A stretch of DNA of 64,000 bases from positions 1 through 64,000 of the forward strand of contig JAHELC010000005.1 in assembly GCA_024644405.1 (NCBI GenBank). Direction: 5' to 3'. A program made the translations under genes and the position numbers. Shown here piece after piece: positions 1-64,000 of the stretch (the first letter of the stretch is position 1; every line of letters starts with the position of its first letter). The notes below the pieces were generated by a model. The model had not been told where the DNA came from. It did no database searches and was given only the letters and a program-made list of their open reading frames with translations. The stretch comes from Nitrospinaceae bacterium. Its GTDB lineage: Bacteria; Nitrospinota; Nitrospinia; Nitrospinales; Nitrospinaceae.

Positions 1-403
1 TGGGGCAATCCAGAAACAGTCCCATGTGCGAAGCCAGACCCAGGTTGCGGGGATGGGCTATCCCCTGTCCGTCGAAGAAAATCAGTTGGGGTGCGGGGGA
101 TACTTTTTTGAAGAGTTTTAACAGCAAGGGTGCTTCACGAAAGGAGAGCAGGCCGGGAATATAGGGAAACGCGATCTCTCCCTTGATGAAATATTCGTTG
201 ACGATTTCCAGGGTGCGGGCGTCTAAAACCACGATGCCGGCAAAGGCTTCCTTGCTTTTCACGGTCAGGCTGATATCGGCTCCCGCAATCCACTGGGGAG
301 TTCGAAGGCGGTTTTTCTGTTCGATCCGATGTGCCAGTTCCTTTTGGATTTTCAGAGCTTGTTGCGAGGTGACCTTCCAGGGATGGAGGGAGAGAGTTTT
401 CAT
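1..403 (-). CDS. nfi: Endonuclease V (deoxyinosine 3'-endonuclease), 3' part outside window
   Basis: The reading frame runs from an ATG at 403 to the window edge and gives the first 134 residues of endonuclease V, the repair enzyme that nicks DNA one base 3' of deoxyinosine. The motifs line up in order with the family: GADIS with the catalytic Asp at 43, the strand-separating wedge PYIPG at 80-84, SFRE with Glu90, and FFDGQGIAHPR with Asp111. The family is about 220 residues, so roughly the first 60% is present. It is the last visible member of a minus-strand run whose upstream neighbour is the oxidoreductase ending at 426. No oddities are visible in the part present. Confidence 0.9.
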   Translation of the reverse strand, partial: MKTLSLHPWKVTSQQALKIQKELAHRIEQKNRLRTPQWIAGADISLTVKSKEAFAGIVVLDARTLEIVNEYFIKGEIAFPYIPGLLSFREAPLLLKLFKKVSPAPQLIFFDGQGIAHPRNLGLASHMGLFLDCP

Positions 404-425
404 GGGTCGTCACAATAAGGAAGAT

Positions 426-1478
426 TTAACCCGGAGGAATGCTGATACGTTCTCCATCACCATTGAAACTTTCATTGACCGCCTGTGTGAATTTCATGTA
501 TTCCACCCCGGTGGTGAAAGTGGTGTATTCAATATCTTCCAAACCGCGGATGGTGTTGATGAACTCCTCTTCCACCCGCCATTTCCCGGCTTGTTCGGGT
601 GGAATTTGCACTTCATTCAATTCGCCGCCCTGGCCTGTGGACAGGTAGAGTTTACCGTTCATCTCAAAATCCAAATGGAAGAATCCTTTGTCGCCATAAA
701 TTTTAATGGAGGAACTGGTCGGGCGGGTGCTGAATTCATGAAGCAACAGGGAACCCAGGATGCCGTTGGTCATCTTCATCTGAACCGACAAGTAATCGGG
801 AACTTCGACCTCGATTTCCTGGTTGGTTTCGGGGTCAACCGCGCGGTTGTTGATGACTTCGGCATGGGCATCCACCCATTCGGCGGAACCGAACCAGCGT
901 AGGAGGGATTCATAGATGATCCCCAGCGTCATGATGTTGGAACCACTGTATTTTTTATTCCGTCTCCAATGAAGAGTTTCCCCCGGCTGAACCGAGGGAG
1001 GCGCCTGATATTCAAAACGAAAAAAACGCGGCGCGCCTATTTCACCACTATCGAGCATATTGAGCAGGGTGGGGTCGACGTGCAGGGTAAACGGGGAGGG
1101 TACAATCTGTACAACACATTCTGGATGCTTGTAGGAGGTTTGAAGCATGGTTCGTGCTTCGACTTCATCCATAGCCATTCTGGCTTCGCACAGTACATGT
1201 TTGTTTGTCTGCAAAGCTGCACAGGTGGCCTCGCAATGCAGGTAAGGCCAGGTTCCGATGACAATGGCGTCGACGTCTTTGGACTCGACAACTTCCTTCC
1301 AATGGTTTCGAACAGTGGGGATTTTGAATTCGTCAGCAACTTTTTGAGCGGAGGTCGTGGTCCGATTTGCGACTTCTATAATTTGGACCCCTTCAATGGC
1401 CTGGAGTCTCGGAATATGCATTTCCCGGGTATTGGCTCCCGCTCCAATGATGCCGATGCGAATGATTTCAGCCGCCAT
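426..1478 (-). CDS. Gfo/Idh/MocA family NAD(P)-dependent oxidoreductase
   Basis: This 350-residue protein has the two-domain build of the Gfo/Idh/MocA family: an N-terminal Rossmann fold starting with IGIIGAGAN near residue 9, then an alpha/beta substrate domain. Members oxidise or reduce sugars, inositols and related polyols using NAD(P). The usual EKP motif that supplies a catalytic Lys reads CEARMA here (about residue 96), which from memory marks a known subfamily with ARMA in that position. The substrate cannot be read from the sequence. It lies 22 bp upstream of the endonuclease V gene on the same strand and about 100 bp downstream of metK, so co-transcription is possible. Confidence 0.8.
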   Translation of the reverse strand: MAAEIIRIGIIGAGANTREMHIPRLQAIEGVQIIEVANRTTTSAQKVADEFKIPTVRNHWKEVVESKDVDAIVIGTWPYLHCEATCAALQTNKHVLCEARMAMDEVEARTMLQTSYKHPECVVQIVPSPFTLHVDPTLLNMLDSGEIGAPRFFRFEYQAPPSVQPGETLHWRRNKKYSGSNIMTLGIIYESLLRWFGSAEWVDAHAEVINNRAVDPETNQEIEVEVPDYLSVQMKMTNGILGSLLLHEFSTRPTSSSIKIYGDKGFFHLDFEMNGKLYLSTGQGGELNEVQIPPEQAGKWRVEEEFINTIRGLEDIEYTTFTTGVEYMKFTQAVNESFNGDGERISIPPG

Positions 1479-1585
1479 ATCAAATCCTTCATTTTATGAA
1501 AAAAAGTTGTCTCATTAGATCAAAAACCCATATAGACAGCAACCTATTCTTAGCGCCTTTTCAACCAGCTTTTCCTGGAAAAAGG

Positions 1586-2746
1586 TTACAAGCCCGCAGA
1601 TTTTTTCAACTTCGCCGCTTTATCGGTTTGCTCCCAGGTGAACCCTTTTTCTTTTCTGCCGAAATGTCCGTAGGCGGCGGTCTGCTTGAAGCGGGGTTTT
1701 CGGAGATCCAATGATTTCATAATTCCCGCGGGTTTCAGTTCAAAGTGATCCCGGATCAGACCTTCAATGTTTTTTGGATTGATATGGTGCGTGTTAAAAG
1801 TATCGACGAAAATGGAAACGGGATCGGCGACACCGATCGCATACGCCAGTTGCACCTCGCAGCGATCCGCGATTTTGGCGGCCACCAGGTTTTTGGCGAT
1901 GTACCGGGCCATGTAGGCGGCGGAACGGTCGACTTTGGTGGAATCCTTGCCGGAAAAGGCACCCCCTCCGTGGCGGGCAAATCCGCCGTAAGTATCGACT
2001 ATGATTTTTCGTCCCGTCAAACCACAATCCCCCTGTGGGCCGCCAATGACAAAACGGCCGGTGGGATTGATATGGGTTTTCATTTTTTTGGATTGAAAAC
2101 TTTTTGGAATCACTTTTTGAATGACTTCTTCAATGATTCCCGAGCGGATACTCTTGTTGGAAGCGTCGGGATCATGTTGAGAAGAGATCACAACGGTATC
2201 GATACAAATCGGTTTGCCTTTCTCATAGCGTACCGAAACCTGTGATTTGCTGTCCGGCCGAAGAAAGGGCAAAATCCCCTTTTTGCGGACATCGGCCAGT
2301 TTCTTGACCAGTTTGTGGGCGTACACGATGGGAGCGGGCATCAATTCCTTGGTTTCATTGGAAGCGTAACCGAACATCATCCCCTGGTCGCCGGCACCCT
2401 GTTCATGCTGGTCGTCATCCACCCCCTGTGAGATGTCCTGGGATTGCTCGTCGAGGGTGACCATCACCCCGCAGGTCTGGTAATCAAACCCCATGTCGGA
2501 GTGCGTGTAGCCGATTTCCTTGATAGTTTGTCGGGCTATTTTCGGGATTTCCACGTACGCCTTGGTGGTGACTTCACCGGATATCACGACAAGGCCGGTG
2601 GTGACCAATGTTTCACAGGCGACACGGGAATAAGGGTCTTGTTTTAGGAGTGCGTCAAGAATGGAATCCGAAATCTGATCCGAGATTTTATCGGGATGTC
2701 CCTCGGAAACGGATTCGGAAGTAAATAAGTAATTGCCTGAGCTCAT
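1586..2746 (-). CDS. metK: S-adenosylmethionine synthetase
   Basis: The 386-residue protein makes S-adenosylmethionine from methionine and ATP in the cytoplasm. Family signatures are all present: [12 protein letters not shown] near residue 16, the hexapeptide-type signature [12 protein letters not shown] near residue 116, and the second signature GGGAFSGKD near residue 260, with the conserved phosphate-binding residues around them. Length is normal. The start is supported by a TAAGG ribosome site about 8 bp upstream of ATG 2746. The gene stands alone between the oxidoreductase and ptsI. Its product is the precursor of the S-adenosylhomocysteine cleaved by AhcY (52345-53652). I looked for a SAM riboswitch in the 100 bp upstream and saw none. 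Confidence 0.97.
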
Positions 2747-2846
2747 AGAAGCTTACCTTATTTGAGTGTGAGAAAGTTCAAAGCGTATTCAGAAATTTTA
2801 TTACTTGAAAAGAAGTTTTTCACCGACCCGGTGAGCCGGTTACCAG

Positions 2847-4613
2847 TTATTCCTTCTTTTCGTCAAAAACCAGGTCTCGGTCGAAATCAGATGGGAAACG
2901 GCTACGCATTTCATTTTTGATAAATCGGTTGATCTCCTCAGAGGTGGACAGGCTCAAGGCGTGCTCGGCTAATTCACGGGCTTCCTTCAATGTCATTTTT
3001 CTTAGAATTTTTTTCACTTTGGGTATGGAATGAGGTTCCATGCTTAATTCATGAACCTTGCCCAGACCCAAAAGCAAAAAGGTGGCCATGGGATCGCCTC
3101 CCAATTCGCCGCAAATGGAGACAGGTTTTCCCATGTTCTCGGCGACCACGAAAATGCTTCTCAAGATTTTCAGAACCGAGGGGTGAAAAGGCTGATAGAG
3201 GTGGGCAACGTTTTCATTGATGCGGTCCACCGCCAGAACATATTGTATCAAATCGTTGGTGCCTATGCTGATATAGTCGACTATTTCCAATATGCGGTCG
3301 ACGATGAGAGCCGCGGACGGAGTTTCTATCATGGCTCCCACAGGAATGTCCTCCTGGAAGGGAATCTGTGCGTTTCTCAGTTCTTCCTTCGCTTTTTCCA
3401 GGTAACCGTTGGCTTCAACGATTTCCTCTACACTGGAGACCATAGGATAAAGGATTTTTGTTTTTCCGTAAAGGCTTGCCCTTAATATTCCCTTCAATTG
3501 GTTCATCAGAAGCTCGGGTTGCGCCAGTGACAGACGGATACCCCTCAAGCCCAGTGCCGGATTGTCCTCCGGGGTGTTGTTGATTTTCGAAAGTTGTTTG
3601 TCGGCGCCGATGTCCAGGGTACGGATCACCACCGGGTAAGGCTCCATGGCCTGCACGACTTTTTTAAAGTTGGCATACAAATCGTTTTCGGTGGGCAGTG
3701 AGTTGGAAGCCAGATACAAAAATTCCGTCCGGTAGAGGCCGATGCCTTCGCCCCCGTATTTACGGATGGATTTTGCTTCGTGGATGGTTTCGATATTAGC
3801 CATCAGCTGAACCTTCTCTCCGTCCAGCGTTTCCGCTTCCAGGCCAATGTCTTTTAATAAGGTTTTTTCATACCGCTGGTAATTTTTCTGCTTTTTCTGA
3901 TAATGACTTAATTGTTCTTTGTCAGGATCGATAATCACCTCACCCTGAATACCGTCGATAATCACGGTATCACCGGAATTGACGAACTCGGTGAGATTGC
4001 CCAGGCCGACGACTGCCGGTATGCCCAGAGCGGAAGCGAAAATGCCAACGTGTGAAGTTTTACCGCCCACTTCGGTGGCCATCCCCTGGATAAAATTTTT
4101 GGACATCAAGATGGTATCCGAGGGGCTCAACTCGTGGGTGATGATCACGACCGGTTCGTCGATATCCGCCAGGCTTTCCTGATGGTGGCCGATCAGGTTC
4201 TTGATGACGCCGTGGACCACCAGGTCCAGATCATCTTTTTTGCCTTTAAGGTATTCATCGTTGATGTTATTGAAGAGGTTGGTGAATTTTTCGAGGGTAA
4301 CCGTCAGGGCCCATTCGGCGTTGGAACGCTCCCGCTTGATGGTTTCGATGGTTTCGTTGACGAGTATGTCGTCTTCCAGCAGCAGGGTGTAGGTATCGAG
4401 GATGATGGCGTACTTGTCGGCGATGGAGCTGGCCCTTTGCTTGATGTCCTTCATCTGAGCCTTGGACATGGCAATCGCTTCGCGCAGGCGCTTAATCTCA
4501 TTTTCAATATCCTTCTCAGGAATACTGCGCTTGATGACGCACACCTTGGATCGGTCAAGCAGATAGGCTTTACCGATGGCCACTCCACTGGATACGGCAA
4601 TTCCGGAATACAC
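2847..4613 (-). CDS. ptsI: PTS enzyme I (phosphoenolpyruvate-protein phosphotransferase)
   Basis: Enzyme I takes phosphate from phosphoenolpyruvate and passes it to HPr-type carriers. The 588-residue protein has the full family build: an N-terminal HPr-binding and phosphohistidine part with GGKTSHVG (active His188), and a C-terminal PEP-binding barrel with GLYRTEFLYL, AMIETPSA, SIGTNDLIQY and the catalytic Cys501 in SICGELGGDP. It lacks the GAF domain of PtsP (enzyme I-Ntr), so it is a PtsI-type enzyme. It sits 46 bp downstream of ptsN, suggesting that it feeds the regulatory rather than a sugar-transporting branch. No HPr gene and no sugar permease is in the window. Confidence 0.93.
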   Translation of the reverse strand: MYSGIAVSSGVAIGKAYLLDRSKVCVIKRSIPEKDIENEIKRLREAIAMSKAQMKDIKQRASSIADKYAIILDTYTLLLEDDILVNETIETIKRERSNAEWALTVTLEKFTNLFNNINDEYLKGKKDDLDLVVHGVIKNLIGHHQESLADIDEPVVIITHELSPSDTILMSKNFIQGMATEVGGKTSHVGIFASALGIPAVVGLGNLTEFVNSGDTVIIDGIQGEVIIDPDKEQLSHYQKKQKNYQRYEKTLLKDIGLEAETLDGEKVQLMANIETIHEAKSIRKYGGEGIGLYRTEFLYLASNSLPTENDLYANFKKVVQAMEPYPVVIRTLDIGADKQLSKINNTPEDNPALGLRGIRLSLAQPELLMNQLKGILRASLYGKTKILYPMVSSVEEIVEANGYLEKAKEELRNAQIPFQEDIPVGAMIETPSAALIVDRILEIVDYISIGTNDLIQYVLAVDRINENVAHLYQPFHPSVLKILRSIFVVAENMGKPVSICGELGGDPMATFLLLGLGKVHELSMEPHSIPKVKKILRKMTLKEARELAEHALSLSTSEEINRFIKNEMRSRFPSDFDRDLVFDEKKE

Positions 4614-4659
4614 GAAACTCTCTCAGAAAAAGTGAATAATCCGCCAATGCCCGGCGGGT

Positions 4660-5124
4660 CTAGCTGATACTGGAATCTTCTTCCACAATCAAAGAATGAA
4701 TGGTATGGGCGTCCTCCGCCGCTAAAATATTTTCGCGCAGGGACGGGTTTTTAAATAACCGTGCGATCTTGGCCAGAGCTTTCAAGTGCAACCCGGTCGA
4801 TCCGGGGGGAGCCAGGAGCAGGAAAATGAAATGGACGGGTTTGCGGTCCAGGGATTGGAATTCGACGCCTTGCCGGGACCGGGCGAACACCGTGAAAATC
4901 TGCTCAACACCCTCGTATTTGGCGTGGGGAATGGCCATGTTGTCGCCGATTCCCGTGCTTCCCAATTGTTCCCGTTCCAAAAGTGACTGAAGCAGTTTCC
5001 CGTGATCCGGAATGGCTCCCTTGTGTTCCAAAAAAAGAGAAACTTCGCTTAAAGCTCCTTCTTTGTCACCGGCTTCCAGATCCGCGATGATGTAATCCTC
5101 TTTAAGTATATCGCTGATTTTCAT
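4660..5124 (-). CDS. ptsN: PTS IIA component, EIIA-Ntr type
   Basis: This 154-residue protein is a PTS fructose/mannitol-type IIA domain (PTS_EIIA_2). The phosphate-accepting His67 lies in DNMAIPHAKYEG, and the GSTGIG segment just before it is typical. In proteobacteria PtsN acts as a regulator of potassium transport, nitrogen and envelope stress rather than in sugar uptake, and is encoded beside rpoN and hpf as here. It is 56 bp downstream of hpf and 46 bp upstream of ptsI on the same strand. ATG 5124 follows a weak upstream Shine-Dalgarno sequence. The physiological target in this organism is unknown. Confidence 0.92.
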   Translation of the reverse strand: MKISDILKEDYIIADLEAGDKEGALSEVSLFLEHKGAIPDHGKLLQSLLEREQLGSTGIGDNMAIPHAKYEGVEQIFTVFARSRQGVEFQSLDRKPVHFIFLLLAPPGSTGLHLKALAKIARLFKNPSLRENILAAEDAHTIHSLIVEEDSSIS

Positions 5125-5180
5125 GAAAGAATCTGGCCGGTAGAATAATTATTGAAAGGAAAAGGCGGTTAATTAATGGA

Positions 5181-5510
5181 TCAATCGATCTGCTTGTCTT
5201 TTTCTGCGACATTCTGTTTTATTTTGAGAGTTTTGGAACGGTCTTTATGTTTTTTGAGCTGTTTTTCCGCCTTCTCCACGGCATCATCCATAGCGGTGTA
5301 GAGATCATTGGTTTCGGATTCCCCATGTACGGTATATCCTTTATCCTTGACAGTGACTTCTGCGAAATGCCGGTGCTTTTCGACGGTTAGAGCGACGTGA
5401 ACATCTGCGGACTCGGGCAGACTTTTCAGGGACTTCTCGATTTTCTTGTGTAAGTGATCCTCGATCGCTTGTGTCACCTTTATTTTTATTCCTGCGACCG
5501 TCAATTTCAT
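5181..5510 (-). CDS. hpf: Ribosome hibernation promoting factor, short form
   Basis: The 109-residue protein belongs to the HPF/YfiA (sigma-54 modulation protein) family. It binds the small ribosomal subunit in the mRNA/tRNA channel and promotes inactive ribosome dimers in slow growth. The family pattern is clear: a beta-strand start (MKLTVAGIKIKVTQAIEDHL), the HVALTVEKHRHFAEVTVK segment, a DLYTAMDDAVEKAEKQLKKHK helix, and a basic tail. It lacks the C-terminal dimerisation domain of long HPF, so it is the short type. It lies between rpoN and ptsN, its conserved position in many Gram-negative genomes. A GGAGAG ribosome site precedes ATG 5510. Confidence 0.93.
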   Translation of the reverse strand: MKLTVAGIKIKVTQAIEDHLHKKIEKSLKSLPESADVHVALTVEKHRHFAEVTVKDKGYTVHGESETNDLYTAMDDAVEKAEKQLKKHKDRSKTLKIKQNVAEKDKQID

Positions 5511-5595
5511 GAGGGCTCTCTCCTAAAATACAGGTTAATCGGGGGGCTAAAGAGTAGCTTGGTCCATCAAAAATTTCAAGGGGGTAAAGAGTGGA

Positions 5596-7041
5596 TCAAT
5601 AAATTTTTTTCCGTTTGCTGGCGGGGAGGATATTCAGTTCTTTCCGGTATTTAGTCACTGTTCGCCGGGCGATTTTGGCGTTTCGTTTGACTAAAGCTTC
5701 CACCATCTCGTCGTCGGTCAGGGGTTTCAAGGGGTCCTCCGACTTGATGATTTCCTGGATCATGTTTTTGACCCGGACGGAGGACATGTCGTTATTTCCG
5801 ATATATGATTTGATACCGCTGTGGAAAAAGAACTTGAGTTCAAAGATGCCTTGGTGCGTATCGATGTATTTATTGGTGGTGATCCGGCTTACAGTGGATT
5901 CGTGCATTTCGATATCCCGTGCCACATCCTTCAGGACCATGGGTTTGAGGTGCGACAAGCCATGTTCCAGAAACTCGGTCTGCAGTTTGACGATGCTTTT
6001 CCCGACTTTGTAAATCGTTTCCCGTCTCTTGTCGATGCTCTTGATTAAAAACTCAGCGGCTTGGTGCTTCTTTTTGAGGTATTCCTTGGTTTTGGGTTCT
6101 GACGTGCTTTTCAGGAGATGATGGTAATAAGGGCTGATCTTGACATTGGGAAGACCGTCATCGTTCAACACCACATCATACCCTTCATCCGTCTTCACCA
6201 CCACCAGGTCGGGGATGACGTAGTCGATGCCCTCGGAACTGAACTGAAGACCCGGTTTGGGATCGAAGGTTTTGATGGTGCTCACTCCGGCGATCACTTC
6301 TTCCACCGATATTTTGAGTTCGGAGGCTATTTTCTGATAGTATCTTTCGTTCAGGCGTTCAAGATAATTTTCGATCAGGTTTTCCACCAGAGGCAGACGC
6401 TCCGGCAATGCTTTAGCCTGGGTTAAAAGGCATTCCTTCAGGGTTCGCGCGCCCACGCCGCTCGGCTCAAACGTTTGAATAATTTTAAGGATCCTTAATA
6501 CATCTTCTTCAGCAGCCTGGCTGATTTCCGCAATTTCTCCCAGCTCGGCAATGCAATACCCGTCATTTTGAATATTGCCGATAATGCTGGATCCGATGAA
6601 TTTATCCAAATCCTCATCCACCGTAAGGTTCAACTGCCACATCAGGTGATCGGCCAGGGTGGGTTCTTTCTTGTAGGTCGCTTCAATGGAAGGTCTTTCC
6701 GTATAGTTGTCTGCAGAACTTCCCTGTGACAGATTGTCCTGGATATAATTGTCCCAATCCTGCTCATATTCGAGCGGGTCATTCTCTTTTTCGGAAGCGG
6801 GTTCTTCCTGAGTTTGGCCGATGGAATCGAGGGATGGGTCCTCAGGGTTTTCCTGTTTTGGTTCCAGCTCCTCTTCTTCTTCGAGGATTTCTTCCAGGAT
6901 GGGGTTTTCCACCATTTCCTGATGCACCACCTGGGCCAGTTCGAGGCGTGAAAGCTGGAGAAGCTTGATCGCCTGCTGCAACATGGGCGTCGGCACCAGC
7001 CGCATCTCCTGCTTGAAATTTAATTTCATCTCCATTGCCAT
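5596..7041 (-). CDS. rpoN: RNA polymerase sigma-54 factor
   Basis: Sigma-54 directs RNA polymerase to -24/-12 promoters and needs an ATP-driven activator. The protein has the N-terminal Gln/Leu-rich activator-interacting region (TPMLQQAIKLLQLSRLEL), an acidic region II (about residues 50-110), the core-binding domain, and at the C-terminus the RpoN box variant ARRTVTKYRKEL that reads the -24 element. I place the start at ATG 7041 (481 residues); ATGs at 7035 and 7029 and a GTG at 7053 are also in frame and no strong ribosome site decides between them. It is 28 bp downstream of lptB. A cognate activator (54160-56988) and promoter (57231-57247) lie elsewhere in the window. Confidence 0.95.
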   Translation of the reverse strand: MAMEMKLNFKQEMRLVPTPMLQQAIKLLQLSRLELAQVVHQEMVENPILEEILEEEEELEPKQENPEDPSLDSIGQTQEEPASEKENDPLEYEQDWDNYIQDNLSQGSSADNYTERPSIEATYKKEPTLADHLMWQLNLTVDEDLDKFIGSSIIGNIQNDGYCIAELGEIAEISQAAEEDVLRILKIIQTFEPSGVGARTLKECLLTQAKALPERLPLVENLIENYLERLNERYYQKIASELKISVEEVIAGVSTIKTFDPKPGLQFSSEGIDYVIPDLVVVKTDEGYDVVLNDDGLPNVKISPYYHHLLKSTSEPKTKEYLKKKHQAAEFLIKSIDKRRETIYKVGKSIVKLQTEFLEHGLSHLKPMVLKDVARDIEMHESTVSRITTNKYIDTHQGIFELKFFFHSGIKSYIGNNDMSSVRVKNMIQEIIKSEDPLKPLTDDEMVEALVKRNAKIARRTVTKYRKELNILPASKRKKIY

Positions 7042-7069
7042 GGGCAATCTCACAACTCAAAAGAACGGT

Positions 7070-7792
7070 TTAAAAAGTAAATTCTTCCCCCAAATAGGTT
7101 TGTCTCACCTTGGGATCATTGGCGATGGTATCAGGGTCACCGGCCGCGATGATCTTGCCTTCGCTGATGATATAGGCGTGGTCCGTGATACTTAAGGTCT
7201 CGCGGACATTGTGGTCCGTGATCAACACGCCGATCCCTTTGGTTTTCAACTTCTGCACGATCGATTGAATATCCGACACGGCGATCGGATCAATCCCGGC
7301 AAAAGGTTCATCCAGTAATATGAATGCGGGCGAAGTTGCCAAGGCTCTGCTGATTTCGACCCTCCGTCTTTCGCCCCCGGAAAGTGAAAATCCCTTAGCC
7401 TCCCGAATATGCTCAATATTAAATTCATCCAGTAAGGAACGAACCCGTTTGATCTTCGCCTTAAGGGGAATTTTCTGGGGTTCCAATACTGCCAGAATAT
7501 TTTCTTCAACCGTTAATTTTCGGAAAATGGACGGCTCCTGGGGAAGGTAACTGATTCCTCTCTGCGCCCTCATATACATAGGGTAAGCGGTCACATCTTC
7601 CTGGTCTAGCAAAACTTGGCCCAAATCCGGCCGGGTCAGGCCCACAACCATATAAAATGTGGTGGTTTTGCCGGCACCGTTCGGTCCCAGCAGGCCGACG
7701 ATTTCACCCTGCCGCACCTCGATACTGACCCGGTTGACCACCCGCCGGTTTTTATAGGCCTTGACCAGCTTGTTCGTTTTGAGACTTTGCAC
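7070..7792 (-). CDS. lptB: LPS export ABC transporter ATP-binding protein LptB
   Basis: LptB is the ATPase that, with LptF and LptG, pulls lipopolysaccharide from the inner membrane. The 240-residue protein carries Walker [14 protein letters not shown] near residue 36, the Q-loop at PQEP, the ABC signature [11 protein letters not shown], and Walker [13 protein letters not shown] followed by the switch His in ITDHNVRE. The FAGIDP and DHNVRETL sequences are characteristic of LptB rather than of amino-acid ABC ATPases. It lies directly downstream of lptA and upstream of rpoN, the common gene order. lptF and lptG are not in the window. Confidence 0.95.
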
Positions 7793-7838
7793 AGTTTTTG
7801 ATAGGGAGACGGCCTTGAGTTTTGCCGTATGGGATCGG

Positions 7839-8405
7839 TTATTTTTTCTTTTCTGGAGGCGGGTTCCTGGGTTTGAGTACCAGCCTTACCTGGCCTTCCA
7901 CCTTGAACAGGTCTTTCTCCAGTACAAATATCATTTTTTTGCCCCGGATAATGTTTTCCCCTTCCCAGGCAATGGCATTGGGTTCCCCGGTAATAATAAT
8001 AATCTGTTTTTTATTATCATAATGCGCGCGGTCACCCTTGGCCCGGCGGTCTCCCTTCTTAATATCCACATTGCCGATCGCAATTATCTTGTCCAGGTCC
8101 TGACTTGCCTGGCTGACATCGTCAGTGGCCTTTTTCCGGTCTACCTTGCTTTCAGGATTGGCATACACCTCCAGGATATCGGATTTTATGATCAGATCTC
8201 CCCAAGTGCTCAATACATTTCCAGTAAAAATGAACTTCTTGCCTTCATTTTCCGACCGCAATTTTTCAGATTTAATTTCTATGGGTTGCCTCTCCTGCTC
8301 GTTTTTCAAGGATTTCTTGGCTTTTGCAGACAAGGCATTCGTCGGGTTTATTCCCAGGAGAAAAAGACCGACCAAGAATAAGATTAGGGGGTTGAGGTTG
8401 CGCAA
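7839..8405 (-). CDS. lptA: LPS transport periplasmic protein LptA
   Basis: LptA forms the periplasmic beta-jellyroll bridge that carries LPS to the outer membrane. I place the start at TTG 8405 (188 residues): it follows AAAGGA by 7 bp and avoids the long overlap with lptC that the upstream in-frame ATG at 8489 would need. From this start the protein has a signal peptide (hydrophobic [12 protein letters not shown], likely cut after the NALSA region) and an OstA-like domain with the repeated strand pattern ([47 protein letters not shown]). The tail is Pro/Lys-rich. The gene is 16 bp downstream of lptC. Confidence 0.88.
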
Positions 8406-8421
8406 GGGTTGTGTCCTTTGT

Positions 8422-8862
8422 TTATTTGTTGTCGGGTTCTTTGGATGCTTCACTCGATTTTTGAAATTGACCGAAAAAGTTGTCGGCATCCGCCTTAAAT
8501 TTCACATTTCCCTCCAACTGAATGTCTTTGGTTTCGCGGTTGATGGTGCCGGTATCGGCGGATATTGTGGATTTCCGATTTTTGTCGGCATTCAAAGTGA
8601 CATTCACCTCGGTCAGAATAATTTTGCTCTCCTCATTCTTTACCTTCGCTTCTTTTGCTTTGATCTCCCAATCCTTAGCCCCAGAAACCTCATGTGTTAC
8701 TTTAAAGTTCTCGATTTCGATATCAACATTCTTGCTCATCGTTTTCAGGATTTCCACAGGTAAAGCCTCTTTATTCAGCGACTTGATCAAGCTATACACG
8801 GATACGGTCATCAAGAGAAGAATCAATCCCAATAGAATTTTTCTAATATTATTTGTTTGCAT
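8422..8862 (-). CDS. lptC: LPS export system protein LptC
   Basis: LptC is the inner-membrane-anchored partner that hands LPS from LptB2FG to LptA. The 146-residue protein has one membrane segment at about residues 8-25 (KILLGLILLLMTVSVYSLI) followed by a periplasmic LptC-type beta domain with strands such as ENFKVTHEVSGAKDWEIKAKEAKV and STISADTGTINRETKDIQLEGNV. Length and build are ordinary for the family. It is the first gene of the lptC-lptA-lptB-rpoN-hpf-ptsN-ptsI run and lies 61 bp downstream of tsaE. Confidence 0.88.
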   Translation of the reverse strand: MQTNNIRKILLGLILLLMTVSVYSLIKSLNKEALPVEILKTMSKNVDIEIENFKVTHEVSGAKDWEIKAKEAKVKNEESKIILTEVNVTLNADKNRKSTISADTGTINRETKDIQLEGNVKFKADADNFFGQFQKSSEASKEPDNK

Positions 8863-8923
8863 AGGGAAGCTTTCTGGGGGTATGCAAAGTGTGTACCAAT
8901 TTGGATTTTGCCATAATGCACAT

Positions 8924-9412
8924 TTAATGTAAAGTGAAAATGGGGTGTCCAGCGGACCCTAAATTTCTGGTTTTTAAGTCAAATTTTCGGGATTCCTCCT
9001 CTTCTATTGTAATGTGGATTTCTATCCATCGATCAATGCCCAGCAGGGGGATGGAGGTGTCTTCACGGGCAAATAATTTTTCCGCCCATTCAACGATCGA
9101 TACGCTCTCACTTGAAAAAACCTCCTCCAAACCCAGGTCCTCCAATTCCCGGGAAGAGGCAATCCGGTACAGATCGATATGAAACACAGGGACCCAGCCC
9201 CGGTACTCGTTCACCAGGGTGAAGGTTGGGCTTCGAACGTATTCTTTCCTGGAGACTCCCAGACCCCGTGCGATACCCTGGGTCAGGGTGGTTTTACCGG
9301 CACCCAGGTCTCCGTACAGGAAGAGGATATCCCCAGCTTCCAGATGCAGTCCTATTTTCTCTCCCAGGATCAGCGTGTCTCCGGGGGAATGGGTTTCAAA
9401 CTGTCTGTTCAA
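8924..9412 (-). CDS. tsaE: tRNA threonylcarbamoyladenosine biosynthesis ATPase TsaE
   Basis: TsaE is the small ATPase that works with TsaB and TsaD to place the t6A modification at position 37 of ANN-decoding tRNAs. The 162-residue protein has a Walker A GDLGAGKTTLTQGIARGLG with Lys40, the SPTFTLVNEY segment, and the FHIDLYR and SVSIVEWAEK segments that define the family. It starts with TTG at 9412, which overlaps the stop of the upstream gene (TTGA), implying translational coupling. Partners TsaB, TsaC and TsaD are not in the window. Confidence 0.94.
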   Translation of the reverse strand: MNRQFETHSPGDTLILGEKIGLHLEAGDILFLYGDLGAGKTTLTQGIARGLGVSRKEYVRSPTFTLVNEYRGWVPVFHIDLYRIASSRELEDLGLEEVFSSESVSIVEWAEKLFAREDTSIPLLGIDRWIEIHITIEEEESRKFDLKTRNLGSAGHPIFTLH

Positions 9413-10959
9413 GTGAGAATCCTTTTAAGGGCTTCCGGGATTTGCTCCAGCAGATCACTGGCGATGAGCGGGATTTCATGTTTGGCTTCTGCATAAAGAT
9501 CTCCCGCCATGCCATGGATGAAAGCTCCCGCCGCAGTGGCCGAAGGTACACTCAATCCCTGTGAAACCAATCCTGCGATCAGCCCGGTCAACACGTCACC
9601 GGAACCGGCCGTCGCCATGCCGGGATTGCCCGTGGGATTGACCAGTACCGTGCCATCTGCAAAAGCCACCAAAGTGCGGGCTCCCTTGAGGAGGAGGGTG
9701 ACCTTATGCGCCTGCGCGAACTCGCTCGCCCGTTCAATCCTCTGGTTCAGAATATCCTGCACACTCCACCCGGAAAGGCGGGACATTTCCTTGGGGTGAG
9801 GGGTCAATACCGTCTCAGCCCGGATTTGATCGATCAGACTTCCGCTTGTACCGAGGGCATTGAGCCCGTCGGCATCGATGATCAGGGGGCACTCTACTTG
9901 CGGCAGGAGGGCTTCCAGCAGTTGAATCGTTGCTTTTTCGGTGGACACTCCCGGGCCGATAGCCAGAGCGCTTTTGCCTTTCAGGTTTTTAACGATGGTT
10001 TCCAGGGCTTGTGTGGAGATACATCCGCTTTTGGTTTCCGGCAACGATACGGTCATGGTTTCCAGAGGATTGAATTCGAGAGCCTGGTGGCAGGATTCGG
10101 GAACCGCCAGGGTAACCAGCCCCGCTCCGGCCCGTAAGGCGGCCAAACCCGTCAACCCGGCAGCACCCCCCTTGCCTTTGGAACCCGCGACCACCAGTGT
10201 GTGTCCGTAATCTCCTTTATGCGTATTGGTGGGCCTTTTGGGGATCAGCGATTGAATATCATCCAATTCCAGCCAGGCTACCGGAATGTCCTGCTGCTCA
10301 ACGGCCTCTTGGGGAATGCTGATGTCGAGGATCTGGACTTCACCCATACTCTCGGCAGCGGGGAACAGGAGATGGCTGCGTTTCAACAAAGCCAGCGCTG
10401 CGGTCACGTCGGCCTTGATATGCGGGCCGGACAAATGACCCGAGTCGGACTCTACGCCGGAAGGGATATCGACTGCGACCACGTACTTTTTGGAAGCGTT
10501 GACCTTTTTGATGACTTTTTCGTAAAGCCCGCCGGCGGGTTTGGTCAGGCCGGTGCCAAACAGGGCATCGACAATGATGTGGCAATGGCGAAAGAGATGA
10601 TTTTGTGCGGTGAGATTTTTTTCACTGATCTCATGAATAGGAACACCCATCTTGAACGCGATGTCGGCGTTGACCCGGGCGTCGGATTTCAATTGCTGCC
10701 TTTTCCCCAGCAAAAGGACATCCACCTGTGCGCCATCAATAAACAAATGACGGGCAATGACAAATCCGTCTCCGCCGTTGTTGCCTTTACCGCACACAAC
10801 AAGGACTTTTTTTTCCAGCAGGTCGGGGACGGTTTCATGAATCAGAGAGGCCGCCGCCAGCCCCGCGTTTTCCATCAGCACCAGACCGGGAATGCCGAAT
10901 TCTTCAATCGCGGTGCGGTCAATCGCCTGCATTTCCCTTGCGGTAACAACTTTTTGCAC
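9409..10959 (-). CDS. nnr: Bifunctional NAD(P)HX epimerase / ADP-dependent NAD(P)HX dehydratase
   Basis: This fusion repairs hydrated NAD(P)H. The N-terminal YjeF/NnrE epimerase half (to about residue 215) has MENAG, GKGNNGGDGFVIARHL and VDALFGTGLTKP. The C-terminal NnrD dehydratase half, a ribokinase-like fold, has VVAGSKGKGGAAGLTGLAA, LTPHPKEMSRL and GNPGMATAGSGDVLTGLIAG. I choose GTG 10959 (516 residues), since GAGG lies 5 bp upstream and the family usually begins a few residues before TAxEM; an in-frame ATG at 11037 would add 26 low-complexity residues. It overlaps tsaE by four bases, a pairing common in bacteria. Confidence 0.93.
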   Translation of the reverse strand: MQKVVTAREMQAIDRTAIEEFGIPGLVLMENAGLAAASLIHETVPDLLEKKVLVVCGKGNNGGDGFVIARHLFIDGAQVDVLLLGKRQQLKSDARVNADIAFKMGVPIHEISEKNLTAQNHLFRHCHIIVDALFGTGLTKPAGGLYEKVIKKVNASKKYVVAVDIPSGVESDSGHLSGPHIKADVTAALALLKRSHLLFPAAESMGEVQILDISIPQEAVEQQDIPVAWLELDDIQSLIPKRPTNTHKGDYGHTLVVAGSKGKGGAAGLTGLAALRAGAGLVTLAVPESCHQALEFNPLETMTVSLPETKSGCISTQALETIVKNLKGKSALAIGPGVSTEKATIQLLEALLPQVECPLIIDADGLNALGTSGSLIDQIRAETVLTPHPKEMSRLSGWSVQDILNQRIERASEFAQAHKVTLLLKGARTLVAFADGTVLVNPTGNPGMATAGSGDVLTGLIAGLVSQGLSVPSATAAGAFIHGMAGDLYAEAKHEIPLIASDLLEQIPEALKRILT

Positions 10960-11081
10960 AGGAACCTCAATAGATGAAAACGAACGTGGATTCAAATGGG
11001 CAGACGGGTGGCTCGGCCTCGTCGCGTCCGGATTCATTCTAGCAAATATACTTGCAGGGAGGGGACGCCATTTGGTGGAGG

Positions 11082-11750
11082 CTAGACGCTATAGGGGTTC
11101 TGCTCCAAAGCCTTCAGCGTCATTTCCTCCGGTCCCGGTGGTACGGAGTTGATTACCTTGGCCAGAGTCGGATCTTCCGGATCGGAAAACCGCTTCAGTT
11201 GAGGGAAGTCCTGCCCAAAGTCGGGTGCCCTCAATAATTGTTTCCTTTCCTCAGGGCTCATTTGGTTGAATCGCTCCGGCGCAATCAGAAAGGTGGTGTT
11301 GAAAAAGTATTGGAGTAGAAATCGATTGAAATCCAGGGCGCGGCCCTCCATTTCCGGAAACAGCTCACGGCGTTCCACTTCATCGTTATAACTGTAATCT
11401 TCAACGACATCCAGCAGACAATCGTAGAGAAAACACTGATGATAGCAATTCATCGTGAACCATGTTTGATTGTGATTCAGACCGGTGAATAACTGATTCG
11501 ATAGATCGTCCAAGGTTTTTATGCCTCCCAGCCGAGTCGCATGAGGGAACAGAATGTCCAAGCGATTGGAGACTTCCCGGTCGTTCATGTCGTTGACTTC
11601 CTGCAGGAGGTTTTGGGCGTTGGACAATGCTTTGTAAATGAAATTGAAGGGCAGGGGACTCGGGTCCTCTTCATCCCGAAATTCTTTTTGGCCGGAAGGA
11701 CTTCTCGGTCTGAGGGGGTTCAAGTAAATGTTTTTTTTAAACACCAGCAT
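11082..11750 (-). CDS. Conserved-looking protein of unknown function
   Basis: I do not recognise this 222-residue protein. It has no signal peptide, membrane segment or metal-binding motif. It is acidic, with a helix-rich middle section (SNAQNLLQEVNDMNDREVSNRL, then FTMNCYHQCFLYDCLLDVVEDY containing three Cys) and a Pro/Glu-rich C-terminus. Codon use looks like that of its neighbours and the frame is uninterrupted, so I take it as a real gene. It is 29 bp downstream of glgP on the same strand and could be co-transcribed with it, so a role in polysaccharide metabolism is possible but unsupported. No strong ribosome site precedes ATG 11750; a later start is possible. Confidence 0.65.
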   Translation of the reverse strand: MLVFKKNIYLNPLRPRSPSGQKEFRDEEDPSPLPFNFIYKALSNAQNLLQEVNDMNDREVSNRLDILFPHATRLGGIKTLDDLSNQLFTGLNHNQTWFTMNCYHQCFLYDCLLDVVEDYSYNDEVERRELFPEMEGRALDFNRFLLQYFFNTTFLIAPERFNQMSPEERKQLLRAPDFGQDFPQLKRFSDPEDPTLAKVINSVPPGPEEMTLKALEQNPYSV

Positions 11751-11779
11751 TTCGGAGCGGGATGGCAGTAGTTGTTGGC

Positions 11780-14251
11780 CTAAGGTTCAATGCCCCATAT
11801 CAGGCGGCAATATTCGCGAATGGACCGGTCGCTTGAAAAAGCTCCCATATTGGCCGAATTGATAATGGATTTGCGGGTCCATGCGGCGGGTTCCAGATAC
11901 AGGGCTTCCACCTTTTTCTGGGTTTTTATGTAATCGGAAAAATCCGCCAGAACCCGGTAATGATCTCCATGATTCAGAAGTGAGTCCACCAGCGGTAAAA
12001 AAATGTGGGGATGGTTGGGGGCAAAATAACCGTCCCGTATCATATCCAGTGCTTGTTTGAGCTCCGGGTTCGATTTGTAATAATCCCTCGGCCGGTATTC
12101 TGACTTCCTGGATCGCTCGACTTCTTCTGCTGTTAATCCGAAAATAAAAATATTGTCTTCACCCACCTGATCTTTGATTTCGATATTGGCGCCATCCAGA
12201 GTTCCAATGGTCAAAGCGCCGTTCAACGCCAACTTCATGTTGCCGGTTCCTGATGCCTCATGCCCGGCTGTCGATACCTGTTCTGACAAATCCGCGCCGG
12301 GGATGATCCACTCGGCTTTGGTGACACTGTAATTGGGAACGAAGACCACTTTGAGTTTGTCGGAGGTGTCGGGGTCGTTGTTCACCTTATCCGCGATGCT
12401 GTTGATCAGCTTGATGATGAGTTTGGCCATCTCGTACCCGGGGGCCGCTTTGCCGGCAAAGATGATGGTTCGAGGAACGCAATCCGTGCATGGACGTTCC
12501 TTCAGGCGATTGTAAAGGACCACCGCGTGCAGTGCGCACAATACCTGCCGCTTGTATTCATGGATTCGTTTGACATGAACGTCGAACAGGGAGTCCGGAT
12601 TCAACTCAATTGAGAGTTCCCGTCGAACATGTTGGGCCAGGCTCTTTTTGTTGTTGTGTTTGATTTCCCGCCAGCGTCGGTTGAACTCCTCATCCTTGAC
12701 GTAAGGGAGCAGTTGCCGGAGGATATCCAGATGCGTGGTCCATTCCTCGCCTACGGTTTCCGTTATAAACGCCGCCAGTTCCGGGTTGCAGGATTTCAAC
12801 CAGAGCCGCTGCGTGATCCCGTTGGTGATATTGTGGAACCGGCCCGGAAACAGATCGTTGTAATCTTTGAACACGCTGGTTTTTAATATTTGTGAATGGA
12901 GCTGGGCAACGCCGTTGACGGCATGACTTCCGACGATAGCGAGATTGGACATGCGGATGGACTTGACGGGGTTTTCTTCTATCAAAGACAACCGTTCCAT
13001 TCTTTTGCCATCGTTCGGATATTTTTTTCGGGCCAATTCCAGGAATTGACGGTTGATCTCAAAAATGATTTCGAGGTGTCGGGGAAGGACACGTCCCATC
13101 AATTCAACAGGCCATTTTTCGAGAGCTTCTGGAAGGACCGTATGATTGGTGTATCCGAAAGTATCGGCCACCACCGACCAGGCTTCCTCCCACGGTCGAC
13201 ATTCCTCATCGACCAGGATGCGCATCAACTCCGGTATGGCGAGCGCCGGATGAGCGTCGTTCAATTGGATCGCCACTTTACTGCAGAATTTTTCGTAGGT
13301 CGCATGAGTGCGTTTGTACCGTCGGATGATGTCCTGCAGTGAAGCGGAGACGAAAAAATATTCCTGTTTTAATCGCAGTTCCTTGCCCCACATATTTTGA
13401 TCGTTGGGATACAGGACCTTGGAAATAGTTTCCGATTCCTGTTTCCGGTTGACCGCTTGGACATAATCTCCTGCATTGAATACCCCCAAATCGAACTCAC
13501 GTGTCGAGCGGGCTCCCCAGAGGCGAAGGTTGTTAACGGTTTCATTGTGATAACCGGGAATGGGAATATCGTAAGCCATGGCCATGACGTCATCGTGGGT
13601 ATCCACCCATTCGGAAATCGGCTGTCCGGCTTTGCCCGTTCCCTGCCTCGTCGTGCCATAAAATTTTACCGGGTACATGTAATCCGGACGGGGAATCTCC
13701 CAGGGACTGCCTTTGCGAAGCCAGTTATCCGCGGTCTCCACCTGAAAGCCATTGATGATTTTCTGATAGAAAATTCCATACTCGTAACGGATGCCATAAC
13801 CGTACGCCGGCAAACCCAGGGTTGCCATGGAATCCAGATAACAGGCCGCCAGCCGGCCCAGACCGCCGTTGCCCAGCCCCGCTTCAATATCGTTTTCCTC
13901 CAAATCCTCCAGGCGGATGCCCAGATCCTTTATGGCGCGGTAAAAATCATTTTTGAAATCGAGATTGACCAGGTAATTGCTCAGAGCCCGGCCCACCAGA
14001 AATTCCATGGAAAGATAATAGATCCGTTTGGGGTCTTTCTCATGGTACTCGTGCTGGGTGTTGATCCAGCGTTCCACCAGGCGGTCCCGCACGGTCAGCG
14101 CCACGCTGGTGTATTGATCCAGCGGGGTAGAGGTTTGCCAATTCTTGGCCTGTGAATATTTCAAATGGTTCCCGATGGATTCTTTCAAATCCTCCGAGCC
14201 GTTACCGTTGGAGGAAGAAGTTGAGGTTGGGGATTGCGATGATTCAAGCAT
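11780..14251 (-). CDS. glgP: Glycogen/alpha-glucan phosphorylase
   Basis: The 823-residue enzyme releases glucose 1-phosphate from alpha-1,4-glucans. It has the family's normal length and landmarks: YYLSMEFLVGRAL near residue 80, GNGGLGRLAACYLDS, the RIHEYKRQ segment, and the pyridoxal-phosphate site EASGTGNMKLALNG with Lys673. The first 35 residues are Ser/Thr/Asn-rich and probably disordered. It is divergent from the UTP-glucose-1-phosphate uridylyltransferase (98 bp apart), so glucan breakdown and UDP-glucose formation share a regulatory region and a metabolite, glucose 1-phosphate. Other glg genes are not in the window. Confidence 0.96.
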   Translation of the reverse strand: MLESSQSPTSTSSSNGNGSEDLKESIGNHLKYSQAKNWQTSTPLDQYTSVALTVRDRLVERWINTQHEYHEKDPKRIYYLSMEFLVGRALSNYLVNLDFKNDFYRAIKDLGIRLEDLEENDIEAGLGNGGLGRLAACYLDSMATLGLPAYGYGIRYEYGIFYQKIINGFQVETADNWLRKGSPWEIPRPDYMYPVKFYGTTRQGTGKAGQPISEWVDTHDDVMAMAYDIPIPGYHNETVNNLRLWGARSTREFDLGVFNAGDYVQAVNRKQESETISKVLYPNDQNMWGKELRLKQEYFFVSASLQDIIRRYKRTHATYEKFCSKVAIQLNDAHPALAIPELMRILVDEECRPWEEAWSVVADTFGYTNHTVLPEALEKWPVELMGRVLPRHLEIIFEINRQFLELARKKYPNDGKRMERLSLIEENPVKSIRMSNLAIVGSHAVNGVAQLHSQILKTSVFKDYNDLFPGRFHNITNGITQRLWLKSCNPELAAFITETVGEEWTTHLDILRQLLPYVKDEEFNRRWREIKHNNKKSLAQHVRRELSIELNPDSLFDVHVKRIHEYKRQVLCALHAVVLYNRLKERPCTDCVPRTIIFAGKAAPGYEMAKLIIKLINSIADKVNNDPDTSDKLKVVFVPNYSVTKAEWIIPGADLSEQVSTAGHEASGTGNMKLALNGALTIGTLDGANIEIKDQVGEDNIFIFGLTAEEVERSRKSEYRPRDYYKSNPELKQALDMIRDGYFAPNHPHIFLPLVDSLLNHGDHYRVLADFSDYIKTQKKVEALYLEPAAWTRKSIINSANMGAFSSDRSIREYCRLIWGIEP

Positions 14252-14349
14252 ATGGCTTAAGCGATTTGTTTATATTTTTGCGGTTTCAATGGAATGAATT
14301 TCCAAAATCTCTTATTCTATAGTTTATCTGAGGAGGATGGGAAGAGACA

Positions 14350-15717
14350 ATGGAATTATCCGAATTTAAAACAGCTCTGGAGCCGTTGGGCCTATCCGGT
14401 GAGGCCCAGTCCGAGTTTCTGCAGCTGTTCACCCGCTACAAGCAATCCCGGCCGAACAACGTCGAATGGGATGCCCTCCGGTCTCCTGACCCGTCCCGTC
14501 TGGTTTCTTATGAGGCGTTGACGGCTCCTGACGACACGCAGACCGCCAATGCCTTGTCCCGCCTCGCCGTCTGCAAGCTGAACGGGGGGCTGGGCACCAG
14601 CATGGGGTGCGCGGGTCCAAAATCTTCAATCGAAGTCAAAAACGGACAATCCTTCCTGGACTTGACCCTCCTGCAACTGAAGCATATCGAAAAAACCAGA
14701 AAAGTAAATGTTCCATTACTTTTGATGAATAGTTTTCATACCCACCGGGAGACCTTGGAATTATTGGAAGGCCGTAATACCTCTTTTCCCATTGAATGCT
14801 TTCAGCAAAACCGGTTCCTCCGATTGGATAAAGATACCGATCAACCGCTCGATCCCAATCTACTGGGCGAAGACGCCTGGTATCCCCCCGGTCACGGCGA
14901 TATTTATTCTTGCCTTAAGGATCAGGGGTTAATGGACCGGTTGTTGAGTGAGGGTAAGGAAATTCTGTTTATTTCCAATATCGACAACCTGGGAGCGGTG
15001 TCCGATCCCAGGATCGTGCACTCTATGCTGACGAAAGATATTCCCTTTGTCATGGAAATGACGTTAAAGACTTCCGCGGACGTCAAAGGAGGAACGCTGT
15101 ACGAGGATTCGGAGGGCAAACTTCATCTCCTGGAACTGGCCCAGGTGCCGCAACAACACGTGGATGAATTTAGCAGTACCCGGAAATTTACAGTATTCAA
15201 TACCAATAATATCTGGGTCCATCTGCGTCATCTTAAAAAGCGGATGAAGCAGGGTCCGCTGGATCTCAACCTGATCGTTAATGAGAAGCAGGCGGTGGGC
15301 CGTCCGGTCATCCAGTTGGAAACCGCCATTGGCGCAGGCTTGGAAAATTTTGAGGGCGCCCAGGGATTGGTGGTCGGGAGGGACCGATTTCTCCCGGTAA
15401 AGAATACTAGTGACCTGATGTTGCTCCAATCCGGTCTGTTTGTATTCGAAAACGGGCGGATGACTCGTAATCCTACCTGCGGTCAGAAAAGTTTACCTTT
15501 GATCGACTGGAAAGAGCCCTTCACTGAACTGGAGGAATTTCAGAAGAGGATTCCCGTTATTCCTGATATGCGGGAACTGGAATTTCTGGAGATGGCGGGC
15601 GATGTCTCCTTCGAAGGGGAAGTTTCACTCAAGGGCCGCGTGACTCTTATCGGAAACGGGAAACCCGTTCGCATTCCTTCGGGAACCTGCCTGGAAAACC
15701 GTCAAATTATCCAGTAA
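14350..15717 (+). CDS. UTP-glucose-1-phosphate uridylyltransferase, UGP2-like family
   Basis: This 455-residue protein belongs to the UDPGP family, the type common in eukaryotes and distinct from bacterial GalU. It makes UDP-glucose from glucose 1-phosphate and UTP. The nucleotide-binding loop KLNGGLGTSMGCAGPKS is near residue 77, followed by LLMNSFHTHRETLELL, ISNIDNLGAVSDPRI, and KNTSDLMLLQS with the conserved catalytic Lys. The C-terminus has short beta-helix-like repeats. It could use another sugar phosphate, but its position next to glycogen phosphorylase supports glucose 1-phosphate. A GAGGA/GGGAAGAG purine stretch precedes ATG 14350. Confidence 0.88.
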   Translation: MELSEFKTALEPLGLSGEAQSEFLQLFTRYKQSRPNNVEWDALRSPDPSRLVSYEALTAPDDTQTANALSRLAVCKLNGGLGTSMGCAGPKSSIEVKNGQSFLDLTLLQLKHIEKTRKVNVPLLLMNSFHTHRETLELLEGRNTSFPIECFQQNRFLRLDKDTDQPLDPNLLGEDAWYPPGHGDIYSCLKDQGLMDRLLSEGKEILFISNIDNLGAVSDPRIVHSMLTKDIPFVMEMTLKTSADVKGGTLYEDSEGKLHLLELAQVPQQHVDEFSSTRKFTVFNTNNIWVHLRHLKKRMKQGPLDLNLIVNEKQAVGRPVIQLETAIGAGLENFEGAQGLVVGRDRFLPVKNTSDLMLLQSGLFVFENGRMTRNPTCGQKSLPLIDWKEPFTELEEFQKRIPVIPDMRELEFLEMAGDVSFEGEVSLKGRVTLIGNGKPVRIPSGTCLENRQIIQ

Positions 15718-15723
15718 ATAAAG

Positions 15724-16443
15724 TCAGTTGGAAGAAGAGGCCTCTTCTGCCAACGGCTCCTGTTTTTTCTGCTTGGAGCGAAGGCGAAAATAGACAGTGA
15801 CAATTCCCATGGCGATGAGAATCAACAAGGCGGCACGGAATCTGGCGGAACCGATATCCAGAAGCGTGCTACCGAAAAACCCGTAAGCAAACGCCCGGGG
15901 TGTAATTCCCAGAATATGGGCCACGATATAATTCTTGAATTTCATTGTAGAGAGGCCAGCCCCGTAATTGATCACCGTGACAGGCATGATTGGCAGCAGG
16001 CTGAGCAGGAAGACCACCGAAAAGCTGAATTGGGTGCTCTCTATCAAACCGGCACCTAATTTGAGTTTTTTCATCACGTAGTCGTGGCCCATTTTACGGG
16101 AAAACCAGAAACCGACCGTTCCTCCCAGAGCGGCCCCCAGGGAAGCGTATGCAGGACCCTGCACCGGTCCGAAAGCGAGGCCCCCAGCGATGAATAACGC
16201 GATGGATGGAATCAGAAACAGGGGCCGGACGATAAAAACTCCGACATAAATAATAGGGCCCAGAATGCCCATGGAAAGCACAAATGCCTTGAACGATTCG
16301 GGAGTCAAATGAAACCCCTTGCGTGTGAAATAGGCCCCAATTGCAAAACCCAACAGGATTAGGGCAATAAATCTGAAAAACTTTTTTCTGGCCCTTGAAA
16401 GGGAGGAGGGGTTCTCTGGAGTGGTGGTTTGATGGTTGCTCAT
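15724..16443 (-). CDS. TVP38/TMEM64 family membrane protein
   Basis: The 239-residue inner-membrane protein has five or six hydrophobic segments and the VTT (SNARE-associated) core: a Gly-rich GAALGGTVGFWFSRKMG, then LLPIMPVTVINYGAGLSTMKF, and HILGITPRAFAYGFFGS. Relatives (TVP38, DedA, YdjX) are linked to lipid scrambling or carrier-lipid transport; the substrate here is not known. The basic N-terminus and the Lys/Gln/Glu-rich tail are probably cytoplasmic. It ends 6 bp from the stop of the convergent uridylyltransferase gene, leaving almost no room for a terminator. No partner gene is obvious. Confidence 0.82.
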   Translation of the reverse strand: MSNHQTTTPENPSSLSRARKKFFRFIALILLGFAIGAYFTRKGFHLTPESFKAFVLSMGILGPIIYVGVFIVRPLFLIPSIALFIAGGLAFGPVQGPAYASLGAALGGTVGFWFSRKMGHDYVMKKLKLGAGLIESTQFSFSVVFLLSLLPIMPVTVINYGAGLSTMKFKNYIVAHILGITPRAFAYGFFGSTLLDIGSARFRAALLILIAMGIVTVYFRLRSKQKKQEPLAEEASSSN

Positions 16444-16594
16444 AATCGTCAGGTTTTCGCGAGTGTCGTATCAAAGAAATTACAGCGTTTTGGAATAGAA
16501 TCAGTATAGATTATCGATTCTAGAATAAATACGTGTATATTTTTGGGGATATTTCCTTAACTTTAATTAAATCAATATCTTTTTTGAAATGAAG

Positions 16595-16649
16595 TATAGG
16601 AAATCCGCCTGGCACCCTATAGGAAAACACTACCAATTTTTATAGGAAA
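16595..16649. repeat. Three TATAGGAAA direct repeats with exact 23-bp period
   Basis: TATAGGAAA occurs at 16595, 16618 and 16641, each start exactly 23 bp from the last, and the array ends 16 bp before the -35 hexamer at 16665. The third copy also forms an inverted repeat (TAGGA-AAAA-TCCTA, 16643-16656). Regular repeats about two helical turns apart directly upstream of a promoter look like an activator or response-regulator binding array. The regulator is unknown. Confidence 0.7.
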
Positions 16650-16664
16650 AATCCTAAAAAATAG

Positions 16665-16692
16665 TTGACTTGTCTCCCCCCGTAAGTATACT
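16665..16692 (+). promoter_or_regulatory. Sigma-70-type promoter for the small exported protein
   Basis: TTGACT at 16665-16670 and TATACT at 16687-16692 are separated by 16 bp and match the consensus at 5 of 6 positions each. It reads toward the gene at 16927 and lies directly downstream of the TATAGGAAA array. The sequence around it is AT-rich except for a run of C between the two hexamers. Confidence 0.6.
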
Positions 16693-16698
16693 GGCGGC

Positions 16699-16926
16699 CA
16701 AAGGCAATAGGTCTGGATTATCGGTTATTACAGGCTTTCCAATAAGTTCCGGCTGGATTGCGCTGCTGCCTGGAGTCATATCCAGCTGGGGTAAAAAATT
16801 GAATTTGTGTATTCGGGTTTGATGTGACTTTATGTTCCTGCCTTGTTCATGGGTGCGAAGAACCATTGAACCAAATTTTAGGGGAGTTTTATTATTTAAC
16901 AATTGTTGGGTAACGGAGGAAAACTT
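16699..16926 (+). other. Long 5' leader (about 230 nt) with possible structure; no gene seen
   Basis: If transcription starts near 16699 the message has a leader of about 228 nt. It holds complementary CTGG/CCAG blocks (for example CTGGAGTCATATCCAG near 16770-16785) and ends in a strong GGAGG ribosome site. A minus-strand open frame here (16654-16902) is AT-driven and has no family likeness, so I do not call it. The rest of the gap back to 16444 is AT-rich and must also hold the promoter of the divergent TVP38-like gene; I could not place that one. Confidence 0.4.
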
Positions 16927-17349
16927 ATGAGAAAGTTAGTGCTCTTTACCATCATTACCGTTGTTGCTCTCTGTTTTGCCGCTTCCGCCTATGCTGGAAC
17001 CTTGAAGCCGGGGCAGAAGACGACATGTAACAACGCGAGCCAAATCACTTTGGAAGCTTCAGGGAGTTCTTCCCAGGGTGACCGCGGTAATGCCAATGCC
17101 GTAATCTGGAAATCTTCCAATGCGACGACCGTCCCCATTTCTTTAGGGCCGACGGATCATCAGTATTTTCCAGGTGGCGCAGCGGGTGCCGGTCAAACAG
17201 GGATTCGCCCGATGCACAGCATGGGCCGCAAAAAAGTTGTATTGATGCGCCAGAATAACTTCAGCCGTGGGGATTCCATCGGGGATATCAGCGGTGAAGT
17301 ACGCATCACCAATACGGGTACCGTTAATCTGAACGTAACCTGCGGTTAA
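16927..17349 (+). CDS. Small exported protein of unknown function
   Basis: The 140-residue protein has a textbook Sec signal peptide (MRKLVLFT, then a hydrophobic core, cut after ASAYA at residue 23). The mature part is about 117 residues, Gly/Ser/Asn-rich, with only two Cys, one near each end (TTCNNAS and the final VTCG), which could form a disulfide closing a small beta domain. The C-terminal GEVRITNTGTVNLNVTCG looks like beta strands. I choose ATG 16927 because GGAGG lies 7 bp upstream; a TTG at 16903 is in frame. It is a single-gene unit with its own array-linked promoter, long leader and strong terminator, which suggests a highly or conditionally expressed product. I recognise no family. 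Confidence 0.8.
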   Translation: MRKLVLFTIITVVALCFAASAYAGTLKPGQKTTCNNASQITLEASGSSSQGDRGNANAVIWKSSNATTVPISLGPTDHQYFPGGAAGAGQTGIRPMHSMGRKKVVLMRQNNFSRGDSIGDISGEVRITNTGTVNLNVTCG

Positions 17350-17368
17350 TTTTTTTTCGCATTATCCA

Positions 17369-17402
17369 AACCGGTCTGCGGTAACGCAGGCCGGTTTTTT
17401 TA
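17369..17402 (+). terminator. Rho-independent terminator of the small exported protein gene
   Basis: A 12-bp stem (AACCGGTCTGCG with CGCAGGCCGGTT, one G-T pair) closes a GTAA loop and is followed by a run of T. It sits 20 bp past the stop at 17349 and its T run touches the stop codon of the convergent uppP gene. Confidence 0.9.
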
Positions 17403-18212
17403 TTGCCCTAGGTAAACGAAAATAAATCCTGCCAGAATCACCCGGTAAACAATAAAGGGCAGCAACCCCACCCGCGAAACAATCGCAAGCAACCATTTGA
17501 TCGATAAATAGCCGACAACAAAGGCTACCAGGAAGCCCATTAGAAACTGGAAGGGAGTGAACAGGAATTCGTGGCCGGCATCGCCCAATAAGGAGGCGGT
17601 CTTGTGTAGTCCGGCTGCCAGAATGATCGGGGTGCCCAGGAGAAAAGAAAACCGGGCCGCCGCCGGCTGCGACAGGCGGCTGAACAAACCTGCGGTTATG
17701 GTAATTCCCGAACGGGAAGTTCCGGGAAGCAGGGCGATGGCTTGGGCGAATCCGATGAACAGAACCTTGCGCCATCCCAGTTGAATCAGTTCATCCGACT
17801 CAGCCTCTTTTTTTGTGGCGATTCGGTCCGCCGCTAAAAAGACAATCGACCAAAACATCAGGTTACCCGCCACGAAAGTAGAATCCCGGAGATTGGATTC
17901 TATCCAGTCTCCCAGAAACAAACCCGCCAACCCAGCCGGAATGCTGGCCGCAATAATGCTCCAGGCCAAAGACCGGTAGGGATCATCCTTTTTATTGGAC
18001 CATAAACTTAATAGCAATTTTGAAAGGTCTCTGCGAAAATAAATAATAATCGCCAATACGGTCGCCAAATGGAGAATGGCATCCATGGCCAGGCCCTGGT
18101 CCTCAAGACCCAATAGATGAGGAACGAGAATAAGGTGCCCTGAGCTGGAGACGGGAAGGAATTCGGTTAGACCCTGGATAAGTCCCAGGAGGATGGCCTG
18201 AAGAAGTTCCAT
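17400..18212 (-). CDS. uppP: Undecaprenyl-diphosphatase
   Basis: The 270-residue integral membrane enzyme removes a phosphate from undecaprenyl diphosphate so that the carrier lipid can be reused for peptidoglycan and O-antigen synthesis. Both BacA/UppP signatures are present: LIQGLTEFLPVSSSGHL near residue 12 with the catalytic Glu and His, and ALLPGTSRSGITITAGL near residue 160. There are about eight hydrophobic segments, the family's usual number. Overproduction of this family gives bacitracin resistance. The gene is alone; its stop overlaps the end of the neighbouring terminator. Confidence 0.96.
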   Translation of the reverse strand: MELLQAILLGLIQGLTEFLPVSSSGHLILVPHLLGLEDQGLAMDAILHLATVLAIIIYFRRDLSKLLLSLWSNKKDDPYRSLAWSIIAASIPAGLAGLFLGDWIESNLRDSTFVAGNLMFWSIVFLAADRIATKKEAESDELIQLGWRKVLFIGFAQAIALLPGTSRSGITITAGLFSRLSQPAAARFSFLLGTPIILAAGLHKTASLLGDAGHEFLFTPFQFLMGFLVAFVVGYLSIKWLLAIVSRVGLLPFIVYRVILAGFIFVYLGQ

Positions 18213-18639
18213 AGTTTGCTAATATGAGTTCATCGGAACAGAAAAAATATGGAAAGTGATTGCACTGGTGTGCCGCGTTCGGGCTGATGGCTATTCACAA
18301 CCAGCAACTGGCCGCGAACGATCCCGAGAATACCTACTTTAACAAAATTAACCGAACAATTCGCCTATTATTGAATCCGGCGGAAGATGAGCTGGAACAA
18401 CATCTGATTGGAAAAAATATATCTTGCGAACTATAGCAAAGACCTTGAATGTGTAGGAAGACTGGTCGGGATCGTCAGCTTGATGTCGAACGAACGAAAC
18501 AGCAGTTCAAGCAGGGTATCGGGATCAATGCCAAATCGATCTCTGATTTTGTCGATAAAACGAAATTGGCCAGTTGAGCCGATCCTTATCTCTTCATTCC
18601 GGATTTATAAATTTGCTGGCGATTCCTATTTATGCTATG
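18213..18639. other. Intergenic stretch with possible gene remnants
   Basis: No intact gene is present. On the plus strand a frame without stops at 18260-18436 encodes a protein-like segment (from ATG 18287: MAIHNQQLAANDPENTYFNK and 29 more residues). On the minus strand 18604-18431 is open for 57 codons with protein-like composition (RFIDKIRDRFGIDPDTLLEL) but has no start codon. The two frames end tail-to-tail on the same palindromic CTATAG. Either both are chance, or they are decayed ends of two convergent genes. The stretch also holds the uppP upstream region. Confidence 0.3.
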
Positions 18640-18669
18640 TTGACTGATTTTGGTGGAAAGCACTATATT
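18640..18669 (+). promoter_or_regulatory. Sigma-70-type promoter for the aminotransferase-hom-thrC run
   Basis: TTGACT at 18640-18645 and TATATT at 18664-18669 are 18 bp apart. A start near 18676 would place the message start at the AAAGGAG purine stretch (18671-18677), so that ribosome site would be lost or at the very 5' end. Confidence 0.5.
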
Positions 18670-18684
18670 TAAAGGAGTTTAGTC

Positions 18685-18762
18685 GTGTTGACCGGAACTA
18701 TTAAATGGCCTTTGAGTGGGCTGGGCTCATACCGGGGTTCGGGAATCAGAGGATTTTCATGA
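18685..18762 (+). CDS. Possible 25-residue leader peptide overlapping the aminotransferase start
   Basis: A GTG at 18685 lies 7 bp after AAAGGAG and opens a 25-codon frame (second codon TTG) whose TGA overlaps the ATG of the next gene in ATGA, an arrangement typical of translational coupling. The peptide ([20 protein letters not shown] and five more residues) matches nothing I know and is not enriched in one amino acid, so it is not a classical attenuator. The nearby -10 at 18664 may remove its ribosome site from the message. Confidence 0.3.
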
Positions 18763-19925
18763 GGGAGTTTTCCAGAATAACCCGTTTGCCGCCTTACGTC
18801 TTTGACATCGTAGGTCAATTGAAATTACAGGCGCGACGGCGGGGAGAGGATATTGTTGATTTTGGAATGGGCAATCCCGATCTGCCAACTCCCAAGCATA
18901 TTGTCGATAAATTGTGCGAAGCAGCGACCAAGGGTCCCAATCACCGGTATTCCCAATCCAAGGGAATTCCCAAACTGCGGTTGGCGATCACCGACTGGTA
19001 CCAGAGAAATTTTCAGGTGGAGCTGGACCCCGAGACCGAGGCTATCGCCACCATCGGATCTAAAGAAGGGATTTCTCACCTGGCCCTGGCCATTACCAGT
19101 CCGGGTGATTCCGTTCTGGTGCCGACGCCGACATATCCCATTCATACCTACGCTTTTATTTTATCGAACGGCGATGTCATCGGCGTTCCCATGGAAAAGG
19201 ACACCGATTTTTTCGAGGCCCTGCTTCATGCCTACAAGCAAAACTGGCCACGGCCCAAGGCGCTGATCATTAATTTTCCACATAACCCGACCACTCAGGT
19301 TGTGGATATGGAGTTTTTTGAAAAGGTGGTGGCATTCGCTCAGGAACACGACCTGATCGTGATCCACGATTTTGCCTATGCCGACCTGGTGTACGATGGT
19401 TACCGCGCCCCCAGCCTGCTTCAGGTCAAGGGTGCCAAGGAAGTCGGAGTGGAATGTTTCACCCTTTCTAAAAGTTATAATATGCCCGGCTGGAGGGTCG
19501 GGTTTATGGTGGGGAATCGTGATATTATTCACGCGCTGGCCCGGATGAAGAGCTATCAGGATTACGGCATGTTTCAACCCATCCAGATTGCGGCCATCAT
19601 TGCCTTGAACGGTCCACGGGATTGCGTGGATGAAATTTGTGCGACCTATAAAAAACGGCGGGACGTTTTGTGCGAAGGGCTGAACCGGATCGGCTGGGAA
19701 GTTGATGTTCCCAAAGCCACCATGTTTGTCTGGGCCGAAATACCGGATCAGTTCAAATCCATGGGATCACTGGAGTTTTCGAAACTTCTGGTGGATAAAG
19801 CCAAGGTCGCTGTTTCCCCCGGCATCGGGTTCGGGGAAGGCGGAGATCATTTTGTGCGTATTTCTCTCATCGAAAATGAACACCGGATTCGCCAGGCGGT
19901 TCAAGGGATCCGGGAAATTTTTTAA
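18759..19925 (+). CDS. Class I/II PLP-dependent aminotransferase, AlaC/DapL-like
   Basis: The 388-residue cytoplasmic enzyme is a fold-type I aminotransferase. Conserved parts are [12 protein letters not shown] near residue 32, the FPHNPTTQ segment binding cofactor and substrate, [13 protein letters not shown], and [13 protein letters not shown] with the Schiff-base Lys238. The sequence is closest in style to AlaC (glutamate-pyruvate) and LL-diaminopimelate aminotransferases; the amino donor cannot be settled by eye. I place the start at ATG 18759 with AGAGGA 6 bp upstream rather than at ATG 18705, because the extra residues do not fit the family. It is 17 bp upstream of hom, so it probably serves aspartate-family amino acid metabolism. 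Confidence 0.88.
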
Positions 19926-19942
19926 TTCCACAAACTTAAGTG

Positions 19943-21247
19943 ATGAAATCGATTAAAGTGGGCCTGATCGGGTTCGGCACCATCGGAAGCGGGGTGGTCA
20001 AAATCCTTCAGGACAATCAGAATATAATTAAAGACCGGCTGGGAGCGTCTGTGGACGTGATCAAAATCGCAGATCTCGATATCACCACTGATCGCGGGGT
20101 GAATGTAAAGCCCGGTATTCTGACCACAGATGCCGATGAAGTGCTGGATCACCCGGAGGTCGATGTCGTTATCGAACTCATCGGCGGCTATGAACCGGCG
20201 CGTTCTTTTATTCTGAAAGCGATCAAAAATAAAAAGCATATTGTCACCGCCAATAAGGCTCTGTTGGCCAAGCATGGCGAAGAGGTATTTACCGCCGCCG
20301 GAAAGAACAATGTGGGCATCGGTTTCGAGGCTTCCGTTGGCGGAGCCATCCCGATTATCCGGTCCATCAAAGAGGCCTTTGTCGCCAACCGTATTCAGGC
20401 GATCGAGGGCATCATGAATGGCACCGCCAATTACATTTTGAGTAAAATGTCGGATGGCGACCATGATTTCGACACCGTGTTGAAAGAAGCGCAGGATAAA
20501 GGCTACGCGGAAGCCGACCCGACCTTTGATATCGAGGGGATCGACTCTGCACACAAGATTGCCGTATTGACCCGGCTGGCGTACGGTACCCCGGTCAATT
20601 TCGATGATATTTATGTGCAGGGTATTTCCGGCATTTCAACATTGGACATCAAGTGCGCCCACGAGTTTGGCTACCGTATCAAACTGCTGGCGATCTCCAA
20701 GTTTGACGGGAAAGCTATCGATGTCCGTGTGCATCCCGCGATGATCCCTGAGGACAAGCCGATGGCCAACGTCAACGGCGTTTTAAACGCAATCATGGTC
20801 TGTGATGATCTGATGGAGGAAAATATTCTGGTGGGACATGGCGCCGGATCGCTGCCCACCGGAAGCGCGGTGGTGGCGGATGTCGTCGAAATTGCCCGCA
20901 ATATGATTTCGGGGGCACAGGACCGCGTGCCTTCGCAGTCCTTTCAAGAATCCAATGTACAGAGTATTCCTCTGAAAGACATGTCGGAAATTGAAGGCGA
21001 ATATTTTCTGCGGTTCTGGGTCCAGGACAAACCCGGAGTGCTGTCCCATATTTCCGGTATTCTTGGAAACCATGACATCAGCATCGAGTCCGTGATCCAG
21101 AGGATCAAGGACGATAACGGTCAGGGCGTTCCCCTGGTGATGATGACCCATGACGCCAGGGAAAAAAATATTCAGGCGGCTTTGAAAGAAATTAACGCTA
21201 TGGAAGAAGTATCTGAACAAACCGTTTTGATCCGGGTGGAAAAATAA
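19943..21247 (+). CDS. hom: Homoserine dehydrogenase
   Basis: The 434-residue enzyme reduces aspartate semialdehyde to homoserine with NAD(P)H. It has the Rossmann start [14 protein letters not shown], the [11 protein letters not shown] segment, [14 protein letters not shown] in the catalytic domain with [16 protein letters not shown], and a C-terminal ACT domain ([20 protein letters not shown], about residue 355 on), so threonine feedback inhibition is expected. The start is ATG 19943; a GTG directly before it is also in frame. It is separated from thrC by two bases, so the two are surely in one operon. No aspartate kinase gene is in the window. Confidence 0.96.
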
Positions 21248-21249
21248 CG

Positions 21250-22590
21250 ATGGAATGTGAAGCGTGGTTTCAGTGCATCAATGGGTGTTCGGGCCGGTAT
21301 CCTTTGAACCAGATTATCTACCGGTGTCCGGATTGCGAAAGCCTGCTGGAAGTCACTCACGATATGGAAAAGCTGAAACAGCGATCCGCCCGCGAATGGA
21401 ACGATCTGTTTCACGAGCGCTACCGCAAAAACGAGTGGCCCTACGGCAGTTCGGTCTGGGGCAAAAAAGAGTTGGTGTGTCCCGCGGTTGACAATGAAAA
21501 CATCGTATCCACTTATGAAGGCGGGACTAATTTATTCTGGGCGGAACGGTTGGGCAATCAGGTTGGTTTGAAAGATTTGTGGATCAAGCAATGCGGCATG
21601 GCGCATACCGGATCGTTCAAGGATCTGGGGATGACCGTGCTGGTGTCCATGGTCAAACAAATGCGGGCGGAAGGCAAAAATATCCGGGCCGTCGCCTGTG
21701 CCTCGACGGGGGATACTTCCGCCGCACTGGCCGCTTATTGCGCGGTGGCCGATATCCCTGCGATTGTTTTTCTTCCGAAAAACAAAGTGTCGCTCACTCA
21801 ATTGATCCAACCGATCACGCATGGGATTCTCACGCTTTCCCTCGATACGGATTTCGACGGCTGTATGAAAGCTGTCCAGGAAATCTGCTCGGAAAATGAA
21901 ATTTATCTGGCCAATTCGATGAACTCCCTGCGTATCGAGGGACAAAAAACCATCAGCTTTGAATTGGTTCATCAGTTTGACGGCGAGGTGCCGGAGTTTA
22001 TTGTTGTTCCGGGCGGCAATCTCGGCAATGTCAGTGCCTTCGGCAAGGGATTTAAGATGATGTATGAGTTGGGCCTCATCAAGCGCCTGCCGCGCCTGGT
22101 GTGTGCCCAGGCGGAACGGGCCAATCCGCTGTACCTCAGCTATCAGAACGGATTCAATGAATTTCATCCGGTCCAGGCCAAAACAACTCAAGCCAGCGCG
22201 ATTCAAATCGGTGATCCGGTCAGCGTCAATAAAGCCATTCGCGCTTTGAAGGAATTTGACGGTATCGTCGAACAGGCGACCGAAGACGAACTGGCCAATG
22301 CCGTCGGACGGGCCAACCGAACCGGTCTGCTGTGTTGCCCGCATACCGGGGTCGCCCTGGCGGCGACGGATAAACTGGTCACCAAAGGAGTGATCAAACC
22401 CAAGGACCGGGTCATCGTCATTTCCACGGCCAACGGCTTGAAGTTCACGGATTTTCTTTTAAAATATCATGCCGGTGAACTGAAGGATGTGAAATCCCAA
22501 AACCTGTTTCGTCCGGTGGAGCTGCCCGCCGACTACGATTTGATTCGCAAAACCATTCATGAAAAATTAAGCGAGCAGATTCCCACCTGA
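21250..22590 (+). CDS. thrC: Threonine synthase
   Basis: ThrC turns O-phosphohomoserine into threonine using pyridoxal phosphate. The 446-residue protein has an N-terminal zinc-ribbon-like extension ([17 protein letters not shown]) seen in many threonine synthases, then the PLP site [10 protein letters not shown] with Lys124, the phosphate-binding [14 protein letters not shown], and [17 protein letters not shown]. It belongs to the plant/Gram-positive-like branch with that extension. It starts two bases after hom ends. Homoserine kinase, the missing step between hom and thrC, is not in the window. Confidence 0.95.
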
Positions 22591-22689
22591 GCCGTAATCG
22601 CAAATATGAATCCTTGACGCGGTCATGCGCATCAAAGAGAATATTTCAGTGGTATTTGTGTAACCTTTTTTGAAATTAGGATTAACTCA

Positions 22690-23643
22690 ATGACGGATGA
22701 TGTGAAAAAATTAGCCATTATCGGTTCAGGGCCTGCAGGCCATACGGCCGCCTTATACGCGGCGCGGGCCAACCTGCAACCGTTCATGTATGAAGGATAT
22801 GTGGTCGGCGGTTCCGCCGGCGGTCAGTTGACGACGACCACCGACGTGGAAAATTATCCCGGTTTTCCGGAAGGCATCAGCGGACCGGAACTGATGCAGT
22901 TGTTCCGCAAGCAGTCGGAGCGCTTCGGCACCGAAATGGTCGGCGAGGACGTTCATGAAGTCGATTTCAGCAAGCGCCCATTTACCATCAAAGGGGACAA
23001 AACCGAAATTAAAACGCATTCTGTCATCATTTCCACCGGAGCGACCGCCAAGCGGATGCACGTTCCCAGCGAGGACAAATTGTGGAACCAGGGCATGTCC
23101 GCCTGTGCCGTGTGCGACGGCGCACTGCCGTTTTTCAAGAACCAGCCACTCATGGTGATCGGCGGCGGGGATACCGCGGTGGAGGAAGCCACTTACCTCA
23201 CCAAATTCGGAACCGTTGTCTATCTGGTGCACCGCAGGGACGAATTGCGCGCCTCCAAGATCATGCAGAAACGCGCCTTCGATAATAAAAAAATTTCCAT
23301 GGTGTGGGATACGGTATTGGAAGATGCTGTGGGTGACCAGTTTGTCACCGGTGCCCGCATTAAGAATATCAAGACTGATGAAGTGAAAGAACTCGAAGTC
23401 GCCGGTATTTTCTATGCCATCGGCCACACCCCGAACACCCAGCCCTTTAAAGGCCAGATCGATTTGGACGAAACCGGTTACATCAAAGTGAAACCCGGTA
23501 CCCAGGAAACCAATATCGATGGCGTGTTTGCCGCCGGCGATGTGCACGACCACAAATACCGGCAGGCTGTCACCGCCGCCGGAGCCGGATGCGCCGCCGC
23601 CCTCGAAGCCGAACGCTGGCTCGGCGAACAGGGCATCGCCTGA
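22690..23643 (+). CDS. trxB: Thioredoxin-disulfide reductase
   Basis: The 317-residue flavoprotein reduces thioredoxin with NADPH. It has the FAD-binding GSGPAGHTAALYAARA at the N-terminus, the redox pair Cys139-Ala-Val-Cys142 in SACAVCDG, the NADPH-binding GGGDTAVEEATYL, the HRRDELRAS segment typical for NADPH preference, and GVFAAGDVHDHKYRQ near the end. Length and build are those of low-molecular-weight TrxB. It lies 99 bp after thrC and may have its own promoter. It would supply electrons to thioredoxin-like proteins such as those at 51622-52240, but no direct link is shown. Confidence 0.96.
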   Translation: MTDDVKKLAIIGSGPAGHTAALYAARANLQPFMYEGYVVGGSAGGQLTTTTDVENYPGFPEGISGPELMQLFRKQSERFGTEMVGEDVHEVDFSKRPFTIKGDKTEIKTHSVIISTGATAKRMHVPSEDKLWNQGMSACAVCDGALPFFKNQPLMVIGGGDTAVEEATYLTKFGTVVYLVHRRDELRASKIMQKRAFDNKKISMVWDTVLEDAVGDQFVTGARIKNIKTDEVKELEVAGIFYAIGHTPNTQPFKGQIDLDETGYIKVKPGTQETNIDGVFAAGDVHDHKYRQAVTAAGAGCAAALEAERWLGEQGIA

Positions 23644-23704
23644 CTCTGCTACGCTCCATCCTCTTTTTACTTCCTTGGAAAACAGGAGATTCCTCCGTCC
23701 TGCC

Positions 23705-23733
23705 TTGACTTGCCTCCGTGTCGATTTTATTTA
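23705..23733 (+). promoter_or_regulatory. Candidate promoter for clpB
   Basis: TTGACT at 23705-23710 and TATTTA at 23728-23733 are 17 bp apart and lie 35 bp before the clpB start. The preceding C gives CTTGAC, partly like a heat-shock sigma-32 -35 (CTTGAA), but no CCCCAT-type -10 follows at the right place. Confidence 0.45.
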
Positions 23734-23767
23734 ATCCCTGAAGGTCCGATCTTCAAGGAGGGAATCC

Positions 23768-26413
23768 ATGCGTTTTGACCAGATGACCATTAAATTACAG
23801 GAAGCCTTTTCCGAGGCCCAGGCTTATTGCGACCGGGAACGACACCAGGCCATTGAACCCGAGCACCTCCTGTTATCCATGTTAAAGGATGGCGAAGGCA
23901 TTGCCCTGGCCTTACTGAAAAAACTGGGTGTGGATACTCCTAAACTGGTTACCCAGCTGGAAGACCGCTGCGCCAAATTTCCCAAAGTGGAGGGTGGTTC
24001 TTTTCAGGTTTACGTATCCGAAGAGCTGAAAAAGGTTCTCGACCGGGCTTCGGAGCAGGCCGGTCATTTAAAAGATGAATTTCTCAGTGGCGAGCATATC
24101 CTCCTCGCCATTGCCCAGAACACCAAAACGGGTGCCGGTCAATTGTTTAAAACGCATGGCATCCGCCATGAAAATCTTCTCAAAGCATTGATGTCCTTGC
24201 GAGGCAGTCAACGCGTGACCGACCAGAATCCGGAAGCCAAATATCAGGTATTGGAGAAGTACTGTATTGATCTCACTCAGAGAGCCCGCAGCGGAAAACT
24301 GGACCCGGTGATCGGCCGTGACACGGAAATCCGGCGGGTCGTCCAGGTGCTGTCGCGCCGAACCAAAAATAATCCGGTACTCATCGGTGAACCGGGTGTC
24401 GGCAAAACGGCTATCGTTGAGGGACTGGCCCAGCGTATTTTTCACGGCGACGTACCCGAGGGGTTGAAAGAAAAACGCATCATTTCCCTGGATCTCGCCG
24501 CGCTTGTGGCGGGAACCAAATACCGGGGCGAGTTTGAAGAGCGCCTCAAAGCCGTCCTCAAGGAAATAAACAGCAGTGAAGGTGAAATCATACTGTTCAT
24601 CGACGAATTGCACACCCTGGTGGGAGCCGGTTCGGCCGAAGGGTCGATGGATGCTTCCAACATGTTGAAACCGGCTTTGGCAAGGGGCGAGTTGCATTGT
24701 GTCGGCGCCACCACATTGAACGAATACCGCAAGCATATCGAAAAAGATGCAGCCCTCGAACGGCGATTCCAGCCCGTGCAGGTCGGTGAACCGACGGTTG
24801 AAGACACGGTTTCCATTTTACGGGGACTCAAAGAAAAATATGAGGTGCATCATGGCGTGCGTATCCAGGATGCTGCGATTCTGTCCGCTGCAAAATTATC
24901 CGACCGGTACATTTCGGACCGCTTTCTTCCGGACAAGGCCATCGATCTGATCGATGAAGCGGCTTCCAGTCTGCGCATGCAGATTGACTCCCTGCCTGCC
25001 GAAATAGATCAGTACCAGAGAAAGATCACCCAGCTGGAAATCGAACGGGAAGCGCTCAAGAAAGAAAATGATGCTCAGTCCAAACAACGCCTGGGTAAAA
25101 TAGAAACTGAAATCGGTGCGCTTAAATCCTCTTGCGAAGAGATGAAATCCCAGTGGGAGCAGGAGAAGAAAGTGATTGCCGAAAAACGGGGTTTGAAAGA
25201 ACAGATTGAACAGGCCCGGCGGGAAGCGGCCAATGCCGAAAGGGAAGGGCAGTTGGAACATGCGGCGGAGTTGAAATACAGCACACTGCCTCGTCTGGAA
25301 AAAGAAATGAATCAACTGGAAACCCGTTTGGGAGAAGTGCAAACTCAAAAGAAAATGCTGAATGAGGAAGTCGGTGAGGAAGAAATCGCCACCATCGTTT
25401 CCCGTTGGACGGGGATCCCGGTTGAAAAAATGATGCAGTCGGAAAAAAGGCGACTGCTCGAAATGGAGGATCATCTTCACAAGCGCGTGGTGGGACAGAA
25501 CGAAGCGGTGCGTCTGGTTTCCAATACCATTCGCCGGGCGAGAGCGGGTTTGCAGGACCCCAACCGTCCACTCGGAACCTTCCTGTTTCTCGGGCCGACC
25601 GGTGTGGGTAAAACCCAACTTGCGCGTTCGCTGGCGGAATTTCTGTTCGATGACGAGCAGGCGATGATCCGTGTCGATATGTCAGAGTATATGGAGAAAC
25701 ATTCGGTAGCGCGATTGATCGGTGCCCCGCCCGGCTACGTGGGCTATGAAGAAGGCGGTTTTTTGACCGAGCAGGTCCGGAGAAAACCCTATTCGGTGAT
25801 CCTGTTTGATGAAATTGAAAAAGCGCATGCCGACGTCTTCAATCTGTTTCTGCAGATTCTTGATGAGGGACGCCTTACCGATGGGCACGGCAAAACGGTT
25901 GATTTTAAAAATACACTGGTCCTCATGACCTCAAACATTGCCGGCAAAATGATCGAAGATACCGGTATGCAGCTGGCTCATCTGGAAAAAGAAGGGCCAG
26001 TGGATTGGGAACGCGGATATGACACGATCCAGGAAGCGGTCCGGCAGGAACTGCGGAATCATTTCCGGCCTGAATTTCTGAACCGGATAGACGATATCGT
26101 GATTTTCCGAAACCTGACCCGCGATCAGATCAAGGACATCGTGGATATCCAGGTGGACGAACTCAGAAAACGTCTTGCTGAACGAAGCATCACGTTGACT
26201 CTAACGGAAGAGGCAAAAGCCCTGTTGGCCGAAAAGGGGTACGATCCGGCGTTTGGGGCACGGCCCTTGAAACGGGTGGTTCAAAAATACGTCCAGGATC
26301 CATTGTCCCGTAAAATTCTTGAAGAAGAATTCAGGGATGGGGATCATATTCAAGTTGAATTATCCGGAGACGTTTTGACTTTCAGTCGACAAGGTGAAGC
26401 GCAACCCGATTGA
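23768..26413 (+). CDS. clpB: ATP-dependent disaggregase ClpB
   Basis: The 881-residue Hsp100 chaperone pulls proteins out of aggregates together with DnaK. Domains in order: Clp N-domain (about 1-150), NBD1 with Walker A GEPGVGKT near residue 207, a coiled-coil M domain (about 410-540, rich in Glu/Lys/Gln) that separates ClpB from ClpA and ClpC, NBD2 with Walker A GPTGVGKT near residue 609 and Walker [12 protein letters not shown], and the C-terminal domain with [19 protein letters not shown] strong AAGGAGG ribosome site precedes ATG 23768. DnaK and GrpE genes are not in the window. Confidence 0.97.
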
Positions 26414-26432
26414 ACCTTATAAACGGTGAAAG

Positions 26433-29400
26433 TTATTCGGCGAGGATTTCCACCAGGCGTTGGTGCAGGGGATAGTACAGGGCTTTTTTGATGGGCCGCG
26501 TTTCGCCCTGCAGCCGGATCAATTGTTCGTAGGACTCCAGTTGTGACCGGTAGCGTACGACTTCCTGTTTGAAAAAGCCCTCGATATTTCCTCCCGCACG
26601 TTCCCCGGTTTTGTAATCGATGATCCAGCGAATGCCCTCGTCATCCACGAAAGTGCGGTCGACGATTTTGTTCCGGAAGTTCCGGCCTTCTATAAAAGTC
26701 AGTGCGTACTCCGCTTCTTCATTTTCATAATGCCTTAAAATCTTTCGGCCCTCTGCGTCTTTCAGGATATTTTTCAGGGCGCGCAATCCATTTTGGACTG
26801 TTTTCTTTAAATGCAGTGGAGAAAGGCCTTCTGCCAATAGGGCCGTTTCCAACGAAGACTTCATCTGATCCACACGACGTTCGTCCCAGGCATCCAGTCC
26901 TTGAGTGACGATGGTTTCGAACGACCGATGCAATACGTTTCCCAGGCATCGTGCTTCGTTGCCTGCCCATTCATAGAGGACTTCCTCTTCCAGGCTGATA
27001 TCCATGGCCGGTTCGGTTTGGATATCCGGCGGAGAGGGCGGGGTGTCGAAGTCTGCCGGAAGTCTGTGAAGGAATTGAGAGTTGCTCCCAACCTCTGCTG
27101 CGGTCGTTTGTTCTTCGGAAATATTTTGCCAGGCGGCTTTCCAGGGTTTCTCAATATAACTCCACAGGTGGCTCAACATGGAATTGGCCTGCGGGGCAAT
27201 ACCCTTCTTCGTGGTTTGGGTATGGCCGAACAGATGCAATTGTTTTCTAGTGCGTGTGGCGGCGACGTACAAGAGGCGCCGGGTTTCGTATAGACCCCGG
27301 TCTTTGTCCAGCCCTTTCAGAAACTCATACACTTCGGAAGCCTGCTCCCCGGTTTGCGGGATGGGAGCGAACAGAAGATTCTCGCCATGGGTGATCCAGT
27401 TGAGGAGTTGTTTTTCATCCGCTTTTTGTTTTTTACCCAGGCCGGGTAGCAGGACGAAATCGAATTCCAGGCCTTTGGCCTTGTGTATGGTCATGATTTG
27501 CACGGCGTGACCTTCACCGGTGGATGGATTGGCGAACAGGTTTTCCAATATGCTTTCAAAGTCGTGAAGATTGTCGAACTCACCGCCATCCAACACCTCG
27601 GTGACCTTATCGAAAAAAACCTGTATATCCTTGCGCGTATAGGCGTCAATGCCCGCAGGTCCGCCGAGCTTGATCCAGCATCCTTCCAGCAAACTGCGAA
27701 AATTGATTGCTGGAAACGCGTTCAACACCGGTTGCAGGACACGGATCATTCTTCCTGCGCGCAGTTGACCCTCTTCACTCAATTGATCGAATCGCCCGGG
27801 GTCATTCAACAGGTCCCATAGGGGCGACTTGTGATCGAGCCAGCACAGGCGGTGTAAGTCCTGCAGAGACAATCCGCACCACGGCGCACGCAGGATAGAC
27901 AGCCACGACACGCGATCCAACGGCGATATCAAAGCCCGCATAAGAGCCAACAAATCCAGGATCGCCGGACGTGAGGTGAGAGGATCGATTTCTTCCGCGC
28001 GGAATTGGATACCGGCTTCCTGGAGAAGCGGGACGATACTGAGCAGGTGGGTGCGCGCGCGCACCAAGATGGCGATGGAATCCCCTGGATAACGGGTGCG
28101 GACACCCTTGATGATTTCCATAACGCTGCGTGCTTCTGCGTCCGATTGGGAGTCAGCAGCCGGGTGGAGGGTGACGCCGGGTTCCACGCTCCTGCCCTGG
28201 ACGGCGGAGCACTGGGTGTAGGCAATTGCTCCGCGGTCGGGATCGTCTACGGTTGGCAGAATTTGGGAAAAACATCGATTTACCCAGTCCACGATATTTT
28301 TTTGTGATCGAAAGTTGGCCAACAGCTGAAGTTTGATCAAGGGAATGTGTCCCAGACCACTTTCTTTGGCTTGTACGAACAGGCCGACCTCTGCATCCCG
28401 GAACCGGTAAATCGATTGCATGGGATCGCCCACCAGAAACAGCGAGTGACCCGAACCCGGCTCCCATCCTTCGGTCAGGAGTTTGAGCAGTGAGATTTGT
28501 TTGAAAGAGGTATCCTGGAATTCGTCGACCAGAATATGGTGAAGTTTGAAATCGAGTTTCAAGAGAAGATCGCTGGGCGCCATTTCATGGCCCAGGGCTT
28601 TCTTGGAAGACAGAGCGATCTCCGAAAAATCTATTTTTCCCCGCTCGGTGAAAATCCTGCGAAGAGTTTTATCAATTTCGGGCAGAAGTGCGAGCATGTT
28701 TTCCAGAAACTCCCATTCCCCGTCGCTCAGCCGAGGGTTCGGCAATGTGTTTACCTTGGCCAGGATTTCAACCAAATCCGGCTGTTCACTCAGCTGCTCA
28801 AGAATGTTTTGCATTCGGTCTTTGTTGGACCGAGCCGTATCATTTTTGTCTGGCGGAAATCCAATAGCCTTGCTGGCTTTTTTCCGGGGTTGGTTGCTGT
28901 TCGTGAGCAGAATTGAAACGATGGCCTTCCAGAAAGGCAGCGCCTCAACTAATGGGTCGGGAAACCCCTTCAGCTTCTCCAGGCAGGCAAGCTGATGGTC
29001 CGGGTTTTCAGCCGCAATGTTATAGCCACTGTATTGAGCCAGGTGTGCGAGTTCCGTTTTGAAGGATTGGGGAATCAAGGTGTGACATTCTTTAAGAATG
29101 GAGGCCACCAATTTCGAAAGTATGCTCTCCTGATCCTTCCGCGAGCGATATTCATTGGCATTTTCAAAAAAGGAAATCATCCACTGATCTCGCTTGTTGA
29201 GCAGTTGCACGATTCGGTCCAGAAAGCGCGACTTGGAGTTGTCGAGTCGTTTGAGGATGGCTCGGACTGCCAGGCCGGTTGGTGTCTCTTCTTCCACCAG
29301 TGCCAGCATCTGATGGGCTGTTTCCCGGTAGAGATCGGCGGCATTTTCCTCGATTTCCAGCAGGGACCCCATTCCGGAGAGCAGGGGGGTTTGCTTGGCA

Positions 29401-29780
29401 AGAGAAGCGCAGAAGGAATCGATGGTCTGGATTTTCAACCGCTGGGGATTATCCAGGATGCGCCATTCCTGCTTCTTATTGTGCTTCAGTGCCTGGCGTG
29501 CGATCTCCCACGTGGTTTTCTCGTGCGCTTCTTCCGGAGGGGTGGCATCCCGGGCGCGTGCCAGTGCCAGAAGCACACGGTTTTTCATTTCCCCGGCGGC
29601 TTTGCGGGTGAACGTCATGGCCAGAATCTGCTCCGGCTTCTGGACATGTGCCAGTAGTTTCAGGTAACGCTGGATTAATAATTCCGTTTTCCCGGATCCG
29701 GCGGGGGCCTGCACGATGTAGGAGCCTTCTATGTTCAAGGCTTCCCGGCGGGCTTGGGCGTCTTCCAGCAAAGAAGTCAT
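26433..29780 (-). CDS. UvrD/RecB-type helicase-exonuclease, AddA-like
   Basis: This 1115-residue protein looks like the helicase-nuclease subunit of an AddAB-type double-strand break repair complex. It has Walker A APAGSGKT with Lys31, the superfamily 1 motif MTFTRKAAGEMKNRV, DEFQDTSFKQ, GDPMQSIYRFRDAE, VRARTHL, TIHKAKGLEFDFVLLPGL and VAATRTRKQLHLFG, and a C-terminal RecB-like nuclease domain with LGNVLHRSFE and IRWIIDYKTGE. I start it at ATG 29780: it overlaps the stop of the upstream gene in ATGA and has a GGAGAAG ribosome site; a longer frame to 29825 exists. RecBCD and AddAB processing end in RecA loading at Chi-like sites. Confidence 0.9.
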   Translation of the reverse strand: MTSLLEDAQARREALNIEGSYIVQAPAGSGKTELLIQRYLKLLAHVQKPEQILAMTFTRKAAGEMKNRVLLALARARDATPPEEAHEKTTWEIARQALKHNKKQEWRILDNPQRLKIQTIDSFCASLAKQTPLLSGMGSLLEIEENAADLYRETAHQMLALVEEETPTGLAVRAILKRLDNSKSRFLDRIVQLLNKRDQWMISFFENANEYRSRKDQESILSKLVASILKECHTLIPQSFKTELAHLAQYSGYNIAAENPDHQLACLEKLKGFPDPLVEALPFWKAIVSILLTNSNQPRKKASKAIGFPPDKNDTARSNKDRMQNILEQLSEQPDLVEILAKVNTLPNPRLSDGEWEFLENMLALLPEIDKTLRRIFTERGKIDFSEIALSSKKALGHEMAPSDLLLKLDFKLHHILVDEFQDTSFKQISLLKLLTEGWEPGSGHSLFLVGDPMQSIYRFRDAEVGLFVQAKESGLGHIPLIKLQLLANFRSQKNIVDWVNRCFSQILPTVDDPDRGAIAYTQCSAVQGRSVEPGVTLHPAADSQSDAEARSVMEIIKGVRTRYPGDSIAILVRARTHLLSIVPLLQEAGIQFRAEEIDPLTSRPAILDLLALMRALISPLDRVSWLSILRAPWCGLSLQDLHRLCWLDHKSPLWDLLNDPGRFDQLSEEGQLRAGRMIRVLQPVLNAFPAINFRSLLEGCWIKLGGPAGIDAYTRKDIQVFFDKVTEVLDGGEFDNLHDFESILENLFANPSTGEGHAVQIMTIHKAKGLEFDFVLLPGLGKKQKADEKQLLNWITHGENLLFAPIPQTGEQASEVYEFLKGLDKDRGLYETRRLLYVAATRTRKQLHLFGHTQTTKKGIAPQANSMLSHLWSYIEKPWKAAWQNISEEQTTAAEVGSNSQFLHRLPADFDTPPSPPDIQTEPAMDISLEEEVLYEWAGNEARCLGNVLHRSFETIVTQGLDAWDERRVDQMKSSLETALLAEGLSPLHLKKTVQNGLRALKNILKDAEGRKILRHYENEEAEYALTFIEGRNFRNKIVDRTFVDDEGIRWIIDYKTGERAGGNIEGFFKQEVVRYRSQLESYEQLIRLQGETRPIKKALYYPLHQRLVEILAE

Positions 29781-32473
29781 TCCGCTTCTCCGTTGAAAGG
29801 GTTTAACAGTTCGGTCTTTCTGCACAAGGTGATTTGATCGCAGTACCGGCAGGTGTCCGGTGCATTCAGAGGATCAACTTTAAGGTGGCCTGCTAGGAAT
29901 TCCTGAGCCGTTCGGCTCAGATTTTCTTTCCAATAGAGACTCAATTCTTTCCACGAGTGTAGGTCCGGGTTGTATCTGGAAAGGTCCGATTCCAGTCTGG
30001 GGATCAGGTTGTCCTGAACGGCGATTCCCTTGTACTTGTATTCGCCTCGTTTCACGTTGGCGTAGGCCACGGCATCCGCTGGAACCTGGAGTGCGTACAG
30101 GGGCAGTTGTGGATCTTCCATGCGATCCTCGAACCATTTGTCGGGAGGGTTGATCCTTCCCGTTTTGTAGTCGATCAAAATAATTTTGCCTTCCGGGGTT
30201 TTATCCATGCGGTCCAGCTTTATCTTTAAAATCAATCCATCCAGTTGTATTTCGTCGGGTTCTTCCGTTTTCAAAACTTCAAAGGCCGACCGCTCCAAAT
30301 CCTTTTCCATCCATTCGAGAATCAGCGAAGTCAAACGTTCCTGTTCAAGTTCATAAAACGCACTTTGCTGGTCGGCATCGAATGAAGAATCCTGAAAAGC
30401 CTCCTGAATGCACTTTTGTATCAGTGGCTGGAGTTTGTTCGACTCATGCAGATCGTGCAGGGTGTCACTGGTACGGGCCTGCTGCCAGAAGAGCTCCATG
30501 ATTTTATGTATCAGTGTGCCCTGAAAAGAATCATCGACATCCATTTCCGGAAAATTCCGGGTTTTAGAACTCAGGCGGTGAATGGCGAAGGCCCGGAAAG
30601 GACATTCAGCCTGGTTCTTGAGAAGACTGTAGCCCCCTTTAATGGATTTTTTTTCTTCCGGCAAAACCGGAATTGGAAAATAATCTTCGACCGATTCCAA
30701 TTGGACTGCAAAGCCGGGATGATCCGCCACTTTGCTGGATACCGATGACTGTATGGTGTTCTTGTCCTTAATCCAGGGTGTCAGAAGAGGACTGGCGGCC
30801 ATTTCAGATTCCCCCTGCCAGGTGGGATAACTGAACACTATTTCATGGCAGGCGTGAGCCAGGCGCCACAGAGTCTGTTCAGTAAATATTAATTCACGTT
30901 CTGCCGTGGAATGCGGCAGGCTGTAAGGCTGCTGGTGGCTCAGAAACGGCAGGAATGGATTGGGATGAGGAATGGGCGGCAGGGTTTCGCCGTGACAGCC
31001 CATGACCCACAGGTGATCGAACTCCATGCCGGCTGATTCCAGAAGGCCGATGACCTGAATCGGTTCTTCATGGGTTTGGGGCTGGAACAGGGTTTCTCCG
31101 GCAATATGAGTTAAATTCGAAACCGCCTGATGACGGTTGATTTTCTGCAGAACGCGGTCCAGGCTGGATAAACTATCCAGGCATTCTTTCCAGGATTTGA
31201 AGGCTTGGTATTGGCGACTCAATAAATCCCTTTTGCCTTTTATCTTTGTTAATTCTTCCCACTCCTGTTTATCCATTGGCCATTGGAGAGTACCCAAAAA
31301 ATCTGAAATTATTTCGGCCCATTCGCTGGGTAGGCGGGGTGATTCTTTGTCCATCCATCCCATCCAGTCCTTAATGAACGCCACAAGAGTAGGGCATTTT
31401 TGTTTTTGTTCTGGGCTCAATACTTTTGTAATTAAGACATGCGTCGTATTGCCGCCACGCAAACTCCAATCCAAATCACGGCGGGATTCTATTTCATCCG
31501 CTGGGAGATTTAAAAAGGGCGACGTGACTAGAGTGGAAAAGGTCAAAAGCGGAATTCTTTTGTTCTTCTGCGATAACAGGAGAAGAGCCAGGTGCACCAT
31601 CGGTTCGTGCGACAATGGAGTTCCCAGCGATATATTGAAGGGTAGGTGGGGGTCTTCCCAGGGGAATACGCTGGCTGGTGCCAGCTCGGCTTTGAACTCC
31701 CGTTCCAGGATATCCCGATAGTCTTCCAGTTGAGGTACGACGATGCCTATGGTTTTGCCTTCCCTGTAAACTGAGCGTATCCACCGTGCACATTGTGTCA
31801 CTTCCTCGTTGGCGTCTTCGTATTTTTGAACGGTGGCCTGTTTTCGGGAAATGACTTCTTGCAGAATGTTCGAAGCCACAGGTGCAGGCTCGTTGGGCTC
31901 GAAACGGATCGAAATCTGCCGGCTCTCTAAAAAATCCAACCAGCCTCGCATTTGAGGCGTGATCTCATCGAATCCGTGAAAAATAATCTCTCCAGGGAGG
32001 GGAATATGCCCTTGCTCCATGCGAAGGGAGACAGCATCCAGAAGTTCGGACGGGTCCAACGCCTGCCACTCCTGGAGTTGTTTCCGGTATCGGGTCAACC
32101 ACCGCCGGAACGTTCGGGTTTCCTCGGTGTAATTGTTGAATCCTGCCGGTTCATCCGGCAAACGATACTTCTGAATCAGCTGGCAGGCTTCGGATGCGTG
32201 GGAAGCCGCGCCCTGGATATGCAGTAAATTGAGATGTGATGTGGATGGATCTTCCCGGATAATTTTCTGCCAGAGGTTCCTGGACTGCAGTTCCGTCAGG
32301 ACGTATTGCTCCGGCCACGACTGGAGCCAAACCTGCCGCAACCAGTCATCCAGCGAATGAATGTCAGGTTTATTCCAAACCCGCTGTCCATCCAGGGATT
32401 GCTGCCGGCCATGATGAAACTGAAGCCAGCGGGCCAGCCGGGAATTGACTGTCAGTGTCAGACGATCGACCAT
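29777..32473 (-). CDS. AddB-like PD-(D/E)XK nuclease (TIGR03623-type probable DNA repair protein)
   Basis: The 898-residue partner of the helicase resembles the family described as probable DNA repair protein next to UvrD-type helicases, functionally like AddB. The N-terminal half has an inactivated helicase fold with no GKT loop (TVNSRLARWLQF in its place). The C-terminal nuclease has GTLIHKIMELFWQ and IKLDRMDKTPEGKIILIDYKTG. Four Cys, one in AECPFRAFAIHRL and three in CRYCDQITLC, match the iron-sulfur staple that brackets AddB nuclease domains. It precedes addA with a 4-base overlap and follows moaE by 46 bp. Confidence 0.85.
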   Translation of the reverse strand: MVDRLTLTVNSRLARWLQFHHGRQQSLDGQRVWNKPDIHSLDDWLRQVWLQSWPEQYVLTELQSRNLWQKIIREDPSTSHLNLLHIQGAASHASEACQLIQKYRLPDEPAGFNNYTEETRTFRRWLTRYRKQLQEWQALDPSELLDAVSLRMEQGHIPLPGEIIFHGFDEITPQMRGWLDFLESRQISIRFEPNEPAPVASNILQEVISRKQATVQKYEDANEEVTQCARWIRSVYREGKTIGIVVPQLEDYRDILEREFKAELAPASVFPWEDPHLPFNISLGTPLSHEPMVHLALLLLSQKNKRIPLLTFSTLVTSPFLNLPADEIESRRDLDWSLRGGNTTHVLITKVLSPEQKQKCPTLVAFIKDWMGWMDKESPRLPSEWAEIISDFLGTLQWPMDKQEWEELTKIKGKRDLLSRQYQAFKSWKECLDSLSSLDRVLQKINRHQAVSNLTHIAGETLFQPQTHEEPIQVIGLLESAGMEFDHLWVMGCHGETLPPIPHPNPFLPFLSHQQPYSLPHSTAERELIFTEQTLWRLAHACHEIVFSYPTWQGESEMAASPLLTPWIKDKNTIQSSVSSKVADHPGFAVQLESVEDYFPIPVLPEEKKSIKGGYSLLKNQAECPFRAFAIHRLSSKTRNFPEMDVDDSFQGTLIHKIMELFWQQARTSDTLHDLHESNKLQPLIQKCIQEAFQDSSFDADQQSAFYELEQERLTSLILEWMEKDLERSAFEVLKTEEPDEIQLDGLILKIKLDRMDKTPEGKIILIDYKTGRINPPDKWFEDRMEDPQLPLYALQVPADAVAYANVKRGEYKYKGIAVQDNLIPRLESDLSRYNPDLHSWKELSLYWKENLSRTAQEFLAGHLKVDPLNAPDTCRYCDQITLCRKTELLNPFNGEAE

Positions 32474-32519
32474 GCGAGGTCAACGGTGAGTGAGAGGTGA
32501 TGAATCTTTCCGCAAAATG

Positions 32520-32957
32520 TCAGGGAGTCGCCTGGACCCAGACTTCCCCTTTGGAAGTGGTTTCCCGTTTCCAGATGGGCGTGGTGCGTTTGAGCTCTGC
32601 GATCGCCCATTCGCAGGCTTTGAAAGTTTCCTGGCGGTGCTCGCCGCAGGCGATGATCAATACGATGTTGTCGCCGATTTCGATGTGGCCGATGCGGTGG
32701 ATGATGCTCATGTCTATCAGGCCAAAATCCTTGATCGCCTTTTCGCGGATTTCGCCGAGCTTTTTCTCCGCCATTTGCGGGTAATGCTCGAAATTGAGTT
32801 CTGAAATATTTTCGCCCTTGTTCGTTTCCCGTCCGGTGCCGAGAAAGGTGGTGATGCCACCAATATTGCGCGAGGACTTTTTCATGAACTCAATTTCATC
32901 GGTTACGGAAAAATCTTCCCGTTGAATTCTGACTTTGGATTCCAGTGCGGTGCTCAT
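32520..32957 (-). CDS. moaE: Molybdopterin synthase catalytic subunit MoaE
   Basis: MoaE, with sulfur-charged MoaD, converts cyclic pyranopterin monophosphate to molybdopterin. The 145-residue protein has GGITTFLGTGRETNKG near residue 32, the EHYPQMAEKKL segment, IIHRIGHIEIGDNIVLI, and the catalytic Lys region LKRTTPIWKRE. I start at ATG 32957, which has AAGGA 7 bp upstream; the longer frame to 33017 overlaps moaD and adds unrelated residues. It is 13 bp downstream of moaD. moaA, moeA and moeB are not in the window. Confidence 0.93.
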   Translation of the reverse strand: MSTALESKVRIQREDFSVTDEIEFMKKSSRNIGGITTFLGTGRETNKGENISELNFEHYPQMAEKKLGEIREKAIKDFGLIDMSIIHRIGHIEIGDNIVLIIACGEHRQETFKACEWAIAELKRTTPIWKRETTSKGEVWVQATP

Positions 32958-32970
32958 AAGTGTTTCCTTA

Positions 32971-33222
32971 TCAAATTCCGCCGGAAAAGGGCGGCAGCAG
33001 GGCGATTTCGTCGCCATCCTTCACCACCGTGTCGAGCGGAACCACGTCGTAGTTGAGGGAAATCATCACTTTCTTTTCACGAACCATATCACCAAGTTGC
33101 GGCACAGACTGCTTGATCAGATCACTCAATTGTTCGAGAGTCGTTCCCTCATTAATATCGAATTGATCCTCCTCCTTGCCCGCCATCTGCTTGAGGTTGG
33201 CAAAGTACTTCACGGTAACCAT
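32971..33222 (-). CDS. moaD: Molybdopterin synthase sulfur carrier MoaD, with unusual Gly-Gly-Ile end
   Basis: The 83-residue ubiquitin-fold protein carries sulfur as a C-terminal thiocarboxylate for MoaE. Typical features are VKYFANLKQMAG at the start and the EIALLPPFSGG end. The oddity is the very last residue: MoaD must end in Gly-Gly for adenylation by MoeB, but here the last codons are GGC GGA ATT TGA, so it ends Gly-Gly-Ile. Either the Ile is trimmed off, or this carrier works differently. I place the start at ATG 33222 with GGAGG and GGAG upstream; a TTG at 33231 overlaps the moaC stop. Confidence 0.88.
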   Translation of the reverse strand: MVTVKYFANLKQMAGKEEDQFDINEGTTLEQLSDLIKQSVPQLGDMVREKKVMISLNYDVVPLDTVVKDGDEIALLPPFSGGI

Positions 33223-33227
33223 AATGC

Positions 33228-33737
33228 TCAAGCTCCGCCTATCTCTTGCGAGAAGGTGCCGGACTTGCCCCCGGCTTTGTACGTTAACCCAATCTGGTTG
33301 AAGAACATCCCTTTGTCAACCGCCTTGCACATGTCGTAAATGGTGAGCGCGGCGATGGAAACCGCCGTTAGCGCTTCCATTTCGACCCCGGTTTTGCCGG
33401 TGACTTTGACGGTGGCGGTGATTTTTATGGAACACAATCCGCTTTCTGGATCGGGATCGAAGCTCGGCTCAAAGCTGATATCCACCCCGTTCAGCGACAG
33501 GGGATGGCACATCGGGATGACCTCCGAGGTCTTTTTGGCGCCCATGATGCCCGCCACCTGGGCTACGGCGAGGACATCACCCTTTTTGATCTGGCCTTCC
33601 TCGATCAGGCGCAAAGTCTCCGGTTGCATATAGACTGTGCCCTGAGCGGTGGCGATGCGCTCGGTGACAGACTTGTCCGAGACGTCGACCATCCGGGCGC
33701 GGCCTTCCTCATTGAAATGGGTCAGCGGATTCGTCAT
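33228..33737 (-). CDS. moaC: Cyclic pyranopterin monophosphate synthase MoaC
   Basis: MoaC makes cyclic pyranopterin monophosphate from the GTP-derived 3',8-cyclised intermediate of MoaA. The 169-residue protein has [38 protein letters not shown] with the active-site Cys-His, [16 protein letters not shown] and [12 protein letters not shown], all conserved in MoaC. Length is normal. It leads moaC-moaD-moaE, and the tight spacing continues into the AddB/AddA-like genes, so repair nuclease and cofactor genes may share a transcript. The upstream VOC gene ends 40 bp before it. Confidence 0.95.
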
Positions 33738-33777
33738 GGCACCATCTTACAATAAAATGAGCGGGACATTAAGGGAA

Positions 33778-34149
33778 TCAGGCTTTTTTTTCAGGAGGTT
33801 CATAGAGGCCGATGGGGTTTCCGTCCGGATCTTCAAAGATTGCAGTTTTACCGTATGAAAATATATGTAAACCATTGATAAATAAAACTTTATTATCTTT
33901 CAAGTTTGCGATGAATTTTTCGATCGGGCAGGCCTCGAGCCAGATCATGGCGCCGTTGGTATTCGGAGGCTCCGCGCTCGATGTCCAGGGATCAATCAGG
34001 CGCAAAGCCAGCCGCTGACCGCCCACTTCGAATTCGACCCACTCTTCATTGTGAACCAGAAGTTTGAAACCCAGCACGTCCCGGTAAAATTTAAGAGCCC
34101 GATCAAGGTTCTGTGTGCAGTAGTGTATAAATGCGATTTTTTCAAACAT
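33778..34149 (-). CDS. VOC (glyoxalase/bleomycin resistance/dioxygenase) family protein
   Basis: The 123-residue protein has one vicinal-oxygen-chelate domain made of two beta-alpha-beta3 halves. The first half holds IAFIHYCTQNLDRALKFYRDVLGF with a candidate metal His9, the second KTAIFEDPDGNPIGLYEP, with the DPDGN turn typical of the family. Members are glyoxalases, dioxygenases or binding proteins, and the substrate cannot be read here. The frame is open further upstream to 34866, but that part is antisense to the hydrolase; ATG 34149 begins the recognisable fold. It is divergent from the hydrolase at 34237. Confidence 0.82.
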   Translation of the reverse strand: MFEKIAFIHYCTQNLDRALKFYRDVLGFKLLVHNEEWVEFEVGGQRLALRLIDPWTSSAEPPNTNGAMIWLEACPIEKFIANLKDNKVLFINGLHIFSYGKTAIFEDPDGNPIGLYEPPEKKA

Positions 34150-34236
34150 AGGAGTCTGGCATTCCCGCAGAGCTTGATTTGATCGATGACAAGTATCGTA
34201 TACTATTAATTGGAATAATACTATGAGGGTCACTGG

Positions 34237-34908
34237 TTGTCCGATTCTGTTCAAAATAAAGATTATGTCGTGGTGTTGCACGGCATCGTCCGTACCTACC
34301 GTTCCATGCGGTCGCTGGCGAAATTCCTGAAAGCCCAGGGTTACCCGGTACTCAACGTGGATTATCCTTCGACCCGCATTCCTCTGGAATCCTTGATTGA
34401 ACATATCAACCGACAGGTGCAGGGCTTCAACCGGGATCACCAGCGCAAAATTCATTTTGTGGGGTACTCGCTGGGAGGACTTTTGGCGCGAGGCGTTATT
34501 CATCGGAACCGACCACCCAACCTGGGTCGGGTGGTTCAATTGGCGCCGCCCAATCAGGGAAGCGAGGTGGCCGATTTCTGGAAAAACAATTTTATATTCA
34601 AATGGATTTTCGGACCGGCAGGTCAGGATCTGGGAGCCGAGGAAAAAAGTTTTGCTCGTGTCCTGGGACCGGTGGATTTTGAGTTGGGGGTCATCTCCGG
34701 CAACCGGACCTGGGACCCGGTTTCTTCCGCGATGATCCAGGGACCGAATGACGGTAAAGTATCCGTCGAAAGTACCAGGGTTCCGGGCCTCACCGATCAT
34801 ATTGTCATCCCCGCAACCCATACGTTTATCATTTACAATCGTGAAGCCTGGAAGCAGACTCTCCACTTTATTGAATGCGGAAAATTCAACAGGACTTCTG
34901 AATCATGA
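34237..34908 (+). CDS. Alpha/beta hydrolase (lipase/esterase-like)
   Basis: The 223-residue protein has an alpha/beta hydrolase core: strand-turn VVVLHGIVRT near the start, the nucleophile elbow GYSLGG (Ser near residue 77), and a late His in ATHTFI. The oxyanion and elbow sequence resemble lipases and PGAP1-like esterases (HFVGYSLGGLLARGVI, LAPPNQGSEVA). No signal peptide is seen. The start is TTG 34237, 7 bp after GAGGG. Its stop overlaps the start of the ceramidase-like gene (ATGA), so the two are translationally coupled, which suggests a joint action on a lipid amide or ester. The substrate is unknown. Confidence 0.85.
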   Translation: MSDSVQNKDYVVVLHGIVRTYRSMRSLAKFLKAQGYPVLNVDYPSTRIPLESLIEHINRQVQGFNRDHQRKIHFVGYSLGGLLARGVIHRNRPPNLGRVVQLAPPNQGSEVADFWKNNFIFKWIFGPAGQDLGAEEKSFARVLGPVDFELGVISGNRTWDPVSSAMIQGPNDGKVSVESTRVPGLTDHIVIPATHTFIIYNREAWKQTLHFIECGKFNRTSES

Positions 34909-35702
34909 ACCAAAACCAGCGCATCGCGTTACTCCTTGGAATCAGCGTTTTTGCGATCACGGCCACTTTCTTTGTTCCGCCGATTGCGCAGGATCCCGAA
35001 TACCATAATCTGGCCGACCGCCGGGTCTTTGCGGGGATTCCCAACTTTGGGGATGTGGTTTCCAATGCGGCTTTTCTTCTGGTGGGTGTGTTGGGATTGT
35101 GGAAGCTCTTTCAAATACGCGAAGACCGCTCCCGCTTGATCCTGAAACAGGAAATGATTCCCTTTGCCGTTGCGTTTGTCGGAACTGTATTGATCTTCGT
35201 GGGATCGGCTTATTATCATTGGTCTCCGACTAACGAGACCCTGGTGTGGGACCGGCTACCGATGACCCTCGCCTTTATGAGTATCTTTTCTTTGATTATC
35301 GTGGAAAGAGTCAGCGTTCAAGCCGGTATGCTTTTGCTGATCCCGTTTTTGGTGGTGGGCACAGCGAGCGTGGCTTACTGGCAGGTGACCGAACAGGCCG
35401 GACAAGGCGACCTGCGACCCTATGCCCTGGTCCAGTTTTTACCCGTTTTGTTTATTCCGGTAATGCTCTGGCTGTTTCCGGCGCGCTACACCGGCGGCCG
35501 TTATATTGTGGAAATGATCGGTTGGTATATGGCAGCCAAAGTGTTTGAGTTCCTCGATGCGGACATTTGGGGATGGACGGGCGGCTGGATCGCCGGGCAT
35601 GCACTCAAGCATTGCATCGCGGCCTGGGGGATTTACGCGCTGGTGCGTTATTTGAAACACCGTCGTGCGATGCCAACCGATTCCCTGGAAACCGGTCAAT
35701 GA
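34905..35702 (+). CDS. Alkaline ceramidase-like membrane hydrolase (CREST superfamily)
   Basis: The 265-residue protein has about seven membrane segments and the CREST-superfamily metal-site pattern: GSAYYHWSPTNETLVWDRLPM (Ser, His and Asp near residues 105-121) and a late GHALKHCIAAWG with two His four residues apart (near residue 237). Eukaryotic members include alkaline ceramidases, adiponectin receptors and Per1. This one probably cleaves an amide or ester in a membrane lipid; whether the organism has ceramide-like lipids is not known. Its ATG overlaps the hydrolase stop and its stop overlaps by seven bases the end of the convergent acyltransferase gene. Confidence 0.8.
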   Translation: MNQNQRIALLLGISVFAITATFFVPPIAQDPEYHNLADRRVFAGIPNFGDVVSNAAFLLVGVLGLWKLFQIREDRSRLILKQEMIPFAVAFVGTVLIFVGSAYYHWSPTNETLVWDRLPMTLAFMSIFSLIIVERVSVQAGMLLLIPFLVVGTASVAYWQVTEQAGQGDLRPYALVQFLPVLFIPVMLWLFPARYTGGRYIVEMIGWYMAAKVFEFLDADIWGWTGGWIAGHALKHCIAAWGIYALVRYLKHRRAMPTDSLETGQ

Positions 35703-38700
35703 TCACCGTGTTTGTCCACGATTTCCTGGGTTGTGACGTAATCGATTTTACCGGTGCCGAGAAGGGGAACCTGATCGACGTGAATGATCGTTTTGGGCAG
35801 GCCGAGTTCCGACAGGCTCTGGTTTCGGACGTATTCGATGATCTCCTGCCTCTGAGCTTCCTTGTTTTCGGTCACCAGGATCAACTGTTCGCCTTTTTTT
35901 TCGTCGGGGACGGCCACAATGGCATGTGTGTGGTTCGGCCATAGTTTAGACAAATAGTCCTCGATAGCAATGAGGGAGATCATTTCTCCCCCCACTTTGG
36001 CAAATCGCTTGGCCCGGCCTTTGATGGTGATGAAACCTTCGGCGTCGATATCGACGATATCTCCCGTGTCGTACCAGCCGTCCTTTGGAGGTATCAATTT
36101 ACCCGGCATGAGGGCCAGCAGATAGCCCAGCATGATGTTGGGTCCGGAAACGATCAGGCGTCCGCCTTCTTTGATTCCCGGTACCTCTTCCAGCTTGTAT
36201 TGAATCCCCGGTACGAGGCGCCCCACCGTTCCCGGTTTGTTCTGCATGGGTGTGTTCACTGCCAGAATCGGTGAGGTTTCGGTGGTCCCGTACCCCTCGA
36301 AGATGCGGACCCCGAATTTTTCCGACCATAGTTTGCGGTTTTCTTCTTTCAGTTTTTCGGCTCCGGCGATTATAAAACGCAGGCTGTAAAAGTCGTAGGG
36401 ATGTCCGTAATGCGCATAGCCGGAGAGAAAGGTATCTGTACCAAATAGGACGGTCGCATTGATATCGTAAGAGAGTTCGGGAATAATCCGGTAATGCAGT
36501 GGCGAAGGGTAGAAAAAAACCTTGGCCCCGGACAAAATGGGAATTAGGGTGCCGATTAACCCAAATGAATGAAACACTGGCATGGCATTGAAGATAACAT
36601 CGTTTGGTCCAAAGTCGAGGCGTGCGCCGGTCTGGTAGTGGTTGGCCAGAATGTTGGCGTGGCTCAGGACCACCCCTTTGGGCGTGCCTTCCGATCCGGA
36701 AGTGAACAATACAAAAGCCGGGGAATCCGGATTTTTATTCGGACACACTTTTGAGTACCAGGTTTGAGGGATAAATCCTGCCAGGAAACCGGAGGCCTTG
36801 TTCAGCAGGCTGATTTCTTTTGCAAACTCCTCCAGGTAGATCAAACGGACACCGGCTTCCTGGATGGCTTGCGCCGTTTCCTCCAGGTTGGCACTGTTCA
36901 CAAATTTACGGGAGGTGATTACGGTTTTGATACAGGCAGTTTCGCAGGCAGACAGGATGTTGCGTTTTCCAACGGAAAAATTCAGCATGGCGGGAACTCT
37001 TCCGTAAGCTTGCAGAGCGAAGAACGTGACGAGTGTGCTGACCATGTTGGGCAGCAGAACTCCAACATATTCCTCGGGCTGTGTGATATCCGAGAGGGGT
37101 TTTCCCAGAATATAACATTTGGTGATGAGGCCATCATAAGTGATGGGGGTTCGTTGTATATCCTCGGCGATGACACGGCTTGCTCCGTGGGTGGCTTTGG
37201 CGTCCAACAGTGCTTGAAACAGGGGCTGACGGTAATTGCTGGCCTGAAACATCATCAGGGTCATGATGTCGGATAACTGGGAACCGGCCATACTCCTGCG
37301 GGCACCGCCTTTAACGTGCTCAGGAATGTTGAATTTTTTCGGTTCCAGAACCGTCAGGGTGATTTTTGGAAACCACCGGGTCCGAATGTTGCCTTTCAAG
37401 CGGGAAAAAGGCGTGTGCTGGGCGCCGTCGATGCGCACCGGAAGAATATGAGCGCCGGATTTGTCGGCGATCATGCCCGACCCTTCGTAGACTTTCATGA
37501 GTCCGCCGGTGACGGTGATCCGGCCTTCGGGGAAAATGACCACATGATTTTTATCTTTGATGTTTTCAATGAGTGACTTGGCGGCCATCGGGTTGGTCGG
37601 GTCCAGGGGGAAGGTTTCTATCAATTTCAGGAAAGGCCTGACCAGCCAGTGTTGAGCGACCTGGGTGTTGATCGCAAACGTTAATTTGGAGGGAAAGTAA
37701 GTGGCCAGCAGTGCCGCGTCCAGATAAGACAGATGGTTGGCGACAATAATGACTTTTTCTTTTTGAATCGCCTTGAAGTTTCCCATTCCTCTCACTTCCA
37801 CCTTGTAACAGGCATTAAAAATCCAGTACAAGATGGATTTGAGGAGAGCCGCAGGCAACAGCTGGCAGGCATAGAGGGCGACCGCAGCGTTCAGCAGGGC
37901 GATGGTCAAAAACACCTGGTTGACATCGAAGCCCACGGTCAGCATGAGCACCGTCGCGATGGCGGAGATCACCATGAACAGAGCGTTCAAAATATTGTTG
38001 CTGGCAATGATCCGTGAGCGGTAGCCGGGTTCACTTCGAACCTGGATGATCGCGTATAACGGAACGATGTAAACACCGCTGGAAACACTGATCATGAACA
38101 GGTCGCCCAGGATACGCCAGCTTGAGAGATGAGAAAGAAATGCTCCGGCGCCAATCAATTCTCCGCCTGCGCTGGTGAACATGTATTGACTGGCAAAATA
38201 GAGATCCACCGTGAATACAGTGACTCCGATGATTGCCAGAGGAACAAACGTGGCCTCGACTTCTCCTTTGAGAATTTGGTTGCATAACAGGGAACCCATT
38301 CCCACCCCGATGGTGAAAACCGAAAGAAACAAGGTGACCAGTTGTTCGTCGCCTCCGATAATGCTTTTGGAGTAAGTCGGAAATTGCGCCAGAAAAGTAG
38401 CTCCTACCAGCCAGAACCAGGAAATACCGAGAATGGAAAGAAAGATTTCCCGGTTCTTCCTGGCATGTGAAACGATTTCCCAGGTCTCCTTAATAAAGTT
38501 GTAATCCACTTTAAGAGTGGGCGAGGCGGGTTGCCCTTTTGGAATGTAAAAGCTGCTCACCCAACCCAGAACGGCGATGAGGATGACCATGCCGGATATC
38601 AGCGGGATTCCGTTTTCAGTGAGAATGAGCAAACCGCCGATGAGAGTTCCCACCAGTATGGAGACGAAGGTTCCCGCTTCGATCAGTCCGTTGCCTCCGA

Positions 38701-39130
38701 TCAGTTCGTCTTCATCGATTTTTTCCGGAAGGATGCCGTACTTGATGGGCCCGAAGAAAGTGGACTGGGTGCCTGTGAGAAACAGGACGGTCATCAGAAG
38801 CCAGATGCTCTCCATGAAAAATCCGACCGTGGCCCCAATCATGAGAACGATTTCAACAAACTTGATGATACGGATAAGAAACGCTTTTTCATATTTATCG
38901 GCCAGTTGCCCCGCGGTGGCGGAAAACAGGAAGAAGGGCAGGATGAAAATTCCCGCAGCGACAGTAACCATAATCTGGGAATTGAAACCCACTTTTTCGG
39001 CAACGACATAGGTGATCAAAATCACCAGTGCATTTTTATAGACGTTGTCATTGAAGGCGCCCAGAAATTGGGTAATAAATAATGGCAGAAAGCGGCGGGT
39101 TTTGAGCAGGTCAAACTGGTTGTGTGCCAT
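35696..39130 (-). CDS. LplT-PlsC-acyl-ACP synthetase fusion (Aas-like)
   Basis: This 1144-residue protein joins three activities of lysophospholipid salvage. Residues about 1-410 are an MFS transporter of LplT type (FLPLFITQFLGAFNDNVYKN, twelve hydrophobic segments). About 430-640 is a PlsC-type acyltransferase with NHLSYLDAAL (H-x4-D) and FPEGRITVTGG. About 660-1144 is an AMP-forming acyl-ACP/CoA synthetase with TSGSEGTPKGVVLSH, GYGTTETSP and YDTGDIVDI. E. coli splits the same functions between LplT and Aas. I start at ATG 39130, where the transporter homology begins; the frame continues to 39220. Confidence 0.9.
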   Translation of the reverse strand: MAHNQFDLLKTRRFLPLFITQFLGAFNDNVYKNALVILITYVVAEKVGFNSQIMVTVAAGIFILPFFLFSATAGQLADKYEKAFLIRIIKFVEIVLMIGATVGFFMESIWLLMTVLFLTGTQSTFFGPIKYGILPEKIDEDELIGGNGLIEAGTFVSILVGTLIGGLLILTENGIPLISGMVILIAVLGWVSSFYIPKGQPASPTLKVDYNFIKETWEIVSHARKNREIFLSILGISWFWLVGATFLAQFPTYSKSIIGGDEQLVTLFLSVFTIGVGMGSLLCNQILKGEVEATFVPLAIIGVTVFTVDLYFASQYMFTSAGGELIGAGAFLSHLSSWRILGDLFMISVSSGVYIVPLYAIIQVRSEPGYRSRIIASNNILNALFMVISAIATVLMLTVGFDVNQVFLTIALLNAAVALYACQLLPAALLKSILYWIFNACYKVEVRGMGNFKAIQKEKVIIVANHLSYLDAALLATYFPSKLTFAINTQVAQHWLVRPFLKLIETFPLDPTNPMAAKSLIENIKDKNHVVIFPEGRITVTGGLMKVYEGSGMIADKSGAHILPVRIDGAQHTPFSRLKGNIRTRWFPKITLTVLEPKKFNIPEHVKGGARRSMAGSQLSDIMTLMMFQASNYRQPLFQALLDAKATHGASRVIAEDIQRTPITYDGLITKCYILGKPLSDITQPEEYVGVLLPNMVSTLVTFFALQAYGRVPAMLNFSVGKRNILSACETACIKTVITSRKFVNSANLEETAQAIQEAGVRLIYLEEFAKEISLLNKASGFLAGFIPQTWYSKVCPNKNPDSPAFVLFTSGSEGTPKGVVLSHANILANHYQTGARLDFGPNDVIFNAMPVFHSFGLIGTLIPILSGAKVFFYPSPLHYRIIPELSYDINATVLFGTDTFLSGYAHYGHPYDFYSLRFIIAGAEKLKEENRKLWSEKFGVRIFEGYGTTETSPILAVNTPMQNKPGTVGRLVPGIQYKLEEVPGIKEGGRLIVSGPNIMLGYLLALMPGKLIPPKDGWYDTGDIVDIDAEGFITIKGRAKRFAKVGGEMISLIAIEDYLSKLWPNHTHAIVAVPDEKKGEQLILVTENKEAQRQEIIEYVRNQSLSELGLPKTIIHVDQVPLLGTGKIDYVTTQEIVDKHGDH

Positions 39131-39390
39131 GCAGGGCTCTGGGTATGATTGTGATATCGGGTTGGGTTTCGGGCCCGGTTGAAAACTTGAATGCCCCAAA
39201 CTGGACGCATATTTTAGCATTAAACGGATTCAATGATGTAATTGGATTTTGCCAGGCCCGGGTTTCACAGATTGACTTATGGTGTTCCCCGCGATTATAG
39301 TTTTAATGAACAGGTGAGTCCCCGCCCGCAACCCTCAGCGGTTTCTCTGGAGTCCTCCATTCCACCCTTTGCGATTCAGGAGTCATTCGG

Positions 39391-40287
39391 TTGTCGACAA
39401 CCAGCATCGGTTTAATTCTATTATCCTCTCTGTTTCATGCCTTGTGGAACGTGTTGACTCAGACCAGCCGGAATTCCAACTTGCTTTCCGGACTGAAAGG
39501 GGTATGGATCATTTTCCTGGGAATGATCTTGTATGGTTTGAAGGGCAACGAATTCTTCCCGCCGGAAATCGGTATCTGGATTCTGTTGTCGGGGATCTTG
39601 CACGGGCTGTACATTTTAACCCTGTCCAAAGCTTATAGCGTTCAGGACATTTCTTATGTGTATCCGATTGCGCGGTCGGCCCCGGTGTTTGTCCCTTTTT
39701 TTTCATGGATCCTTTTGGGAGAGCGGTTGGGATGGGTGTCATTCCTCGCCATCGCGATGATTTTGCTGGCGGTCTACACCCTGCATTTTGAAGGACATCT
39801 GATCCGGGGTTTTAAAAATCTGTGGGACGCGATCTTGCACAAGGATTTGCGCTGGGCTTTCATTACTCTGGCCCTGGTGGTGGGTTACAGCTTGGTGGAC
39901 AAGCAGGGTATGGATCTGTTTGCTTTGCACAGGCCCGATGAAAAATTCGCCAACGGGCTCACGTTTTTCTTTTCCGAGGCCCTGATCGGGTTTTCCATAT
40001 GTAATCTTTATTTATTCTGGAAATACCCCCGGCAGGAAATTGTGAGTGTCTGGCGTGCGGAATGGCTGAGAGGCTTGGTCGCCGGACTGGCCACCATCGG
40101 GTCGTATGGCCTGATCTGCGTGGTCCTGCAATCCGAGCCGGTGGGGCAGGTGGTGGCGGTGCGACAAACCAGCGTTCTCATGGTCGTGGTCTGGGGATGC
40201 TGGAAATTAAGCGAACCGTTCGGAAAACAGAGGATTCTGGCCGCCTGCATGACGATATTGGGTGTCGGGTTGATGGCGTGGGATTGA
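39391..40287 (+). CDS. EamA/DMT-family membrane transporter
   Basis: The 298-residue protein has about ten hydrophobic segments in two repeated EamA halves. Family-like stretches are LFHALWNVLTQTSRN near the start, SYVYPIARSAPVFVPFFSWILLGERLGW in half one, and VGQVVAVRQTSVLMVVVWGCWKLSEPFGKQRI in half two. Relatives export amino acids or metabolites or move lipid-linked sugars; the substrate cannot be told. The start is TTG 39391 with AGGAG about 9 bp upstream. It is transcribed away from the acyltransferase fusion, with a 260-bp gap that should hold both promoters. Confidence 0.82.
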   Translation: MSTTSIGLILLSSLFHALWNVLTQTSRNSNLLSGLKGVWIIFLGMILYGLKGNEFFPPEIGIWILLSGILHGLYILTLSKAYSVQDISYVYPIARSAPVFVPFFSWILLGERLGWVSFLAIAMILLAVYTLHFEGHLIRGFKNLWDAILHKDLRWAFITLALVVGYSLVDKQGMDLFALHRPDEKFANGLTFFFSEALIGFSICNLYLFWKYPRQEIVSVWRAEWLRGLVAGLATIGSYGLICVVLQSEPVGQVVAVRQTSVLMVVVWGCWKLSEPFGKQRILAACMTILGVGLMAWD

Positions 40288-40421
40288 TCTTCCGCTTTTA
40301 ATTAAAAAGATTTAATGTCCTTATTGTTGGGTGAACTACTATAATAGGTGCATGGTTTCGTTTTGAGGTTGACATCCTCCCATTTTCAAAATTTTCTATT
40401 TCCTGACCAAAGAGGTGTTTT

Positions 40422-43205
40422 GTGAAATTCCTTTCGATTCGATTGTTCATAAAAATTTTCGTTGCGGTTTGGCTGGTCGTATCCTGGACTGCCGTCGAGG
40501 CTGCCCAGCGCGATACCCGAACCCTGGTATTGGGTAATGGCTTGCAGGTTCTGCTCACGTATGATCCCGATGTGGACCGGAGCGCGGCCGCTTTGTCGGT
40601 GGGGGTCGGACAACTGCACGATCCATGGGAAAAGCAGGGGTTGGCTCATTACCTGGAGCACATGCTTTTTCTGGGAACGAAAAAATACCCCGAAGTCAGT
40701 TCGTTTAAGGATTACCTCAACGCCAACTCGGGGGCCAGTAACGCCTATACGGGGGCGGATATCACGAACTATTTCCTTCAGGTCAGCCATCATGCCTTCG
40801 AGGGTGCCCTGGACCGCTTCAGCGGATTTTTTCGAGAGCCGCTCTTCAATAAAAAATATGCCGCGCGCGAAGTCAATGCCGTCAACAGCGAGTTTGATAA
40901 AAATCGCCTGCAGGACGGATGGCGAAGCAATCATTTGATAAACCAGACCAGTGAGAAAGGACATCCGCTAAGGAAATTCGGGATCGGAAATAAGGAAACC
41001 CTGGCAGGCGACAATCGCGCCGTTCTCCTGGCATTCCACAAAAAGTATTATGCGGCTTCCAATATGAGGCTGGCGATACTGTCGAATCTCTCGCTGAGCG
41101 AACAGGAGCATCTGGCCCGGCAATATTTTGGCGACATTCCCGATCATCCGGTGAAAAAACCTTTCATCGATCCCAATTACCGCAAGCCGCTTAAGGGAAA
41201 ATACCGGTTGATTAAAATTAAAACCATCAAGGACAGCCGGTCCTTGGGACTCGAGTTTCCGACGATACGTTTGCAGGATCACCTGGACAGCAAGCCGGCC
41301 TCCGTGGTGGCTTCGGTCATTGGCTATGAGGGGAAAGGTTCCCTGTTATCGAAGTTAAAAGAAGAGGGTCTGGCGCTGGGTTTGTCAGCCGGAGGCGGGG
41401 ACAGCCATCCCAATATTTCTTCATTTGACATCAACATCAGCCTGACTGAAAAAGGGGAGGCCGAGTATCAGCGGGTTATGGAACTGGTATTTGCTTATAT
41501 CGAGATGCTCCGGAAATCAGATTTCAAGGAATACACGTTCAAGGAAATTCAGGCCATGGCGCAGATCGATTTTGATTGGAAAAGCCCGCAGGAAGGGATG
41601 GGATTTGTGGCGGGCCGCGCGTCTCAAATGCAGAGATACAAGTTGGAGGATATTGAAACTCTTCCCTATTTGTTCAAAAAATATGAACCCGAGGCCTACC
41701 GGGCTATCCTGGAGACGCTGAAGCCGGAAAATATGCTGGTCAGTTTGCTGAGCCAAAAGGTAAAAACCGACAAGGTGGAAAAGTATTTTGGTACCGAATA
41801 CGCTTTTGAGGAAGTGGCGGGACAATCCTTTCAACGGCTGGCGCACCCAACCCATGTCGGCGGGATGATCTATCCGCAAAAAAATGATTTCATTCCCTAT
41901 AATTTGGAGTTGATTGAAAACAAGCCCCTGCTCGTGCGGGATGATAAGAGCGCCAGAGTCTGGTTCAAATTTGATGATCGTTTCAAGCAACCCAAGGTCT
42001 TTATCCAATTGTTGATTGAGACGCCTCTCGTGTATGACACGGTGGATCACCTGGCTCAATCCAAATTATATGAAGTGGCTCTGCAAGAGGGCCTGAATGA
42101 AATCACCTATCCCATTTCATTGGCGGGTTTGTCTTATAGCTTGAGCATTGAAAAACGCGGGATGACGTTGTCGGTGGGTGGTTATTCGGAACGGACGACG
42201 GATCTGCTCCAGCTGGTTGCCAAAAATCTGAAGCAGATTCGCATCGATGAAGAAAAGTTCCAAAACCTTAAGGAAGCCATCATTCGGAACATGGAGAACC
42301 GTAAGCTGGGACAATCCTATTCACGAGCGGCTTATTACAACCGGCAGTTTTGGTTGATCAAGCAGTACACCGAAGACCAGGTGATTGCTGCACTCAAAAC
42401 AATGACGCTGGATGATATCAAAAGTTACGCCACGAAACTTTACCAGAGGGTTTTTGTCCGCGGAGTGATCCATGGCAATTGGAATGCCGAGCAGGCGCGT
42501 AAGAGTCTTGATACGGTTCTGGAAGAAATCAACAGCCAGCCGCTGCCGGAAAGCGAGAGGTACCAGGAAGTGGTTGCAGTGCTCGATCCAGGTGAAAGGA
42601 AACGGTTTTCCCGAAAGATCGCCGACAACAATAACTCCATCTTTTATACCTTGCAGGTGGGGGAACGCAATTTTAAGGAGCAGGCCCGGGGCTCCATGGT
42701 GGCCTCTATCGTTGAAAGCGATTTTTATACCCAGATGCGCACCAATCAGCAGTTGGGGTATATCGTCTGGAGTTTCCACAATCAGGTTGAGGAGCGCCTT
42801 TTCTTCAAGATGATTATCCAGTCCGCCGGGTACGGTCCCTTTGAGTTGCAGAAGCGGGTCGAAGCCTGGATGAAGAAATCGGATACATTGTTTACTAATC
42901 TTTCTGATGAAGAATTTGAAAAGCATCGAAAGAGTTTGATTGTTTCTCTGGAAAAAAAAGGCGACAGCATCGCCGAAGTGGCGGGGGATTTATATTACTT
43001 TGCGGTCGATGAAAAAGGCGATTTCGATTTTAAAAAGAAACTGGTGAAAGCCGTTAAAAACCTGACCAAGCAGGAAGTCGTCGAGGCGGGTCTGAGAATT
43101 TTTCAGGATCCCCAGGTGGCGCGGTCGGTTATGCTCATGCGTTCCCGCAACAATAAGGACAAGGTTCCAGAAGGTGTATTGAGCGAGGTAATTTTCTCAA
43201 AATAA
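40422..43205 (+). CDS. Exported M16-family metallopeptidase (insulinase/pitrilysin-like)
   Basis: The 927-residue protein has a signal peptide (cut near AVEA, residue 27) and the inverted zinc motif HYLEH (His76, Glu79, His80) with the downstream Glu in EVNAVNSEFDKN. It is a single chain with four M16 domains, like E. coli pitrilysin (PtrA) and human insulin-degrading enzyme; the C-terminal half has the RTNQQLGYIVWS segment that binds substrate in those enzymes. It probably degrades peptides in the periplasm. The start is GTG 40422 after GAGGTG. It is a single gene followed by a terminator at 43251. Confidence 0.93.
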   Translation: MKFLSIRLFIKIFVAVWLVVSWTAVEAAQRDTRTLVLGNGLQVLLTYDPDVDRSAAALSVGVGQLHDPWEKQGLAHYLEHMLFLGTKKYPEVSSFKDYLNANSGASNAYTGADITNYFLQVSHHAFEGALDRFSGFFREPLFNKKYAAREVNAVNSEFDKNRLQDGWRSNHLINQTSEKGHPLRKFGIGNKETLAGDNRAVLLAFHKKYYAASNMRLAILSNLSLSEQEHLARQYFGDIPDHPVKKPFIDPNYRKPLKGKYRLIKIKTIKDSRSLGLEFPTIRLQDHLDSKPASVVASVIGYEGKGSLLSKLKEEGLALGLSAGGGDSHPNISSFDINISLTEKGEAEYQRVMELVFAYIEMLRKSDFKEYTFKEIQAMAQIDFDWKSPQEGMGFVAGRASQMQRYKLEDIETLPYLFKKYEPEAYRAILETLKPENMLVSLLSQKVKTDKVEKYFGTEYAFEEVAGQSFQRLAHPTHVGGMIYPQKNDFIPYNLELIENKPLLVRDDKSARVWFKFDDRFKQPKVFIQLLIETPLVYDTVDHLAQSKLYEVALQEGLNEITYPISLAGLSYSLSIEKRGMTLSVGGYSERTTDLLQLVAKNLKQIRIDEEKFQNLKEAIIRNMENRKLGQSYSRAAYYNRQFWLIKQYTEDQVIAALKTMTLDDIKSYATKLYQRVFVRGVIHGNWNAEQARKSLDTVLEEINSQPLPESERYQEVVAVLDPGERKRFSRKIADNNNSIFYTLQVGERNFKEQARGSMVASIVESDFYTQMRTNQQLGYIVWSFHNQVEERLFFKMIIQSAGYGPFELQKRVEAWMKKSDTLFTNLSDEEFEKHRKSLIVSLEKKGDSIAEVAGDLYYFAVDEKGDFDFKKKLVKAVKNLTKQEVVEAGLRIFQDPQVARSVMLMRSRNNKDKVPEGVLSEVIFSK

Positions 43206-43250
43206 ATAGTATATTTAAATTCTATAATCTAGATGCTGGATTAACTATTT

Positions 43251-43286
43251 AAAGCCCTCCTTCCGTCGGGAATGAGGGCTTTTTTG
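43251..43286 (+). terminator. Rho-independent terminator after the M16 peptidase
   Basis: AAAGCCCTC pairs with GAGGGCTTT (9 bp) around a 14-base loop, followed by a run of T. It lies 46 bp past the peptidase stop; on the other strand the T run is poor, so it serves mainly the plus strand. Confidence 0.8.
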
Positions 43287-43296
43287 CAGGAGTCAA

Positions 43297-44694
43297 TCAG
43301 CCGTATTGGATTTCGTTTTCAAGGTTCGGGGCGATGGGATGAGGGGTGCCGGCTTCCCGGACATACCGGTTCGTATTTTGAGCGTTCAATTTTTCGAACA
43401 GAAAGTGAAACTTGGTTTCCAGTTCTTTTCCGATTTCGGTTTTGATTGCATCCGAGAGATTCCAGAACTGGGATCGAAACGGTCCAAACCCTTTTTTACG
43501 GGTTTTGTAGATGAACTGTTCGTCGGTCATGCCGGATTTTTTCTCTCCGGCGAATGCCTGGTGCAGGTGGGCGTAAATTTCTTTTTTAAAGTCTGGGGGA
43601 AAATGCGAACTGTCATAAATCATATTCTGAAAATCGGTGGCCAGGTGTATTTCCGCTGTTTCCAGTTCCGGAAATTTATGGAACAGGTCAGCGGGCAGGG
43701 TGGAGGCCCCATGCTGGACCGCTCCCGCCAGATGATAATGCTCCCGTGAGATGCGGGACAGATTTTCCAGAGTCTCAAAATCCAGTTGCACTTCGGCAAC
43801 AGTGCCGTCCGGCAGTGGAACGCCGCCGTGACTGGTCCCGGTCTGGATGGAGATTTTGCTGATGCCCTTATGGCTCGGATTGACCTTCGCGAGGTCCTCA
43901 TTGAAATTATCCATATAGGCCCGGAGTTCCGCTTCATTGCTGTTCTCCTTGCCGACTTCCCCGATTTCTCCTCCCACTGAAATTGTCACACCTTTCGGTT
44001 CCTGTTCGCGGACAAATGAGGTCAACTCCACGCCCACTTCATAATTCAACCGTTGTTGTTCATTGACGTCTTCAAAATCGAGGGAAACCAGGGTCGAGGT
44101 ATCGATGTCGATATTATAAAATCCGGCGCTGATAGCTTCTTTGATAAGCGCTTTGAGTCCGTTGATCTCTTTATTCCGGTCCTCGTGATATTTTTTGGCG
44201 TTCACCTGGAAATGATCGCCTTGAACGAACACCGGGCCGCGAAATTGTTCTTTGATGGCAGCTGCCAGAATGACTGCCATCAACTCGTGGGGTCTTTGGA
44301 AGGTATACTCGATTTCCGATTTGGCGATTTCAAAAATAAACGCGCCGCAATCGGTGGTTTTGGCCGTCCGGAAAATAGCGCGGGTCATCTCATAGGGCAA
44401 TCCGCGGATGTTCAGGGCGGGGACCGTGTAGCCTTTGTTTTTCCCACGGCCACGGGCTTCATAGAGGTCTTGAATTGAGGCGGGGATGATCCCCATTTCC
44501 TGTGCCACGGATTTGATGATGTGGCGGCAATGCGCTCGAATTTCCCCATTGGGGTTTAAGACGGAATTTTTGACCAGCGCGTCCAATGGGGTGCCGCGCA
44601 ATTTATCGGCATTTTCTATATGAACGGAACCATTGGATAAGCTCACCATGCTTTTGAGGTGATGAGTCAGTTCCTCTTTTCCGGAAAATATCAT
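43297..44694 (-). CDS. Class II fructose-bisphosphate aldolase family protein
   Basis: The 465-residue protein has the class II aldolase barrel: YTVPALNIRG near residue 89, FVQGDHFQVN with the zinc-binding Asp-His (usually LDH), VSVGGEIGEVGKE, and the phosphate-binding TGTSHGGVPL followed by QHGAST. These enzymes split fructose 1,6-bisphosphate into triose phosphates. It is about 100 residues longer than the common forms, mainly an N-terminal extension of about 85 residues and a longer C-terminal helical part. A tagatose-bisphosphate aldolase or another sugar-phosphate aldolase is possible. Its upstream region faces that of the USP/PCP_red gene. Confidence 0.75.
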   Translation of the reverse strand: MIFSGKEELTHHLKSMVSLSNGSVHIENADKLRGTPLDALVKNSVLNPNGEIRAHCRHIIKSVAQEMGIIPASIQDLYEARGRGKNKGYTVPALNIRGLPYEMTRAIFRTAKTTDCGAFIFEIAKSEIEYTFQRPHELMAVILAAAIKEQFRGPVFVQGDHFQVNAKKYHEDRNKEINGLKALIKEAISAGFYNIDIDTSTLVSLDFEDVNEQQRLNYEVGVELTSFVREQEPKGVTISVGGEIGEVGKENSNEAELRAYMDNFNEDLAKVNPSHKGISKISIQTGTSHGGVPLPDGTVAEVQLDFETLENLSRISREHYHLAGAVQHGASTLPADLFHKFPELETAEIHLATDFQNMIYDSSHFPPDFKKEIYAHLHQAFAGEKKSGMTDEQFIYKTRKKGFGPFRSQFWNLSDAIKTEIGKELETKFHFLFEKLNAQNTNRYVREAGTPHPIAPNLENEIQYG

Positions 44695-45070
44695 CGAGCT
44701 TCTCCTTCTATGAGCAAAAAGACTTAAAATTCAATAGGATCTGGCCACATTGGAGCCGCAACACCGACTAATTACCAGGTTTCAAAGTTTATCTAGGGTT
44801 GGATGGACACGAAGTTATTGTCCCGAACTGTACGGATTGTGTTTGATTCCGTGTATAATGCGCCTTCGTATTTTGAGGGAATTATAACCCAATCCGGGTC
44901 GAATGAGGACGTAAAAATTTTCAGGCGTTGTCCCCGGTTTGAGGTCATTGAATTCAATTATTTGCTGAGACGATCATCACCCTACGGAGTATTTCCGGTG
45001 GGTATTTTTCCGGGGGTTTCGCCAGCCGCATGGAGGGTGGTGGATCCTTTTATAAAATGAGGCTTTTGTA
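44695..45070. other. Divergent intergenic region, no gene seen
   Basis: This stretch separates the aldolase from the USP/PCP_red gene. An 85-codon frame at 44803-45060 has no family likeness and no good ribosome site. A perfect TATAAT lies at 44854 without a good -35. I see nothing else firm. Confidence 0.5.
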
Positions 45071-45098
45071 TTGACACCCCCCATATTTTTGCTAGAAT
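45071..45098 (+). promoter_or_regulatory. Strong sigma-70-type promoter for the USP/PCP_red gene
   Basis: TTGACA at 45071-45076 and TAGAAT at 45093-45098 are 16 bp apart. The start would be near 45105, giving a leader of about 120 nt before ATG 45224, which is preceded by AGGGAGAG. Confidence 0.7.
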
Positions 45099-45223
45099 TC
45101 GCAAGCAATTGACACTGTTGGCTTTTGCGGGCGTTGGGCCCCTTCCAGCAGGGCTGAATTTAAGGATTTTTCACCTACTAAACAATTCAAATTAAGTATA
45201 TAGATTAGGGAGAGACTAACCCC

Positions 45224-47278
45224 ATGTTCAAAAATATTTACATTCCAGTCGATAACTCCGACTACTCGAATGAGTGTGTTGAGCTGGCTTTGCAGTTTGC
45301 CAAAGGATCGGAGGACACGGTCATTTCAGCCAGCCATGTTTATGCGGCTAAAATGCATGACGTTCGATTTCGCCAAATGGAAAGTGGCTTGCCTGAGGAA
45401 TACCAGGATGAGCAGGAACTTGAAAAGCAACGGGCGATTCATGACCAACTCATCACCAAGGGGATGGAGGTTATTACCGATTCTTACCTGGATGTACCCA
45501 AATACAAATGTAAGGCGAACAACATTCCTTTTGTCGGCAAATCACTGGAAGGACGGAACTGGATCGAACTGGTCCGGGATATTAAGGAGTCCAATTACGA
45601 TCTGGTAATCATGGGAGCCCTGGGCCTGGGCGCCATCAAGGACAGCCAGATGGGGACCGTGACGGAGAGGGTCATTCGCCGGATCGAAACCGATACCCTG
45701 ATTGTCAAAAATGTGCCAGCCATTCACGAACAAAAATCTTCCAGCGACAAAATCGTAGTTGCCGTGGACGGCAGCGGCCACGCTTACGGCGGGTTGAAAA
45801 CTGCCATCGACATGGCGAAGGCCCTGAACAAGCCCCTCGAAGTGATTTCCACTTTCGATCCGTATTTTCATTACGCCATGTTCAACAGCCTGACCGGCGT
45901 TCTCTCAAAAGATGCCGCCAAGGTATTCAAATTTGAACAGCAGGAAAAACTGCACGAAGACATCATCGACAAAGGCCTCGCCAAAATTTACCAGTCCCAC
46001 TTGGAAGTCTCCCGCAAAATGGTGGAAGATGAGGGAATGGAATGCACCATTCGATTACTGGACGGTAAAGTATTCGAGAAAGTCCTGCAGTACGCCCGCG
46101 AAGAAAATCCCTATATGTTGATTCTTGGGCGGATCGGGGTTCACAGCGCGCCGGATATGGACATCGGCGGCAACACCGAAAACCTGCTTCGCCTGGTGCC
46201 GTGCAACGTTTTCCTCTCCAGTAAAGTTTACAAGCCGCCGATCGATATGCTGGCGGAAGAAAGCATCGACTGGACCGCTGAAGCGAAAGAACGCTTGAAA
46301 AAGATTCCGGGATTCGTGCGCCCCATGGCGACCTCCGCGATTCTGCGCTACGCCCTGGAACGGGGTCACAGCATGATCACCTCCGGCGTTATTACCGAAG
46401 CGTGTGAAAAGATTCTGCCTGCCGGAGCGATGCAGGCCATGTACGGCATCGGTGATCAGATGCGCGAGAAGGTGGCCCGAGGCGAAGATCCGCTGGAAGG
46501 CATGATCGAGGACCGGAGCCGGGCGATGGAGGAAAAATTTGCTGCAGAAGTCGCCAAGGTTCAGGAAGAAAACAAAGTTAAGGATCAGAAAACGCTCAAA
46601 TGCAACGAGTGCGGCACCATCGTCCCCGAAGATGTGGTGAAGTGCGGTGTCTGTGGCGCCGGAGCCGAGAGCCTGTTCGCCATGGACAAATCAGGATTCC
46701 AGGCCGACAGTGACGAGAAGAGCGATTCTACAACCGTCACCACTTTCGACTCGGTGCAGGTGACCTGGACGCAGGATGCGTTGGATTACCTGAATCAGTT
46801 CCCCGAAGGCCATATCCGGAGACGTGCCCATGCGCGAATCGAGAAAAATGCACGGGTGCAGAAAGTCTCCACCATTTCAGTGGCTTTTGCCAAGGAACTG
46901 CTCAACGATAAGCAGGCGGGTGATACCCAATCAACGAAGGGCAACGGCAACGGTGATAATACGACTGAGCAGCCTGCCGAGGGATACAAAGCTTACGGAG
47001 ATTTGCCTAAATTCGAAGGTAAGAATTTCAGTAAAGGCGTTGAAATTGATCCCACTCAATATTTCTGGTCCGATGATGCGATCGGCCGGGTTGAGAAAGT
47101 TCCCAAAGGCTTCATGAGAGACAACACCATGGAGCGGGTGTTGGATTATGCCCATTCCCAGAACACCAATCACATCAACTTGGAGTTTTGTGAAAAAGGG
47201 ATCGAGGAATCCGTCAAGGTCATGAACGAACTGGTCAAAAACGGAGCGACCCTGGAAGATTTTCTCCCGCAAAAGTAA
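45224..47278 (+). CDS. Tandem universal-stress protein fused to three PCP_red-like domains and a zinc ribbon
   Basis: The 684-residue soluble protein starts with two UspA domains (about 1-165 and 175-335). The first has the ATP-binding G-x2-G-x9-G-T pattern in GALGLGAIKDSQMGTVT; the second has GRIGVHSAPDMDIGGNTEN. Then follow short helical modules like the C-terminal domain of light-independent protochlorophyllide reductase subunit B (PCP_red, DPOR type): WTAEAKERLKKIPGFVRPMA near 348, VTWTQDALDYLNQFPEGHIR near 512, and FWSDDAIGRVEKVPKGFMRD near 612. Between the first two lies a zinc ribbon (CNEC-x10-CGVC, near 460). It has its own strong promoter and no photosynthesis genes nearby. The role is not known; sensing of redox, stress or a tetrapyrrole is a guess. 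Confidence 0.85.
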   Translation: MFKNIYIPVDNSDYSNECVELALQFAKGSEDTVISASHVYAAKMHDVRFRQMESGLPEEYQDEQELEKQRAIHDQLITKGMEVITDSYLDVPKYKCKANNIPFVGKSLEGRNWIELVRDIKESNYDLVIMGALGLGAIKDSQMGTVTERVIRRIETDTLIVKNVPAIHEQKSSSDKIVVAVDGSGHAYGGLKTAIDMAKALNKPLEVISTFDPYFHYAMFNSLTGVLSKDAAKVFKFEQQEKLHEDIIDKGLAKIYQSHLEVSRKMVEDEGMECTIRLLDGKVFEKVLQYAREENPYMLILGRIGVHSAPDMDIGGNTENLLRLVPCNVFLSSKVYKPPIDMLAEESIDWTAEAKERLKKIPGFVRPMATSAILRYALERGHSMITSGVITEACEKILPAGAMQAMYGIGDQMREKVARGEDPLEGMIEDRSRAMEEKFAAEVAKVQEENKVKDQKTLKCNECGTIVPEDVVKCGVCGAGAESLFAMDKSGFQADSDEKSDSTTVTTFDSVQVTWTQDALDYLNQFPEGHIRRRAHARIEKNARVQKVSTISVAFAKELLNDKQAGDTQSTKGNGNGDNTTEQPAEGYKAYGDLPKFEGKNFSKGVEIDPTQYFWSDDAIGRVEKVPKGFMRDNTMERVLDYAHSQNTNHINLEFCEKGIEESVKVMNELVKNGATLEDFLPQK

Positions 47279-47358
47279 TCGGTTCGGAAAAAAAATTCCT
47301 GTCCAGCCTCGGTGGGATTTGCCGAGAGGTCTCCGAATTGCCAGCATTTTCAGTTTAG

Positions 47359-47405
47359 ACCCCTGTTTCGTTGTGTCTCTTATGACGGGCAGGGGTTTTC
47401 TTTTC
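47359..47405 (+). terminator. Probable terminator after the USP/PCP_red gene
   Basis: ACCCCTG and CAGGGGT form a 7-bp stem around a long loop of about 24 bases, followed by a TTTTCTTTTCC stretch. The long loop makes it weaker than the other terminators in the window. Confidence 0.5.
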
Positions 47406-47455
47406 CTTTTGATTTCACCTTCCTAAAAACTCCTACTACGGCTTATAATATTTAG

Positions 47456-49183
47456 ATGAATTTGAAACTCTATAAACGCCTGATTCGCAACCTCATACCC
47501 TATAAAGGGAAAGTCATCCTGGTGCTGGTGACTTCGGTCATCGTGGGTGCCCTGTCCACGTCTCCCGTTCCGCTCGTCAAAGAAGCCCTCGATAAGATTT
47601 TTGTTGAAAAAGACACCTTCATGCTGAAAATCATTCCGCTGGTTCTCATCGGCCTTTATTGTTTGAAGGGCGGACTCCGGTATTTCCAGAGCTGTTTGAT
47701 TTTCAGGATTGGGTGGGAATTGGTTGCGAAAATCCGTATGGATCTTTTCAAACATATCCATAAGCTCCCATATGGTTTTTTCGAAAAGGATACCACCGGA
47801 AAACTGATGTCGCGGGGAGTGAACGATGTCAATGCCATGCTGTTGACTCTGGCCCGTCAGGTCAAAGACGCCCTGCAAAGTTCCGTCATGTTTCTGGGAT
47901 TGATGTTCTGGGTGTTTTATCTCAAATGGGATTGGGCTCTGATCGCCATTTTTGTGATTCCCTTTGCCCTGATCCCGGTATCTACCGTGGGCAGGAAACT
48001 GCGGCATTTGGGAAGAAGGGGGCAGGAGATCATTGCCGATATCACCTCCACCCTGCTGGAATCTTTTTCCGGGATCAAAATTGTCCGCGCCTTCGGTCTG
48101 GAAAAAATTGAAGAGAAAAAACTCGAAAAACACAATCAGGACTTTCTCGAAAATATGAGAAAAAACGTCAAATACACCGAGTTGACCTCACCCTTAATGG
48201 AAGTTCTGGGTGTATTGGGGGGATCGGTGGTTCTCTGGTATGGCGGGTCGCAGGTCTTGACCGGTGAAGTGACGCAGGGAACTTTCTTTGCGTTCATATT
48301 GGGAATGTTCATGATGTACGATCCCATGCGGATTTTGTTCAAGACTTACACCGACGTCCAGGTGGCTATTGCCGCTTCCGAACGCGTTTATGCCATTCTG
48401 GATGAAGAGCCGGAAAAAATGCGGGATGGAAAAATGAATATGAGCGGCTTTCAGCATCAGATCGAATACAAAAACGTTTCGTTCAAATACCCGTCACGGG
48501 ACACGATGGTTTTGAAAAATATCGACCTGACGGTGAAAAAATCCGAGGTTCTTGCGATTGTGGGAATGAGTGGAGCCGGAAAAACCACTTTGGCGGATCT
48601 TTTGTTCAAGTTTTTTATCGTGACCGATGGAGAGATTCTGATTGACGGTGAAAATATCAATGATTTGAACAGCCATTCCCTGAGAAGCCATATCGCCCTG
48701 GTCACCCAGGAAACGTTTTTATTCAACGATACTATTTTTGCCAACATCCAGTTTGGACGTCCCACCGCCACTCGCAAAGAAGTAATGGATGCCGCGCAGG
48801 CGGCTCATGTCGATATTTTTGTGCGCCATTTGGATGATGCCTATAATACGGTGATTGGCGAACGGGGTGTCATGCTTTCCGGGGGACAGCGGCAGAGAAT
48901 CGCCATCGCCCGGGCCATTTTGAGAAATGCGCCAATCCTGGTCCTTGACGAAGCCACCTCGGCCCTGGATTCGGAATCCGAAAAACTGGTTCAGGACGCT
49001 CTGCACCGCCTCATGGCACACCGCACAACGTTCGTCATTGCCCACCGATTGTCGACCATTAAAACCGCCGATCGTATTATTGTCATGGAACAAGGAGAAA
49101 TTATCGGTTCCGGTACCCACGATGAATTGATGGTCGACTGCGCTCAATACCAGAAGTATTATGAGATGCAGGTCATGGGTTAA
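47456..49183 (+). CDS. MsbA-like ABC exporter (fused permease and ATPase)
   Basis: The 575-residue half-transporter has six membrane segments (about 1-310) and an ATPase domain with Walker A GMSGAGKTTLADLL near residue 369, the Q-loop LVTQETFLFND, signature LSGGQRQRIAIARAIL, Walker B ILVLDEATSALDS and switch IAHRLSTIK. Sequence style is that of the lipid A flippase MsbA and its relatives. It works as a homodimer in the inner membrane. It is 22 bp upstream of oleA on the same strand, so it could move the OleAB product or another lipid; MsbA function itself is the simplest reading. Confidence 0.88.
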   Translation: MNLKLYKRLIRNLIPYKGKVILVLVTSVIVGALSTSPVPLVKEALDKIFVEKDTFMLKIIPLVLIGLYCLKGGLRYFQSCLIFRIGWELVAKIRMDLFKHIHKLPYGFFEKDTTGKLMSRGVNDVNAMLLTLARQVKDALQSSVMFLGLMFWVFYLKWDWALIAIFVIPFALIPVSTVGRKLRHLGRRGQEIIADITSTLLESFSGIKIVRAFGLEKIEEKKLEKHNQDFLENMRKNVKYTELTSPLMEVLGVLGGSVVLWYGGSQVLTGEVTQGTFFAFILGMFMMYDPMRILFKTYTDVQVAIAASERVYAILDEEPEKMRDGKMNMSGFQHQIEYKNVSFKYPSRDTMVLKNIDLTVKKSEVLAIVGMSGAGKTTLADLLFKFFIVTDGEILIDGENINDLNSHSLRSHIALVTQETFLFNDTIFANIQFGRPTATRKEVMDAAQAAHVDIFVRHLDDAYNTVIGERGVMLSGGQRQRIAIARAILRNAPILVLDEATSALDSESEKLVQDALHRLMAHRTTFVIAHRLSTIKTADRIIVMEQGEIIGSGTHDELMVDCAQYQKYYEMQVMG

Positions 49184-49205
49184 GTTTTCTTTCTTACTTT
49201 AGCGT

Positions 49206-50252
49206 ATGCGCTTCGAAAACGTCTACATTGAATCGCTGGGTTACCATTTACCCGAAAATGTCGTGACTTCGGATGATCTGGAACGAAGGCTTTCACCTCT
49301 CTACGAGAAACTGAAACTTCCGTTCGGACGGCTGGAAATGATGAGCGGCATCCGGGAGCGCCGGTTTTTTGAAAAGGGCGTGTTCCCCAGCCAGGTCAGT
49401 TCTCTTGCCGGCGAACAGGCCCTGTCCAAAACGGACGTGGACCGCAAACAGGTCGGTTGCCTGATCTCCGGTTCCGTGTGCCGCGATTTTCTGGAACCCG
49501 CCACGGCCTCGGTCATTCATCACAATTTAAAATTGCCTAACGATTCTCACGTGTTTGATATTTCCAACGCCTGCCTGGGAGTACTCAACGGCATGGTGCA
49601 CGTGGCGAACATGATCGAAACGGGACAAATAAAGGCCGGTCTGATCGTGTCCGGAGAAAACGGCGGGCCGCTCGTCGATACCACCATCGAAACGTTATTG
49701 GCCGATCCCAATCCCACCCGCGCCAAAATCAAATCTGCTTTTGCTTCGATGACCATCGGTTCCGCTGCGGTGGCGGTGTTGCTGGTGCACAAGGATCTCT
49801 CCAGTAGGGGACACCGGTTGATTGGCGCTGTGGGACGGGCGGAGACGCGCTTCAATGAATTGTGCCAGGGCAATGAGGATATGGGAATGGGCGGCGATTC
49901 CTCGCCACTCATGGAAACCGATTCGGAGACGTTGATGAAAGAAGGCTGCCAACTGGCAAAGGACACCTGGGAGATCACCCGGTCTGAGTTCGGTTGGAAG
50001 AACCAGGATGTAGACAAGGTGTTTTGTCATCAGGTCGGCCACATTCACCGGAAACTGCTGTACGAAACTCTGGAGCTGGATTTGAATAAGGATTTTTCCA
50101 CTCTGGAATACCTCGGTAATACCGGATCGGCTGCATTGCCGGTCACCCTCGCCATCGGTGACGAGCAAGGCGCCGTTCACAAGGGTGATACAGTGGCTTT
50201 GCTGGGCATCGGCAGTGGACTCAACTGCCTGATGATGGGCGTGGAATGGTGA
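49206..50252 (+). CDS. oleA: OleA-type thiolase (acyl-CoA head-to-head condensation)
   Basis: OleA condenses two fatty acyl-CoAs to a 2-alkyl-3-keto acid, the first step of long-chain olefin synthesis. The 348-residue protein looks much like FabH but carries OleA hallmarks: nucleophile Cys123 in SNACLGVLNG, the subunit-crossing Glu97 in RDFLEPATAS, His275 in CHQVGHIH, Asn305 in LGNTGSAAL, and the ALLGIGSGLNC ending shared with Xanthomonas OleA. It starts 22 bp after the ABC exporter and overlaps oleB by 7 bases. An ordinary FabH-like role is the alternative. Confidence 0.88.
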   Translation: MRFENVYIESLGYHLPENVVTSDDLERRLSPLYEKLKLPFGRLEMMSGIRERRFFEKGVFPSQVSSLAGEQALSKTDVDRKQVGCLISGSVCRDFLEPATASVIHHNLKLPNDSHVFDISNACLGVLNGMVHVANMIETGQIKAGLIVSGENGGPLVDTTIETLLADPNPTRAKIKSAFASMTIGSAAVAVLLVHKDLSSRGHRLIGAVGRAETRFNELCQGNEDMGMGGDSSPLMETDSETLMKEGCQLAKDTWEITRSEFGWKNQDVDKVFCHQVGHIHRKLLYETLELDLNKDFSTLEYLGNTGSAALPVTLAIGDEQGAVHKGDTVALLGIGSGLNCLMMGVEW

Positions 50253-51136
50253 ACGGTTTCTCGATAGAACCGTTTCGCGACCTGTATCCCTTCGAATCCC
50301 GGTTCATCGAACTGGGTTCCCACCGACTGCATTACCTCGACGAGGGGCAGGGCGAAACCCTGCTCATGTTGCACGGCAATCCCACCTGGTCGTTTTATTA
50401 CCGCAACCTGGTCAAGGGACTGCGCAGCCAGTTTCGGTGTGTGGTGCCGGACCACATGGGTTGCGGATTGTCCGACAAACCGCAGGAGTACAACTACACG
50501 CTTTCACAGCACATCGATAACCTGGCAGAATTGGTTGATCATCTGAAGCTCGATAACATTACCCTGGTAATGCACGATTGGGGTGGTTCCATCGGAATGG
50601 GCTATGCCGTGCGGCATCCCGACAAAATCAAACGCCTCGTTTTTTTCAACACCGCCGCCTTTCTGGCCGACCGCATTCCTTTCAGTATCAACCTGTGCCG
50701 TAAGCCCATCATTGGTGCGCTGGCAATTCTGAAGTTTAACCTGTTTGCGAGAATGGGGACGTCGTGGGCCAGCAAAGTTCGGGGGCGCATGCGAGCCCGG
50801 GTTCGCCAGGGGTATCTGGCGCCTTATAATTCTCCTGAAAACCGAATCGCCAACCTGAGGTTTGTTCAGGATATTCCCATGTCGCCGGATATTCCGAGCT
50901 ATCCTGTGGTCGAGCATATCGAGTCGCAATTGGGAAACTTTCGGAATCGTCCGACCCTGATCATCTGGGGCATGCAGGATTTCTGTTTTACCGATTATTA
51001 TCTGGACCGGTGGGAAAAATATTTTCCGGATGCAGAGGTACACGAAGTGGCGCAGGCCGGTCACTATGTCGTGGAAGATGCCGATGAACAAATCATCCCC
51101 TGGATGGTCCAATTTTTAAAAGATCATCCAATTTAA
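50246..51136 (+). CDS. oleB: OleB-like alpha/beta hydrolase (beta-lactone decarboxylase)
   Basis: The 296-residue protein is a haloalkane-dehalogenase-like alpha/beta hydrolase with the nucleophile Asp111 in MHDWGGSIGM, the HGNPTWSF oxyanion motif, and a late His in AGHYVVEDA. In the Ole pathway OleB removes CO2 from a cis-beta-lactone to give a cis-alkene. Pairing with oleA (7-base overlap, coupled translation) makes the OleB role more likely than dehalogenase, with which the family shares fold and motifs. OleC (AMP-dependent beta-lactone synthetase) and OleD (reductase) do not follow; the next gene is a regulator with its own promoter. Confidence 0.85.
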   Translation: MVNGFSIEPFRDLYPFESRFIELGSHRLHYLDEGQGETLLMLHGNPTWSFYYRNLVKGLRSQFRCVVPDHMGCGLSDKPQEYNYTLSQHIDNLAELVDHLKLDNITLVMHDWGGSIGMGYAVRHPDKIKRLVFFNTAAFLADRIPFSINLCRKPIIGALAILKFNLFARMGTSWASKVRGRMRARVRQGYLAPYNSPENRIANLRFVQDIPMSPDIPSYPVVEHIESQLGNFRNRPTLIIWGMQDFCFTDYYLDRWEKYFPDAEVHEVAQAGHYVVEDADEQIIPWMVQFLKDHPI

Positions 51137-51147
51137 TATTTTTTGAG

Positions 51148-51179
51148 TTGATCCTGTATCTAAATACAGGGTTTATATT
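51148..51179 (+). promoter_or_regulatory. MerR-type promoter with operator dyad in a 20-bp spacer
   Basis: TTGATC at 51148-51153 and TATATT at 51174-51179 are 20 bp apart (19 if read as TTATAT). A perfect dyad, CCTGTAT-CTAA-ATACAGG at 51153-51170, fills the spacer. Long spacers with a central dyad are the mark of promoters that MerR-family regulators untwist on binding their inducer. It is followed by merR, so autoregulation of the whole operon is likely. Confidence 0.8.
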
Positions 51180-51198
51180 GCAATAGGAGCAGATAAAA

Positions 51199-51609
51199 AT
51201 GAATACGATGACACGAGGCGAATTGGCGAAACGGTGCGGAGTTAATATTGAAACCCTTCGTTATTATGAAAAAAAGAATTTATTAGACCCGCCACCGAGG
51301 TCGGATGCAGGTTACAGATTATATAGCTCCGAGGATATGCTCAAAATTCGATTTATTAAAAATGCTAAAAGACTGGGGTTTGCATTGAAAGAAATTGCGG
51401 AACTTATGAAATTGAGGGTACGGAAAAAAACCAGTTGTGAATCCGTTTTAACCAAGGCTCGAAAAAAAAGAGATGAGGTCGATAATAAGATTAAGGCCCT
51501 CCAATCCATGAAAAAGGTTTTGGATCAATTGGTCGGAAAATGTGAGCGGTCCGTTCCTACCGAGGACTGCCCCATCCTTGCCAGTTTTGAGTCGACAACA
51601 AAAATTTAA
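51199..51609 (+). CDS. merR: MerR-family regulator with mercury-type Cys triad
   Basis: The 136-residue protein has an N-terminal winged helix (MTRGELAKRCGVNIETLRYYEKKNLL), a coiled-coil dimerisation helix and a C-terminal metal site. Cys80, Cys115 and Cys124 have exactly the spacing (35 and 9) of Cys82, Cys117 and Cys126 that bind Hg(II) in Tn501/Tn21 MerR, and the sequence around them (KCERSVPTEDCPIL) is alike. Hg(II) or a similar thiophilic metal is therefore the likely signal. It leads an operon with two small thioredoxin-like genes and no merA, merT or merP in the window. ATG 51199 has AGGAG 10 bp upstream. Confidence 0.88.
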   Translation: MNTMTRGELAKRCGVNIETLRYYEKKNLLDPPPRSDAGYRLYSSEDMLKIRFIKNAKRLGFALKEIAELMKLRVRKKTSCESVLTKARKKRDEVDNKIKALQSMKKVLDQLVGKCERSVPTEDCPILASFESTTKI

Positions 51610-51621
51610 TCATCAAAATCT

Positions 51622-51966
51622 ATGATCAAAGTTGAGTTTTTATATTTCATGAGCTGTCCTCATTATTTACTTGCGTTGGATTTGCTGGATGAGGTCTTAA
51701 ATGATGAAGGCCTGGGTTGGCCGGTTGAAATGATCCTTGTGAATACCCATGAGACTGCGCTAACGCTAAAATTTTTGGGTTCCCCGTCGATTCGGATTGG
51801 CGGGGAAGATCTGGAGTATTCCTCCGACGAAGAAAGGGAGTATGGCTTAAAGTGCCGGGTCTATCTGGCGAATGGAAAAACCCAGGGATTTCCTCCCGAA
51901 AAATTGATCCGGGATGCGATTCAGCGGGCAAAATCGAACAACCAATCGGGCCCATTAAAATTATAG
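51622..51966 (+). CDS. Small thioredoxin-fold protein of a MerR operon
   Basis: The 114-residue protein begins with a beta strand and a single-Cys redox-like motif (FLYFMSCPHYLLALDLLDEVL, Cys12), then strand VEMILVN and the cis-Pro type turn GSPSIRIGG, the plan of a small thioredoxin-like domain. A second Cys is in LKCRVYLANG. The related pattern with a C-x2-C motif occurs in proteins encoded beside mercury genes; here the second Cys of that pair is Tyr. It lies 12 bp after merR and 10 bp before the next gene. A role in metal or thiol handling is inferred from context only. Confidence 0.72.
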   Translation: MIKVEFLYFMSCPHYLLALDLLDEVLNDEGLGWPVEMILVNTHETALTLKFLGSPSIRIGGEDLEYSSDEEREYGLKCRVYLANGKTQGFPPEKLIRDAIQRAKSNNQSGPLKL

Positions 51967-51976
51967 GAGGTCGATT

Positions 51977-52240
51977 ATGAAAAAGCGTAAAGTTGAAATA
52001 TTTTCGGCAGGGTGTGAGGTTTGTGAAGAAACAGTTCATTTGGTTGAAAAGCTGGCCTGTTCGTCCTGTCAGGTAGAAGTTTTGGATATGCAGAAGGAAC
52101 CGGTGTCTGCACACGCCAAACAATTGGGTGTAAGTACGGTCCCCGCCGTGGCTGTCGATGGAAAGCTGGTAGATTGCTGTATCGGGACGGGTCTCAAGGA
52201 AAGCGACCTTATAGAGGCGGGTGTGGGCCAGTCGCTTTAA
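51977..52240 (+). CDS. Cys-rich glutaredoxin/thioredoxin-like protein
   Basis: The 87-residue protein has a thioredoxin-like fold with strand VEIFSAGCEVC (Cys13, Cys16), the cis-Pro segment GVSTVPAVAVDG, and strand-helix ends. It has three vicinal Cys pairs: Cys13/Cys16, Cys28/Cys31 in CSSC, and Cys67/Cys68. Such density suggests binding of a soft metal or a thiol relay. It is the last gene of the merR operon, preceded by AGGAGGT, and followed by a strong terminator. It has no signal peptide, so it acts in the cytoplasm. Confidence 0.78.
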   Translation: MKKRKVEIFSAGCEVCEETVHLVEKLACSSCQVEVLDMQKEPVSAHAKQLGVSTVPAVAVDGKLVDCCIGTGLKESDLIEAGVGQSL

Positions 52241-52292
52241 TTCCATATTGCCACATCTGTTTAAAACCACTTTGTCGATAGAGACAATAAAA

Positions 52293-52320
52293 AAACGGCG
52301 CTCCTAGTGGAGCGCCGTTT
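52293..52320. terminator. Bidirectional rho-independent terminator between merR operon and ahcY
   Basis: A perfect 12-bp stem (AAACGGCGCTCC with GGAGCGCCGTTT) closes a TAGT loop. The minus strand has the longer T run, so it ends ahcY well; the plus strand has TTTTCTAG. It is shared by two convergent units. Confidence 0.92.
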
Positions 52321-52344
52321 TCTAGTTTAAAACTAATTATACAA

Positions 52345-53652
52345 TCAGTAGCGATAATGATCCGGCTTGTAGGGGCCTTCGACGGGAATGTTCAAATACT
52401 TGGCCTGCTTGCTGGTAAGTTTCGTCAGCTTGACGCCCAGTTTTTCGAGGTGCAGCCGCGCCACTTCCTCATCCAGTTTCTTGGGCAGGACGTAAACGCC
52501 CAATTCGTATTTTTTGGTGAACAGTTCGATCTGCGCCAGCACCTGGTTGGTGAAGGAGTTGGACATGACAAACGAAGGATGCCCGGTAGCGCAGCCCAGA
52601 TTCACCAGCCGGCCTTCCGCCAGCAGGATGATGCAATGCCCGTCCGGAAACGTGTATTTGTCCACCTGCGGTTTGATTTCCTCTTTTTTGATGCCGGGGA
52701 AATTGTTCAGCTTCTCGACCTGGATTTCGCAATCGAAGTGGCCGATGTTGCAGACGATGGCGGTGTCCTTCATTTTTTCCATGTGATCGATGCGGATGAT
52801 ATCTTCACAGCCGGTGGTGGTGACGTATATATCGCCTTCGGCAAGGGCGTCTTCCATCGTGGTGACCTCAAAACCTTCCATGGCCGCCTGCAGGGCGCAG
52901 ATGGGATCGATTTCCGTGACCAGTACGCGTCCGCCATACGACCGCATGGAATGGGCGCATCCCTTGCCGACATCGCCGTAACCGGCGACCACGATCACTT
53001 TGCCGGCGATCATCACGTCGGTGGCGCGCTTGATGCCGTCTGCCAGTGATTCGCGGCAACCGTACAGATTGTCGAATTTTGATTTGGTGACGGAATCGTT
53101 GACGTTCATCGCGGGCAATTTTAATTCCCCATCCTCGATCATTTTATAAAGCTTGTGCACGCCGGTGGTGGTTTCCTCGGTCACGCCCTTGATGCCCGCC
53201 AGCAGTTCGGGATGTTTTTCATGTACGTAACCGGTCAGATCGCCGCCGTCGTCGAGAATCATGTTGGGACCCTGGTCGTTATCGAACAGCAAAGTCTGCG
53301 CCGTGCACCACCAGTATTCCTCTTCGGTTTCGCCTTTCCACGCGAATACGGGAATACCTGCTTTGGCAATAGCCGCCGCCGCATGATCCTGGGTGGAGAA
53401 AATATTGCAGGAGGCCCAACGCACCTCGGCGCCCAGCTCAATCAGGGTTTCGATCAAAACCGCCGTCTGGATGGTCATGTGCAGGGACCCGGCGATGCGG
53501 GCGCCTTTCAGCGGTTTGGTTTTGCCATATTTTGCACGCAGGGCCATCAGACCGGGCATTTCCTTTTCCGCAAGGATGATTTCCTGGCGGCCCCAGTCGG
53601 CTTGCGACAGGTCCTTGACTTTATGTTTTTCTGCGACAACCGTCGAGGTCAT
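52345..53652 (-). CDS. ahcY: Adenosylhomocysteinase (S-adenosylhomocysteine hydrolase)
   Basis: AhcY splits S-adenosylhomocysteine into adenosine and homocysteine and so relieves product inhibition of methyltransferases. The 435-residue enzyme has the family landmarks: [12 protein letters not shown] with the Asn/His/Thr set, [29 protein letters not shown] with the catalytic Lys, the NAD-binding [16 protein letters not shown], and the C-terminal KPDHYRY tail carrying the Lys and Tyr that reach into the neighbouring subunit. A TAAGGAG ribosome site precedes ATG 53652. I looked at the 230-bp leader for an SAH riboswitch and did not find its consensus. It completes the methyl cycle with MetK (1586-2746). 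Confidence 0.97.
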
Positions 53653-53882
53653 TTAATTCTCCTTATCAATTCTGTAAAATAGACTATATTATTTTTAGAA
53701 ATTACAGGTGATTCCAGCAAGGGTCCGGTCAGGCCTTATGTGAAGGCAAATCCAGATAATTCAATCTTGTATGTATTTGTGCGGGACACGGGGAAGTCCG
53801 GGTGACTCGGCCCAGCATTGATCTATTTTAACAGCGTGTGTGCGTTTCGTCTACTTGAAAACCGGGTAAGACGGGGGAAGGT

Positions 53883-54158
53883 ATGGAAATAACCGAGGTC
53901 AAAATTTTTCCCTTTGAACCGGGCGATCTTCAAAAGAATCTGAAAGCGTACGCCGAGATTACATTGGACAATGCATTGATCGTCAAGGGCATCAAAATCT
54001 TTGAAAAAGAGAATGGCGGTATTTTCATCACCTTTCCCGCCATCCTGGGAAAGGACAAAACTTTCCATGATATTGTTATCCCAAAAACCCCAGAAATAAA
54101 ACAGCAGATTCGGGATGCGGTGGTCCAGGTTTATAAAAAGACCCGGGACGAAAGTTAG
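53883..54158 (+). CDS. SpoVG-family protein
   Basis: The 91-residue protein matches the SpoVG family: EITEVKIFPFEPGDLQKNLKAYAEITL at the start, then the GIKIFEKENGGIFITFPA strand and a short C-terminal helix, DAVVQVYKKT. SpoVG binds DNA or RNA and regulates septation and virulence genes in Firmicutes and spirochaetes; here its target is unknown. It stands alone between ahcY (divergent) and the sigma-54 activator (convergent, stops 1 bp apart). The start at 53883 follows GGGGGAAGGT. Confidence 0.85.
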   Translation: MEITEVKIFPFEPGDLQKNLKAYAEITLDNALIVKGIKIFEKENGGIFITFPAILGKDKTFHDIVIPKTPEIKQQIRDAVVQVYKKTRDES

Positions 54159-54159
54159 A

Positions 54160-56988
54160 TTAATTTTCGGTAATTTTAACGGTTTTGTAGAGGAAGTTTT
54201 TGAAGCTCAGGAACTTTTTGTTTTCCTCGGAATCGTTGCGGAATTGCTCCCCGCACACACCGAGTTTGACCGCGAGGCCGGGCAGGTTGGTTTGGTAACG
54301 TCGTTTGGCCGTTTCAATCAGGGAGGACACGGCATCCCGTGTCAGGTGTTTGCCGCGAAATGGATGGTACACAGACGTCCAGAAATCTCCCTGTCCCTGT
54401 TCGATATTCTCCAGCAAATCGTCTATCCACCCTTTATTTACCGGGCTCGAGGGAAGTTCCTTCCATTCCTCGCCACTGGCGTTTATCAAATCTTCCCGGG
54501 TAATCCGGGAATTTTTGCAAAACAACAGAGCCCTCAGCAATAAATTCTTCAACTCCCGCACGTTTCCCCGATACGTTCTCTGGCTGAGAAATTCGATAGC
54601 TCCCTGATCGAATTGGGGCGGCGGGCTGTTGGAGTCTTTTTTGTAGGCCTGGTGCAATCGGCCCAGAAAATGGATGGCCAGGTCTTCGATATCTTCCTGT
54701 CGGTCATTGAGGGAAGGGATTTGAAATCCGATGGCATTGAGACGGTGGTACAGGTCTTCACGGAACCGGCCGGCTTCGATTTCCTCCAACAGATTTTTGT
54801 TGGTGGCGGCGATCAGGAAAATCTGGGAATAACGGGATTCATTTTCTCCCAGCCGCATGAAGGCACCGGTATCCAGAAAACGCAAGAGTTGCACCTGGGT
54901 TTTGGGATCGGCATCGCCAATCTCATCCAGGAACACGAGACCGCCGTCGGCCTCCTCCAAAATTCCCCTGCGGTTTGATTCCGCCCCGGTGAAGGATCCT
55001 TTTTTGTGGCCGAACAGTTCGCTGTAGGTCAAGTCACCGCTGTACGCGGCAATATTGGTTTTCCGCAAGTGCAGTTCGTAGTGATCTCCCCGGTTGGCCC
55101 GGAAGATTTCGAGGAGGCGTGAATAAATATTGTTGAAGAAGAATTCCTTGCCGCTGCCCGTTTGTCCGGTAATGAGCAGGGAAGGAATGCCCATCACCGC
55201 CTCCAGCTGTTTTCCTCGGTCCCAGTGGAGCATGCGATGGCTGATCGAATCCACCACCGTGTTTATCTGTTTGACCAGATTGTGAATCTTCCGGCTTTTG
55301 CCGATGACGTTGCCGAGGTAATATGAGGAAACTTTTGGATCACGGTATTCAATCTCCTCACGCAGGACGGACATTTCGGCTCGTACGCTTTCGATTTGTT
55401 TCAAGTGATACACCTTCTGCCCGATCAAACTGGCGATGATCTGCAGGATTTTTTTGTGCTCTTCCTTGAAATGATTCAGTTTGAAACTGTCCTGATTGAT
55501 CACTCCCAGAACATTATTTTCGTGAATGATGGGGACTGCCAGCTCGGAGCGAATGGCCGATGAGACATTTTTGTAAAACCCCTGGGTGAGGGTGGTATTG
55601 GTCACATCCGAGAACAGGACGGGCCGAGCGGTATGAGCGCAATAGCCGTTGACCGATTTCATCTCGTCCGCAAGATCATTGCCTCCAACGCGCAGGGGAG
55701 GAATTTTGCTCTTTTTCCAGTCGCGTGATTTGGCTCCCACTGAATTTCCCTGATCGTCCTCGACCACCAGCCAGGGTTTGCCGTCGATCATTTTCAAGAG
55801 AGAAACGGTGCCGCAATCCGCTCCGAGTAACTCCGAGGTTTTACCCAGAATATTTTGCAGGAACGATTGCAGGGAACTGTTTTGATCGGACAGCAGTCCT
55901 TCGATTTCGCTCAGGACCTGAATTTCAATATGAGCGTGGCTTTCTTCCAGAATCAGGTTTTCCACCATGGAGGCGTGTTGCTGGAGCAGGGCTTTTTCGA
56001 AGGTGGTGAACTCGTAAGGATCGCTGGTGTAGTAATTGACGGCGCAGATGAATTTTCCCGTATTGCGGTCGTATTTCGGAACTTGATAGAGAGACACCAG
56101 GTTGATCTGGCTGGCGATATCTTTTCTTGAAAATTGTTCCTCCATGACGTTTTCATGGAATACCGATTCCTGCTGAAGGTTTTTCATCACCAGGCCGGTG
56201 TCCGGAGCAAACTGGATGATACGGTTGATCAGGTTGTGCCCGTCCAGCACGCGGATCTGTTCCTTGTTGTTATAAATGCTCGCGTGTTCAAACTTTTGTG
56301 AATAGACGGCGAGGATTTCCACCAGATCGGATGGGCTGCCGCTTTTCTGGGGCGGCTGGGTTTGGGACACCGGAACCAGAACCGAAGCCAGTGCGAGATT
56401 TTCGATCAGGTTCACCGCCGACCGCATCATCAGCCAGGCGCCGTCCTTTTTCCGTGCGGTATCCAGATGCCGGGAAAACGAAATGTTTTGATGGTAACGC
56501 TTGGCTTTTTCAATGACGAGGCTGGTTTCACCCAGGAAACGAGTGATCTCCTCAATTTCTTCCGCGGTCAAAAATTCTCCTTCACGATTCCAGTCCAGGC
56601 TCAGGGTGCCGATGGGGCGCATCTGGTACGTGATCGGAAAAACAGCGGTGCTCTTGATATTGGACAGCGCTTCCAGGGGATTGCGAAAACTGGAAAAACC
56701 GCCCGGGATATCCCAGGAAACCACTACCGAATTTTCATAGAAAGCCTTCGAGGTGATGGACTCCTTGGGGGAAATGTATTTGGTGATGCGGTGCTGGTCG
56801 GGCCGGTTCTGGCCAGTGACGTAGTGGCAGATCAGCATGCCTTCATACAAGTCCTCCAGGTAAATGCGGACCGAATCGCAGTGATAGGTACTCTTCAAAT
56901 CGGTGGCCAGCAAATGCAGGATTTCGGAAAGATTTTCCTTTTCGTAGCCGGATAAGGTTCGGCTCAATTTTTGAAGATCATTCGTCAT
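54160..56988 (-). CDS. Sigma-54-dependent activator with GAF domains
   Basis: The 942-residue enhancer-binding protein has a GAF domain at about 1-170, a linker, a second GAF-like domain at about 360-530, and a AAA+ domain at about 590-830. Visible motifs: Walker A GQTGSGKE near 603, the sigma-54-contacting loop as GSFTGA (usual GAFTGA) near 661, Walker B LVFLDEIGDAD, and arginine-finger region FREDLYHRLN. The last 95 residues hold a weak helix-turn-helix-like stretch (LPGLAVKLGVCGEQF), less clear than a Fis domain. The target is probably the flgB promoter next to it, which has the sigma-54 signature; rpoN is at 5596-7041. Confidence 0.9.
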   Translation of the reverse strand: MTNDLQKLSRTLSGYEKENLSEILHLLATDLKSTYHCDSVRIYLEDLYEGMLICHYVTGQNRPDQHRITKYISPKESITSKAFYENSVVVSWDIPGGFSSFRNPLEALSNIKSTAVFPITYQMRPIGTLSLDWNREGEFLTAEEIEEITRFLGETSLVIEKAKRYHQNISFSRHLDTARKKDGAWLMMRSAVNLIENLALASVLVPVSQTQPPQKSGSPSDLVEILAVYSQKFEHASIYNNKEQIRVLDGHNLINRIIQFAPDTGLVMKNLQQESVFHENVMEEQFSRKDIASQINLVSLYQVPKYDRNTGKFICAVNYYTSDPYEFTTFEKALLQQHASMVENLILEESHAHIEIQVLSEIEGLLSDQNSSLQSFLQNILGKTSELLGADCGTVSLLKMIDGKPWLVVEDDQGNSVGAKSRDWKKSKIPPLRVGGNDLADEMKSVNGYCAHTARPVLFSDVTNTTLTQGFYKNVSSAIRSELAVPIIHENNVLGVINQDSFKLNHFKEEHKKILQIIASLIGQKVYHLKQIESVRAEMSVLREEIEYRDPKVSSYYLGNVIGKSRKIHNLVKQINTVVDSISHRMLHWDRGKQLEAVMGIPSLLITGQTGSGKEFFFNNIYSRLLEIFRANRGDHYELHLRKTNIAAYSGDLTYSELFGHKKGSFTGAESNRRGILEEADGGLVFLDEIGDADPKTQVQLLRFLDTGAFMRLGENESRYSQIFLIAATNKNLLEEIEAGRFREDLYHRLNAIGFQIPSLNDRQEDIEDLAIHFLGRLHQAYKKDSNSPPPQFDQGAIEFLSQRTYRGNVRELKNLLLRALLFCKNSRITREDLINASGEEWKELPSSPVNKGWIDDLLENIEQGQGDFWTSVYHPFRGKHLTRDAVSSLIETAKRRYQTNLPGLAVKLGVCGEQFRNDSEENKKFLSFKNFLYKTVKITEN

Positions 56989-57079
56989 CAGTGGGGTCCA
57001 AGTGAGTAAAAAAACTACACAATTTTACCTTTTTGTAGAAACAATGGCAATAGACCAAAAATCAGAGCCGCCTTGCTTG

Positions 57080-57131
57080 CGTCAAAATCCCGGTAATTGA
57101 ATCGGTAATTTTTGCCCTGTCGTCAAAATCC
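57080..57131. repeat. Direct repeats CGTCAAAATCC, candidate activator binding sites
   Basis: The 11-base sequence CGTCAAAATCC occurs at 57080-57090 and 57121-57131, with a period of 41 bp (four helical turns). Between them CGGTAATT occurs twice, at 57091 and 57103. They lie about 100-150 bp upstream of the -24/-12 promoter, the usual distance for enhancer sites of a sigma-54 activator, and between the divergent activator gene and flgB. Confidence 0.6.
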
Positions 57132-57230
57132 GGATCGATGAAAATTGCAATTCAAAAATGTGAAATATAATAATTCCTTTAGAATCAATAGGTTATATTG
57201 GATTTCTTTTGCTTTGCCAGCCGCGTTGTC

Positions 57231-57247
57231 TTGGCATAAGACTTGCT
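57231..57247 (+). promoter_or_regulatory. Sigma-54 (-24/-12) promoter of flgB
   Basis: TTGGCATAAGACTTGCT matches the consensus TTGGCAC-N4-TTGC with GG at -24, exactly 10 bases, then GC at -12. The start would be near 57258, just ahead of the AAGGAG ribosome site and 14 bp before ATG 57272. Confidence 0.85.
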
Positions 57248-57271
57248 TTTTAATTTAATAAGGAGCTTTTT

Positions 57272-57697
57272 ATGCTGATCGACCGTTTATTATTTGCCGA
57301 TAAAACGCCGTTAGTATTGGAAAAGGCGTTGGATGCTCAATCCCAACGCCACATGCTGATTTCCAGTAATATCAGCAATATCGATACGCCGGGTTATAAG
57401 GCTAAGGATATTGATTTTAAAGGGGCGTTGAGAGCAGCCTTGGGCACGAGCGATGGCCTGGCACTGCGCACCACTCACAGCGGTCATATTGGGCCCAATA
57501 AGCACGATATCAAAGGATTGCAGGCGCAACCCTTCAGTGAAGCGGATGCAGCCAAATCCAATGGTAACAACGTCAATATCGACAAGGAAATGATGAAATT
57601 GGCTGAGAATCAAATTACCTATAACGCCACCATTCAAATGATGGCCAAGCGGGGTTCGACCATAAGGGCTGCGATCACTGAAAATGCCCAGGGATAA
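57272..57697 (+). CDS. flgB: Flagellar basal-body rod protein FlgB
   Basis: FlgB is one of the proximal rod proteins of the flagellum and is exported through the flagellar type III apparatus. The 141-residue protein has the flg_bb_rod N-terminal motif SSNISNIDTPGYKAKDIDF and a C-terminal helical segment NNVNIDKEMMKLAENQITYNATIQM, both typical. An AAGGAG ribosome site is 6 bp upstream. It is the first gene of flgB-fliE behind the sigma-54 promoter at 57231. flgC, which normally follows, is missing: only 87 bp separate flgB from fliE. Confidence 0.96.
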   Translation: MLIDRLLFADKTPLVLEKALDAQSQRHMLISSNISNIDTPGYKAKDIDFKGALRAALGTSDGLALRTTHSGHIGPNKHDIKGLQAQPFSEADAAKSNGNNVNIDKEMMKLAENQITYNATIQMMAKRGSTIRAAITENAQG

Positions 57698-57784
57698 GGT
57701 CTTGAGAGATTTGGGACTACCCGGGGCTTATTGACAAAGCACCGTAATCGCAGTAACTTAAGGGTGATAACTTGAGCAGGAATC

Positions 57785-58105
57785 ATGGAAGATATAACCG
57801 TTAAAACACAATTGAAGACGGCCCTCAACCCGGGCCTGTCTCCTGCCGATGGCAAGGCCGGCCCCAATCAGACGGGGGAAGCCGGACCGTCTTTTGCAGA
57901 CACTCTGGCCAAATCGATCGAAGAGGTCAATCATCTGCAGAAAGAGGCGGACCAGGCAATCGAGAAGCTGGCTTCCGGTGAGTCGCAGAATGTCCACGGC
58001 GCCATGCTGGCGGTGAACAAGGCGGATACCGCCTTTCGCATGACTATGCAGGTCAGAAATAAAATCGTGGAAGCCTATCAGGAAGTGATGCGGATGCAGG
58101 TTTAA
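57785..58105 (+). CDS. fliE: Flagellar hook-basal body complex protein FliE
   Basis: FliE links the MS ring to the rod. The 106-residue protein has the family C-terminal helix pair: FADTLAKSIEEVNHLQKEADQAIEKLASGE, then VHGAMLAVNKADTAFRMTMQVRNKIVEAYQEVMRMQV. The first 40 residues are disordered-looking, as in other FliE proteins. It is 87 bp downstream of flgB with its own SD-like GAGCAGGAAT, and a strong terminator follows. No other flagellar gene is in the window, so the main flagellar cluster must be elsewhere. Confidence 0.94.
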   Translation: MEDITVKTQLKTALNPGLSPADGKAGPNQTGEAGPSFADTLAKSIEEVNHLQKEADQAIEKLASGESQNVHGAMLAVNKADTAFRMTMQVRNKIVEAYQEVMRMQV

Positions 58106-58135
58106 ATGCCTCCCGATTTTCCCAATAAATTTCTG

Positions 58136-58166
58136 TCCCCCGGAACTTTTCCGGGGGATTTTTTTT
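58136..58166 (+). terminator. Rho-independent terminator after fliE
   Basis: A 10-bp stem (TCCCCCGGAA with TTCCGGGGGA) closes a CTT loop, followed by eight T. It lies 30 bp past the fliE stop and ends the flgB-fliE transcript. Confidence 0.93.
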
Positions 58167-58193
58167 GTTCTCCTGCGGAGGTACTCCGCCCAG

Positions 58194-58228
58194 TTGACAA
58201 GGTCAGTCAAATGGAGGATATTTATCCT
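58194..58228 (+). promoter_or_regulatory. Promoter with palindromic operator for the SmbP-like gene
   Basis: TTGACA at 58194-58199 and GATATT at 58217-58222 are 17 bp apart. A perfect palindrome, AGGATA-TT-TATCCT at 58215-58228, covers the -10, where a repressor would block polymerase. The regulator is not known. Confidence 0.6.
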
Positions 58229-58293
58229 TAGAAAATTATATAGGAACTTAAATATCAGGTTTGGCCCGATAGGCATTGGGCCATGGAGGAATT

Positions 58294-58713
58294 ATGAAAC
58301 GCGTCACCGGTTACATTTTGTTGATAGGATTGTTCACCCTTTTGGTCTCCAACCCGGTATGGGCGCAGGCGGGCGGTCATGCCAGTGTCGGTCTGGGGCA
58401 TGGTGAAGAAGGGTATTTGCACCTGCAGGAAATGGTCAAGCACTATGAATTCAGTTTGAAGATGGACGACGCCTCCCCCGAATTAAAAATACATGGAGCC
58501 GAAGCTTTAAAACATGCCCGGGAAGCCCTCAAGCATTACGACGCGGCTTTGACGCATGCTTCAGAGTCACTGGGACGCCCCGCGGGAAATCCTATGATGG
58601 GCGGCGGTTCGGGGGGTGAACACAGTCATGAAGAAGGTTCGGGTTATAATCAAGACCCGCGAGGGGGCAATCGTGGCCCGGGAATGGGTATGCCGGAAGG
58701 TTCCCAGCATTAA
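58294..58713 (+). CDS. SmbP-like His-rich exported metal-binding protein
   Basis: The 139-residue protein has a signal peptide (MKRVTGYILLIGLFTLL, cut near NPVWA) and a helical mature part with His spaced every 7-8 residues: EALKHAREALKHYDAALTHA. This is like SmbP, the small copper- and other metal-binding protein of Nitrosomonas europaea. The C-terminal 45 residues are rich in Gly and Met, with an extra HSHEE motif and MGGG/MGMP stretches that could also hold metal. It is a single gene with its own promoter and a GGAGGA ribosome site before ATG 58294. It probably stores or buffers a metal ion, likely copper, in the periplasm. Confidence 0.8.
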   Translation: MKRVTGYILLIGLFTLLVSNPVWAQAGGHASVGLGHGEEGYLHLQEMVKHYEFSLKMDDASPELKIHGAEALKHAREALKHYDAALTHASESLGRPAGNPMMGGGSGGEHSHEEGSGYNQDPRGGNRGPGMGMPEGSQH

Positions 58714-58738
58714 TGTTTAACTTTAAATGTTGACCGTT

Positions 58739-59683
58739 TCAGGATTCGACGGGCAGTTCGGGATTGTGGCTCCAGTCCCACCACGATCCGTCATAATTTC
58801 GCACCTTATACCCGAGATGGCGGAAAACAAAATACGCCATCGCTGATCTCACCCCTCCGGTGCAGTAAACGACAATTTCCTGATTGGGTTGAATGCCTTT
58901 TGAATTTAACAGCGTGTCCAGGGTTTCCTGCGGTTTCAAGTTGCCATCCGATGTGAAAAATTCCCTCCAATCAATATGGAGTGCACCGGGAATGTGGCCA
59001 CCCCGGGAAGAACCGTAGGGGGTCGCCCCGTCAAATTCATGTTTTTCCCGGTTATCAATCAGGGCTATAGCCTGCGAGCCCAATCGTGAAGCGATCCAGC
59101 TCTGATCCGCCAGGACATTTCGGTTGAAATTGATATCCGTTATTTCCAATGTGGAAGGTTTGGATGCCTGTCCAAAGCCCCGCTTTTTGGCAAGCCCGGA
59201 TTTTTCCCAATTTTGGTACCCCCCTTTTAGCAGAGCCACGCGCTTGAACCCATAAAACTCGAGCATCCAGAAAAAACGGCCATCCGTGCGCCATTTGTCA
59301 GACAAATCTCCGTAGATGACAATGGTTTTCTGAAGGTCTATACCGAGGGAACGCAATTTCTGAACAATAAACTCTTTGTCTTGATTAATTTTCCCCATCA
59401 CGTCATTGGATTTAATCGTAAACTCCTTCCAGTCACTTAAATTAATAGCGCCGGGGATGTGACCCAGCAGGAATTTCCAGGACGGACGGGTATCAATCAA
59501 CACCTTATCATTTTGGGGTATGGATTGGACTTGTTCCGGTGTGATAAGTAGTTCAAAATCAGGGGCAGAAAGAGTAGGTTGGGGCATCGCCAAAACTCCG
59601 AGTGCAAGCATTGAAACCCTTAGGAAAACAGCCTTTATTTTCCTTGACAAGATACAGTTTGGACTTGTAATATCATGCTTCAT
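58739..59683 (-). CDS. Periplasmic two-domain rhodanese (sulfurtransferase)
   Basis: The 314-residue protein has a signal peptide (hydrophobic VSMLALGVLAMPQPTLSA) and two rhodanese domains. The N-terminal one (ARG-less LIDTRPSWKFLLGHIPGAINL, about 60-170) has no catalytic Cys in the usual loop; the C-terminal one has the active-site loop VVYCTGGVRSA with Cys near residue 273. The plan is that of thiosulfate:cyanide and 3-mercaptopyruvate sulfurtransferases. The loop CTGGVRS is intermediate between the two types, so the donor is not settled. It faces the SmbP-like gene, 25 bp from its stop. Confidence 0.88.
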   Translation of the reverse strand: MKHDITSPNCILSRKIKAVFLRVSMLALGVLAMPQPTLSAPDFELLITPEQVQSIPQNDKVLIDTRPSWKFLLGHIPGAINLSDWKEFTIKSNDVMGKINQDKEFIVQKLRSLGIDLQKTIVIYGDLSDKWRTDGRFFWMLEFYGFKRVALLKGGYQNWEKSGLAKKRGFGQASKPSTLEITDINFNRNVLADQSWIASRLGSQAIALIDNREKHEFDGATPYGSSRGGHIPGALHIDWREFFTSDGNLKPQETLDTLLNSKGIQPNQEIVVYCTGGVRSAMAYFVFRHLGYKVRNYDGSWWDWSHNPELPVES

Positions 59684-59941
59684 TTTTCGACCTGGGGCCT
59701 TTCAAATGCAATGTTTTTACGGTAAATACTCCGATTTTCCCGGTCCCCAACTCACCAATTTTTGCCAAGAGACTGATTTAGAGGGATAGCCGGTTGAGGT
59801 CGTAAAAACCGTCATAATAAGGACGTATTTATAAGGATCTGGATTCAAAAATTTTTCCTGTAAGATACCGGCGGTCTTGGGAATCGATTTGATTAACTTG
59901 AGTGTATACAATATATTGCCAAATGTCAGTATGAGGGAGCT

Positions 59942-60766
59942 ATGACAAACGAACAGGATAATGACAAACAGGACCCGTCTCCTGCAGACCGAATAGAAAA
60001 GATCAAACAAGAGGCCAAGGAAGATGCCAGCTCCTATTACGCTCAGGGCAAATCGGAAGATGACGCTATGACTGAAGAAGATTTTAACAAACCGGTGGTT
60101 CCCGTGAGTGAGGAAAAAGAAGAAATGAATATGATGAAAGCCCTGGCGTACCTGGGATTTGGGATGGGGGCCCTGGCGATCATTGTCATCCTGTTTTTTC
60201 TCCGCGACCTGGACCACAAGGTAGGGGATATGGATGCCGCAGTGGGGACGCTGGAAGAAAAATTCGGTCCCCTCAAACAGGAGGTGGATGCAAAACTGGC
60301 CAAGGTCGATGCCGACGTTTCGCAGTTACAAAACCGGTTTGGAAATTTTGAACGGCAGGCCGCAGTAACGGAGTTGAAAAGGGCATTGGTGGCCATTCAG
60401 ACGGTAACGGAAAATACCAACCCCGATGTTCAGGCGAAATCGGACCAGGTGACAGCCAGTATCGAAAACCTATTGCGGGAATTGGGCGCTGGACCTCCAG
60501 GTGCCGCTCCGGCCCCTGAATCGGTAGCTCCGACATCTGCGCCTGCGGCGCCCGCTTCAGAAGACAAACCGTTTGAAATTATCCTTGAGCAACCGGCGCC
60601 TGCTCCCATGGCAGAAGCTCAACCCCCGGCAGAACCAGTTGCAGAAGCGACTCCGGCCGAGCCGCCAGCGGAAGAACCTGCCCCTGCGGTCGAAGAACCT
60701 GCGGTCGAAGCGACCGGTGAAGATGACGACGATGCCGAAGATGAAGAGGATGAAGACGACGAATAG
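59942..60766 (+). CDS. Membrane-anchored protein with coiled coil and acidic Pro/Ala-rich tail
   Basis: I do not recognise a family for this 274-residue protein. It has a charged N-terminal region (about 1-65), one membrane segment (about 67-87: ALAYLGFGMGALAIIVILFFL), a helical coiled-coil stretch (about 90-170), a Pro/Ala/Glu-rich linker (about 175-255), and a final run of Asp/Glu (DDDDAEDEEDEDDE). The tail would extend to the cytoplasm or periplasm depending on orientation; the positive-inside rule is ambiguous. The start at 59942 follows GAGGGAG. It is a single gene with its own terminator. A scaffold or envelope role is possible but unsupported. Confidence 0.75.
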   Translation: MTNEQDNDKQDPSPADRIEKIKQEAKEDASSYYAQGKSEDDAMTEEDFNKPVVPVSEEKEEMNMMKALAYLGFGMGALAIIVILFFLRDLDHKVGDMDAAVGTLEEKFGPLKQEVDAKLAKVDADVSQLQNRFGNFERQAAVTELKRALVAIQTVTENTNPDVQAKSDQVTASIENLLRELGAGPPGAAPAPESVAPTSAPAAPASEDKPFEIILEQPAPAPMAEAQPPAEPVAEATPAEPPAEEPAPAVEEPAVEATGEDDDDAEDEEDEDDE

Positions 60767-60782
60767 GTTTTTTTGAATTCCT

Positions 60783-60811
60783 GGCCTGAGACCTTGTTAG
60801 GGTCTCAGGCC
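60783..60811 (+). terminator. Rho-independent terminator after the acidic membrane protein
   Basis: An 11-bp stem (GGCCTGAGACC with GGTCTCAGGCC) closes a 7-base loop and is followed by TTATTTGTTT, 17 bp past the stop. Confidence 0.85.
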
Positions 60812-60844
60812 TTATTTGTTTGAACGGCTTTGGAATTTACAATC

Positions 60845-61159
60845 ATGCCTGTAAAATTCATACTATTTATTATTCTTTCCATTATCGTTGCTATTTTCGC
60901 CGTTAAAAATATGGATATGGTGGAGGTCAGTTTCTATGACTTCAGTCTGAATTCACATGACTTCCGCGTGCCCCTCCTGGTCGTGATTTTAGTGTCGTTG
61001 GGTTTTGGCTTTTTTCTTGCGTGGATAGACGGTTGGGTCGCCAGAATGAAATTGAAATCCGTTATTCGTCAAAATAAAAGAATCATTGAGTCCCTCGACG
61101 AGGAATTGAAGAAATATAAAAAACCTTCCTTACCCGAATACACCGAATCTGATAGATAA
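60845..61159 (+). CDS. LapA-domain (DUF1049) membrane protein
   Basis: The 104-residue protein has two membrane segments (about 3-20 and 41-63) and a charged C-terminal helix, with the DUF1049 pattern AIFAVKNMDMVEVSFYDF and VPLLVVILVSLGFGFFLAWIDGW. In E. coli LapA works with LapB to control the turnover of LpxC and so LPS synthesis. I start at ATG 60845; a TTG at 60830 is also in frame and no clear ribosome site exists. It is upstream of the PhyH gene by 33 bp on the same strand. LapB, its usual partner, is not here. Confidence 0.72.
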   Translation: MPVKFILFIILSIIVAIFAVKNMDMVEVSFYDFSLNSHDFRVPLLVVILVSLGFGFFLAWIDGWVARMKLKSVIRQNKRIIESLDEELKKYKKPSLPEYTESDR

Positions 61160-61192
61160 TTTTACCGTAGGCTAGGTCTGCCCGATAATTTC

Positions 61193-61957
61193 ATGCAACC
61201 ACAATTATTATCTCCACAACAACTTCATGATTTTGAGCGTGACGGGTTTCTTTTGATCCGCAATCCGGTGGAGGTCCAAGAGGTTGATCAGGTTGTTTCC
61301 TGGGTGAATGAGGTCCAGGCGTATCCGGAAAAGCCGGGAAAATACATGATGTATTTTGAAAAGAGCTTGCTGGGGAACGAACAGCGAATTCTCCAACGCA
61401 TGGAGAACGTGTACGAGTACCATCAAGGCTTCAGGAGTCTGTTTGACAGCGACCGGGTCAAAGGCGTGGTTTCGGATTTGTTTCGAGAGCCTGCCGTGTT
61501 GTTCAAAGACAAGATCAATTTCAAGCTTCCCGGTGGTGGCGGGTTTGACTGGCACCAGGACCAACAGGCCGGATGGTGGTTCTATGCGCCAATTTTCATA
61601 ACTGCGTTGATTTGTATTGACCCGGTGACTCCCGACAACGGCCCCCTCGAACTTTCTGCCGGACAACACAAGCAGGGGTTGATCGGTAAGGAGTGGGAAC
61701 CGTTGAATGATGACAATATGAAAGGAATGAAATTCGAATCCATGATGCTGGAGCCGGGAGATATGGTGTTTTTCGACTCATTTGTTCCACACGGGTCCGG
61801 TCCCAATTTGACCGATCAGCCCCGGCGCGTGCTTTACATCACTTTCAACAAACTTTCCGCAGGCGATCACCGTAAACAGTACTATGCGGACAAGCGCAAA
61901 AGCTTTCCCCCCGATTGCGAACGCGATCCCGAAAAAGAATATAAGTTTCGGGTTTAG
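61193..61957 (+). CDS. PhyH-family Fe(II)/2-oxoglutarate dioxygenase
   Basis: The 254-residue protein has the double-stranded beta-helix plan of phytanoyl-CoA hydroxylase relatives. The iron ligands are HxD in FDWHQDQQAG (His and Asp near residues 121-123) and a late His in FVPHGSGPNLTDQPRRVL, with the 2-oxoglutarate-binding Arg after it. Family members hydroxylate lipids, amino acids such as ectoine, or antibiotics; the substrate cannot be named. The gene overlaps the end of aguA by 4 bases tail-to-tail. No lipid or compatible-solute pathway gene is beside it. Confidence 0.85.
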   Translation: MQPQLLSPQQLHDFERDGFLLIRNPVEVQEVDQVVSWVNEVQAYPEKPGKYMMYFEKSLLGNEQRILQRMENVYEYHQGFRSLFDSDRVKGVVSDLFREPAVLFKDKINFKLPGGGGFDWHQDQQAGWWFYAPIFITALICIDPVTPDNGPLELSAGQHKQGLIGKEWEPLNDDNMKGMKFESMMLEPGDMVFFDSFVPHGSGPNLTDQPRRVLYITFNKLSAGDHRKQYYADKRKSFPPDCERDPEKEYKFRV

Positions 61958-63009
61958 AAATCTGGTTGTTGCTGGGTGACACAGTGAATGGCCCCCAATC
62001 CCCAAACGAACTCTTCGCAACGTATCCCCACAATCTTCCGATCAGGAAAAAACCTCTTTAAAAGGGACTCGGCAACGGCATCCTTGCGATGATTGTAAGT
62101 GGGAAGCAGGACCGCCCGGTTGCCGATATAAAAATTGGCATAACTGGCGGGTAAGCGCCCTTCGTGGGTGTCGATGCGTCCAGGCATGGGGAGTTTGACC
62201 ACATTCAATGGTTTGCCATCGGCATCCCGGAATGACTCAAGAATTTTCAGGTTCTCTTCAAGGCAGGCATGGTTCGGGTCAGATCTGTCATCTTCCCAAG
62301 CACACAGCACCGTATCACAATTGACAAAGCGGACCAGGTTGTCGATATGGCCGTCGGTATCGTCACCCTCGATATTACCCTGACACCAGATGATTTCACG
62401 GACGCCCAGATAACGCTTCAAATAAATTTCCATCTCGGCTTTGTCGAGTCCGCCGTTCCGGTTGGGATTGAGCAGGCATTGCTCGGTGGTGATACACAGG
62501 CCCTGGCCGTTGACTTCGATAGCTCCGCCTTCCAGAACAATCCCGGGCTCGAATCGGGGAATTGCCAATAGATCCATGATGGCACTGCCCACCCGGTCAT
62601 CCAGATCCCATTCGTATTTGCCGCCCCAGGAATCGAATTTCCAGAGATTGGCTGCGACCTCCCTTTTGCCGGAGTCCGTTATGCGAACCAGAAAGTTGGG
62701 ACCGTAATCACGAATCCAGGAATCATTACTTGGAATCGAATAAATTATTATATTTTGATTGTTTAGGGGGCTACTCTTAATCAGCTTATTTAATTTAAAA
62801 GCATCTGATTCCCGGTTCACCAGTAGGTGGACTTTTTCTCCCTGGGCAAGAGTCTTGATGATCTGGACATAGACGGCTTCGATTTTTGCCAAGTCCTGTC
62901 CCGGCCAGGTTTCCGGATTATGCGGCCAGGTCAGCCAGGTGGCAGAGTGGGGTTCCCATTCGGCGGGCATGCGGAAGCCGAGGTCAGTGGGATGAGAATC
63001 AGGTTTCAT
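61954..63009 (-). CDS. aguA: Agmatine deiminase
   Basis: AguA converts agmatine to N-carbamoylputrescine and ammonia. The 351-residue protein has the guanidine-modifying-enzyme plan with AEWEPHSATWLTWPHN near the start, WIRDYGPNFLV, GGAIEVNGQG, NIEGDDTDGHIDNLVRFV with the catalytic His, and LGAIHCVTQQQP with the catalytic Cys near the end. ATG 63009 is the likely start; a TTG at 63018 is in frame. It overlaps aguB by 11 bp, so the two are coupled. It belongs to the arginine decarboxylase-agmatine route to putrescine; SpeA is not in the window. Confidence 0.95.
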   Translation of the reverse strand: MKPDSHPTDLGFRMPAEWEPHSATWLTWPHNPETWPGQDLAKIEAVYVQIIKTLAQGEKVHLLVNRESDAFKLNKLIKSSPLNNQNIIIYSIPSNDSWIRDYGPNFLVRITDSGKREVAANLWKFDSWGGKYEWDLDDRVGSAIMDLLAIPRFEPGIVLEGGAIEVNGQGLCITTEQCLLNPNRNGGLDKAEMEIYLKRYLGVREIIWCQGNIEGDDTDGHIDNLVRFVNCDTVLCAWEDDRSDPNHACLEENLKILESFRDADGKPLNVVKLPMPGRIDTHEGRLPASYANFYIGNRAVLLPTYNHRKDAVAESLLKRFFPDRKIVGIRCEEFVWGLGAIHCVTQQQPDF

Positions 63010-63889
63010 TCGGGTCAATGAATAAGCGGGTCATGTTCTGGTAGGCATCGACCCGCCGGTCACGTAGAAAGGGCCAGCCCTGCCGGGTTTCCTCGATCAA
63101 GCCGAGATCGCAATCGGTGACCAGCACTTCCGGTTCCTTTGAAGATGCCTCAACGAGGACTTCACCGAACGGGTCGGACACAAACGAGCGTCCCCAGAAA
63201 TTCAGCTGATCTTCCCGGCCCACGCGGTTGACCACGACGGTAAAGACTCCGTTGGCAATGCTATGGGCTTTTTGAATGGTTTGCCAGGCCTGCGCCTGCT
63301 TTTCGGCAACGGCTTCATCAAATTTTTGGTAACCAATGGCAGTAGGATAAAACAGGATTTGGGCGCCGGACAATGCCGTCAGGCGCGCCGCTTCCGGGAA
63401 CCACTGATCCCAGCAGATTAAAACGCCTATTTTCCCAAAACGGGTGGAAATGGTTTGAAACCCCGTATCTCCGGGCGTGAAATAAAATTTTTCATAAAAA
63501 CCGGGGTCGTCCGGGATATGCATTTTTCGGTAGCGGCCGGCAATGGACCCGTCGGCATCGAGCACCACCGCTGTGTTGTGATAAAGTCCTGTCGATCGCT
63601 TTTCAAACAGCGGTAGTATGAGCACCACGCCCAACTCGGCAGCCAATGGCGACATCGCTTGAGTCGTTGGACCGGGTACTTCTTCCGCCTGATTGAAGTG
63701 TTCATGGTTTTCCGTCTGGCAGAAATAGGGCATTTGGAAAAGTTCCTGCAGGCAGATGATCTGTGCACCTTGACCGGCGGCCTGGCGGATTCCCTGTTCG
63801 GCGGCTTTCCGGTTATCCTCGGCGGCTTCTCCGCAGGCCATTTGGACCAGGCCGATTCTTACAATTTCCCTGTTGGTATTGGAGCTCAT
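62999..63889 (-). CDS. aguB: N-carbamoylputrescine amidase
   Basis: AguB, a nitrilase-superfamily hydrolase, releases putrescine from N-carbamoylputrescine. The 296-residue protein has the Glu-Lys-Cys triad: ICLQELFQMPYF (Glu near residue 49), YRKMHIPDDPGFYEKFYFTPGD (Lys near 122), and LICWDQWFPEAARL (Cys near 159). Length is normal for this family. It lies directly upstream of aguA with overlap, so one transcript makes both putrescine enzymes from agmatine. The organism can therefore make putrescine without ornithine decarboxylase. Confidence 0.96.
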   Translation of the reverse strand: MSSNTNREIVRIGLVQMACGEAAEDNRKAAEQGIRQAAGQGAQIICLQELFQMPYFCQTENHEHFNQAEEVPGPTTQAMSPLAAELGVVLILPLFEKRSTGLYHNTAVVLDADGSIAGRYRKMHIPDDPGFYEKFYFTPGDTGFQTISTRFGKIGVLICWDQWFPEAARLTALSGAQILFYPTAIGYQKFDEAVAEKQAQAWQTIQKAHSIANGVFTVVVNRVGREDQLNFWGRSFVSDPFGEVLVEASSKEPEVLVTDCDLGLIEETRQGWPFLRDRRVDAYQNMTRLFIDPNET

Positions 63890-63901
63890 AATTTAATAAA
63901 A

Positions 63902-64000
63902 TCATCTAATATCGTTGGATGGAATTGGATTGGGAGTATAGGGGAACTTCAGACTGACGGCAATCGGTTTTCCCTTGTGGATCTTTCGGATTGCGGTGAT
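63902..64000 (-). CDS. Possible C-terminal end of a gene outside the window
   Basis: From the window edge a minus-strand frame without stops runs 32 codons to a TGA at 63902 (ITAIRKIHKGKPIAVSLKFP and 12 more residues). Composition is protein-like and the strand matches aguB, 12 bp downstream. It is too short to name, and chance is not excluded. Confidence 0.35.
   Translation of the reverse strand: MTAIRKIHKGKPIAVSLKFPYTPNPIPSNDIR

Follow-up and report, generated by a model that had tools for sequence, protein, structure and literature searches.

A tandem universal stress protein with three PCP_red modules in Nitrospinaceae, possibly the hub of a PCP_red-tagged haem-synthesis set

We analyzed a window of 64,000 nucleotides from a Nitrospinaceae bacterium and found that one of its genes, an intact open reading frame of 684 amino acids with coordinates exactly as in the initial annotation (45224–47278, forward strand), joins two universal stress protein (Usp) domains to three PCP_red modules and a four-Cys ribbon, and that this gene is linked to a PCP_red-tagged haem-synthesis gene set. 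The link appears in the architecture of the protein (hereafter Usp-PCP_red), in its common module, in an operon with a radical SAM-PCP_red gene in relatives and in the haem genes of its own genome. With a probability of roughly 45%, we propose that the protein is a Usp/ATP-regulated hub of a PCP_red-tagged set for late haem (perhaps sirohaem) synthesis; ligand binding, docking partners, control by ATP and an oxygen switch are the parts of this proposal that we infer. The earlier suggestion of a stress-active scaffold or ligand sensor is plausible, and on the present evidence haem synthesis would be the process that it serves. The features of the gene are as follows.

45071–45098, forward strand: sigma-70 promoter-like site, TTGACA-16-TAGAAT with an extended –10 (TGcTAGAAT); 11/12 matches
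45224–47278, forward strand: Usp-Usp-PCP_red-Zn ribbon-PCP_red-PCP_red protein, 684 aa; domain profiles and full-length homologues across Nitrospinota
45224–45709, forward strand: Usp domain 1 (aa 1–162), G-x2-G-x9-G-T intact; best Usp stretch 1–162; G131, G134 and G144 invariant
45347–45517, forward strand: helical insert of Usp domain 1 (aa 42–98), highly conserved, HVYAAKxHDxRFxQME...LPEEY...QRxIHDxLIT; invariant alignment columns; model helices 42–54 and 63–98
45749–46222, forward strand: Usp domain 2 (about aa 176–333), end of ATP motif degenerate (G315-G316); second Usp stretch, boundary via homologue L095, fold match to tandem Usps
45866–46030, forward strand: helical insert of Usp domain 2 (aa 215–269), conserved, DPYFHYAMFNS...QEKLHEDIIDKGLAKIYQxHL; invariant columns; model helices 215–224, 229–235 and 240–269
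46271–46399, forward strand: PCP_red module 1 (aa 350–392); 58.1 bits, Usp-free profile
46592–46660, forward strand: four-Cys zinc/rubredoxin-type ribbon (aa 457–479; C460, C463, C474, C477); Zn_Ribbon_1 0.0048, under cut-off; Cys invariant
46766–46894, forward strand: PCP_red module 2 (aa 515–557), second helix Arg-rich; 17.3 bits
47066–47197, forward strand: PCP_red module 3 (aa 615–658); 29.8 bits; secondary structure like other modules

The Pfam Usp profile (PF00582) matched the protein in two stretches (4.5e-30, 105.5 bits, cut-off 24). The ATP-binding motif of the first domain, G131-x2-G134-x9-G144-T, is intact, and its three glycines are invariant in 27 aligned homologues, which bears out the earlier reading of two UspA domains, one of them with an intact ATP motif. 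In the second domain, the motif is G302-x2-G305-x9-G315-G, the final S/T being replaced by G316; judging from this motif, the domain is likely to be without canonical ATP binding. Both domains contain long helical inserts, in which many residues are invariant in the 27-homologue alignment, and the first fold match for the Usp half of a full-length model was the ATP-bound tandem Usp TTHA0350 (3ab8). The near-consensus promoter, with its extended TG, was likewise found upstream; when the upstream regions of 12 Nitrospinaceae were aligned, about 10 visibly retained it. A misassembly or a wrongly joined reading frame was ruled out by full-length homologues with 70–93% identity in many genomes.

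PCP_red is named after a chlorophyll-synthesis enzyme, and we know of no established function of its own; our literature search, which covered mainly open-access papers and in which names with underscores are poorly searchable, found nothing on PCP_red outside phototrophs. The Pfam profile (PF08369) matched Usp-PCP_red in three stretches (5.3e-26, 90.8 bits, cut-off 32.5), so that both the Usp and the PCP_red models exceed their curated cut-offs. When an independent profile was made from 204 modules of proteins without Usp, modules 1, 2 and 3 scored 58.1, 17.3 and 29.8 bits, and the best of 2000 shuffled C-termini scored 11.6. Modules 2 and 3 are individually weaker than module 1, yet lie above all 2000 shuffles, and chance matching of these two modules was thereby ruled out. 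A model of residues 340–684, of moderate confidence (mean pLDDT 67; module cores about 80), predicted the order strand-helix-helix-strand-helix in all three modules. Using this model, Foldseek returned 2kru, 2l09 and 2ynm chain D as the first three PDB matches (probability 1.00 each), and the best module agreed with the solved PCP_red folds at an rmsd of 1.6–1.9; these structures are the PCP_red domain of Chlorobium BchB, Asr4154 of Nostoc and DPOR subunit B, respectively. The fusion to three PCP_red modules therefore stands, since all three match the profile and are modeled alike, with solved PCP_red domains as the top matches. Only their signature, formerly given as W/F-x2-A/D, is corrected here to W-[TS]-x-[ED]-A ... 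P-x-F-x-R ... A ... I-[TS]. The four-Cys ribbon also lies where it had been placed, between modules one and two; its two CxxC pairs (C460/C463 and C474/C477) are invariant in the 27 homologues, and its Pfam scores are under cut-off. A light or chlorophyll role is unsupported, since domain profile searches found no nitrogenase-like (Oxidored_nitro) part in the 684-amino-acid protein; BchB models match it only via their C-terminal 50 or so residues.

Four further PCP_red genes are present in the same genome. They encode a triple-PCP_red protein; a Zn-ribbon-PCP_red protein (ZnR-PCP_red), whose gene lies immediately downstream of one for an Mrp/NUBPL-type ATPase; a radical SAM-SPASM-PCP_red protein (rSAM-PCP_red), the genome's sole AhbD-family match, with intact CxxxCxxC and SPASM cysteines; and a protein with an N-terminal PCP_red module and a chlorite-dismutase/HemQ domain (HemQ-PCP_red; Chlor_dismutase 1e-57). 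The best NCBIfam name is HemQ_actino for HemQ-PCP_red (140.7 bits, under the 235 cut-off) and NirJ2/AhbD for rSAM-PCP_red, also under the curated cut-offs; the reactions of both, assigned by best family from scores of this kind, are not certain. The genome also encodes HemY (334.9 bits) and ferrochelatase (281 bits); in this 96% complete assembly, HemF was not found and HemN scored under its cut-off, a pattern that fits the coproporphyrin-dependent route. The last step of that route, from coprohaem to haem b, is performed by HemQ or AhbD (PMC7242693). Because these two families perform the same step, the two unrelated enzymes with the same PCP_red module probably act on the same porphyrin. The description of Usp-PCP_red as having no tetrapyrrole gene nearby is correct within the window and misleading beyond it, as haem enzymes are among the PCP_red genes of its own genome. 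Domain profile searches found no HemQ, AhbD or HemY catalytic domain in the 684-amino-acid protein, and on sequence grounds it is tied to haem enzymes solely through the common module and gene order.

The conserved residues of PCP_red are structural (W, A, L, P, F, R), and the module alignment contains no conserved His or Cys and no obvious haem ligand; haem coordination by PCP_red itself was rejected on this basis. For the same reason, porphyrin contact, if any, would be made via hydrophobic and arginine residues. The main rival to the hub reading dispenses with a ligand: PCP_red may be a protein-docking tag, such that the tagged enzymes and the Usp hub form a haem-synthesis complex whose assembly is regulated by Usp. 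This is favored by the structural nature of the conserved residues, none of them a metal ligand, by the occurrence of PCP_red in several otherwise unrelated protein types, and by the resemblance of arrays of three to five copies to multivalent scaffolds. However, most surface positions differ between the modules of different partners and no one surface stands out as a common docking site, and we consider ligand-free docking possible but rather unlikely.

The Usp-PCP_red gene was found in 63 of 77 Nitrospinota genomes (29/31 of the good ones), some of the relatives' genes being cut off by contig ends, and homologues also occur in Nitrospirota and on one contig labelled Chloroflexi. The architecture is thus found in both Nitrospinota and Nitrospirota, as the initial annotation had proposed to survey, with one PCP_red copy in an early Nitrospinota family (f9) and up to five in Troglogloeales. 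ORF lengths suggest that the same set of five PCP_red proteins is widespread in Nitrospinota. HemQ-PCP_red was verified in L251, a further Nitrospinota genome, and in four genomes of Nitrospirota. In the Usp tree, two genomes labelled Gammaproteobacteria (L085) and Nitrospirota (L086) group within Nitrospinales and are probably mislabelled bins.

The gene order in relatives was then compared with that in Nitrospinales. In 13 genomes of Nitrospirota and family f9 (L095, L096, L138, L182, L184, L188, L189, L190, L205, L207, L238, L239 and L243; the contigs of L138, L188 and L207 begin inside the Usp gene), rSAM-PCP_red lies directly after Usp-PCP_red on the same strand, with an overlap of up to 49 bp or a gap within about 100 bp. 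Neighbor genes were called by a codon-usage heuristic, and their starts may be some codons off. The rSAM-PCP_red proteins of family f9 score 457–459 bits against the AhbD (haem b synthase) model, whose cut-off is 500. HemY (290.7 bits, cut-off 97.85) is next after rSAM-PCP_red in L188, and HemQ-PCP_red adjoins HemY in L198. Several clusters also contain the Mrp ATPase, ZnR-PCP_red, a PCP_red array and a TenA/Haem_oxygenas_2 protein, and the ZnR-PCP_red/Mrp pair lies near sirohaem synthase in L203 and L204, in the former also near NIR_SIR reductase and ATP sulphurylase genes. Nitrospinales loci show no such linkage to haem genes: here the gene is flanked by a class II aldolase-like gene on one side and an MsbA-like ABC transporter gene on the other. 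In other words, it stands alone in that order only, and in relatives it forms an operon with rSAM-PCP_red; the initial annotation had only the dispersed arrangement to go by. When a tree was built from the Usp part, loci with the Usp/rSAM pair lay on both sides of the midpoint root; an ancient pairing with later loss in Nitrospinales is therefore probable.

Further features of these loci were observed. The aldolase-like gene of the window (43297–44694, reverse strand; F_bP_aldolase 62.9 bits) is the divergent neighbor in most Nitrospinales loci. Two early Nitrospinota genes (L246:2195–3625 and L247:5182–6609) encode three PCP_red modules, a rubredoxin-like ribbon and Haem_oxygenas_2 (TenA/PqqC-like) in one protein. 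The Usp/rSAM genes are often followed by one for a small membrane protein resembling CopD/UPF0093(HemJ), mostly with scores under the Pfam cut-off (L137:9580–10086, L138:2286–2735, L140:11627–12070 and L182:7831–8355). The Usp-PCP_red locus adjoins cytochrome b/bc genes in L137 (13965–19917; bc genes by eye), and a cytochrome bd-like oxidase and cytochrome b in L142 (11582–16074; labelled Chloroflexi). In three Nitrospirota with few PCP_red copies, a single ZnR-PCP_red (L192:6874–7275, L193:6617–7000 and L194:6051–6443) lies beside leuD-like and likely B12-type radical SAM genes; PCP_red is therefore not everywhere tied to haem genes.

These neighborhoods could also be read as a set for radical SAM or iron-sulphur maturation of a non-haem product, in which Mrp and the Zn-ribbon protein would load clusters and Usp-PCP_red would be a radical SAM accessory. 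The Mrp-type ATPase beside ZnR-PCP_red, the intact CxxxCxxC and SPASM cysteines of the radical SAM protein and its scores below both the AhbD and the NirJ2 cut-offs agree with this reading, which nevertheless leaves HemQ-PCP_red, the HemY neighbors and the sirohaem genes unexplained and which we judge improbable. Least probable is a general stress or hypoxia regulator, whose ATP-binding Usp pair would control other proteins, with a non-tetrapyrrole PCP_red ligand and a haem link that is incidental gene order: the Usp fold with its intact first ATP motif, the gene's own promoter and unrelated neighbors in Nitrospinales, and the increase of UspA proteins in Nitrospira marina at low oxygen (PMC8115632) speak for it, but coincidence is an unlikely explanation for the adjacency to rSAM-PCP_red in 13 genomes, which lie on either side of the midpoint root of the Usp tree, and for the presence of PCP_red in HemQ as well. 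The increase of several UspA proteins in that study would also suit an oxygen-linked role, if Usp-PCP_red is among them.

Under the hub reading, PCP_red would be a small add-on module common to HemQ-PCP_red, rSAM-PCP_red, ZnR-PCP_red beside the Mrp-type iron-sulphur ATPase, and the PCP_red arrays. The arrays may bind a porphyrin intermediate or serve as docking sites for the tagged enzymes, and ATP binding may let the Usp pair sense the energy state. As oxygen changes, the hub would direct coprohaem to HemQ, which depends on oxygen or peroxide, or to the radical SAM enzyme, which needs no oxygen, and toxic intermediates would stay bound to the hub. Besides the haem genes and gene orders described above, the fusion of PCP_red to Haem_oxygenas_2 and the fold match to ATP-bound 3ab8 favor this reading; the lack of a conserved His or Cys in PCP_red, the HemQ and radical SAM scores under the curated cut-offs, the unlinked gene of Nitrospinales and the ZnR-PCP_red genes beside leuD-like genes weigh against it. 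A broader version, in which Nitrospinota and Nitrospirota complete the last haem step via a complex of PCP_red-tagged proteins in which HemQ (oxic) and an AhbD-like enzyme (anoxic) can replace each other, with PCP_red as the porphyrin carrier and the tandem Usp as an ATP-reading hub, is unlikely as a whole; if true, such a carrier complex would also account for the role of PCP_red in protochlorophyllide reductase. No description of a PCP_red-tagged haem set was found in the open-access papers searched. The presence of PCP_red in HemQ, an AhbD-like enzyme and a stress protein of nitrite-oxidizer lineages makes porphyrin or mutual binding directly and cheaply testable, and it is rare for a universal stress protein to be linked to a definite pathway. 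The proposal would also suggest how haem-rich bacteria of these lineages sustain haem synthesis while oxygen falls.

Finally, we compared Usp-PCP_red with known systems. Members of both the HemQ/ChdC coprohaem decarboxylase and the AhbD haem synthase families carry PCP_red in the same genome, whereas Usp-PCP_red has neither enzyme domain and is a genomic companion rather than a member. With DPOR subunit B (BchB/ChlB; 2kru and 2ynm chain D) and the stand-alone Nostoc protein Asr4154 (2l09), it has the PCP_red profile and fold in common; unlike BchB/ChlB, it lacks Oxidored_nitro, contains three PCP_red copies and is not a phototrophy gene. The closest likeness of its other half is to the tandem Usps (UspE, Rv2623 and TTHA0350), which also have two Usp domains in tandem, the first-domain ATP motif being intact here; the tandem Usp folds 3ab8, 3loq, 3cis and 5cb0 match this half at E-values of about 1e-11 to 1e-12. 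In contrast to those proteins, both Usp domains of the present protein contain long, near-invariant helical inserts, and about 350 additional residues form the PCP_red modules and the ribbon.
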